Part shown: piece by piece, positions 1 to 37,648 of the stretch
Layout: each line of letters opens with the position of its first letter
Position numbering within the stretch: the first letter of the stretch is position 1
Origin: Prochlorococcus sp. AG-311-J23
Lineage (GTDB): Bacteria; Cyanobacteriota; Cyanobacteriia; PCC-6307; Cyanobiaceae
Reading direction: 5' to 3'
Assembly: GCA_003284375.1 (NCBI GenBank)
Contig: QBVL01000016.1
Span: 1-37,648 of the forward strand
DNA length: 37,648 bases
Notes under the pieces: model-generated
Told to the model about the DNA's origin: nothing
Databases searched by the model: none
Seen by the model: the letters and a program-made list of their open reading frames with translations, nothing else
Program-made: the position numbers and the translations under genes

Positions 1-41
1 ACGGGAGCAAACATTGGTTTTTCGAAGATGAAGTTTCTTAA
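1..41 (+). CDS. petP: 3' end of a PetP-like (DUF2862) gene, cut by window edge
   Basis: Only the last 12 codons are visible. The third frame from the window edge reads GSKHWFFEDEVS and stops at 39-41. The aromatic-acidic ending WFFEDE resembles the C-terminus of the small cyanobacterial PetP/DUF2862 family, an SH3-like subunit of the cytochrome b6f complex; this match is from memory of the family and rests on very few residues. It lies 15 bp before chlG on the same strand, so the two are probably co-transcribed. A second frame (1-60) is also open and would overlap the chlG start by 4 bp, but its residues show no recognisable family ending. The upstream sequence would settle which frame is used. 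Confidence 0.45.
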   Translation, partial: GSKHWFFEDEVS

Positions 42-56
42 ACCTGAGATTACAAA

Positions 57-1007
57 GTGAGTGATGCTAGACAACTCCTTGGGATAAAAGGAGGTTCTGA
101 AACAACAAACATTTGGAAGCTTCGTTTGCAATTAATGAAGCCGATCACATGGATTCCCTTACTGTGGGGAGTCATATGTGGAGCTGCTGCCAGTGGTAAT
201 TATCACTGGGAAATAAGCAACTTTCTTGCTTCGATAAGTTGCATGTTTATGAGTGGACCGCTCTTAACTGGATATACCCAAACAATAAATGATTACTTTG
301 ATAGAGAAATTGATGCAATAAATGAACCGAATAGACCAATACCTTCAGGGGCAATTTCACTTTTCCAAGTAAAGTGTCAAATTTTGGTTTTATTAATAGC
401 AGGTCTTGGAGTTGCCTATTTATTAGATTTGTGGGCTCATCACACAATTCCTTCCGTCCTTCTTTTGGCATTGGGAGGTTCATTTGTAAGTTTTATTTAC
501 TCAGCACCACCGTTAAAACTTAAACAAAATGGTTGGCTCGGAAATTATGCACTTGGCGCAAGCTATATAGCTCTTCCTTGGTGGGCTGGACAGGCTCTAT
601 TTGGACATTTAACGTGGACGACCGCTCTTCTTACTCTTGCGTATAGCTTGTCAGGCTTAGGAATTGCTGTGATAAACGATTTTAAAAGCGTGGAAGGGGA
701 TAAAAGCCTTGGGCTTGAATCACTTCCTGTTGTTTTTGGTATTAAAAATGCAAGTCGTATTAGCGCTGGAATGATAGATATTTTCCAGCTAGCAATGGTG
801 GTAGTTTTAATTGCGATAGGACAACATTTTGCATCTGTTATTTTGGTTTTGTTGATAATTCCTCAAATCACATTTCAAGACATATGGCTATTACGTGATC
901 CATTAAAATTTGACGTTAAATACCAAGCCAGCGCACAACCATTTTTAATTCTAGGAATGCTTGTGACTGCAATAGCTATAGGACATAGTTCATTAATTAG
1001 TTTATAA
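57..1007 (+). CDS. chlG: Chlorophyll synthase ChlG
   Basis: ChlG is a membrane prenyltransferase that esterifies chlorophyllide with phytyl or geranylgeranyl diphosphate, the last step of chlorophyll synthesis. The 316-aa product has the UbiA-superfamily Asp-rich motif NDYFDREID (residues 78-86), followed by NEPNRPIPSG, and a second Asp motif NDFKSVEGDK (207-216). Both bind the Mg-diphosphate of the prenyl donor. About eight hydrophobic segments fit the family, and the length is normal. Translation starts at a GTG; no in-frame ATG lies nearby. It follows a petP-like gene end by 15 bp and converges with rsmB across a 91-bp gap holding a heptamer repeat. Confidence 0.96.
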   Translation: MSDARQLLGIKGGSETTNIWKLRLQLMKPITWIPLLWGVICGAAASGNYHWEISNFLASISCMFMSGPLLTGYTQTINDYFDREIDAINEPNRPIPSGAISLFQVKCQILVLLIAGLGVAYLLDLWAHHTIPSVLLLALGGSFVSFIYSAPPLKLKQNGWLGNYALGASYIALPWWAGQALFGHLTWTTALLTLAYSLSGLGIAVINDFKSVEGDKSLGLESLPVVFGIKNASRISAGMIDIFQLAMVVVLIAIGQHFASVILVLLIIPQITFQDIWLLRDPLKFDVKYQASAQPFLILGMLVTAIAIGHSSLISL

Positions 1008-1010
1008 AAT

Positions 1011-1048
1011 TAATTCTTAATTCTTAATTCTTAATTCTTAATTCTTAA
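1011..1048. repeat. Tandem heptamer repeat (TAATTCT)5
   Basis: Five perfect copies of TAATTCT run from 1011 to 1045, followed by a partial TAA. The array begins 4 bp after the chlG stop and fills about 40% of the gap between the convergent chlG and rsmB genes. No terminator hairpin is seen in this gap. Confidence 0.95.
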
Positions 1049-1098
1049 AAATACAATCATAACGATTCAAAAATATTTGAACACAATAAATCCGTTAA

Positions 1099-2436
1099 TT
1101 AATTTTTTAATTTATTTAAAACAGCAATATAAAAACCATCTCCATTATCTTCCTCACCAGGCCATATCTGTTTTTCATATTCCAATAAAAAATCAGACTT
1201 TAGTTGAAGAAAGTTTTTGATCTGATGAAAATTTTCTTCAGGATGAATAGTACAGGTGGAATAGACCAATTTACCTCCACTTTTTAATAAAGGAGCTAAC
1301 GAGTTAAGCAAATGACTTTGAACAGCGACAAGCTCCTGAATACTATCTTCATTCATTCTCCATCTTGCATCAGGGTGGCGAGAAAGAGTACCCAATCCTG
1401 AGCAAGGCGCATCGATAAGTATTCGATCAAAAAAACCATTCCAATCAGGATTTTTGAGTAATAGCTCATTTGAATCAGCAACCAATATTTGCAAGCATTT
1501 AGTCCCTAGTCTCTCCGAGTTAGCAAATATTCTTTTTGATCTTCTGGATGATCGATCTACAGACCAGAGCTTGCCCTCATTATTCATTAATTCAGCAATA
1601 TGTGTTGATTTTCCGCCTGGTGCAGCACAAGCATCAAGAATATTTTCTCCAGGCAAAGGTCCTAATGATGGGGCAATTAGCTGTGAAGATCTATCTTGAA
1701 CACTCCATAGACCTTCTTCATAGCCTGGCCATTTCCTAGGTTCACCGACACCAGACTGAACTTCTAAACCGTAAGGACAATTTGGAATCACTTGATTTTG
1801 AATCCCGCTGGAATCAAAAATTTCTTTTACTTCTTTTAAATTTGCACGCAATTTGTTCACCCTTATATCAATAGGACTAATACTGTTGAATGCTTGTGCA
1901 ATCTTATTAGCCGCTTCAACCCCCTTCCAAGCAATCAATTCATCTGCCAGCCAAAAAGGAAGTGACTCGTTTTTTGCTAATTCTAAACTTGGGTTATTTG
2001 ATTTAGGCAACAGAAGACCTTTCTCTTTGCTACGAAGAGCAGATCGCAAGATGCCATTAACAACAGGAGCCAGTTTTTTCAGACGATGAGTTTTCGCAAG
2101 CTCGACAGTTGTATTAATTGCAGCAGATGGAGGAATTCGCTCCATCTTAAAAATTTGATAAAGCCCAAGATGAAGCAACCATCTCAATAAAGGAGGTTGT
2201 TTTTTAGCAGATACTTTTCCTAATGAATCGATCCAACAATCTAAGAAATATCTTTGACGAATTGCGCCATAAGAAAGTTCAGTTATTAAAGCTTTATCCA
2301 TAGAAGTAAAAGAATAAAGATTAAAAGCCCTCTCTAAAGCCACATCCGCAAACGCCCCTCCACCAACTGCTTGTAGGACCTCCCAAGACGCCTTCCTTGC
2401 TTCAAGTCCTTTTATAGGAGATATTTTTTTACTCAC
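1099..2436 (-). CDS. rsmB: 16S rRNA (cytosine-967-C5)-methyltransferase RsmB
   Basis: RsmB (Sun/Fmu) methylates C5 of cytosine 967 in 16S rRNA using S-adenosylmethionine. The 445-aa product has an N-terminal NusB-like RNA-binding domain (about residues 10-140) and a C-terminal Rossmann methyltransferase domain. The SAM-binding motif DACAAPGGKSTH is at 268-279. The two cysteines of m5C methyltransferases are present: the motif IV Cys345 in DAPCSG and the motif VI Cys395 in STCT. Length is usual. The start is a GTG. It is convergent with chlG and divergent from the porin-like gene, with about 208 bp between the two starts. Confidence 0.95.
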   Translation of the reverse strand: MSKKISPIKGLEARKASWEVLQAVGGGAFADVALERAFNLYSFTSMDKALITELSYGAIRQRYFLDCWIDSLGKVSAKKQPPLLRWLLHLGLYQIFKMERIPPSAAINTTVELAKTHRLKKLAPVVNGILRSALRSKEKGLLLPKSNNPSLELAKNESLPFWLADELIAWKGVEAANKIAQAFNSISPIDIRVNKLRANLKEVKEIFDSSGIQNQVIPNCPYGLEVQSGVGEPRKWPGYEEGLWSVQDRSSQLIAPSLGPLPGENILDACAAPGGKSTHIAELMNNEGKLWSVDRSSRRSKRIFANSERLGTKCLQILVADSNELLLKNPDWNGFFDRILIDAPCSGLGTLSRHPDARWRMNEDSIQELVAVQSHLLNSLAPLLKSGGKLVYSTCTIHPEENFHQIKNFLQLKSDFLLEYEKQIWPGEEDNGDGFYIAVLNKLKN

Positions 2437-2584
2437 AGCAAGGTCTCAGGCGGGAAGAAAAGATATTTATTGCAGGTTATTGCAAATGTTAGACAAACCT
2501 AGCAGCAACGAAAAATTGGAATAACCAAAATAAAAATAATCATCGTTTTAACATGCCAAAGCTAAATCTGTACCAACACATGCT

Positions 2585-2612
2585 TTGAATCTATTTTCTA
2601 TCAGTGTAATAT
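2585..2612 (+). promoter_or_regulatory. Putative sigma-70-type promoter of the porin-like gene
   Basis: TTGAAT at 2585-2590 and TAATAT at 2607-2612 are separated by 16 bp, giving a plausible -35/-10 pair. Transcription would start near 2619, leaving a leader of about 26 nt that contains the GAGGA ribosome-binding site just before the ATG at 2645. It was found by eye in an AT-rich region, so a chance match is possible. Confidence 0.4.
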
Positions 2613-2644
2613 TTTATACATACATCATTTTGTGTGAGGACACA

Positions 2645-3658
2645 ATGAAATTATTTCAACGTTTATTGGTAGCTCCTGCTGCTTTGGGCCTAATGGCTCC
2701 AGTAGCAGTAAATGCTGATACTGCAGATTTTGCTTCAACTACAACTCTTTCTGGTTCAGCTGTATTTACAGTTGGTTCAGTTGCTGACGGTGGAACAGCT
2801 GATACACAAGAAGAGCTTTATATGCAGTATGCATATGGCCTTGAAGTGAATTCTAGTTTCACTGGTGATGATCTATTTTCTGCTGGCATCGTAACTGGTA
2901 ATGCTAGTGGTCCATTAGCAAGCATGGATAGCGCGGAAGAAGGAACAGGTGCTCTTACAGTTGATTCACTTTTCTACTCTTTCCCTGTTGGAGATCTTTC
3001 AGTAACTGCTGGTCCTTTAGTTGATCAGGATGATGTTGTTGCGGCAACAACTTCTGCTTACTCAGATGCTTTCAGACTAGGCAGCATGCCTTATTCTTTG
3101 GCTGGTAATGAAACTGGTCCTGGAGTTGGTGTTGCTTACTCTAACGACAACGGAGTAGTTGCTTCTGTAAGTTTCGTTTCTGTTGGTGGTACTGATTCAT
3201 CAGTAGGAATCGGTGCTGATAATGGCGATGATGTAACAACAGTTACTCTTGGTTATGATGGCGACGGCTTTGGTGGCGGTCTAGTAATCGCTTCTAACGA
3301 CGGTGAAGGCGGCACTGGTGGATACGATACATTTGGTGGCGGAATCTATTACAGCCCTGAGTCAATCGACGCAACAATCAGCGTTGCTTATGACACACAA
3401 GATCCAGAAACAGGAGCTGATGCAACTGACTTGTTCGTTGGTGTTGACTACGAAGTTGGTCCTGGAACATTAAGTGCTGCTTACAATTCAACTGATGTTG
3501 ACGGTAGTGATTCTTTAGATTCAACAGGATTTGAAGTTTCTTATACTTATTCATTGAACGACAACGTTACAGTTACTCCAGGTTTCTTCACTGTTGAAGA
3601 TACAAGTACTGGTGATGACGACACAGGTGTTGTTGTTGAAACTGCATTTAGCTTCTAA
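2645..3658 (+). CDS. Secreted beta-barrel porin-like outer-membrane protein
   Basis: The product is 337 aa from the ATG at 2645, which has a GAGGA ribosome-binding site about 6 nt upstream; the reading frame is open further 5' but that part is not signal-peptide-like. The N-terminus (MKLFQRLLVAPAALGLMAP, then VAVNA) is a classic Sec signal peptide, nearly the same as in marine cyanobacterial SomA-type porins. The mature part is acidic, rich in Gly, Asp, Thr and Val, has alternating polar/hydrophobic strands, and ends in Phe (ETAFSF), as outer-membrane barrels do. It lacks the N-terminal S-layer homology domain of SomA porins, so it is either a short SLH-less relative or another barrel family. 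The gene is monocistronic, with its own promoter candidate and a strong terminator. Confidence 0.75.
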   Translation: MKLFQRLLVAPAALGLMAPVAVNADTADFASTTTLSGSAVFTVGSVADGGTADTQEELYMQYAYGLEVNSSFTGDDLFSAGIVTGNASGPLASMDSAEEGTGALTVDSLFYSFPVGDLSVTAGPLVDQDDVVAATTSAYSDAFRLGSMPYSLAGNETGPGVGVAYSNDNGVVASVSFVSVGGTDSSVGIGADNGDDVTTVTLGYDGDGFGGGLVIASNDGEGGTGGYDTFGGGIYYSPESIDATISVAYDTQDPETGADATDLFVGVDYEVGPGTLSAAYNSTDVDGSDSLDSTGFEVSYTYSLNDNVTVTPGFFTVEDTSTGDDDTGVVVETAFSF

Positions 3659-3690
3659 ATTTAATAGAAACCTAAATTCTTTTAGTTAAG

Positions 3691-3725
3691 TAAAAAGCTC
3701 CTGCCCAATGGGCAGGAGCTTTTTA
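3691..3725 (+). terminator. Strong intrinsic terminator after the porin-like gene
   Basis: A perfect 16-bp stem (3691-3706 with 3710-3725, core AGCTCCTGCCC) closes a 3-nt AAT loop and runs into a T-rich tract. It sits 33 bp after the stop codon. The A-rich left flank means it could also work on the other strand. Confidence 0.93.
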
Positions 3726-3835
3726 CTTTGTGATTTATCCAATATTTTTTTTAAATAACTAATAGGTATTTTTCATATGAAATAAAAACTACTATCCTGA
3801 TCAAAGAGCAACAACTATTAAATAAATTATTAAAA

Positions 3836-4525
3836 ATGCCTCTACTACCTAGACGTTTTGAACGTATAAAATCAGTACTTAATAGAAGAATTTCAGATCT
3901 CACAGTCTTAATTGAGAATGTTGAAAAGCCTCATAATCTCTCAGCGATAATACGAAGTTGTGATGCAGTTGGTGTTCTTGAGGCATATGCTATTTTCAAC
4001 AAAGAAAGGTTTTTAACTTTTAATAGCACTGCTCAAGGAAGTCAAAAATGGGTAAAAATAAATCAATATAAAGAGACCACTGAGGCAATAAAAGTTCTTA
4101 AAAAAAAGGGGTTTAAATTATATGGCACGAACTTGAATCCAAAATCAATTGACTATAGAAAATGTAATTTCAAGGGGCCAACAGCATTTGTACTAGGTGC
4201 AGAGAAATGGGGTATCAGTAATGAGGCTGCGAGTTTAATGGATGAGCATATTCATATTCCAATGAGAGGGATGGTTGAATCTTTAAATGTATCAGTTGCG
4301 GCATCGGCATTATTGTTTGAAGCATTAAGGCAGCGACAAGTAGTCAATATGGTTCCTGAATCTGGGGAAGGCATGACCCAGGAAACATACAAAGAAAAGC
4401 TTTTCGAGTGGGCTTACCCAGAGGTTGCTCAATGGTGCAAAAGCGAAGGCAAAAAATACCCAGAACTCAATGAGAAAGGTGAAATTATTGATGATCTCCC
4501 AAGAACTGAAAAAATGAGATGTTAA
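3836..4525 (+). CDS. trmH: tRNA (guanosine-2'-O)-methyltransferase, TrmH/SpoU family
   Basis: This is a SPOUT-class enzyme that transfers a methyl group from SAM to a ribose 2'-OH, in this subfamily Gm18 of tRNA. The 229-aa protein shows the three SpoU motifs: NLSAIIRSCDAVG (34-46), with the catalytic Arg40; LGAEKWGIS (120-128); and SLNVSVAASALLFEALRQR (149-167), which forms the trefoil-knot SAM site. A C-terminal tail of about 60 residues fits TrmH better than the longer RlmB. The start is an ATG with no obvious Shine-Dalgarno sequence. It converges with the ABC permease gene, 21 bp apart. Confidence 0.9.
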   Translation: MPLLPRRFERIKSVLNRRISDLTVLIENVEKPHNLSAIIRSCDAVGVLEAYAIFNKERFLTFNSTAQGSQKWVKINQYKETTEAIKVLKKKGFKLYGTNLNPKSIDYRKCNFKGPTAFVLGAEKWGISNEAASLMDEHIHIPMRGMVESLNVSVAASALLFEALRQRQVVNMVPESGEGMTQETYKEKLFEWAYPEVAQWCKSEGKKYPELNEKGEIIDDLPRTEKMRC

Positions 4526-4546
4526 ATTCCAAACCTGAAGTAAGTG

Positions 4547-5398
4547 TTAATTCTGAAGACTAGTTTCACTTAAAATTTTTTCTAAGCCTTCTCCAATAAA
4601 AGATAGTCCCAGCACTAAAACGAACATAGCCATACCAGGATAGATCGCTGTCCACCAGATACCAGTAGGCAATGCAACTAATGCCATATTTAAATCACTT
4701 CCCCATTCTGGAATATTCTCAGGGAGACCTAATCCAAGGAATCCCAATCCCCCAAGAACTAATACAGCATCTGCAGCATTAAGTGTTAAGACCACAGGGA
4801 CAGAAGTAAGAACATTTTTAAGAAGGTACTTTCTTATCACCCACAAAGGGGATGCTCCCATAGATATTGCTGCCTCGATATAAAGTTCTGATTTAACCTG
4901 TGAAGTCTGATTCCTAACAAGTCGAAAATATTGAGGGATATAAACAACACACAAAGCTATTGATGCATTCAATATGCCTCTACCCAATAAAAACGCCATC
5001 ACAACAGAGAGAAGAAGGACAGGAATTGTATAAAGAGTATCCATGAAAAGCACCAAAATCCTATCTAAAAGCCCACCGATATAGCCACTTAAAAGTCCCA
5101 AAGGAATTCCTACTAGAACGGCAAAAGATACGGCAACGAAAACCACTTGTAACGCAACTCCACTTGCAGCCAAAGTTCTAATACAAACATCTCTTCCTAG
5201 TCGATCAGTTCCACACCAGTGATCTATGGACGGAGGCGAAAAAATCGGGTTCCCTAACCCAAATTCACCATTAGGTACAATCTTTAAAGATATTAATAGT
5301 GGCATAAAAATAGAGATGCCTATATATATGGATAAAATTATCACCCCAGCGATAAATAGCCGTGTCGACAAATTCTTTCGTCTTAAAAAATCTCTCAA
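4547..5398 (-). CDS. ABC transporter permease, dipeptide/oligopeptide/nickel (DppC/OppC) type
   Basis: This is an inner-membrane permease of the binding-protein-dependent peptide/nickel ABC class. The 283-aa product has an OppC-type N-terminal membrane segment (12-33), the hallmark GTDRLGRDV loop (64-72), five further membrane segments and the EAA loop (EAAISMGASPLWVIRKYLL, 175-193) that contacts the ATPase. The only start before the upstream stop is a TTG at 5398. No ATPase, binding protein or partner permease is nearby, so the rest of the transporter must be elsewhere. The substrate cannot be told from sequence. Confidence 0.9.
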   Translation of the reverse strand: MRDFLRRKNLSTRLFIAGVIILSIYIGISIFMPLLISLKIVPNGEFGLGNPIFSPPSIDHWCGTDRLGRDVCIRTLAASGVALQVVFVAVSFAVLVGIPLGLLSGYIGGLLDRILVLFMDTLYTIPVLLLSVVMAFLLGRGILNASIALCVVYIPQYFRLVRNQTSQVKSELYIEAAISMGASPLWVIRKYLLKNVLTSVPVVLTLNAADAVLVLGGLGFLGLGLPENIPEWGSDLNMALVALPTGIWWTAIYPGMAMFVLVLGLSFIGEGLEKILSETSLQN

Positions 5399-5495
5399 CT
5401 TAAATGATTAAATAATAAGACCTAATTAAATTTAGCTGTAAAAGGTAGAAATTAAAAAAAAAATTGCTTAAATAAATGAATACATACATTTTAAG

Positions 5496-5663
5496 ATGAA
5501 TTTTAAAAATGATGGTCTCACCGTAGGGGAGCTCTCAATAACCATTGCAGTATTAATAATCATAGGTTTTATATGGACAACTCTATCCAAAGACAAAGGG
5601 AATAAGGAAGTCTCAATGTTTATAAATAATTCAAGTGAAATAAGCTACACAAGACAAATATAG
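5496..5663 (+). CDS. 55-aa prepilin-like membrane peptide
   Basis: A short ORF from an ATG at 5496 encodes MNFKNDGLTVGELSITIAVL followed by more hydrophobic residues and a hydrophilic tail ending TRQI. The start has the layout of a type IV prepilin: a short basic leader ending in Gly7, then a hydrophobic helix with Glu at +5 after the Gly (Glu12), as in G|xxxxE prepilin-peptidase sites. No globular pilin domain follows. It could be a minor pseudopilin-like peptide or simply a single-pass membrane protein. It lies between the TTG start of the ABC permease and the lepA stop, opposite in strand to both. Function unknown. Confidence 0.6.
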   Translation: MNFKNDGLTVGELSITIAVLIIIGFIWTTLSKDKGNKEVSMFINNSSEISYTRQI

Positions 5664-5683
5664 ATCATCGAAATATCTATTAA

Positions 5684-7492
5684 TCATTGATTTAATTTCA
5701 AGACAGCCATAAAAGCCTCTTGGGGAACATCTACTTTCCCCATAGACTTCATTCGTTTCTTCCCTTTTGCCTGTTTCTTCAACAATTTCTTTTTTCTAGA
5801 TATATCGCCTCCGTAGCATTTTGACAAAACATCTTTTCGTAAAGCACTAATACCTTCACTTGCAATAATTCGACTCCCAATTGAAGCCTGTAAAGGAATC
5901 TTAAATTGCTGTTTTGGAATAAGTTCTTTTAATTTCTCAACAAGTCCTTTCCCGACACCATAAGCGTTATCTTTATGAACAATCGTTGTTAAAGGGTCTG
6001 CCCGTTCTGAATTAATTAAAACGTCTAATCTGACTAAATCATTTTCCCTATAACCAATTAAGTGGTATTCCATAGAGGCATATCCCTTAGTTCTACTTTT
6101 CATCTGATCAAAGAAGTCTGTCACAACTTCTGCAAGAGGTATTTCATAAATAAGCGTAACTCGATCAGTCGTTATGTACTTCATATCGATAAAGTCTCCT
6201 CTTCTATCCTGACAAAGACCCATCAAAGTTCCGTTGTATTCATTGGGAGCATAAATTTCCATTCGAACGTAGGGTTCTTCTATGGTTTCACGTTTTTGAG
6301 GATCTGGAAGTGTAGCTGGATTATCGATCATCCTAACTTCTCCATCAATCATTTTGACTTTATAAATAACTGATGGAGCCGTAACAATTAAATCCAAATC
6401 ATATTCACGTTCTAAACGCTCTTGAACAATTTCCATATGCAATAAACCTAAAAATCCACAACGGAAGCCAAATCCCATAGCACTACTTGTTTCAGGTTCA
6501 TATTTCAAAGCAGCATCAGATAGCTGTAATTTATCTAGAGCCTCTCGTAGATCTGGATATTGATCTGCATCCGTGGGAAACAATCCACAAAAAACCATTG
6601 GTTTGGCTTCGGCATAACCTGGTAAAGCATCTTCAGCAGGTCTATCCACCAACGTAATCGTATCCCCTACTCTCGCATCAGCAACTGCTTTAATAGATGC
6701 AGCTAAATATCCAACTTCACCAGCATGAAGAGACTTTACTTTTACTTGATCAGGAGCCATCACACCTATTTCATCTAACTCATAACTTTTTTTACTAGAC
6801 ATAAGCAAAACCTTGTCTTTCTTACTTATGCCACCACTCATGATTCTGAAATAAACAATCACACCTCTGTAAGGGTCGTAATAGGAATCAAAAATAAGTG
6901 CTTTTGTAGCTTGATCAGCATTATCTTTAGGAGAAGGTATTCTGTCTACTACTGCTTGCAATATTTCTGGAATACCAACTCCTGTTTTAGCAGAACAAGT
7001 AATTGCCTTAGATGTATCTAAACCAATAATTGATTCAATTTCATTTTTGATTTTCTCAGGATCAGCTCCAGGTAAATCAACTTTATTGAGAACAGGAATA
7101 ATTTCTAAATCATTTTCCAAAGCGAGATAAACATTGGCCAAAGTTTGAGCTTCAACTCCTTGACTAGCATCAACAACTAGCAAGGCGCCTTCACAAGCCT
7201 GCAATGATCGACTTACCTCATAAGAAAAGTCAACATGGCCAGGTGTATCAATCAAATTCAGGACATATTCCTCTCCATCATCCGCTTTATAATTCATTCG
7301 CGCAGCCTGTAATTTTATAGTTATTCCTCTCTCTCTCTCAAGGTCCATATTGTCCAAGAATTGTTCTTGCATGTCTCTAGAGGAGACAGTGCCAGTGTCC
7401 TGAAGAAGCCTATCTGCCAAGGTTGATTTACCATGGTCAATATGAGCAATTATGCAGAAGTTCCTCAGACGAGAAATGGGCACATTAGTCAT
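5684..7492 (-). CDS. lepA: Elongation factor 4 (LepA, ribosome back-translocase)
   Basis: LepA is a translational GTPase that acts on stalled or mis-translocated ribosomes. The 602-aa protein has all G motifs: AHIDHGKST (16-24), RGIT (55-58), DTPGH (82-86) and NKVD (136-139). It then has EF-G-like domains II, III and V and the LepA-specific C-terminal domain, with the terminal basic stretch [18 protein letters not shown]. Length is typical. The ATG at 7492 gives the canonical N-terminus just before the P-loop. The next gene upstream, mqo, is on the same strand 84 bp away. Confidence 0.97.
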
Positions 7493-7576
7493 ACGAAAGC
7501 AATTAAAGGAGCAAGATCTTCATTTATCAATTCAACTTTGAATAAAAATTAAATATAGCTCACCAGTACTAAAGTT

Positions 7577-9067
7577 TTAAATTAATTTAAGTAAGAAATC
7601 GTTTCTTTTGCGAATTGCCAAAAGTGCTTCTTGGTCTGAATTAATATCTTTACCAATACTGGGAAAAAGCTCTAACATTTTATTTTTCCATTTACTTGAT
7701 TTCATTTTTTCCTGCCAGCAACGGTTTAGAACTTCAATCATTATTGTTACAGCTGTGCTTGCGCCAGGAGAAGCACCAAGTAAAGCAGCTAACGATCCAT
7801 CTGATGAAGTAACCACTTCTGTCCCCATTTTTAAAACACCACCTTTGGAAGTTTGTTTAATTATTTGAACGCGCTGTCCTGCAATTGAAAGCTTCCAATC
7901 ATCAGGTGAAACTTGAGGAAGAAATCTTTTTAAAGTTTCTATTCGATCCTCATTTGTTTGTATTAATTGATTTAATAAGTATTTTCCTAGGTCTATATTG
8001 TCTAATCCTGCTTGCAACATTGAGAAAAGATTAGTTGTTTTGATGGATCTAAACAAGTCCAATTTTGATCCGTATTTTAAAAAATTTGAACTAAATCCTG
8101 CGAAGGGACCAAATAAAAGAGATCTTTTTCCATCTATCCATCTTGTATCTAAGTGTGGGACAGACATTGGTGGTGCTCCAACTGCTGCATTTCCATAAAC
8201 CTTTGCGTTATGTGTTTTTGTTGATTTCTCCTCATCACAAATCAACCACTTGCCGCTAACAGGGAATCCTGCATATGAAAAGCTTTCTGGAATTCTCGAT
8301 TTTTGCAAAAGGGATAAAGCTCCTCCTCCTGCACCTAGGAAAACAAACTTTGACCTAACAATTCTATTTTTTTTTGCTCCTTCTAAAGATAAATACCAGT
8401 CTCCCTCACTATCTTGTTGAAGATTTTCAACATTAGTAGAGTAGTTAATCTCAATAGATTTTGCCCCTTCAATTTGATTGATATATGAGCGAGTTAAATT
8501 GCCAAAATCAATATCAGTTCCTCTTTTAATTCTTGTCGCAGCAATTTTTTCACTTTGTTTCCTACCATCCATAATCAATGGAATCCAATCTTTTAATTCT
8601 CCATGATCTTTCGTGAATTCCATTTGTGCAAAAGCAGCATGAAAACTAAGTTCAGAAAACCTTTTTTCAAGCAAAGAAATATCTTTATCTCCAAAGACAA
8701 GGCTGATGTGTGGCAACTTATTTAAAAAAGTTTCTGGTATCAGTTTTCGTTTTTGTGCCAAAGATGCCCAAAACTCTAAGCTTTGCTCAAAGGACTTATT
8801 TATTTCAAAAGCTTTGGTAGTGCTAAGAGATCCATCCTCTTGTATTGGAGTGTAATTAAGCTCACAATTTGCCGCATGTCCTGTTCCAGCATTGTTCTTG
8901 GCGCAGCTACTTTCCAATCCAGCAGAAGACAATCTTTCAACAACCAGTAATCGTAAATCTGGTTCAAGCTCATGCAGAAGTACCGCAAGAGTGGAGCTCA
9001 TAATTCCTGCACCTACTAATATTGCGTCATACGTATTTTCTGAATCTGAAGCACTAGTATTAAACAA
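7577..9067 (-). CDS. mqo: Malate:quinone oxidoreductase
   Basis: Mqo is an FAD-dependent peripheral membrane enzyme that oxidises malate to oxaloacetate and passes electrons to quinone. Near the N-terminus it has the Rossmann FAD motif YDAILVGAGIMSSTLA and then the family signature NNAGTGHAANCELNYTP; near the C-terminus are SPDDWKLSIAGQRVQIIK and ALLGASPGASTA. A TTG at 9067 is preferred as start because it gives an N-terminus a little before the FAD motif. A TTG at 9103 would add 12 residues but leave only 38 bp to the divergent nfu gene. No ATG is available in either stretch. Length of about 496 aa is normal. Confidence 0.93.
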   Translation of the reverse strand: MFNTSASDSENTYDAILVGAGIMSSTLAVLLHELEPDLRLLVVERLSSAGLESSCAKNNAGTGHAANCELNYTPIQEDGSLSTTKAFEINKSFEQSLEFWASLAQKRKLIPETFLNKLPHISLVFGDKDISLLEKRFSELSFHAAFAQMEFTKDHGELKDWIPLIMDGRKQSEKIAATRIKRGTDIDFGNLTRSYINQIEGAKSIEINYSTNVENLQQDSEGDWYLSLEGAKKNRIVRSKFVFLGAGGGALSLLQKSRIPESFSYAGFPVSGKWLICDEEKSTKTHNAKVYGNAAVGAPPMSVPHLDTRWIDGKRSLLFGPFAGFSSNFLKYGSKLDLFRSIKTTNLFSMLQAGLDNIDLGKYLLNQLIQTNEDRIETLKRFLPQVSPDDWKLSIAGQRVQIIKQTSKGGVLKMGTEVVTSSDGSLAALLGASPGASTAVTIMIEVLNRCWQEKMKSSKWKNKMLELFPSIGKDINSDQEALLAIRKRNDFLLKLI

Positions 9068-9141
9068 AATCTTTATCAAGATTACATACAGAGTATCCTG
9101 CAATTAACTAAGCTAAGCAAAATTAAATTAAGTAAGCCGAA

Positions 9142-9387
9142 ATGAGCGAAGAAACTCTTGCGCTGACGACAGAAAACGTTGAGAAGGTTCTTGATGAATT
9201 AAGACCATTTCTCATGGCAGATGGAGGGAATGTAGAGATAGCTGAAATAGATGGACCAATCGTCAAAGTTAGACTTCAGGGAGCTTGCGGAAGTTGTCCA
9301 AGTAGCACGATGACTTTAAAGATGGGCATTGAAAGAAAATTAAGGGAAATGATTCCAGAGGTTAGCGAGGTAATACAAGTTTTATAA
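9142..9387 (+). CDS. nfu: NifU C-terminal-type iron-sulfur scaffold protein
   Basis: This small scaffold protein assembles and hands over Fe-S clusters (NifU-C/CnfU family), which in cyanobacteria feed photosystem I and ferredoxins. The 81-aa product is a single NifU C-terminal domain with the cluster-binding CxxC in GACGSCPSS (Cys49, Cys52), preceded by [11 protein letters not shown] and followed by the conserved [10 protein letters not shown] helix. It has no A-type or IscU domain. The ATG start is clear. It is divergent from mqo with a very short shared promoter region. Confidence 0.95.
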
Positions 9388-9414
9388 ATTAACTTTCTAA
9401 TTAACCTTTATTAT

Positions 9415-9675
9415 TTAATTTAGAGAACTTAATTCCCTCTTAATTGCAGACTTGTAATCAAGGCAATCTAGAGGTAATCCATTGTAAACAAGATAAGCAA
9501 TTGGAGCAATTAAACCAATTGTGAAAATAAGATTAGAGATTTCTAAGCCTATGTTTCTTAGCAAAAAAGTTATTCCATATATCCCTAAAAGATAAGCATG
9601 AAAAATCAGAAAATCTTTAGTATTTTGAATAGGCCATCTGAAGATAGAACCTAAGAAAAACAAAACACCTTTCAT
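9415..9675 (-). CDS. Small membrane protein of unknown function
   Basis: An 86-aa product (87 if the GTG just upstream is used) with two or three hydrophobic segments, roughly residues 3-13, 25-45 and 50-67, and a hydrophilic tail ending in SAIKRELSSLN. No family is recognised. It is the last of three same-strand genes: the Ni/Co-type transporter, a 44-aa peptide, then this one, so it may belong to that operon. It converges with nfu 27 bp away. Confidence 0.6.
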   Translation of the reverse strand: MKGVLFFLGSIFRWPIQNTKDFLIFHAYLLGIYGITFLLRNIGLEISNLIFTIGLIAPIAYLVYNGLPLDCLDYKSAIKRELSSLN

Positions 9676-9764
9676 CACTCTTCTTTATAGTTAAATGATC
9701 ATACATAATCTTTAATCATTTTTACATATAAATATGTATTTAAAGATGGAAAACGATGTATCAA

Positions 9765-9899
9765 TTAATTTTTGAATTTTGATTTATTTAGAGAATATTC
9801 TTTTTTAAGTTTTCTCATCCTTCTTGCCCATACTAGTGTCGCGATAACAACCCATAAAAAGAAGGCACTCAAAGCAAAAAAGCTAGCTGTGTAATTCAT
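9765..9899 (-). CDS. 44-aa single-pass membrane peptide, CcmD-like layout
   Basis: The short ORF begins at an ATG (9899) only 11 bp after the stop of the Ni/Co-type transporter gene. It encodes one membrane helix (FFALSAFFLWVVIATLVWA) followed at once by a strongly basic stretch (RRMRKLKKEY). This layout is like CcmD, the tiny accessory subunit of the cytochrome c haem exporter, but so short a match is weak and other small membrane proteins share it. The tight spacing to the gene upstream and the clear positive-inside topology support it as a real gene. Confidence 0.55.
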   Translation of the reverse strand: MNYTASFFALSAFFLWVVIATLVWARRMRKLKKEYSLNKSKFKN

Positions 9900-9910
9900 G
9901 AAATAAGACT

Positions 9911-10579
9911 TTAAAAAGTTAGAACTGAAGTCTTTTGAAGCCAAAATATTCCTGTAACTATTGATAGTGCTCCTATTGATCTCATCAAGAAAGGATAAAA
10001 CATTTTATTCGCTTTACTTGTTGCAAAAGATATACCTAAAACAACGCATCCCATTGCAAAAATTGATCCAAGTAAATATGCAAATAGATAAGCCAATGCT
10101 CCAAAAAAAGGTAATGCCAATGCTGGAATAACCGCAAACAAATGACTAGCTCCAGCGAAACCGTGCAAAACCCCTAATCCCGTTGCAGCATGTGTATGAC
10201 TTCTATGAAGTTTATTTCCATGGGAATGAAAATGAAAATGTTTATGAGTCTTTTCTTCCCCATGCATATGCTGATGCATGTGAATATTTACTTTCAAGGA
10301 AGTTCTAATAGCTAAAAACCCCACAACCAAAAGGCTTATACCAACAAGAAACTCTGCATAAGAAGACATTAATTCAATGTTGATTAAGTCCTTAGCCAAA
10401 ATCCCTAATATTGAGAGGATCAAAACCCCTGCTGAGTGCCCAATCCCCCATGCTAAACCCTCAGATAAAGCTACTCGAGGTTTTCTAATAGATGAAGGAG
10501 CCATTGCGACCATATGATCAGCACCACTAACTACATGCACAGCGCCAGCAGCAAACCCAGTAAGTACACTTATCAACAT
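9911..10579 (-). CDS. Nickel/cobalt-type (NiCoT/UreH-like) membrane transporter with His-rich loop
   Basis: The 222-aa protein has about six membrane segments. The first carries HVVSGADHMVAM (15-26), resembling the H-x(4)-DH signature of NiCoT/RcnA-type metal permeases and UreH-like proteins. The second half repeats a similar motif (LHGFAGASHLFA, 138-149). Between the halves a loop at residues 100-130 holds 12 histidines in 31 positions, typical of a nickel or cobalt binding site. Nickel for urease or Ni-superoxide dismutase, or cobalt for B12, would be the expected cargo in this kind of organism; that is inference. The start codon gives a membrane segment at once, and a 44-aa peptide gene follows 11 bp later. 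Confidence 0.75.
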   Translation of the reverse strand: MLISVLTGFAAGAVHVVSGADHMVAMAPSSIRKPRVALSEGLAWGIGHSAGVLILSILGILAKDLINIELMSSYAEFLVGISLLVVGFLAIRTSLKVNIHMHQHMHGEEKTHKHFHFHSHGNKLHRSHTHAATGLGVLHGFAGASHLFAVIPALALPFFGALAYLFAYLLGSIFAMGCVVLGISFATSKANKMFYPFLMRSIGALSIVTGIFWLQKTSVLTF

Positions 10580-10732
10580 GAGGACAGGGCATAAGCGTTT
10601 ACCTTTTCAAAGTAAATACTATAGTCGTCCAAAATAATCAATTTTTATAATATTTATTCTCCAATATTACATGCGAACAGTTTATTATCTTGATGAAATT
10701 TTCCACCAAAATGAAGTATTGAAATTTAGTTT

Positions 10733-10969
10733 CTATGAAACTTGGTCCTTTTGAAGTTTTCCAGACATCTCATAGGCTTCTGAACTTCCACCATGTCCAT
10801 GAGCAATACCTAATTCATGCATTTTGGCGTGCTCGTCGATAGTGTCTCTGAGCTCTTTGGAGCCCGAACCGAATGTTGAATAAACGCCGTAGGCTACTGA
10901 GCCTGCTAATAAAACAACTATTCCTCCTATCAGCATTAATAGGGTTGGGTCAGTAGTTGAAGTTTCCAT
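10733..10969 (-). CDS. PsbN-like small membrane protein with C-terminal extension
   Basis: From the ATG at 10969 the 78-aa product begins METSTTDPTLLML, has one membrane helix, and continues YGVYSTFGSGSKELRD, which closely follows the core of PsbN ([20 protein letters not shown]), a factor needed for photosystem II assembly. PsbN is normally about 43-46 aa and ends soon after EEH; this one adds about 35 residues including HELGIAHGHGG. It also is not placed opposite psbH, the usual site of psbN. It may be a lineage-specific PsbN paralogue. An ATG at 10978 would add three residues. Confidence 0.65.
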   Translation of the reverse strand: METSTTDPTLLMLIGGIVVLLAGSVAYGVYSTFGSGSKELRDTIDEHAKMHELGIAHGHGGSSEAYEMSGKLQKDQVS

Positions 10970-11217
10970 TCGTATCATTTAATTAATTACAATTCTACTG
11001 TATGAATACGGACATCGAGAGCTAAAATGGAAACTACTAAAATTGGTCTGTATTAATTTTTAATTCCGTAGGCAAATAATTCAAAGGGGTTTGTAGCAAA
11101 ATAATCTTAAATTGATAAATACATTACTAAATTGTTGATAACCAACCATAAAAATAACCTAATTTTTATGTATTTAATTTAACTATTACACTCTTCATAT
11201 ATAAATTAATGCTCTAC

Positions 11218-11316
11218 TTAAAGAGTTGAATTATAAGCCAAAAGACCGAAAAAACCCAATATCAACAGGATGCTAGCAATCCTGCTAAAAGTTATGGGGC
11301 CAAAATCGATTTTCAT
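11218..11316 (-). CDS. Possible 32-aa membrane peptide
   Basis: An ATG-to-TAA ORF encodes MKIDFGPITFSRIASILLIL and then GFFGLLAYNSTL: one hydrophobic helix with short polar ends. Its size is like the low-mass photosystem or cytochrome b6f subunits, but it does not match any I recognise (PsbM, PetN, PetM, PsaM were considered). No Shine-Dalgarno sequence is seen. Chance cannot be excluded at this length. Confidence 0.35.
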   Translation of the reverse strand: MKIDFGPITFSRIASILLILGFFGLLAYNSTL

Positions 11317-11448
11317 CTTGAGAATTAATTAGGAATCACATCTTAATATAAAAAACCATAAAAAGTGAAACACTTCAAATAGAAAGCAATTCAAAAGTTC
11401 AACAGAAATATCAATTTCACTAATTTGCCCGATACAGCCAAAAGATAA

Positions 11449-11586
11449 TCACTCTTCACTCTTTTGATTATCAACTTCTAAATGATGCTCATAAGAATTG
11501 ATCTCATTCTCACTCTTTTTTATTTGCCCATCGAACATAACCACCCATTCTTGAGCTTTAATTTTTTGTTCTTTTTTGATATCCAT
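11449..11586 (-). CDS. Possible 45-aa hydrophilic protein
   Basis: The ORF runs from an ATG at 11586 to a TGA and encodes a charged, probably helical protein (MDIKKEQKIKAQEWVVMFDG at the start, ending NQKSEE). Rich use of Lys, Glu and Gln codons fits a genuine small picocyanobacterial protein, but no family is recognised and no ribosome-binding site is obvious. Confidence 0.4.
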   Translation of the reverse strand: MDIKKEQKIKAQEWVVMFDGQIKKSENEINSYEHHLEVDNQKSEE

Positions 11587-11762
11587 AAACCAATTAAAAA
11601 TCTAAAACCATCATACTTCAAATAACATATTTTTTTAATCACTCTATAATTTACAAAAAAAAATGGTAGGCGTTAAGGTTTTTATGGCTAGATGAAATAC
11701 ACAAATTGGTAAGTTGGCAAAAAAAAGATACTCTTAGTTACAGCAACTTAAAGTCAGAAGAT

Positions 11763-12965
11763 ATGCCACCAATATTGTTCAAAGACAATATGCCCGCTCT
11801 ACAAAATAAAGACTATTTTAATTACGGAGGTCAAGGGCCACTTCCAACTCAATCATTAAATGCAATAACTTCGAGTTGGCAAACAATTCAAAAACTAGGT
11901 CCGTTCACAAATAACGTTTGGCCATACATTACGAAAGAAGTCATAACTACCAAAAATCTTATAGCTGAGATTTGCTCTATTCATCCCAAGAGAATTGCCT
12001 TTACTGAAAATGTAACCTCCGGATGTATCTTGCCTTTACTTGGACTACCATTCTCTAATGGTGATGATTTATTAATTAGCGATTGTGAGCACCCTGGAAT
12101 AGTCGCAGCTTGTAAAGAGTTGGCTCGAAGAAAGAATCTAACAATCACAATACTACCTGTATTAAAGATATGCAGTCGTAACGACAAGGAAGATGAGACG
12201 TATAAAAAAATACTTAAATTGATAGATGAATATCTACAAATAAATACTAAGCTCGTTGTTCTCTCACATCTCCTTTGGAATACAGGGCAAATCATGCCAA
12301 TTGAACTTATTTCAAAAAGACTAAAAGAGCATTCAAGCAAACCTTATCTATTAGTTGATGCTGCTCAAAGTTTTTGTCATATCCCAATCAAAGGTGCTTG
12401 TGACAATGCGGACATATATGCATTTACAGGACACAAATGGGCTTACGGGCCTGAGGGGCTTGGGGCTGTTGCTCTTTCAACAAGAGTTTTAGAAGAATCA
12501 AGCCCAACATTAATTGGTTGGAAAAGCTTAAAAGTTGAGGAAGGAATACATGTCAACAATGAAGCCCCTTTTCATTCTGATGGCAGACGTTTTGAGATAG
12601 CGACTTCTTGTGTCCCTCTCTTGGCTGGTCTAAGGAGCTCTCTAATAATGCTTAAAAATGAAGGTCATGAGACTGAGCGCTTTTGTAAGATTAAAAGCCT
12701 CAGCTCTATCCTGTGGCAGAAACTAAACAAAATAAAAAACATTGAACTTGTTTTAAATTGTCCTCCACCTTCAGGAATTATAAGTTTTAATATTAATGGA
12801 ATCAAATCTCCTGAAGAGGTTGTCAACTATCTTGGTCAAGAGAATTTATGGATAAGAGTTCTCGAGGATCCTAAATGGCTTCGTGCTTGCGTTCATATCA
12901 CTACAGATTTAAACGAAATAGATAATCTTGTTATTGGTCTTAAAAATTTCATCTCTACTAAGTAG
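11763..12965 (+). CDS. Class V aminotransferase-fold PLP enzyme, L-cysteine/cystine C-S lyase (C-DES)-like
   Basis: The 400-aa protein (from the ATG at 11763; a TTG at 11706 would add 19 residues) is a fold-type I, NifS-like PLP enzyme. It has the N-terminal YFNYGGQGPLP, ISDCEHPGI, VDAAQS with the PLP-contacting Asp, and the Schiff-base Lys in FTGHKWAYGPEG. The mobile-loop cysteine found in true cysteine desulfurases (SufS-type RxGxHCA) is not present at the C-terminal side. This fits the cyanobacterial cystine lyase C-DES, which releases persulfide from cystine, better than NifS or SufS. The gene ends 1 bp from the convergent murE stop. Confidence 0.75.
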   Translation: MPPILFKDNMPALQNKDYFNYGGQGPLPTQSLNAITSSWQTIQKLGPFTNNVWPYITKEVITTKNLIAEICSIHPKRIAFTENVTSGCILPLLGLPFSNGDDLLISDCEHPGIVAACKELARRKNLTITILPVLKICSRNDKEDETYKKILKLIDEYLQINTKLVVLSHLLWNTGQIMPIELISKRLKEHSSKPYLLVDAAQSFCHIPIKGACDNADIYAFTGHKWAYGPEGLGAVALSTRVLEESSPTLIGWKSLKVEEGIHVNNEAPFHSDGRRFEIATSCVPLLAGLRSSLIMLKNEGHETERFCKIKSLSSILWQKLNKIKNIELVLNCPPPSGIISFNINGIKSPEEVVNYLGQENLWIRVLEDPKWLRACVHITTDLNEIDNLVIGLKNFISTK

Positions 12966-12966
12966 T

Positions 12967-14496
12967 CTAAATAAAATTTGTTTTTAAAGATAGTGATTTT
13001 CTAGCTTGTTCACGATCGTCAAAATAAATTGTTTGATCTTTTAGAATTTGATAATCCTCATGACCTTTCCCTGCGATTAAAACAACGTCGTTTTTCTTGG
13101 CTTTTTCTATGGCCAGTTGAATTGCTACAGATCTCTCTGGCTCAACAGAAATTTGAGAATCAAAAGTTATACCTTTTTCAATATCTTTAATAATTTCGAT
13201 TGGGTCTTCTTGCCGAGGATTATCAGATGTCACAACTACATAATCTGCAAACTTAGCAGCAACTTCCCCCATCTTAGATCTTTTACCCTTATCTCTGTTA
13301 CCACCACAACCAAAGACACAAATTAATTTTTTTTTCGTCAATGATCTTGATGCGATTAAAGCATTTTGTAAACCATCTGGTGTATGAGCATAATCTACTA
13401 TCACTAGTGGATAACCGTCTTTTACTTTAAATCCATCCATATTTATCAGTTGCATTCTCCCCGGTACTCCAGGGAACTTGTTCAAAGCTGCCAAAAGATC
13501 ATTTAAGGGGAGCCCCCTTTGAACTAAAATTCCTACTGCTTGTAAAATATTCATTAAATTAAACTCACCTATTAGCGGTGAATAAAATTTTTCCACCCCA
13601 CATGGCGTATGGAATATTCCCTTGTATCCATCTTCCATAATTTGAAGATTACTAACATATAAATCTGGTTTCTTTCTGGATTGAGAGTTCTCTTTTAATG
13701 AGCATGTCCAACATTTTTTATTTAGCTCTTTTGCTAATATTGCACCCCATTGATCGTCTATGTTGATTACTGACCTAGGGCAATCATCTTCTATCAGATG
13801 TAATCGGAACAAACTAGCCTTAGCCTCAAAATAAGATTGCATTGAATCGTGATAATCTAAATGGTCTCTTGAGAGATTTGTAAATATTGCCCCACTAAAA
13901 TCACAACCAGCAACTCTATTCTGAGACAAAGCATGTGAACTTACCTCCATTGCTGCATATTTAACTCCTGCCTGAACGGCTTTTCTAAGTTGTGCCTGCA
14001 AAGGAACCGCAAAAGTAGTTGTATATTTTGAAGTTTCCTCATGGTTAGGCCATCGATTAATTAATGTTCCAAACAAAGCGGATGGATGGCCAAGCGAAGT
14101 AGTCAAAAATTCAATTAAAAATGATGTGGTCGTTTTACCGTTAGTACCAGTTATACCTATCAAAGAAGTCTCACTAGATGGTTTACCCCAAAAATCTGCA
14201 GCTAATTTACCCATAAATAGTGATACGGGATCAGGGACAATCACTACTGGGTCTTCATTAGTTGGCGGATTTAAAAGAGAAGCCTCTTTGCTAATAATGG
14301 CTGCACAAGCCCCTCTCTCAATTGCTTTTTCCCAATAGGTCCCTCCATCAACTTTTTCACCGTCTAAACCTAAGAACAAATCACCTTTTTCGATTTCTCT
14401 AGAATCACATGAAAGATTTTTTATTTCTGGATTTGCCAACCCCGAGCGGACCTGAAGATCAATTGCTTTCAATAAAGTGTGCAGATAACGCGACAA
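12967..14496 (-). CDS. murE: UDP-MurNAc-L-Ala-D-Glu:meso-diaminopimelate ligase MurE
   Basis: MurE is a cytoplasmic ATP-dependent ligase that adds meso-diaminopimelate to the peptidoglycan precursor. The TTG start at 14496 gives the usual N-terminus MSRYLHTLLKAI and 509 aa; an ATG at 14523 would add nine residues. The ATP-binding GTNGKTTTSFL is at 117-127, with Mur-ligase motifs EVSSHAL, TNLSRDHLDYH and VDYAHTPD following. DNPRQEDP near the C-terminus is the DNPR signature for meso-DAP specificity. It is convergent with the cystine lyase-like gene, with the two stop codons 1 bp apart. Confidence 0.95.
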   Translation of the reverse strand: MSRYLHTLLKAIDLQVRSGLANPEIKNLSCDSREIEKGDLFLGLDGEKVDGGTYWEKAIERGACAAIISKEASLLNPPTNEDPVVIVPDPVSLFMGKLAADFWGKPSSETSLIGITGTNGKTTTSFLIEFLTTSLGHPSALFGTLINRWPNHEETSKYTTTFAVPLQAQLRKAVQAGVKYAAMEVSSHALSQNRVAGCDFSGAIFTNLSRDHLDYHDSMQSYFEAKASLFRLHLIEDDCPRSVINIDDQWGAILAKELNKKCWTCSLKENSQSRKKPDLYVSNLQIMEDGYKGIFHTPCGVEKFYSPLIGEFNLMNILQAVGILVQRGLPLNDLLAALNKFPGVPGRMQLINMDGFKVKDGYPLVIVDYAHTPDGLQNALIASRSLTKKKLICVFGCGGNRDKGKRSKMGEVAAKFADYVVVTSDNPRQEDPIEIIKDIEKGITFDSQISVEPERSVAIQLAIEKAKKNDVVLIAGKGHEDYQILKDQTIYFDDREQARKSLSLKTNFI

Positions 14497-14711
14497 AACA
14501 AACCTCGGATAATGAAAAATCAATGAAGGATCGTTTCAAGTATAAAAAGATCTGCATGATTTTCACCACAAAATAAATCTACTTACAATTCGGTAATTAA
14601 AAAGAAATTTAATCTTCATCCTTAAATAGTTTTAGTTATGAAAAATTAAATTATGTTTTTCTCTTTGAAATTAATAAAGTAATTCATTAAAAAGAAGAAT
14701 TGGTAATTTTT

Positions 14712-15023
14712 TTAAGCTGTTTTGTACAAAATATTCAAATTCTTTTGTAACCAAGATAAAAGCATGTCTTCCTTTAAACGTGGAGAAACCCGAGGTAATT
14801 CAATCTTTTTTAATAATCTAGTTGAGTCAAGAAGTATTACTGGAACATCATTTGTATACTTCTTTTGTATACCTAAAGACACTTTTTTGCTATCTATATC
14901 AACAATGGAAAGTGCAATGGAAGGATTTAACTTTTCTAGACGTATACTAGATAATTTTTTTTCAAGTGTTTGACACAAACAGCATCCTTTACGTGAATAT
15001 AGAATCAAAACGTCTGGGTTCAT
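14712..15023 (-). CDS. Glutaredoxin-like (DUF836) thioredoxin-fold protein
   Basis: This 103-aa protein has a beta strand (VLILYSRKG), then the redox motif Cys14-Cys-Leu-Cys17, and the conserved cis-Pro region DVPVILLD, as in DUF836 glutaredoxin-like proteins. It probably does thiol-disulfide exchange in the cytoplasm; the substrate is unknown. Its ATG overlaps the yidD stop by 4 bp (ATGA), so the two are translationally coupled, an arrangement I recall as common in marine picocyanobacteria. Confidence 0.85.
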   Translation of the reverse strand: MNPDVLILYSRKGCCLCQTLEKKLSSIRLEKLNPSIALSIVDIDSKKVSLGIQKKYTNDVPVILLDSTRLLKKIELPRVSPRLKEDMLLSWLQKNLNILYKTA

Positions 15024-15259
15024 TTTTCTGGAACTGGGTCACACCCACAAGGAGTAAAAGGATGACATTTGCTTAACCTTATCAAAGTCAGCCAACCACC
15101 TCGCCAAGGACCATGCTTATTAACGGCTTCTATCCCATAAGCACTGCAACTAGGGATGAATCTACAACTCGGTCCAAACAGCGGCGAAATCCACTTCTGA
15201 TAAAAGGAAATTAAACTAACAAAAACAAGTGCAATGGCTTTATTGATCTTTTTAAGCAT
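15020..15259 (-). CDS. yidD: Membrane protein insertion efficiency factor YidD
   Basis: YidD assists YidC and the Sec translocon in inserting membrane proteins. The 79-aa product shows the family pattern: an N-terminal amphipathic/hydrophobic helix, FYQKWISPLFGPSCRFIPSC (19-38), SAYGIEAVNKHG, WRGGWLTLIRLSKCHP and GCDPVP. The start is an ATG. It is divergent from rpsD and overlaps the glutaredoxin-like gene by 4 bp. Confidence 0.95.
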   Translation of the reverse strand: MLKKINKAIALVFVSLISFYQKWISPLFGPSCRFIPSCSAYGIEAVNKHGPWRGGWLTLIRLSKCHPFTPCGCDPVPEK

Positions 15260-15351
15260 CTTTAGATAGAATAATAAACTGGTGAATAAGTGGACAATGG
15301 ATTTACATCCAGATTACCCTTTCCAGTAAACATTTTCTAATTAAACCCCTT

Positions 15352-15960
15352 ATGTCTAGATACCGCGGACCTCGCTTGAGGATCACGCGACGCTTGGGAG
15401 ACCTACCTGGTCTCACCCGGAAGGCCGCAAAAAGGTCGCATCCACCAGGTCAGCACGGCCAAGCCCGTCGCAAGCGCTCTGAATACGCGATCCGACTCGA
15501 AGAAAAGCAAAAACTTCGATTCAACTATGGTATTTCTGAACGCCAGCTTGTTCGCTATGTAAAGAAAGCTCGTGCTCAGGAGGGTTCCACAGGAACAAAT
15601 CTCTTAAAGCTTCTGGAGAATAGGCTTGATAATGTTTGTTTTAGACTTGGATTTGGACCTACCATCCCAGGTGCAAGACAGTTAGTAAACCATGGACATG
15701 TAACTGTTAATGGGAGGTGCACTGATATTGCAAGTTATCAATGCAAGGCTGGTGATGTTATTGCTATTAGAGACAACAAAGCTAGCAAGCTATTGGCTCA
15801 AGCCAACTTAGAATTCCCTGGTCTTGCGAATGTCCCTCCCCACCTTGAGCTTGATAAAACCAAACTCTCGGCAAAGATAACTGCAAAGACAGATAGGGAA
15901 TGGGTTGCTATTGAAATCAATGAATTGTTAGTTGTTGAGTATTACTCAAGAAAAGTTTAA
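15352..15960 (+). CDS. rpsD: 30S ribosomal protein S4
   Basis: S4 is a primary 16S rRNA-binding protein that nucleates 30S assembly. The 202-aa product begins [20 protein letters not shown] and has the S4 RNA-binding domain at about 91-150 ([27 protein letters not shown]). It ends YYSRKV. The first 150 bp are clearly more GC-rich, with many CGC codons, than the rest of the gene. The codons for the YYSRK end are repeated exactly at 28898-28914, at the far side of an accessory region (see findings). A terminator follows. Confidence 0.97.
15938..15954 (+). repeat. 17-bp direct repeat, left copy, inside the rpsD 3' end
   Basis: AGTATTACTCAAGAAAA is identical here and at 28898-28914. Seven of the ten bases ending in AGT at the left edge of the match also agree. 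In this copy it encodes the YYSRK of S4. The two copies bracket the accessory region and so look like attachment-site duplicates. Confidence 0.75.
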
Positions 15961-16006
15961 GACTAATCTATTACTGGCTTTTCTTAACCTCAGTCCAACT
16001 TTAGTC

Positions 16007-16047
16007 AAACTCTTGCTGCGCTACTTCGTACGGCAAGAGTTTTTTTT
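16007..16047 (+). terminator. Intrinsic terminator downstream of rpsD
   Basis: AAACTCTTGC (16007-16016) pairs with GCAAGAGTTT (16033-16042), and the right arm runs into a stretch of eight T. It lies 46 bp after the rpsD stop. Confidence 0.88.
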
Positions 16048-16269
16048 ATGCCGAATATTGCAGAGAAATCAAAAGTTTTCGAAAAAAAAGGCGTTGTATT
16101 GTCTTTCACATGAGCTCCTGATGTTTTCTTATATCGTGAACTAATCCCAGGGACTTAAAAGTACAGATACAACGTTATTGATGGAGACCATACGTAAGAA
16201 ACTGCCATTGATAAGTCACTCGATGCGTGTAACGCATTAAGAAGCGAGATCTTAGAGCATGCGCAAGAG

Positions 16270-16560
16270 GTGGCGACCAGGAAAGCTCAGCATGAAATCG
16301 AAACTAATATCCCGAGAAGATGGTTAGGTCTAAGAAAGTCAGTATTAGAAAATGCCTCAATAACTTCCTTGATGAAGAGCAAAAAGTCGACTAGAAGAAT
16401 TGAACTGATTTACCTTAAAGATTTTCTCATTGGCTACTGCAGGCCAAGAGGATTATTAATCAACTCACTAGATGTAAAAAGATTAATGCCAAAAATAGTC
16501 ACTAAAGAATTCCAAGCAGATGGCAACCCGCCTCTCATAGAAAAAGGAAATAAAATATAG
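16270..16560 (+). CDS. Unknown 96-aa protein, probably 5'-truncated or frameshifted
   Basis: The first usable start is a GTG at 16270, giving a basic 96-aa protein with IPRRWLGLRKSVLENASI in the middle and KDFLIGYCRPRG later. The same frame stays open and looks coding back to 16198 (ETAIDKSLDACNALRSEI), where a TAA stops it. An ATG at 16181 in another frame reads METIRK and would join this frame if one base were missing near 16196-16200. A single frameshift in an older, longer gene is the simplest reading. No family is recognised. Confidence 0.5.
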   Translation: MATRKAQHEIETNIPRRWLGLRKSVLENASITSLMKSKKSTRRIELIYLKDFLIGYCRPRGLLINSLDVKRLMPKIVTKEFQADGNPPLIEKGNKI

Positions 16561-16770
16561 TAATAAAGACTTGAAACAGATGATTAAAAACAGAGAGATA
16601 GGAAGAGGCCTTCTAAGTATTCATTAAAAGTGTGAACTTAGGACGAGAGCGCAAGTACAAAGGGAAACGGAAGATAAATATAGAATCAAAGGGTGGAGAA
16701 AGATTATTAAAGGTAGCTATATTAAAGACTGAATATACATACTCCTACAGCTGACCAGAGGAAATCTTGA

Positions 16771-16980
16771 TTAGGCACTAAGTTTTTCCCAGATTTTTTC
16801 AGAATCTTTAATCAAGTCAATAGCATCTTCCTCTCCAAGAGTCTTTTGAGCGTCTCTCATTAACTGTATATATCTCAATCTTAATTGACCCATTTCTATT
16901 TCTCGGTCTAGTTCGCTCAAAGAAGACTGGTTCTTGTATGGCGAGTGTGAGAAATTAAGTGTGGCGTTGTGGTTGCTCAT
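16771..16980 (-). CDS. 69-aa hypothetical protein, paralogue of the protein at 19462-19689
   Basis: The product begins MSNHNATLNFSHSPY and has a conserved, helical C-terminal half LRLRYIQLMRDAQKTLG followed by EDAIDLIKDSE and WEKLSA. The second copy, 2.7 kb away, shares most of these residues and ends IWKKLSA. The family is not one I can name; it looks like a lineage-specific small soluble protein. A 12-bp stem hairpin lies 70 bp upstream of the start. Confidence 0.7.
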   Translation of the reverse strand: MSNHNATLNFSHSPYKNQSSLSELDREIEMGQLRLRYIQLMRDAQKTLGEEDAIDLIKDSEKIWEKLSA

Positions 16981-17050
16981 TATTAAGCCTCAATAAAAGT
17001 TAGTTAAGAAAAGGGAGCTGACCGCAGACAACTCCCAATCCCCTGCTTCA

Positions 17051-17085
17051 AGCAAAGAAACTCACATCGCATAAGTTTCTTTGCT
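17051..17085. other. 12-bp stem hairpin upstream of the 69-aa gene
   Basis: AGCAAAGAAACT (17051-17062) and AGTTTCTTTGCT (17074-17085) form a perfect 12-bp stem with an 11-nt loop. The right arm runs into GCTCTAGTTG, which also follows the hairpin at 19722-19751. No U-tract follows on either strand, so a standard terminator is unlikely. Confidence 0.7.
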
Positions 17086-17299
17086 CTAGTTGGTACTGAT
17101 CCCAACGTTTGAATATTCTGGCTTAGAGTTTAAATGAGTGTGTTAGAAATTTGTTCGGGTCCCTTTCTCTCCAACAGATAATCCTCTTTTGACAGTATTT
17201 CGAATCTAAATAACTAATAGAAGTCTTAAACTACTTTAGGTAGATATTTTTCTCATCAATAACATATTTCTTGAAAATAATTAAATATGGAAGATGTGT

Positions 17300-17497
17300 T
17301 TAGTCGTACAGAGAGGACAAAGCACCCTCTGTGTACAGGGGAGAAAGTGCTCTTTCATAAGCAGTAAAACTCGCACACGATATTAAAGAAAAACTGCTAG
17401 CCAATAATACTATCAAGAATAAAAACTGAGACAACAGAAGAGTAATCTGCGGCATCACGATTAATGGAGTAATAATCTTCTTGCCTTTAACAGCCAT
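17300..17497 (-). CDS. Possible small lipoprotein or membrane protein
   Basis: The 65-aa ORF from an ATG at 17497 has a basic N-terminus (MAVKGKK), a long hydrophobic stretch and then LISC, which fits a lipobox with Cys41 as the lipidated residue. About 24 polar residues follow (ASFTAYERALSPLYTEGALS). It may be a small lipoprotein, or an orphan ORF with chance hydrophobicity. No family is recognised. Confidence 0.4.
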   Translation of the reverse strand: MAVKGKKIITPLIVMPQITLLLSQFLFLIVLLASSFSLISCASFTAYERALSPLYTEGALSSLYD

Positions 17498-17568
17498 TTA
17501 AATAGAAGACATACCGGATTCACTAATAGCAATTATTTCTCCTGATGCAAGCAAAACAGGAGTTCGTT

Positions 17569-17643
17569 ATGTGTACGATTGAGTCTTCGGAGATTCTTGA
17601 TAAAGAGAGAAAGATCAAGCCAGCAGTAAAAAGTGTGAGATAG
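17569..17643 (+). pseudogene. Remnant of the 58-aa gene family (copy 3)
   Basis: The frame reads SSEILDKERKIKPAVKSVR and stops, aligning with the second half of the 58-aa protein at 22183-22359 (STEILGKGKNIQSAEASLRW) and even better with the broken copy at 23764-23937 (STEILGKGKKIKPVVESLR). The first half is missing. The stop codon replaces the same Trp codon as in copy 2. Confidence 0.6.
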
Positions 17644-17819
17644 AGAGGATCAAATCAGGTTCACAATCGTCAACGTTAAAAGTGCCATATTTGTCATCCC
17701 AAGGGGCATAAATTAATGAATCATACTTTCTAAAAAATCTAGCCATGGTCTATCGACTTTTTTAGTGGCATAAAATTGTTTTTTAAGTTATTTAATGTAG
17801 TATTCGCTACCAAACAATT

Positions 17820-18179
17820 ATGGATTTGAAAAGATTTTATTCTTTGAATTTTCTTGGGCGATTGTTGCTAAGTGCAATTTTCATAAATGCAATACCAGGC
17901 AAAATAACAAACTTTGCGGCTCAAGCTGAATACATAACAAACAGAGGTTTTCCCGAGCCAGTTTCAATGATAATGATGGTAGGTGCAATAGCTTTGCTTC
18001 TTGGTGGCACTGTCCTTTTAATCTTCACAGAACGGATCAAACTCGCTTGTTCACTGCTTTTAGTTTTCTTGGTGCCAGCCACAATAATTTTTCATTTGAT
18101 ACCATTTCAACTTGCAGCAGTCGCACGAAACCTATCTTTAATTGGAGGATTATTAGTTGTCATAGAAAAATCCAAATAA
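17820..18179 (+). CDS. DoxX-family membrane protein
   Basis: A 119-aa, four-helix integral membrane protein with the DoxX layout: LGRLLLSAIFINAIPGKITNF at the start, YITNRGFPEPVSMIMMVGAIA in the middle, and two later helices. DoxX proteins are linked to quinone or thiol redox processes but most are uncharacterised. The ATG start is clear. A terminator follows at 18210. Confidence 0.85.
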   Translation: MDLKRFYSLNFLGRLLLSAIFINAIPGKITNFAAQAEYITNRGFPEPVSMIMMVGAIALLLGGTVLLIFTERIKLACSLLLVFLVPATIIFHLIPFQLAAVARNLSLIGGLLVVIEKSK

Positions 18180-18209
18180 CTAATATCGATTCACTATTCA
18201 AAATCTTAT

Positions 18210-18236
18210 GGGCTGACTTGAGTCAGTCCTTTTTTT
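18210..18236 (+). terminator. Intrinsic terminator between doxX-like gene and the next start codon
   Basis: GGGCTGAC (18210-18217) pairs with GTCAGTCC (18222-18229), with one G-T pair and a TTGA loop, followed by seven T. The U-tract ends 1 bp before the ATG of the following gene at 18238. Confidence 0.82.
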
Positions 18237-18237
18237 A

Positions 18238-18699
18238 ATGAAAAAACTCTACTTACTTATTTTATATTTTTGGTTCTTTCAGCCAATCATAGCTAAAGCT
18301 AAGCCTGTAAAAGGGATTAGCGACTTTGATGGAGGATTCAAAGGTGTTGAGAGAATCACTTTTGAATGTCCCGTCAACAACGAGAGAAACATACGAAAAA
18401 CTAATGACGAATTGGACGATCAACAACTAAAAGAAATATGTTGGGTTGATTTTCACTCAACTTATTTGAATGTAATGAACAAACAGGTCATAAATAAACA
18501 AGACGTTATTAGTTTTTGGCAATCACCGCCAAAATCAGGAAAGTGTTGTGCAAGTTGGAATTTAATTTATAAGGATGTTGAAGGAAAGAATAAAATCTTA
18601 TCTATGAGAAAAAAAGAATTTCCATTCCCACTCACAAAAAGAAAATTAAAAATACTTGGTACACCATCAAATATTATCAATCGTTGGCTTGCACAATAA
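18238..18699 (+). CDS. Secreted protein of unknown function, 153 aa
   Basis: The N-terminus (MKKLYLLILYFWFFQPIIAKA) is a Sec signal peptide, probably cleaved after KA. The mature part of about 130 residues has four cysteines (in FECPV, EICWV and KCCASW), which may form disulfides in the periplasm. SPPKSGKCCASW and RKLKILGTPSNIINRWLAQ are its most distinctive parts. No domain is recognised. The ATG lies directly after a terminator, so the gene has almost no leader after it unless transcription reads through. Confidence 0.7.
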   Translation: MKKLYLLILYFWFFQPIIAKAKPVKGISDFDGGFKGVERITFECPVNNERNIRKTNDELDDQQLKEICWVDFHSTYLNVMNKQVINKQDVISFWQSPPKSGKCCASWNLIYKDVEGKNKILSMRKKEFPFPLTKRKLKILGTPSNIINRWLAQ

Positions 18700-18920
18700 A
18701 GAGAAAAGAGATCAAACTAAAAAAAGGCATTTTCGCTTTGCAGGGTGTTCCTGAACATCAATTTTAGAGAGCTTAAACCATTAACTATTCACACAAGAAG
18801 TTAGATCAAGTTCAAGTTGAGTCAGTTGGCTATGCTCTGATGTTATGCCCCATAATTAACCTCGTTCAACGGCTTCTAATATAGATTCATAAAATTCTGG
18901 AATAAGTTTTTTACTTTGTT

Positions 18921-19094
18921 TTAATTGATCGTTGAAATAGAAATTTTCTCTTGACATTCGATATCACTTTCATCGCAGACAACTTCAACCTTGTCTGAAT
19001 GTGAGCTACAACCCATTGCCATTACTGGTGAGACACCAAGAAATGCATGAAGAGTGGTTGCAGAAAAGAGAAGGTACGGAATAAATTTTTTCAT
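18921..19094 (-). CDS. Small secreted Cys-containing protein, possibly frameshifted
   Basis: The 57-aa product has a signal peptide (MKKFIPYLLFSATTLHAFLG, then VSPVMA) and a short mature part with Cys in MGCSS, VVCDES and IECQE. After codon 47 the sequence ISISTIN looks non-native. In an overlapping frame (18957-18856) an ATG starts MSRENFYFNDQLKQSKKLIP, continuing EFYESILEAVERG, which looks more like real protein. Either one base has been gained or lost near 18955 in a longer gene of about 80 residues, or two tiny genes overlap. Function unknown. Confidence 0.55.
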   Translation of the reverse strand: MKKFIPYLLFSATTLHAFLGVSPVMAMGCSSHSDKVEVVCDESDIECQEKISISTIN

Positions 19095-19290
19095 AATCAG
19101 TTGAATTTTTACTGATCATCTATCAACTAATCAGCAATTGTGAGGTTTCAATGTTCGGTTAACTACTTAAACCCCATAAGAATAGAAACTATTTATAAAT
19201 AAACGAGTACTTATAAAAGTAACTTATAAAATATGGATTACTACTTTTTAGCATTCCTCTTTTCTGTTGATAGTCAAAGAGTTCGAGCAC

Positions 19291-19473
19291 ATGAGCAACT
19301 TCCAATTCACTGATGAACAGTTTGTAGAAATCAGAGAAATTTGGAGAGATATCAACTCTCAATGCAAATTACTGCAAGAGCAAACTGACTGTCCTGATAG
19401 CGAGATGGTCAAAATGATTGACTCTGAAAGAGTTATGGGAAAACAAGAGTTAAAAAACTATCTAAGCACTTAG
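19291..19473 (+). CDS. 60-aa acidic hypothetical protein
   Basis: From the ATG at 19291 the product is MSNFQFTDEQFVEIREIW and on to KQELKNYLST, a soluble, helical, acidic protein. A TTG at 19267 would add eight residues. It converges with the 75-aa gene and their last codons overlap by 12 bp. No family is recognised. Confidence 0.55.
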   Translation: MSNFQFTDEQFVEIREIWRDINSQCKLLQEQTDCPDSEMVKMIDSERVMGKQELKNYLST

Positions 19474-19689
19474 TTTTTTCCAGATCACCTCTGATTCTTT
19501 GATCAAGTCAATAGCCTCATTTCTACCAAGTGTCTTTTGTGCGTCGTTCATCAGCTGTATATACCTAAGCCTTAGTTGGTGTTTATTCATGAGTTGCATT
19601 TGTATTTCATGTAGAGACTTTTCACTCAGTGCAACATTATGTTTATTAGGTGCGTGGGAAAAATTTAAAGAGGCATTGTGGTAGCTCAT
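19462..19689 (-). CDS. 75-aa hypothetical protein, paralogue of the protein at 16771-16980
   Basis: The product begins MSYHNASLNFSHAPNKHN and carries the helical core LRLRYIQLMNDAQKTLG, then NEAIDLIKESE. It aligns along its whole length with the 69-aa protein at 16771-16980, with a 5-6 residue insertion in the middle. The two genes are also alike at DNA level, notably near their 3' ends. A hairpin lies 32 bp upstream of its start, as in the paralogue. Function unknown. Confidence 0.7.
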   Translation of the reverse strand: MSYHNASLNFSHAPNKHNVALSEKSLHEIQMQLMNKHQLRLRYIQLMNDAQKTLGRNEAIDLIKESEVIWKKLSA

Positions 19690-19721
19690 TGAACTAAGTC
19701 TGATTAACTTCTTAGCGAGAG

Positions 19722-19751
19722 AGGGAAATTGCTATGCAGAACAATTTCCCT
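19722..19751. other. 10-bp stem hairpin upstream of the 75-aa gene
   Basis: AGGGAAATTG (19722-19731) and CAATTTCCCT (19742-19751) form a perfect stem with a 10-nt loop, followed within 2 bp by GCTCTAGTTG, as at the 17051-17085 hairpin. No U-tract follows. Confidence 0.65.
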
Positions 19752-19872
19752 AGCTCTAGTTGAATGTCAAAAAGGCGCTTTGCAAAACCTTTTCAAGCAC
19801 TTGTAGATGATTGATTAACCTACACAACTTATTAAGATTTTGTCTAGATTCTTTAGCTATTGAGTTGGTTAA

Positions 19873-20007
19873 CCAGTACGGTTTCCCTTCTTAACGGTTG
19901 GAACTTTAAGTGTTGGAGCTTGCAAAGGTGATCCAAAAACTCGTCTAGCTAGTAAGGCAGAACTATCATCAGAACAATTAGCATTACGCACTCAGCAATC
20001 TGGATAA
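19873..20007 (+). pseudogene. Possible start-less remnant of a small lipoprotein gene
   Basis: The open stretch has no start codon but reads TLSVGACKGDPKTRLASKAE and continues LSSEQLALRTQQSG before a TAA. A hydrophobic run ending in Gly-Ala-Cys resembles a lipobox. The missing N-terminus suggests a decayed gene or a frameshift near 19870. Evidence is codon-like composition only. Confidence 0.3.
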
Positions 20008-20066
20008 CTTTCAGACATACTTGATTGATTTTCCTATATGTTTAACTGGAAGCTACCTCCAATGAC

Positions 20067-20228
20067 TTGTCCTCTTCAAAATCTAAAAAGAGAACTGAAA
20101 TACTAGATGAAATCATTTTCTACATCCTTGAACGAGCTAAGTGCGAAGAGGACATCGACAAATACCTTGAGCATGTTCTCGACTATTGCAAGAAGGATCA
20201 CCAACAGGCGTATAAGAAAATAAACTGA
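20067..20228 (+). CDS. 53-aa hypothetical helical protein
   Basis: The frame begins at a TTG (20067) and encodes MSSSKSKKRTEILDEIIFYI, then LERAKCEEDIDKYLEHVLDY and CKKDHQQAYKKIN. Regular spacing of hydrophobic and charged residues suggests a helical hairpin. No ATG or GTG is available before the in-frame stop upstream, so the start is uncertain. The composition is clearly protein-like, but no family is recognised. Confidence 0.5.
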   Translation: MSSSKSKKRTEILDEIIFYILERAKCEEDIDKYLEHVLDYCKKDHQQAYKKIN

Positions 20229-20329
20229 TCAGCACTTAACCTACGAAGAGAGTAAAGTCATACAGATAGAAACGTTTAGGAAAAATGAATAATTCTTCAT
20301 TAAAACCAATCTGTTCACTACTTCCTTGA

Positions 20330-22132
20330 ATGCCAATACGATTAAATAAAGCGCAAGTTTTAAAACAATTCGGGTTGATTCTTTTTTTAACTATTCCCAT
20401 ACCAATCATTGCGCAAGTCACCCCCGCAGCACCCGAAAGCATTGATAAGAAAAAGATCAAAGTATCAACTGCTAGTGGTCAATCTGTTGTGGTCACTGCC
20501 AATCCACTAGCAAGTGATGCAGCCCTTGAAACTTTGAAGAAAGGTGGAACCGCAATGGATGCGGTGGTAGCTGCTCAAACAGTACTTACTGTTGTTGAGC
20601 CACAAAGTTCTGGGTTAGGAGGTGGTTCTTTCCTTATGTATTGGGAGGAAGCAACAAAATCCTTAACTGCACTTGATGGCAGAGAAACTGCATCAGCACA
20701 AGTCAAAGAGGATATGTGGATTAATTCTGATGGAAACGCAATGCCTTGGATAAAGGCAACAAAAAGTCCATCAGCAATTGGAGTCCCTGGTACCACAGCA
20801 TTACTTTGGGAAGGACATCGACAATTTGGAAGATTGCCTTGGGAGAATAATTTTCAAAGAAGTATTGTTCTTGCAAAACAAGGATTCATCCCCAGTCCTC
20901 GCTTCCTTAGATCCATCTCATTAGCTAAGGGACTAGGAATAAGCCATAGTAAAGATTTTAAATCCTTATATTTCCCCAATAATTCTCTACCAAACCAAAA
21001 TGTTCCATTTCGGAACAAAGAATTAGCATCAACACTGAGTCGTATTTCTAAAGGAGGTATTAACGAATTTTATCTTGGAAGTATAGCGAACGAACTAATA
21101 GATGATCTACAACTCTTCAAGAATAAAAAAAAAGAAATAAAATCAATCACGAATGAAGATTTAGCTAATTACAAAGTCATTAAACGTGAGCCAATATGTA
21201 AGAGATATAAATCTTGGAAGGTTTGTTCTTTTCCCCCTCCAAGTGGTGGTGGAGTTGCACTCTTACAAACTCTTGGTACCTATGAACTTCTATCAAAGAA
21301 AAATGTTTCCGAAAGTACGATCAAACATTGGCACCTCCTAGCCGAATCCTTGAGATTTGCAGATGCTGATCGCTCTCACTGGATAGGAGATCCTATTGAT
21401 TTACCAGTTCCTACTAAAGGCTTATTAGATGATAATTATATTGAGGAAAGAGCAAACACTATAAAAAATAACAAGGCAACATTTCGTCCTTTAGCAGGGA
21501 AACCAAAAGGTAGCGAACTTTTAGATCTGGCTAGTCAACCTCGAACAGCCGGTGGAGGTACAACCCACCTAGTAGTAGTTGATAAATACGCTAACGTCGC
21601 TTCCTATACAAGTTCAGTAGAAACTGTCTTTGGTACAAGAACTTTATCTGGAGGCATGATCTTAAATAACCAGCTAACTGACTTCTCTTTTATATCAAAA
21701 GTCAAAGGTAAACCAATAGCCAATCGAATCAAGCCAAATAAACGTCCATTGAGTTCTATGGCTCCAGTCATAGTATTCAAAGATAATCGTCCTGTATTAG
21801 CACTTGGATCACCAGGTGGCTGGCTCATCCCTCACTACATAGCAAATGCATTAATTGGAACACTTGATTTCCAGCTCTCACCAAAAGAAGTCGTTAGTCA
21901 AAAATTACTTTCTGTACAACCTAGTTACACAGTGCTTGAAAAAGATGGGAACTGGTCAAAAGAAGGTAGCAATATCTATCAGTCACTTTTTAAACTTGGT
22001 CACCAAATTAAATACAGTTCTTTTAGCAGTGGGCTAGCTGTTATCAAATGGCATAAGGGAAGTTGGCATGGTGCTGCTGATCCAAGAAGAGAAGGAACAG
22101 CTTTAAGCTTGCAAGGAAAGAAAAACCCATAG
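20330..22132 (+). CDS. ggt: Gamma-glutamyltransferase (periplasmic glutathione hydrolase)
   Basis: GGT cleaves gamma-glutamyl bonds in glutathione and related peptides. It matures by self-cleavage into two subunits, the new N-terminal Thr of the small one being the nucleophile. The 600-aa precursor has a signal peptide (about residues 1-29, LILFLTIPIPIIAQ). The substrate-binding region DGRETA (116-121) holds the glutamate-binding Arg118. The cleavage site and nucleophile are Thr411 in GGGTTHLVVVD (408-418), followed by LNNQLTDFS and the oxyanion-type SPGG. All key residues and the length fit an active enzyme. It is a lone gene in the accessory region. Confidence 0.94.
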   Translation: MPIRLNKAQVLKQFGLILFLTIPIPIIAQVTPAAPESIDKKKIKVSTASGQSVVVTANPLASDAALETLKKGGTAMDAVVAAQTVLTVVEPQSSGLGGGSFLMYWEEATKSLTALDGRETASAQVKEDMWINSDGNAMPWIKATKSPSAIGVPGTTALLWEGHRQFGRLPWENNFQRSIVLAKQGFIPSPRFLRSISLAKGLGISHSKDFKSLYFPNNSLPNQNVPFRNKELASTLSRISKGGINEFYLGSIANELIDDLQLFKNKKKEIKSITNEDLANYKVIKREPICKRYKSWKVCSFPPPSGGGVALLQTLGTYELLSKKNVSESTIKHWHLLAESLRFADADRSHWIGDPIDLPVPTKGLLDDNYIEERANTIKNNKATFRPLAGKPKGSELLDLASQPRTAGGGTTHLVVVDKYANVASYTSSVETVFGTRTLSGGMILNNQLTDFSFISKVKGKPIANRIKPNKRPLSSMAPVIVFKDNRPVLALGSPGGWLIPHYIANALIGTLDFQLSPKEVVSQKLLSVQPSYTVLEKDGNWSKEGSNIYQSLFKLGHQIKYSSFSSGLAVIKWHKGSWHGAADPRREGTALSLQGKKNP

Positions 22133-22182
22133 AGCATAAGAAAGCTTGGGTTGCTCCTTGTAGTAAGAAGTATTTCATCACA

Positions 22183-22359
22183 ATGCGTTTATCCGCGGGC
22201 GTTCCACTCCCAACAGTTACAGCCAACACAGACACAAGCATGAAGTATATCCAAGAGCATTTCTTCCATTACAGAGCTGATGATTCTACTGAGATTCTTG
22301 GTAAAGGTAAAAATATTCAGTCAGCAGAGGCAAGTCTGAGGTGGATTGGATCAATCTAA
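22183..22359 (+). CDS. 58-aa hypothetical protein, founder of a three-copy local family
   Basis: From an ATG at 22183 the product reads MRLSAGVPLPTVTANTDTS, then MKYIQEHFFHYRADDSTEIL and GKGKNIQSAEASLRWIGSI. Two damaged copies lie at 23764-23937 and 17569-17643, and amino-acid similarity is kept in both, which supports this as a once-used coding sequence. It starts 50 bp after ggt on the same strand. No known family is recognised. Confidence 0.6.
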   Translation: MRLSAGVPLPTVTANTDTSMKYIQEHFFHYRADDSTEILGKGKNIQSAEASLRWIGSI

Positions 22360-22440
22360 GTTCACGCTTAGGAGATTATTACTCTAATTTTGATATTGAA
22401 CATCTAAATTTAAATCGGTTGATTTAGTACCTGGAATATT

Positions 22441-23661
22441 ATGTCAAATTATAATTACGGACAATCACCATCCTCCACTTCCACTCAATCAGAAAGTGGT
22501 GATTCCAATGTCGAAACAAAGCTTGTAACAGTAAAAGCTAAAAGTTCATCTCACCCATATTTCGGTCAAGGATCATCCAAGGGATACTTTATTGAAGGAA
22601 AAGAATCCCCTTCATTAACTCTGAGAAAGAATGTCGTATATAGATTCGATCAATCGGATAGCAGTAACAGCAATCATCGAATCCTATTTTTTACTGACGC
22701 GAATAGAATAAATTCTTATCAAACAAATATTTCTGCAGTTGGCATAGCTGGTTCAACGGGTGCATATACCGAGATCACTTTAACCACTGAGACACCATTA
22801 GAAATTTTCTACCAATGTCAAAATCATTCCTTAATGGGTAGCAATCTAAAATCATCAACATCAGCTAGTGACACGGTAATTAGTAGTTCAAATAATGAAC
22901 TAATTGATTCAGGAGCAGGAATCGATACTGTTGCTTATAGTGGGAATTTTTCTGATTATTCTTTCACACGTACTTCAATCTCTTTAAAACTAAAAGATCA
23001 AAGAACAGAGAGAAACGACGGTACTGATACTCTTATAAATGTTGAATATCTACAATTCGCAGATCAAACAGTAGAAGAATCAAAGGTAGACGTTAATAAA
23101 ACCTATAGCGGTGAGTTTAGTGATTACAAGTTCTACAATAAAGGTAATGGGGTATATCAAATCGAAACTGATTCTGGTTATGACGATATCACTGGATATC
23201 CAAAGCTGAGATTTTCTGGAGAAGCAAGCACAAGTTCATTCCGTGATGTAAGTGCCATTGTTGATATCAAAGGGACATTTGATCAGGTCACTGGATTGAA
23301 CACAGATTCAGGACAAATGTTCCGTTTGTATAACGCTTCATTTAAACGCTTACCTGATTCTGATGGATTGGAGTATTGGATTAATCAGTTCAGTTCTGGA
23401 GCAAACTCCATTAGAGTTGTAGCATCTTCATTCTTAGGTTCAGCTGAATTCGCTGAACGTTATGGAAGCAGTGTCACAGACAAACAATACGTAACAACAC
23501 TCTATCAAAATGTTCTAGGCAGATCACCTGATAAAAGTGGATTAAATTATTGGCTTGGACAATTAAGTAGTGGTGCGGAGACTCGCTATGAAGCGCTCCT
23601 AGGCTTTGCTGAATCAGCTGAGAACAAAGCACTCTTTACTGAGATGACTGGATTTGCTTAA
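22441..23661 (+). CDS. Surface/secreted protein: cupredoxin-like domain plus DUF4214 C-terminus
   Basis: The 406-aa protein has no signal peptide and a low-complexity Ser/Thr-rich start. Residues about 45-137 resemble a cupredoxin-like fold: YFIEGKESPSLTLRKNVVYR, then H79, and Cys126-x2-His129-x2-Met132 in YQCQNHSLMG, the order of ligands in type 1 copper sites. A region like those in RTX proteins follows (TVAYSGNFSDYSFT, DGTDTLINVEYLQFADQ). The last 120 residues are a DUF4214 module (FRLYNASFKRLPDSDGLEYW, LYQNVLGRSPDKSGLNYWLG). It ends ALFTEMTGFA. The C-terminal 240 residues match the protease at 24509, so export by a type I secretion route is likely. Confidence 0.75.
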   Translation: MSNYNYGQSPSSTSTQSESGDSNVETKLVTVKAKSSSHPYFGQGSSKGYFIEGKESPSLTLRKNVVYRFDQSDSSNSNHRILFFTDANRINSYQTNISAVGIAGSTGAYTEITLTTETPLEIFYQCQNHSLMGSNLKSSTSASDTVISSSNNELIDSGAGIDTVAYSGNFSDYSFTRTSISLKLKDQRTERNDGTDTLINVEYLQFADQTVEESKVDVNKTYSGEFSDYKFYNKGNGVYQIETDSGYDDITGYPKLRFSGEASTSSFRDVSAIVDIKGTFDQVTGLNTDSGQMFRLYNASFKRLPDSDGLEYWINQFSSGANSIRVVASSFLGSAEFAERYGSSVTDKQYVTTLYQNVLGRSPDKSGLNYWLGQLSSGAETRYEALLGFAESAENKALFTEMTGFA

Positions 23662-23763
23662 CCAATAAAAACTTTTTACTTTTTGCTCTAACAAGTATTC
23701 TTCCGTTCCCTAACCCTTCACAATCAGACGTCAATCACTGTGGGGACTCGAATTAGATCTAGA

Positions 23764-23937
23764 CGATTAAAGGCTGGTGTACCTCTTCCACCAGTTGCAG
23801 CAAACACAGACACAAGCATGAAATACATCCAGGGCCACTAATTCCATTACAGAGCTGATGAGTCCACTGAGATCCTTGGTAAAGGTAAAAAGATCAAGCC
23901 AGTAGTGGAAAGTCTCAGATAGATTGAATCTGTATGA
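23764..23937 (+). pseudogene. Broken copy of the 58-aa gene (copy 2)
   Basis: The frame reads RLKAGVPLPPVAANTDTSMK, YIQGH, stop, FHYRADESTEILGKGKKIKP, VVESLR, stop. Compared with the intact gene at 22183-22359 it has a TAA at 23839 in place of a Phe codon, a TAG at 23920 in place of Trp, and no start codon. It lies directly after the 406-aa gene, so the pair ggt-side copy/DUF4214 gene and this copy/DUF4214 protease suggest a block duplication. Confidence 0.75.
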
Positions 23938-24508
23938 GTGTTTCACTCTCATCAACCACTGATTCCTTAGATCCAATGCTCTGACTAGAGTTTGAGTGAT
24001 CAACGGCGTACAAACTAGAAGCAAAAGGGGATCTCCTCAACAACACTGCAATATCAATAGATTTTTCGATCACCACCTTATTTTGGAGAAAGAGAAAATA
24101 CTCAATCGACACCCTTGTCATAGCAATAGATTTTTCGACCTCCCAGTTAAGTGAAAAGATGTAAATATTTCGACCACTCAAATACAAGGGGGTACGAAAG
24201 ACAACTAAGACAACAATTACCTCTACTCATCTCCCATCAATGGACATCCTGTGAGTACTTTCTTTTATCTCTCACAACTAACGATTTACTCTTCAATCAT
24301 AATGATCCTTATCTAACAACTACTCAGGGAAGAAAAGAGAGAACAAACTAATACCTCAAAGAAATCGAGTCACAAAAGTCTTGCTTGGGTAGAGAAGAAG
24401 CTAAAAGAAGTTAAAGCATTTGATATGGTGGTATCAATTCATAAACAATCTGAAATTAGAAAAAATAGAATAGTTATACTGATTTTAGAAAGATGAAACT
24501 GCCGAATT
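23938..24508. other. Gap without a convincing gene
   Basis: ORFs of 66-90 codons exist on both strands but none has a protein-like composition or a recognisable family. A 15-bp direct repeat, CAATAGATTTTTCGA, lies at about 24055 and 24124. Between about 24325 and 24494 one plus-strand frame reads SLAWVEKKLKEVKAFDMVV and looks coding but has no early start, so it may be a gene remnant. Confidence 0.45.
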
Positions 24509-27190
24509 TTGCCAGTTAATACTTCTCATTTAATAGGGGATTTTGCAGAACATGTCAAAATTGATTTCGCTGGAAAAGAGACAATTTATTACTACATAGA
24601 TAATTCTTATGGGAATGTATATAGTGATGCTTTTTATTATGGTTATGAATATTCTTATCCTCATGACTCTGACTCCGCAAAATATATAGAGAATGTTTTC
24701 CAAAGTATTGATGGACATATAGAACTTGATTTCAAGCGTACATATTCTAAAACTCAAGGAAATATTGATATTTATTATCTAGGTACTTTTTATGAAGGCG
24801 CTGCAGGACTGGCATGGTCCGCCACACCATATGACTCCAATGTAGAGATATTCTGGGAGAAACAACGGGAACATTCTTATATATATGGGAATTATGGATC
24901 ACTACAAGATAGAGACGCTTATACTCTGATTCATGAAATAGGACATGCATTAGGTCTTGATCACCCGAATAATGATCCATATGGAACATGGCATAACTCT
25001 AATGATACTGTCATGTCTTACAATTTTATGTATAATGAAAATCTTGCTTATACGCAAGCGCCATCATGGTCAACGACTGATATAGCTGCACTGCAAACAA
25101 TATGGGGAGTTGAGAAAGGGAATTCGCCTACTTCAATTAGTATTTCAAATAAAAATTTCAATGAGAACTTATCTTCTGATTCTATAATCAGTATATTGTC
25201 AACAACTGATAGTGACTTAAATGATTCTCATACTTATCAATTAGTTAGTGGCCATGGTGATACAGATAATGCATCATTTAAGATTAATGATGATTACCTA
25301 AGGATTCGTAGTTCACCCAATTATGAAAATAAATCAACTTATAGAATTAGAATAAAAACTACAGACAATAAAAACAATAGCTTCACTGAAAACTTTACAC
25401 TTTTCGTAAATGATCTGAATGAAAAACCAACTGATTTCTATCTCTCAAAATATAACTTTAATGAAAATATAAGTGCAGGAACAACTATTGCTACTATATA
25501 TGGAATAGATGAAGACATTGGAAATAGTCATTCGTTTTCATTTATTTCTGGTTTTAAGGAAAGTTCTGGTAATAACGCTTTTATTATTAATGGAAATAAA
25601 CTAAAAATTAAAAATTCACCTGATTATGAGACCCAGAGCTCTTATACAATTGTAATTAAAGCAACAGATCAATCCGGGGAGAGTTCAGCAGGTACATTCT
25701 ATCGAACACTCTATGTGAATAACCTTCCAGAAGGAAGTGCACCTACTTCAATTAAACTATCTAAATCAGATTTCAACGAAAATATTATAAGAAACTCTAA
25801 GATTGCAACATTATCGACCATAGATAATGACTTAAATGATTCACATACCTATTCTATAGTGAGTGGCAAGGGTGATAATGATAATAAATTCTTTACAATT
25901 AGTGATAATAATTTACTAATAAATGAATCACCTAACTATGAAAAAAAATCATCTTATAATATCCGTATATCAACAACTGATAGTGATGGTTTTGAATATT
26001 CTACTCCTATAACTTTAACCGTAAATGATTTAAATGAAGCTCCTACTAATTGGGAGATGTCTGAAATAAGTTTCGACGAAAATATTGAAAAGGGATCAAT
26101 TATTTCAACACTTAGAACTATTGATGAGGACTTAATAGATACTCATACCTTTCAATTCGTCGCCAGTTCTATCTATGGTCCTGATAATAAATATTTCACA
26201 ATTAATTCTAATCAATTGATAATAAATCATTCGCCAGATTATGAAAACCAGTCAATTTATTCTATTCAGTTTGAAGTAATTGATTCTTCTGGCTTAACGT
26301 CCGGTCCATTATGGAGATATTTAACAGTTAATGATCTCCCCGACCCAACGCTGTTAGACGATACTATTACTGGTAGCAATCTAAAAGATGAGATCAATGG
26401 ATTAGAGGGAAATGATTTCATTACTGGTGCAGAAGGAAATGATGCAATTAATGGTGGAGCAGGCTCTGATACTTCTATTTATTCATCAAAATTTAGTAAC
26501 TATTCCTTTATACGAGGAACTAATTCCCTCCAAATTACAGATCAAAGGACAGGTACTAATGATGGAGTTGATACTCTCACAAATATCGAATACATTCAAT
26601 TCTCAGATCAAAAGGTAGAGGAGTCAAAGGTAGACGTCTCTAAAACTTATGCCGATAATTTTAGGGACTATAAGTTTTACAATAAAGGTAATGGTACGTA
26701 TGAGATCAAAAGTGATGCAGGCGTCATTGATAATATTACAGGTATTCCCCTCTTAACCTTTGCAGATAAAACTGCTGGTATCAGTGCAATTGCAGATATC
26801 AAGGGAAGTTTTGATCAAGTCACAGGATTGAATACAGACTCGGGCAAAATGTTCCGTCTCTACAACGCTGCATTTGCACGCTTTCCTGATGCTGATGGTT
26901 TGAAGTATTGGATCAGTAATTTTAGTTCTGGTATTGATGATGAACGAGCTGTTTCAACTTCTTTTCTTGCATCATCAGAATTTAAAGAACGTTATGGAGA
27001 TAACATCACACATGAGACATATGTTCAGAATTTATACTTGAACGTCTTAAATCGAGAATTAGATCAAGATGGTTACGACTACTGGGTTGGTAATCTGAAT
27101 AATGGGGTTGAACAGAGACATGAGGTTCTTTTAGGTTTTTCTGAATCAGCGGAGAACAAAGCTCTCTTTACTGAAATGACAGGTTTTTAA
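24509..27190 (+). CDS. RTX-type zinc metalloprotease with cadherin-like repeats and DUF4214 C-terminus
   Basis: The 893-aa protein has four parts. Residues 1-205 are an M10/serralysin-like peptidase with the zinc motif HEIGHALGLDH (142-152; catalytic Glu143) and Met-turn VMSYN (Met169). Residues about 207-612 are four tandem cadherin-like repeats of about 100 aa, each with a pattern such as NFNEN near the start and SPNYENKSTY near its middle. Residues about 617-652 hold Gly/Asp-rich nonapeptide-like RTX calcium repeats (LEGNDFITGAEGNDAINGG). The last 240 residues match the DUF4214 end of the gene at 22441. No Sec signal is present, which fits type I secretion. The only start after the upstream in-frame TGA is a TTG. 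Confidence 0.85.
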   Translation: MPVNTSHLIGDFAEHVKIDFAGKETIYYYIDNSYGNVYSDAFYYGYEYSYPHDSDSAKYIENVFQSIDGHIELDFKRTYSKTQGNIDIYYLGTFYEGAAGLAWSATPYDSNVEIFWEKQREHSYIYGNYGSLQDRDAYTLIHEIGHALGLDHPNNDPYGTWHNSNDTVMSYNFMYNENLAYTQAPSWSTTDIAALQTIWGVEKGNSPTSISISNKNFNENLSSDSIISILSTTDSDLNDSHTYQLVSGHGDTDNASFKINDDYLRIRSSPNYENKSTYRIRIKTTDNKNNSFTENFTLFVNDLNEKPTDFYLSKYNFNENISAGTTIATIYGIDEDIGNSHSFSFISGFKESSGNNAFIINGNKLKIKNSPDYETQSSYTIVIKATDQSGESSAGTFYRTLYVNNLPEGSAPTSIKLSKSDFNENIIRNSKIATLSTIDNDLNDSHTYSIVSGKGDNDNKFFTISDNNLLINESPNYEKKSSYNIRISTTDSDGFEYSTPITLTVNDLNEAPTNWEMSEISFDENIEKGSIISTLRTIDEDLIDTHTFQFVASSIYGPDNKYFTINSNQLIINHSPDYENQSIYSIQFEVIDSSGLTSGPLWRYLTVNDLPDPTLLDDTITGSNLKDEINGLEGNDFITGAEGNDAINGGAGSDTSIYSSKFSNYSFIRGTNSLQITDQRTGTNDGVDTLTNIEYIQFSDQKVEESKVDVSKTYADNFRDYKFYNKGNGTYEIKSDAGVIDNITGIPLLTFADKTAGISAIADIKGSFDQVTGLNTDSGKMFRLYNAAFARFPDADGLKYWISNFSSGIDDERAVSTSFLASSEFKERYGDNITHETYVQNLYLNVLNRELDQDGYDYWVGNLNNGVEQRHEVLLGFSESAENKALFTEMTGF

Positions 27191-27509
27191 TCACCTCAAT
27201 ACCCAGCACAAATTTCTTTACTCTCATTATTCATAGAATTATAAGTCATTTAGCACCATACGCCGCTTCAATTTCGCTATCATGCAAGGAATTTATCTAT
27301 CACGTTGTATAAATCCAGCTATATGCGGATTCTGTTAGAGCAAAGCATGAGTAGCTAATTTAGCCACACTCAAATGTTTTCATACGAATTAATCTCAGCT
27401 TAGGTTGTACAATCGATTGATAAATACTTAAGATGTAAAACCTATTAAGAGAAAAAGATGACATCTTAAAATATTTAGACGACTAACTCATGAGAGCCTT
27501 ATAAAAGAT
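27191..27509. other. Gap of 319 bp with nothing recognised
   Basis: No ORF of useful length, tRNA, terminator with U-tract or clear repeat is seen between the protease stop and the stop of the minus-strand 158-aa gene. Confidence 0.6.
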
Positions 27510-27986
27510 TTATTGTACTGCAAGAGGTCTTAAGTTAAGAAGTATAGTTGGCATCGACCTGAACCGTAAGCTGAGCTTTATTCGTATAGTCGACATCGAT
27601 CTAAGCCATATCTCTAGCTCACTTCTCTTGATAAAAATTCTATTCCCTTTAGAAGTTAAAAAAACCTTCTCAACAATTTTACCTTCTCTTACAATTATCC
27701 GTACTGTTTGTCCTGATAATCTACCTTGAATCCAATCAAGAATATCTGGGTAAAACTTATCAAAATTATTAAAAGACGTTTCAAGGAAGACAGGCATAAA
27801 TCCTTCTGATTTAATTTTGCTTTCAATAGATTCTGTAGATTTTGCTATTAAATTATTAATTTTTGAATGAATGAGTTCTGTTTCAATTGATTCTCTATGA
27901 AATTTTGAGCTTAACTTCCGATGAATTAACTCATATGTTGATTCAATTCTCTTTTGCTTATTCTTTAGAAAAGTGGCAATATGCAT
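27510..27986 (-). CDS. Unknown 158-aa protein with a duplicated C-terminal segment
   Basis: The protein begins MHIATFLKNKQKRIESTYEL and has a charged helical N-terminal half, then a beta-rich stretch (SGQTVRIIVREGKIVEKVFL, TSKGNRIFIKRSELEIWL). The last 30 residues consist of two 14-aa near-repeats, RSMSTIRIKLSLRF and RSMPTILLNLRPLA, matching a 42-bp tandem duplication in the DNA. The true gene may once have ended near EIWL, with the tail added by loss of the stop. No family is recognised. Confidence 0.55.
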   Translation of the reverse strand: MHIATFLKNKQKRIESTYELIHRKLSSKFHRESIETELIHSKINNLIAKSTESIESKIKSEGFMPVFLETSFNNFDKFYPDILDWIQGRLSGQTVRIIVREGKIVEKVFLTSKGNRIFIKRSELEIWLRSMSTIRIKLSLRFRSMPTILLNLRPLAVQ

Positions 27987-28248
27987 CTTTGATATTTTCC
28001 ATTAATCCTGTCTATCGCATACACGAATACGAAACCAGATAATAAATACTTATAGATACGTAATTAAGAATGATCTCAACCTCTCTAAGAACAGAAAAGG
28101 CGGAGTAGTCAAGGATTTAAAACCCACTATGACTCCAATAATACAGAATATTTCCTGAACTATCATTATGGATAGATCAAGGGCTCAATGCTCCTCAGGA
28201 GGTGGGTTGGTCTTTGACCTGCAATAGGTATCAGCCAAGCTTTTGCGG

Positions 28249-28482
28249 CTATTCCCACATAGGCTTAGTTCTTCGCCAGCCAGCAGCTAAAAGATTCCCC
28301 CACAACTGAATCGCCAGGTCCCTACGCATTCTCTTACGACTCTTAAGTAGAGGTATTCCATTACGTTCAAGTCTACCTTTATCAACAATGATCTTAGGGT
28401 TTTGATCCCAGCTCTCCCAGTCATACCTAAATCTTAATATCCAAACTCCATCAGGCTCCTTAAGCCATCCATCACACTTCAT
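28249..28482 (-). CDS. DUF1651 family protein
   Basis: The 77-aa product fits DUF1651, a small family known mainly from marine picocyanobacteria and often found in accessory regions. The pattern GWLKEPDGVWILRFRYD, then PKIIVDKGRL, LLKSRKRMRRDLAIQLWGNL and AAGWRRTKPMW follows the family from start to end. The ATG start is clear. Function is unknown. Confidence 0.85.
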   Translation of the reverse strand: MKCDGWLKEPDGVWILRFRYDWESWDQNPKIIVDKGRLERNGIPLLKSRKRMRRDLAIQLWGNLLAAGWRRTKPMWE

Positions 28483-28680
28483 CCAACATGAAGCTAGTTA
28501 TTGGTATAATTGTACTAGCGCGAGTGGTTTTATGTCCAGACTTCTGTCCAGTTGGTGTCCAAAGCGCTCCACAACCATGTTAAGCGTCGAAAAACTTAGA
28601 AAATAAAGCTATAAATGAGTATTAAATAGTGTTGCGTAACCCCGATGATCACAGTTACGCGAATCAAAAAGAATGATTTA

Positions 28681-28723
28681 GCGAGAAGAAGAAGTTGCTT
28701 AGGGAACAACTTCTTCTTCTCGC
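28681..28723. other. Perfect 17-bp hairpin
   Basis: GCGAGAAGAAGAAGTTG (28681-28697) and CAACTTCTTCTTCTCGC (28707-28723) pair fully around a 9-nt loop. No U-tract follows on either strand. One arm is pure AGAAGAAG, so it could also be a purine-rich recognition element. Confidence 0.8.
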
Positions 28724-28897
28724 ATAGGTGCTTCAACCAACGTAAATTAATATTCCAAGGGGAGAAATAAGTGTGAGATACGGCTTGAACGGATAGCAGT
28801 AGTTAGATTTATCAAATGTGTAGTGCTGTCAGCATCGTTTTTTGTCCAACTAAAGTCAATATTTTTCCTCTCTTGTTGATTGTTCTCACTGATGTAC

Positions 28898-28914
28898 AGT
28901 ATTACTCAAGAAAA
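28898..28914 (+). repeat. 17-bp direct repeat, right copy
   Basis: Identical to 15938-15954 in rpsD. The frame here reads DVQYYSRKL, like the VVEYYSRKV end of S4, so a little more than the exact match resembles an rpsD 3' end. It lies 106 bp before the sulfur gene cluster. Confidence 0.75.
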
Positions 28915-29020
28915 TTATGGGTCTACACATAGTTTCTTTCTCGTTAAATTTAATTATAGAGACTTTTTTTAGGGGCTCTTTCATGTTTTTCTATAGCCTA
29001 TAGAAAATAACCCAAAGGAT

Positions 29021-30190
29021 ATGGGATCAGAAAAAAAAAACAAGGAGTTCAGCACTGGGGCAAACACAAGAGTAATTCATCACAAAGAAAATTTTTCGGA
29101 AGAAACCGGGTCAATAATGCCTCCAATCTTCCCAACCTCAACGTTCGTTCATGGTAATGAGGGTGGCTTTGACTACACTCGTTCAGGAAACCCAAATTTT
29201 CGAATTCTAGAATCAGTTTTGTCTGATCTGGAAGAATGTCAGTTTGCAAGTGTGTTTAGTTCTGGAGTCGCTGCTATTACAGCAATAGTCTCCACTCTTA
29301 AGTCTGGAGACTTAATCCTTTGTGAGGAGAACCTTTATGGATGTACGGTGAGATTATTTGAACAAGTTTTTAATCGTTTTGGATTAAAAACTCAATGGAT
29401 TGACTTTACCCAGCCCAATTTTCAAGAAGTCATTTCAAAGCACAAACCCGCGATGATTTGGATCGAAAGTCCTACGAACCCACTCCTTAAAATTATTGAT
29501 ATTGAGGGGATTTGTCATTTCTCGAATAAAATGCAAATACCTGTTGTTGTAGACAATACTTTTGCAACACCTCTATTACAAAGACCTCTTAAACTTGGAG
29601 CGACCTTATCTTTAACTAGCACGACCAAGTATATCAATGGTCACTCAGATGCACTTGGTGGTGCGATATGCACCGAGAGTAGCATTTGGAGAGACAAGCT
29701 GAATTTCGCCCAGAAGGCTCTTGGCTTAAATCCTTCTCCCTTTGATTGCTGGCTTATTACACGAGGAATAAAAACTCTTCCACTTCGCCTAGAGAGACAA
29801 GTTAAGAATGCATTTAAAATAGCTAATCAATTAGCTGATAATCCAGCAATAAAACATGTTCGATATCCTTTTAGAAACGATCATCCACAATGTAAATTAG
29901 CAAAAAGACAAATGACTATGGGAGGAGCAATTGTTACTGCCACTGTTAACGCATCCCAAGCTCAAACCTATTCATTTTGTAAAAGTCTTCATTATTTCAA
30001 AATGGCAGAAAGTCTCGGAGGAATTGAAAGTCTTGTTTGCCATCCAGCCACAATGACACATGCTTCAGTGCCCAAAGAAACAAAACTAAAAATTGGAATT
30101 ACTGATTCACTTATTAGATTTTCCGTTGGATGTGAAGACATTGAAGACTTGAGTGCTGATTTAAATCAAGCCTTGGAAACTATCTCTTGA
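29021..30190 (+). CDS. metB: Cys/Met-metabolism PLP enzyme, cystathionine gamma-synthase/beta-lyase type
   Basis: A fold-type I PLP enzyme of the trans-sulfuration family, 389 aa. It has the N-terminal PPIFPTSTF and DYTRSGNP, the PLP-stacking region SSGVAAITA, Asp178 in VDNTFATPLLQRPL, and the Schiff-base Lys203 in STTKYINGHSD. Cystathionine gamma-synthase, making cystathionine from an activated homoserine and cysteine, is the likely role. A beta-lyase activity cannot be excluded from sequence. An AAAGGA lies just before the ATG. Its stop overlaps the next gene's start, and cysK follows, so the three form a sulfur amino acid operon. Confidence 0.85.
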   Translation: MGSEKKNKEFSTGANTRVIHHKENFSEETGSIMPPIFPTSTFVHGNEGGFDYTRSGNPNFRILESVLSDLEECQFASVFSSGVAAITAIVSTLKSGDLILCEENLYGCTVRLFEQVFNRFGLKTQWIDFTQPNFQEVISKHKPAMIWIESPTNPLLKIIDIEGICHFSNKMQIPVVVDNTFATPLLQRPLKLGATLSLTSTTKYINGHSDALGGAICTESSIWRDKLNFAQKALGLNPSPFDCWLITRGIKTLPLRLERQVKNAFKIANQLADNPAIKHVRYPFRNDHPQCKLAKRQMTMGGAIVTATVNASQAQTYSFCKSLHYFKMAESLGGIESLVCHPATMTHASVPKETKLKIGITDSLIRFSVGCEDIEDLSADLNQALETIS

Positions 30191-31653
30191 CTGAACGAAA
30201 TTTACTCACTGATCCTTGCTGGAGTGCCAAAGATTTAGGAGAGCCTCTGCCGAGTAGGCCACATGCCGTATCTGTTGCCTTGCCTAGATGGGAAGATGTA
30301 ATCGCGTACGAAGAGAAGCTTCCAGCTTGCATAAATTCATTAAAAGCAGTTTACCCTAGATTTGGATTTAATCCTTTTGTTGCTGAGATAGCTCGAAAAT
30401 CACTTGCATTTCATGGTGAATCGCAGGAAAGCAGTTGGCCTTACCCCAATAGAGATTCTGCATTAAGTGCCCAAGAATATTGTATTCGAAAGAATTCAGA
30501 TTGTTTTTCAAAAATAGAAGATTTTCTTGGCGTTTCCTGTCTAATTGTTGACCAAAAAAGTATCTCTTCAGCAAAAGCTTTCTGGCAACACACTGGTCTT
30601 GGATTGTCGTCACGTGAAGCGGCTATTGCCCTTGGGAAAGAGAAAAAACCCTCCGCTTCTGATGGTCATTGCGCTCGAGATGAACTTCTTAATCGTTTAG
30701 CAAATATATATAATTGTGATAGAAGTCATATACGACTATATCGTTCAGGAATGGCTGCTTTAACGACTATTCTTTCAGCGATAAATTGTATTAAAGGAAC
30801 TTCTTCTACGCTTCAAGTAGGTTTTCCCTATGTTGATGTGCTTAAACTTCCTCAGATTATTTTCCAAGGGAGTGATCTCATTGTTAAAACCAAATTAAGC
30901 CATATAAAAGAAGAGCTTGATAAAAAGACACCCGCTGCATTAATCATAGAAATACCTAGCAACCCTTTATTGCAATGTATCGATCTCATATCTATTTCAA
31001 AATTAGCTAAAGAAAAAAACGTACCTGTCATTGTTGACGATACCATCGGTTCATCTCTAAATGTTCACCTAACTCCTTACGCAGATGTGATTTTTAGTTC
31101 TCTTACAAAAAGTTTTGCTGGGAGAGGAGATATTCTTGCTGGCAGTACTGTTATCAGTCCATACTCTAAATGGAAAAAAGAAATAGCTGAGATAATTCCT
31201 AAAGTTGCATTATCTACACTATCTGATTCAGATGCTATTGAGTTGGAGTTGACCAGTAGAGACGTGAAGGATCGCTTAAAAAGGTTAAACATATCTTGCT
31301 TAAAGCTGAAAGAAAAATTAGAAACAAAAAAAGAAATTTCAAAAGTTTTACATCCTCAATATTGTAAAAATTTTAATTCGCTATTAAAGAAAGGAGGAGG
31401 TTATGGATGTCTATTATCGTTTGAACTTAAAGGTGGGATTGAAGAATCAAAAAGAGTTTATGATTCATTAAGAGTAAACAAAGGGCCAAGTTTAGGTACA
31501 AATTTTACATTGGTTTGTCCATATGTTCAGTTGGCTCACTTCAAAGAATTGAAATGGGCTGAAAGTTGTGGCGTCTCGGAACACTTATTAAGAGTGTCAG
31601 TAGGGCTAGAAAATGAAGACGAATTATGGTCAAGATTTAATTCAGTAATATAA
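30187..31653 (+). CDS. Cystathionine gamma-synthase-like PLP enzyme with long N-terminal extension
   Basis: This is a second member of the Cys/Met-metabolism PLP family, 488 aa, starting at a TTG that overlaps the previous stop by 4 bp (TTGA). The PLP core begins about residue 165, with YRSGMAALTTIL, VDDTIGSSLN (Asp284) and the Schiff-base Lys308 in SSLTKSFAGRGD. The first 160 residues are an added domain starting NLLTDPCWSAKDLGEPLPS, as in the N-extended fungal cystathionine gamma-synthases. The two neighbouring enzymes may be the synthase and the lyase of methionine synthesis, but which is which is not settled by sequence. Confidence 0.75.
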   Translation: MTERNLLTDPCWSAKDLGEPLPSRPHAVSVALPRWEDVIAYEEKLPACINSLKAVYPRFGFNPFVAEIARKSLAFHGESQESSWPYPNRDSALSAQEYCIRKNSDCFSKIEDFLGVSCLIVDQKSISSAKAFWQHTGLGLSSREAAIALGKEKKPSASDGHCARDELLNRLANIYNCDRSHIRLYRSGMAALTTILSAINCIKGTSSTLQVGFPYVDVLKLPQIIFQGSDLIVKTKLSHIKEELDKKTPAALIIEIPSNPLLQCIDLISISKLAKEKNVPVIVDDTIGSSLNVHLTPYADVIFSSLTKSFAGRGDILAGSTVISPYSKWKKEIAEIIPKVALSTLSDSDAIELELTSRDVKDRLKRLNISCLKLKEKLETKKEISKVLHPQYCKNFNSLLKKGGGYGCLLSFELKGGIEESKRVYDSLRVNKGPSLGTNFTLVCPYVQLAHFKELKWAESCGVSEHLLRVSVGLENEDELWSRFNSVI

Positions 31654-31741
31654 AAAAATCACTAATAAAGATTATCTAAACAACCAATTACCGAGATTTT
31701 TATATAGATTTAGAGTATTAGTTAATTAAGTCATTTAAAAA

Positions 31742-32728
31742 ATGTCCAGAATCTACGAAGACAATAGTTTTGCTATTGGTCATACACCTTTAGTTAAGCT
31801 TAATTCGATTACAAAAAACGCAAAAGCAACAGTACTTGCAAAGATAGAAGGCCGTAACCCCGCCTACAGCGTTAAATGCAGAATAGGAGCGAATATGATC
31901 TGGGATGCGGAGAAGAAAGGTTTACTCAATAAAGATAAAGTCATTATTGAACCAACATCTGGAAATACTGGAATAGCCCTTGCTTACACAGCTGCTGCTC
32001 GAGGTTACAAGTTAATTCTCACGATGCCTGAGTCCATGTCAATTGAACGTCGGAGGATGATGGCTGTTCTTGGTGCTGAATTAATACTTACTGAAGCAGC
32101 AAAAGGAATGCCTGGTGCCATTGCAAAAGCGAAGGAAATAGCAGATAGCGACCCTCAAAAATACTTCATGCCAGGACAATTTGATAATCCAGCTAATCCA
32201 GAAATACATTTCAAAACAACAGGTCCTGAAATTTGGGATGATACCGATGGCCAAATTGATGTTTTAGTCTCTGGCGTCGGCACAGGTGGAACAATAACAG
32301 GTGTTTCTCGTTTTATAAAGCAAGAAAAAAATCATTCATTATTATCTGTTGCCGTTGAACCTACTCATAGCCCAGTAATAACACAAACTCTCAATGGAGA
32401 AGAGGTAAAACCCGGCCCTCACAAAATCCAAGGGATCGGAGCTGGGTTTATTCCTAAAAATCTTGACTTATCCGTAGTCGATCAAGTTGAGCAAGTCTCT
32501 AATGATGAGTCTATTGCAATGGCATTACGTTTAGCACAAGAAGAAGGTCTACTAGTTGGTATCTCATGTGGTGCTGCTGCAGCTGTAGCTTTAAGACTTG
32601 CCGAAAAAGAAGAGTTCTCCGGGAAGACAATCGTTGTAGTTCTTCCTGACCTTGCCGAAAGATATATCTCATCCGTAATGTTTGAGAATGTTCCTACAGG
32701 CGTTATTAAAGAACCATCATTAGCTTGA
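31742..32728 (+). CDS. cysK: Cysteine synthase (O-acetylserine sulfhydrylase)
   Basis: CysK makes cysteine from O-acetylserine and sulfide. The 328-aa fold-type II PLP enzyme has GHTPLVKL (13-20), the Schiff-base Lys45 in [11 protein letters not shown], the substrate loop TSGNTG (72-77), and the phosphate-binding [10 protein letters not shown] (178-187). The usual NPx-SVKxR motif is intact. It lies 88 bp after the two trans-sulfuration-type genes and supplies their thiol donor. It is convergent with queA, 9 bp apart. Confidence 0.95.
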
Positions 32729-32737
32729 CTTTTGAGT

Positions 32738-33835
32738 TTAAATAACCGACTCTGGTGTTATCAACATCGCGTCTCCATAAGAGAAAAATCGATATTTGTT
32801 AGAGATAGCGTGTTTATAAAGTTTCAACATACGATTCCGACCAATTAGAGCGCTAACTAAAAGTAATAAGGAACTTTTAGGTAGGTGGAAGTTAGTTAGC
32901 AATCCATCAATGACGGAAAATTTAAATCCTGGTTTAATTACCAAATTGACTTTACCTTCATACGGCTTCAAGGCGCCTCTTCCTGAAAGGTATGCAGCCT
33001 CAAGGGCTCTCACACTTGTAGTACCTACAGCAAAGACTTTCCCCCCATCTTCCTTACAAGTAGTTATCGCCTTTATGGTCTCTTCAGTAACCTCTATCCA
33101 CTCACTATGTAAATGCAGCTGAGATAGGTCTTCTTTTTCTAGTGGTCTAAAGGTTCCTAAGCCAACATGCAAAGTAATTTGTGCAATTCTAATACCTCTG
33201 ATTTTTAAAATTTCTATAAGTTCATCACTTAAATGTAAGCCCGCTGTGGGAGCAGCTATGGCTCCTGGTTTCGAAGCAAATCTAGTCTGATAGCTTTCCT
33301 CATGACCACTAGATTTCTCCTTATCTATATATGGAGGCAATGGGACTTCTCCACATAAATCAAGTAAATTTTCCATTTCCGTCCAACTAGTTAACTCATT
33401 TGAAAATTGAATAATTCTTCCGCCTGTTCTCTCATCCTTATCAATAACTTTCAAGATTAAAGAATTATCTCGTGACGTATCCAACCACAATTGATCACCT
33501 CCTCTCATACGCCTAGCAGGACGACCAAGACAAAGCCATCGGCCATCACCCCTCGGTTCCATTATCAATAATTCACCTGCCCCTCCTCCTGACAATCTAA
33601 TTTTCAATCTTGCTTTAACAACTCGCGTATTATTAACAACTAAAAGATCAGCAGGCTTCAAGATATCCTTTATGTCCCATACCTTTGCATGTACAAGGTT
33701 TAAAGAATCATCGAGGCCATCTTTAATAATCATCAATTTGGCATCATGCCTACTCCTGGTAGGTGATTGAGCAATTAAATCTTTAGGTAAATCATAGTTA
33801 TATGAGCTTAAAAGATTATCTTTTTGATCTAACAC
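32738..33835 (-). CDS. queA: S-adenosylmethionine:tRNA ribosyltransferase-isomerase QueA
   Basis: QueA transfers the ribosyl group of SAM to preQ1 in tRNA, forming epoxyqueuosine. The 365-aa protein shows family motifs: [12 protein letters not shown] and SRHDAKLM at the start, [35 protein letters not shown], and [17 protein letters not shown] near the C-terminus. The start codon is a GTG at 33835. It is 53 bp downstream of pdhC on the same strand. Confidence 0.95.
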
Positions 33836-33888
33836 ATCAAATCAGATTAAAATAAGAAAAAATCACTTGTGGCTCAACTTATTAAATC

Positions 33889-35259
33889 TCAAGACGAGAG
33901 GCTATAAGGGTTCTTTTCGATTAAGTATGCCAAATCCTTGAGGAATAGTGCTCCATCAGCCCCATATATCACTCTGTGATCAGCGGTAAGATTTACTTGC
34001 ATCTGTTTTTTGATTGAAATCGAACCATCTTTAGAAGCAACAACTTTAGGCAATGAAGCTCCTACCGCTAAAATTGCTCCAGTCCCTGGGGGCAGAATTG
34101 CATCAAAACGATCCACTCCAAACATACCTAGATTCGAGAGTGTAAACGTTCCACTGCTATATTCTTGCGGTTCTAATTGCTTATTCCTAGCTCGCTTAAC
34201 AAGATCAGCCCATTGTAGGGATAAATCAGTAAGGCTCGTCTTATCAGCATTTTGCAGCACTGGAGTTATCAACCCTCCGTCTTCCATCGCAACTGCAACC
34301 GCTACATTTATTTGTGAAGGATAGGCAATCCCCTCAGAACTAAAAGCTGCATTCACCTGGGGGTGTCTAGCCAGGCTTAAGCCAACTGCTTTAGCAAGTA
34401 AAGCAGTCATAGTTACTCCATCAGGTTTAACTTGTTTATAAAGATCATCCAATTCATCAGTAAGAATTGAATATCCGACTCTGAAACAAGGAGTATTTAA
34501 ACTTTCCTCCATGTTCCGATTTACAGCTTGTTGAAGAGTATTAAATGCAATTGTTTCCCCTCTAGATCCAAAACTTTTCCCTGGAGCAGGTGGCTTACCA
34601 GAGTCAACAGATTTTTTTTCTATGCGAGGTACATCAGAAACGATTTTCGCCGGAGCATTACTTTCTGCAATCCAAGGAACGCTTATGGGTTGACCTTTTG
34701 CACTTTGAACATCCTCAGCTTGTATTCGTCCATGAGGTCCTGAGCCCCTAACAGTTGCCAAATCCACTCCCATTTGAGAAGCAAGTTTTTTAGCTCTTGG
34801 GGAGGCGACTATTCGACCATCATTTAAAAACTGATCCTGATTTACAGAGGATTCTGAAACAAGAGGTGGAGGAGATGCCTTTGTAACTACTGTTGCTTTA
34901 GGAGAGTCAACAGAGGCTTGTTTTTCTTGAACTTGAGGCGATGAACTCTCTTTTTCTTGACTTCCTGATTGAGGGGAAGGAGAAGGTGAATTTGCTTGAG
35001 CCGCAGCGATCTCATCTTCTGTCTCAACGATCAATCCGATTGTCTCTCCAACAGGGGCAGAGCTGCCTGCAGGCATCACAATCGAAGCAAGAAAGCCATC
35101 TTGGAAAGACTCAACATCCATATCAGCTTTATCTGACTCAACAACTAAAACTGACTCACCTCTTTCAACTTTATCTCCAGGTTTTTTTAGCCACTCAACT
35201 ATTTTGCCCTCAGTCATAGTTGAACTTAAAGCAGGCATAAAGATGTCATGAGTGGCCAT
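33889..35259 (-). CDS. pdhC: Pyruvate dehydrogenase E2, dihydrolipoamide acetyltransferase
   Basis: E2 is the core of the pyruvate dehydrogenase complex, moving the acetyl group from E1 to CoA through a lipoyl arm. The 456-aa protein has one lipoyl domain (1-75; lipoyl Lys44 in ESDKADMDVES), a Pro/Ser-rich linker, an E3-binding domain (VASPRAKKLASQMG, VRGSGPHGRIQAEDV) and a catalytic domain. The active-site His428 sits in ADHRVIYGADG; Tyr where bacterial E2s have Asp in HxxxDG is usual for the cyanobacterial/plastid type. It is probably co-transcribed with queA. Confidence 0.94.
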   Translation of the reverse strand: MATHDIFMPALSSTMTEGKIVEWLKKPGDKVERGESVLVVESDKADMDVESFQDGFLASIVMPAGSSAPVGETIGLIVETEDEIAAAQANSPSPSPQSGSQEKESSSPQVQEKQASVDSPKATVVTKASPPPLVSESSVNQDQFLNDGRIVASPRAKKLASQMGVDLATVRGSGPHGRIQAEDVQSAKGQPISVPWIAESNAPAKIVSDVPRIEKKSVDSGKPPAPGKSFGSRGETIAFNTLQQAVNRNMEESLNTPCFRVGYSILTDELDDLYKQVKPDGVTMTALLAKAVGLSLARHPQVNAAFSSEGIAYPSQINVAVAVAMEDGGLITPVLQNADKTSLTDLSLQWADLVKRARNKQLEPQEYSSGTFTLSNLGMFGVDRFDAILPPGTGAILAVGASLPKVVASKDGSISIKKQMQVNLTADHRVIYGADGALFLKDLAYLIEKNPYSLSS

Positions 35260-35449
35260 AATTTGTTCCTATTTCCTTTATAGAGAGTTTGTGGCAAGGC
35301 TTCAAAATTTTCTATCTAGAAGCTTTGCAAGTATCAATACATACCAATGTTAGTTCTACATGAGTGTCCTTACAACGATAGTTTTTTTTATGTGGATTTC
35401 TTCTTAATATCAAAAATTATTTTTGGATTAATTGTAGTTCGATCAAATT

Positions 35450-35884
35450 TCAATCTTGATCAATTGCCTCTACTACGCCATCTCTGACCAAAATACTCAC
35501 ACCCATTTTACTGACTAAGTTATCACCAACTTTTAAATCACAAAAGCTGTCAATTTGTCCTTGCTCGACAATTTGTTCCATCTCCAACTCACGAACTTGA
35601 GCTTGCTGTGACAGAAGATTTCTTTTTTGTTCTTCAAATTCTGATCTCTTCGAAGCAACTTGGTTCTGAACTTGAGCGACTTGCTCTTGAACTCTTGGGT
35701 CAAGGGGATTAGAGCTCTGACGTCTAATACCATCAACAATTTGTTGTCCTTCTTTTTCTAATTCACCAAGTTGCTGATCTATTGCTGATATTGCATTGCT
35801 TAATTCACGCTCAGCCTCCTCTTTCCATGAAGGTGTTACAACTGCTCTGACAGTTATTGAACGTTTTATAGAAATTGAGTCCAC
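35450..35884 (-). CDS. YlqD-like coiled-coil protein
   Basis: The 144-aa protein starts ITVRAVVTPSWKEEAEREL after a short leader and has a long heptad-rich central helix (about residues 25-100). It then has a small beta domain, VGDNLVSKMGVSILVRDGVV. This layout fits the YlqD family found across cyanobacteria and some Firmicutes, with no defined role. The start is a GTG. It lies 80 bp downstream of the acyl-ACP/CoA synthetase on the same strand. Confidence 0.75.
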   Translation of the reverse strand: MDSISIKRSITVRAVVTPSWKEEAERELSNAISAIDQQLGELEKEGQQIVDGIRRQSSNPLDPRVQEQVAQVQNQVASKRSEFEEQKRNLLSQQAQVRELEMEQIVEQGQIDSFCDLKVGDNLVSKMGVSILVRDGVVEAIDQD

Positions 35885-35964
35885 CTAATCAACCAATTAT
35901 GATTCGACACATAGAGTCTCAGTAAAAGATAGTATTGGTCAATTTAATTGACCAAACAAACAAA

Positions 35965-37648
35965 TTACAAACCATATATTTCATTTATAAGTTTCAAATC
36001 ACGTTGGATAATTTTTTCACGTTTTTGCTTAAGAGTTTGCGTTAACAAGCCATTTTCTATTGTAAATGGCTCTACCAAGGCAATTGAAAATAATCTCTCT
36101 TCTCTTCTAGATCCGAGACGATTTGCCAGTGATTGATTCATTTCCAATTTTAGAGATTGTCTTAATTCATAATTTTCAGGAGATATTCCAAGAACAACTT
36201 TTGAATTCACACCCTTTTCTGCCAGCCATTCTTTTACGTGATCAATTCTTGGAACAATCAAAGCAGCAAGATATTTTTGATCTTGACCCAATAGCAAAGC
36301 CTGCTCAATCAATGGACTAGCAATCAAACATTCCTCCAAAGGTCCAGGCTCAATATTTTCTCCACTACTTAGCACAATCGTATCTTTTGCTCTTCCAGTC
36401 AGGATTAAGGATCCATCAGAAAGCAACATCCCTAAATCTCCAGTATTAAACCAGCCAGTAGCATCTAAAACCTTCTTCGATTCAGATCGTTTCCCTAAAT
36501 AACCAGACATTATTTGAGGACCACGCGCAAGAACCAAACCTTTTTGACGCAGTTTATTTATTTGGAATGTTTCAGGATCTACTATTTTTATCTCAGTCTC
36601 TGGCAATGGTTGACCTGCACCCCCACGTATATTTCTCCAAGGCCTTCTACATGTGAGGACTGGACTAGTTTCTGTTAAGCCATAACCAACTAATAGCTCA
36701 ACACCTAAAGCTTCAAAAAAAGAATCAATATGCGGAGCAATTGCACCTCCACCACTAATTGGGAATCTCAATTTTCCTCCACAAATCTTGGTAAGGATTT
36801 TTGGCCATAAATAAATAGAGGAAATTCTATGAATGGGGTACCGTAAAAGAATCTCTATACAAGAGATAAGTTGTTCAAAACTAGAAACACTCTCAATAGT
36901 TAAAAAATAAAGTTTTCTTCGTGCCAATTTATATGCCTTACTATTAGAAATTGCACTTTTTATCAAGGTCTTTCTCAGTCTTGGCATTTTATCAACAGCA
37001 TCCTCAAACCCTAACTTTATTGACTCCCAAAGCCTTGGAACTGTTGCCATTACTATTGGCTTAACCCTTGGCAAATCTTCCTTAAGATGCCTAATTGATG
37101 TATATGTTTGAGTACAACCACAAGAAAAAAAATAATATTCTGCACTACGTTCATATGAATGCCAAATTGGTAAGACACTTAATACAGGCGCACCTGGAGC
37201 AGGGTTCGCTACACAAGCGAGAGACCTAATTTGATGTAATAAATTAGAATGTGTTAGTGGAACTCCTTTAGGTTTACCAGTCGTTCCAGAAGTATATAAA
37301 ATCGTTGCTATTCTTTTTGGTTGCCTATCAATAATTTTCTCCTGTTTACTTACCTTTTCTATATTCAATCCTTTCTTCAAAAAAGTCTCCCATTCAAAAA
37401 CTCCTTCACAAGCTATCCCCTCAAGTTGAAGAACAAATTTCAAACTATTGATTTGATCATCATTAAGCGAAAGTCTTTCCCATACATCGGAGTTTTGAAC
37501 AATCAATCCAACCGCTTTTGAATCCTCAAGAATATATCTAAGTTCACTTGGTGGAGCAGTCGCACCTCTAACAGAGTCTGTTGCACCTATTCGCATAAGA
37601 CCTTGATCGGCGATGAGCCATCTAGGACTATTTTCGGCAAAAAGAGCG
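35965..37648 (-). CDS. aas: Long-chain acyl-ACP/acyl-CoA synthetase, 5' end outside the window
   Basis: An AMP-forming ligase that activates free fatty acids. Cyanobacteria have one main enzyme of this type (Aas), which recycles membrane-released fatty acids onto acyl carrier protein. The reading frame is open to the window edge, starting with LFAENSPRWLIADQG, so the first part of the gene is missing; an internal ATG at 37596 is not the start. Visible motifs are the ATP-binding YTSGTTGKPKGVPLTH, GYGLTETSPVL, WFNTGDLG and the hinge LTGRAKDTIVLSSGENIEPG. The substrate (ACP or CoA) is inferred from lineage. Confidence 0.9.
   Translation of the reverse strand, partial: ALFAENSPRWLIADQGLMRIGATDSVRGATAPPSELRYILEDSKAVGLIVQNSDVWERLSLNDDQINSLKFVLQLEGIACEGVFEWETFLKKGLNIEKVSKQEKIIDRQPKRIATILYTSGTTGKPKGVPLTHSNLLHQIRSLACVANPAPGAPVLSVLPIWHSYERSAEYYFFSCGCTQTYTSIRHLKEDLPRVKPIVMATVPRLWESIKLGFEDAVDKMPRLRKTLIKSAISNSKAYKLARRKLYFLTIESVSSFEQLISCIEILLRYPIHRISSIYLWPKILTKICGGKLRFPISGGGAIAPHIDSFFEALGVELLVGYGLTETSPVLTCRRPWRNIRGGAGQPLPETEIKIVDPETFQINKLRQKGLVLARGPQIMSGYLGKRSESKKVLDATGWFNTGDLGMLLSDGSLILTGRAKDTIVLSSGENIEPGPLEECLIASPLIEQALLLGQDQKYLAALIVPRIDHVKEWLAEKGVNSKVVLGISPENYELRQSLKLEMNQSLANRLGSRREERLFSIALVEPFTIENGLLTQTLKQKREKIIQRDLKLINEIYGL

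Follow-up and report, generated by a model that had tools for sequence, protein, structure and literature searches.

Does the 17-bp repeat that brackets positions 15,938 to 28,914 of the window (the whole stretch of 37,648 nucleotides from Prochlorococcus sp. AG-311-J23 analysed here) mark the two ends of an integrated element, and how would such an element come to lie within the final codons of a gene for a ribosomal protein? Our comparisons lead us to regard this region, with high confidence, as a decayed integrative element that was inserted in the 3' end of rpsD, presumably by its own tyrosine recombinase. Taken together, they point to a Prochlorococcus mobile-element family that appears to insert at the very end of the essential rpsD gene and to supply it with a new ending, the window holding a decayed member. 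This reading is built on comparison: sites are either empty or filled, one codon switches, a gene tail is displaced, whole or fragmentary integrase genes adjoin rpsD, and motifs occur in pairs.

The repeat at the end of rpsD

The features that define the two ends, of which the first gene is taken to be rpsD (30S ribosomal protein S4) from the name in the original prediction and from general knowledge, are as follows.

15352..15960, + strand: rpsD, the target gene, with last codons AAA GTT TAA (the filled-site type)
15938..15954, + strand: putative attL core, the left copy of the 17-bp repeat, within the last rpsD codons
28898..28914, + strand: putative attR core, the right copy, read as the displaced rpsD tail, 123 bp ahead of the first core gene
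29021..30190, + strand: first core gene past the island (called metB in the original prediction)

Both positions of the repeat, AGTATTACTCAAGAAAA, given in the original prediction were verified; there is no third site with two or fewer mismatches in the window (expected 0.03) and no exact match elsewhere in the source assembly (1.43 Mb, rated 77% complete). However, 60 simulated windows held a mean of 0.13 pairs of at least 17 bp per window, and the window itself contains several further exact pairs of that size, so that the length is weak evidence on its own. The significance of the repeat, as we read it, is in the relatives and not in its length, and from them we take the pair to be real attachment sites. 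The rpsD-like residues noted earlier just left of the right core (DVQYYSRKL against VVEYYSRKV) were read correctly, but as retained rpsD codons they are probably a chance likeness, because other elements differ at that place. Comparison with relatives shows the homology of the right copy extending rightward, into old intergenic sequence.

Empty and filled sites in relatives

Among 41 same-genus genomes 34 hold rpsD, and the site behind it is empty in 15 of these and filled in 19. The rpsD-to-metB gap at the 15 empty sites is 101-107 bp. Five filled genomes stop at a contig end before metB; in all 14 with a readable metB side a displaced rpsD tail lies 119-125 bp ahead of metB, matching at 15-20 of 21 bases and followed by the old intergenic sequence. 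In G354, which has the weakest of these tails (15 of 21 bases), the sequence fits the tail of the sister genome G369 as well. The two element ends of G308 sit on separate contigs, and on contig 30 of G120 (L178) no rpsD-like tail better than 14 of 22 was found. Relatives thus show either rpsD beside metB with a single tail copy or other cargo between two copies, the outcome named beforehand as support, and the genes on both flanks are syntenic in relatives, which agrees with the earlier view that everything outside the repeats is core.

Moreover, the last Lys codon of rpsD is AAA in 19/19 filled and AAG in 15/15 empty genomes. On the tree at least eight changes are forced by well-supported branches, and 8/8 independent pairs agree (p 0.008). 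As an exception, two of the 14 elements (the window and G328) have AAA in the displaced tail, although AAG would be expected of an old host tail. The codon switch and the displaced tail therefore suggest that the element swaps the last rpsD codons and that the old tail is shoved to the far end; they back the original proposal that an element entered a ribosomal protein gene at its 3' end and restored it. In the mechanism that we envisage, the element, probably in a circular form before insertion, would be joined to the chromosome within the last rpsD codons by the tyrosine recombinase that it encodes, with a likely crossover within about TACTCAAGAAA; its own version of the last codons would become the end of rpsD, and the old tail would be displaced to the far end of the insert. 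Since the element would bring its own copy of these codons, the end of the S4 protein is unchanged despite the codon switch, as expected of a target gene restored by its element.

It could be argued that the two copies of the repeat match by chance and that the island is an ordinary variable region, swapped by homologous recombination between conserved flanks. Repeat pairs of this length are not rare, and G346, with an empty rpsD site, has related cargo elsewhere in its genome. As the origin of the island this is scarcely credible, given the displaced tail in every genome that could be read, the strict division of codons between filled and empty sites, and the integrase at the left end together with motif doublets at fixed distances; the simulation, codon switch and displaced tails led us to reject a chance repeat. 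Strains may still pass whole filled sites to one another by homologous exchange.

The integrase and the motifs inside the ends

The original prediction saw no integrase, a point on which it has to be corrected, as pieces of one follow directly after rpsD.

15964..16810, + strand: broken tyrosine recombinase (integrase) gene and the DNA between rpsD and the integrase, by match to the intact gene region of a relative
15993..16009, + strand: arm-like doublet on the left, GTCCAACTTTAGTCAAA, 36 bp in from the left end
28844..28860, + strand: arm-like doublet on the right, GTCCAACTAAAGTCAAT, 37 bp in from the right core and with one mismatch to the pattern

The pieces (15964-16385, 16368-16630, 16626-16679, 16666-16728 and 16779-16810) lack most of the catalytic part, and because the integrase is broken the window copy is probably unable to move itself. 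In G206 and G161, of the same genus, the reading frame is open without stops, and the G206 protein matches Phage_integrase (8e-9) and a PHROG integrase (1e-19). A match to the G206 integrase, often a fragment, follows rpsD in 16/19 filled genomes; tblastn found none in the other three (G333, G173 and G354), although G333 still has 119 bp in common with the left end. We took 30 integrase loci of 3.1-4.4 kb each: the 13 at 49% identity or more lie beside rpsD (11), beside metB (1) or elsewhere (1), whereas none of the 17 at 35% or less has rpsD. In a tree of 28, the four integrases from the rpsD/metB site form one clade (support 98/96). The integrase sited elsewhere, in G112, is 49% identical; in that genome a 14-bp repeat (two overlapping 13-mers) was seen after a MoeB-like gene, which we do not take as proof of a target site.

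Lambda integrase uses a site layout of core and arm sites, and the core and arm-like sites of the rpsD elements resemble it. The motif doublets, defined by eye on these same element ends, lie 33-36 and 37-40 bp inside the ends in 11/12 Prochlorococcus elements, and variant doublets lie at 47 and 41-42 bp in 2/2 Synechococcus-like elements. G354 lacks paired motifs at its element ends, and weaker matches (12 of 14) also occur inside seven elements and once in G354. The paired motifs at fixed distances look like the arm sites of a lambda-type integrase. A structure model of the integrase, of low confidence (pLDDT 59.5), lends weak support to this likeness: its best Foldseek match is lambda integrase 1z1g (E 3.3e-3, with no match below E 0.001). 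A sequence search of solved structures returned no recombinase, and one unrelated match (E 0.14). Behind the attL core an inverted repeat and T run were noted by eye; no terminator is claimed there because a terminator scan of 15800-16300 gave none.

Four features of an integrative element placed in the 3' end of a gene by a tyrosine recombinase, namely empty and filled sites, direct repeats, an adjoining integrase and a restored target, were thus found. The kind of element is known; what sets this one apart is rpsD, instead of a tRNA, as the target.

Cargo, wider family and known systems

Between its ends the island carries the following.

17820..18179, + strand: DoxX/SURF4-family membrane protein, cargo
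18238..18699, + strand: cargo protein without a Pfam match
20330..22132, + strand: gamma-glutamyltranspeptidase, cargo, in 4/41 same-genus genomes, source genome included
22174..22353, + strand: C-terminal remnant of a second, different tyrosine recombinase
22441..23661, + strand: DUF4214 protein, cargo
23764..23931, + strand: further C-terminal remnant, from the same recombinase as the preceding one and 1578 bp away from it
24509..27190, + strand: cargo protein with cadherin, RTX-repeat, metallopeptidase-like and DUF4214 domains
27510..27986, - strand: 158-aa protein, HTH_17 match below the Pfam cut-off, with a match in 24/41 genomes
28249..28482, - strand: DUF1651 protein

Later accretion into the island is likely because the second-recombinase remnants sit between cargo genes. 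The spread of island genes was probed across the 41 genomes for two, the gamma-glutamyltranspeptidase and the 158-aa protein, the latter being present in several rpsD islands and often at other genome places too. A PHROGs search of four small window ORFs returned nothing; of five proteins given to PADLOC, one matches restriction-enzyme models (L115:4906-7644), one is weakly Cas4-like (L116:10625-11467) and three gave nothing.

The family extends to Synechococcus-like genomes, where the G089 element has perfect 23-bp ends 22,495 bp (22.5 kb) apart. Directly after its integrase lies an intact 809-aa T7-like RNA polymerase (PF00940 2e-51, phrog_414 5e-151), whose identity to the cyanophage polymerases among the matches listed is about 26-28%; G089 and G216 both have exonuclease-like genes, and G216 has a ParA-like gene besides. 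These genes would suit a phage-derived element or phage satellite, with the Prochlorococcus members as cut-down forms travelling in helper virions. Such an origin is compatible with insertion by the element's own recombinase, and we consider it rather doubtful: capsid, portal and terminase are absent among the proteins scanned (part of the ORFs), the left-end pattern occurs in no viral contig, and the source genome has no match to the T7-like polymerase. The integrase found no relative by sequence in viral contigs, where a profile gave three loci (a 42-residue match at 45%), and no match among phage records.

The same bacteria host tycheposons (Hackl et al. 2023, via PMC10872708, PMC11389934 and PMC10187409), which the cited excerpts describe as likewise integrative, with a tyrosine recombinase and islands of variable cargo. 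That the rpsD element is itself a tycheposon is nevertheless very improbable: in the excerpt of PMC10872708 tycheposons are bordered by tRNA genes, and here the border is a protein gene, a separation by description and not by integrase sequence. A tRNA-bordered element was rejected, as no tRNA gene was found in the window or the 30 integrase loci. The cluster158946 integrase family, also a tyrosine recombinase of Prochlorococcus and Synechococcus islands, was found by tRNA-Phe or tRNA-Cys according to the excerpt of PMC10187409, and is similarly set apart from the rpsD integrase by description, not sequence. Closer in target are streptococcal ICEs, which in the excerpt of PMC4701971 insert in the 3' ends of rpsI, rplL and rpmG by a tyrosine integrase, with direct repeats of 12-54 bp; however, they belong to Firmicutes, carry conjugation modules and do not have rpsD among the targets given there, whereas no relaxase or conjugation gene was found in the rpsD elements among the proteins scanned (part of the ORFs). 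None of the literature matches listed mentions rpsD, and an earlier mention may exist, for example in the main tycheposon paper.

We tentatively suggest, at somewhat less than even confidence, that the rpsD elements are a branch of an undescribed picocyanobacterial family in which a lambda-type integrase is combined with a divergent T7-like RNA polymerase, and in which insertion takes place at the ends of genes for housekeeping proteins (rpsD, and perhaps also ychF and others) and not at tRNAs. A further copy of the ychF tail was sought in the stretches examined and not found, so ychF is not established as a target. If the suggestion is true, the element would have its own genes transcribed by this polymerase, and every insertion would be recorded in the terminal codons of an essential target. 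Already, a single synonymous codon in the rpsD terminus reports, across these 34 genomes, whether the element is present, making the site easily typed, and the ribosomal protein gene route adds an insertion site beyond those of tycheposons bordered by tRNA genes, as described in the excerpt of PMC10872708. The pairing of integrase and T7-like RNA polymerase in relatives raises the testable question of how, in phototrophs of very high abundance, elements of this kind are expressed and spread.

The rpsD-metB site and its occupants

The 17-bp repeat that the original prediction had placed in the last codons of rpsD (15938-15954) and again at 28898-28914 proved to be exact and correctly located, and we found no further copy in the window with up to two mismatches allowed, nor any further exact copy in the 1.43-Mb assembly (rated 77% complete). 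Judged on length alone the repeat is only mildly unusual. Among 41 genomes of the window's genus group rpsD is present in 34, and in 15 of these the site is empty, with only 101-107 bp between the rpsD stop and metB. The site is filled in the remaining 19, of which 13 have metB on the same contig as rpsD; six (G308, G272, G342, G215, G350 and G296) were assigned as filled by the absence of metB from the rpsD contig together with element left-end sequence. The rpsD-metB distance is 13060 bp in the window, about 17.8 kb in genome G130, and 1243, 2709, 3297, 4067, 5785, 7845, 9577, 9753, 11350, 13472 and 14185 bp in the others, and the cargo varies among filled genomes, with some genes recurring. 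Within the G130 island (locus L128, reverse strand near 11686) the left end of an element occurs a second time, together with a remnant of an integrase, as in a tandem insertion.

The filled and empty states differ in the last codons of rpsD, which read AAA GTT/GTA stop in all 19 filled genomes vs AAG GTA/GTT stop in all 15 empty ones, with an identical protein end. On a tree built from sequence preceding the rpsD tail, the filled/empty state has to change 10 times, and well-supported branches force 8 of these changes. Because the codon switch tracks filling in 8/8 independent pairs (p 0.008), the terminal rpsD codons most likely arrive with the element. At the opposite end, the rpsD tail recurs as a displaced copy 119-125 bp upstream of metB in all 14 filled genomes whose metB side could be read (the right end of G308 coming from a separate contig, and five filled genomes being left out at contig ends). 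These displaced tails match the rpsD tail at 15-20 of 21 bases and are followed by sequence resembling the post-rpsD DNA of empty genomes. Their last-lysine position is AAG in 10/14, CAG in G206, ACG in G354 and AAA in the window and G328; the two AAA tails are not what simple displacement of the host's tail would leave, and could come from a crossover lying more to the right, from a previous occupant of the site or from conversion afterwards. We hold with high confidence that the rpsD element integrated at this site.

Integrase and element ends

Directly after rpsD, genome G206 carries an intact tyrosine recombinase gene of 475-487 aa, depending on the start, and G161 an intact gene 94% identical to it. 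In the window the integrase is broken, with five matching pieces in 15964-16810, stops present and the catalytic part mostly missing. A match follows rpsD in 16/19 filled genomes, frequently as a short fragment only; tblastn gave no integrase match in filled genomes G333, G173 and G354, despite 119 bp of left end in common in G333. The motifs GLRP, YSLR, LAGH and YY, which we take to be catalytic, are kept in five aligned integrases. The structure model is poor (pLDDT 59.5), with lambda Int and Cre as its best, weak, matches.

Family-wide, 55 of the 400 genomes drawn have an integrase match at 1e-20 or better. Thirteen of 30 loci taken have at least 49% identity, and 11 of these adjoin rpsD; of this group, the G120 integrase adjoins metB on a contig lacking rpsD, and that of G112 lies behind what is presumably a MoeB/ThiF-like gene. 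The other 17 (identity at most 35%) showed neither rpsD nor tRNA within loci of 3.1-4.4 kb. In the integrase tree the four rows from the rpsD/metB site group as one clade, and the nearest row outside it is G112. Elsewhere, a fragment resembling what is presumably the start of an EVE-domain gene precedes integrases of about 517-541 aa at L108-L111 and L206, making a 5'-end target possible. Related integrases also lie directly past the 3' end of one gene type, presumably ychF-like, at L200 (genome G079) and at L112 and L173 (genome G303), and a second ychF-like tail copy was not found within these stretches.

In 11/12 Prochlorococcus elements an arm-like motif, GTCMAACNNNNGTCMAAC, matching at 12-14 of its 14 fixed positions, is seen at both ends: 33-36 bp in from the left end and 37-40 bp in from the right core. 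A variant lies at 47 and 41-42 bp in 2/2 Synechococcus-like elements; the ends of G354 show no such motif. Scanning the window for the related pattern at up to one mismatch gave positions 15993 and 28844 and no others (expected 0.10). Since the motif was selected by eye from these same ends and a weaker match recurs inside 7 elements, its fixed position is the stronger argument. The rate in shuffled sequence is 0.30 matches per 10 kb. The labels Prochlorococcus and Synechococcus-like follow from genus groups (G206 in that of the window; G089, G216 and G279 in another common one) and from best rpsD matches in named genomes, the best 17 for the window's rpsD being Prochlorococcus records (among the best 80 of 552 relatives). 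The named-genome and G-handle sets overlap, and each genome was counted once.

Cargo, likely accretion and a T7-like polymerase

Remnants of a second tyrosine recombinase come after cargo genes in the window:

22174-22353, C-terminal piece, between cargo genes
23764-23931, C-terminal piece, between cargo genes
17581-17655, weak third remnant

Genome G342 has a C-terminal piece of this recombinase after a photolyase gene, and contig 14 of G369 has four matches. It looks like modules were accreted serially, each remnant following cargo. In genome G346 (L216), relatives of the window's cargo (DoxX, 153-aa, DUF4214 and gamma-glutamyltranspeptidase proteins) are grouped away from rpsD, where the site is empty. 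A short tandem array with the 7-bp unit TTAATTC occupies 1010-1048 of the window.

The G089 element has end repeats identical at 23/23 bases, 22,495 bp apart; a T7-like RNA polymerase, intact and with 27.9% identity to the phage Syn5 enzyme, comes within 12 bp after its integrase. The second rpsD-tail copy matches at 18/23 bases in G216, where the polymerase is interrupted by a stop and ParA-like and exonuclease-like proteins are also encoded, and at 21/23 in G279. A polymerase match at 1e-20 occurs in 29/400 family genomes. Among ten further loci, six have a distant integrase relative near the polymerase, five of them with this relative upstream on the same strand at 0.08 to 1.4 kb; in G173 it lies about 4.3 kb off, on the opposite flank of a partial polymerase gene. 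No tRNA was found in the 10 stretches fetched around polymerase loci. In picocyanobacteria, the pairing of a related integrase and, downstream of it, a T7-like RNA polymerase recurs at several places (L115:14077-17903, L199, L200, L201, L202 and L206).

Relation to known integrative elements

Streptococcal ICEs insert into the 3' ends of ribosomal protein genes, a target like that of the rpsD element (PMC4701971). Tycheposons are tRNA-bordered as a citing paper describes them (PMC10872708), and another picocyanobacterial integrase family sits by tRNA-Phe or -Cys according to PMC10187409, which also mentions 'cryptic elements' from Hackl et al. 2023; these could include the rpsD element. Set against these, we propose with moderate confidence that the rpsD element is new within an already known kind of integrative element.
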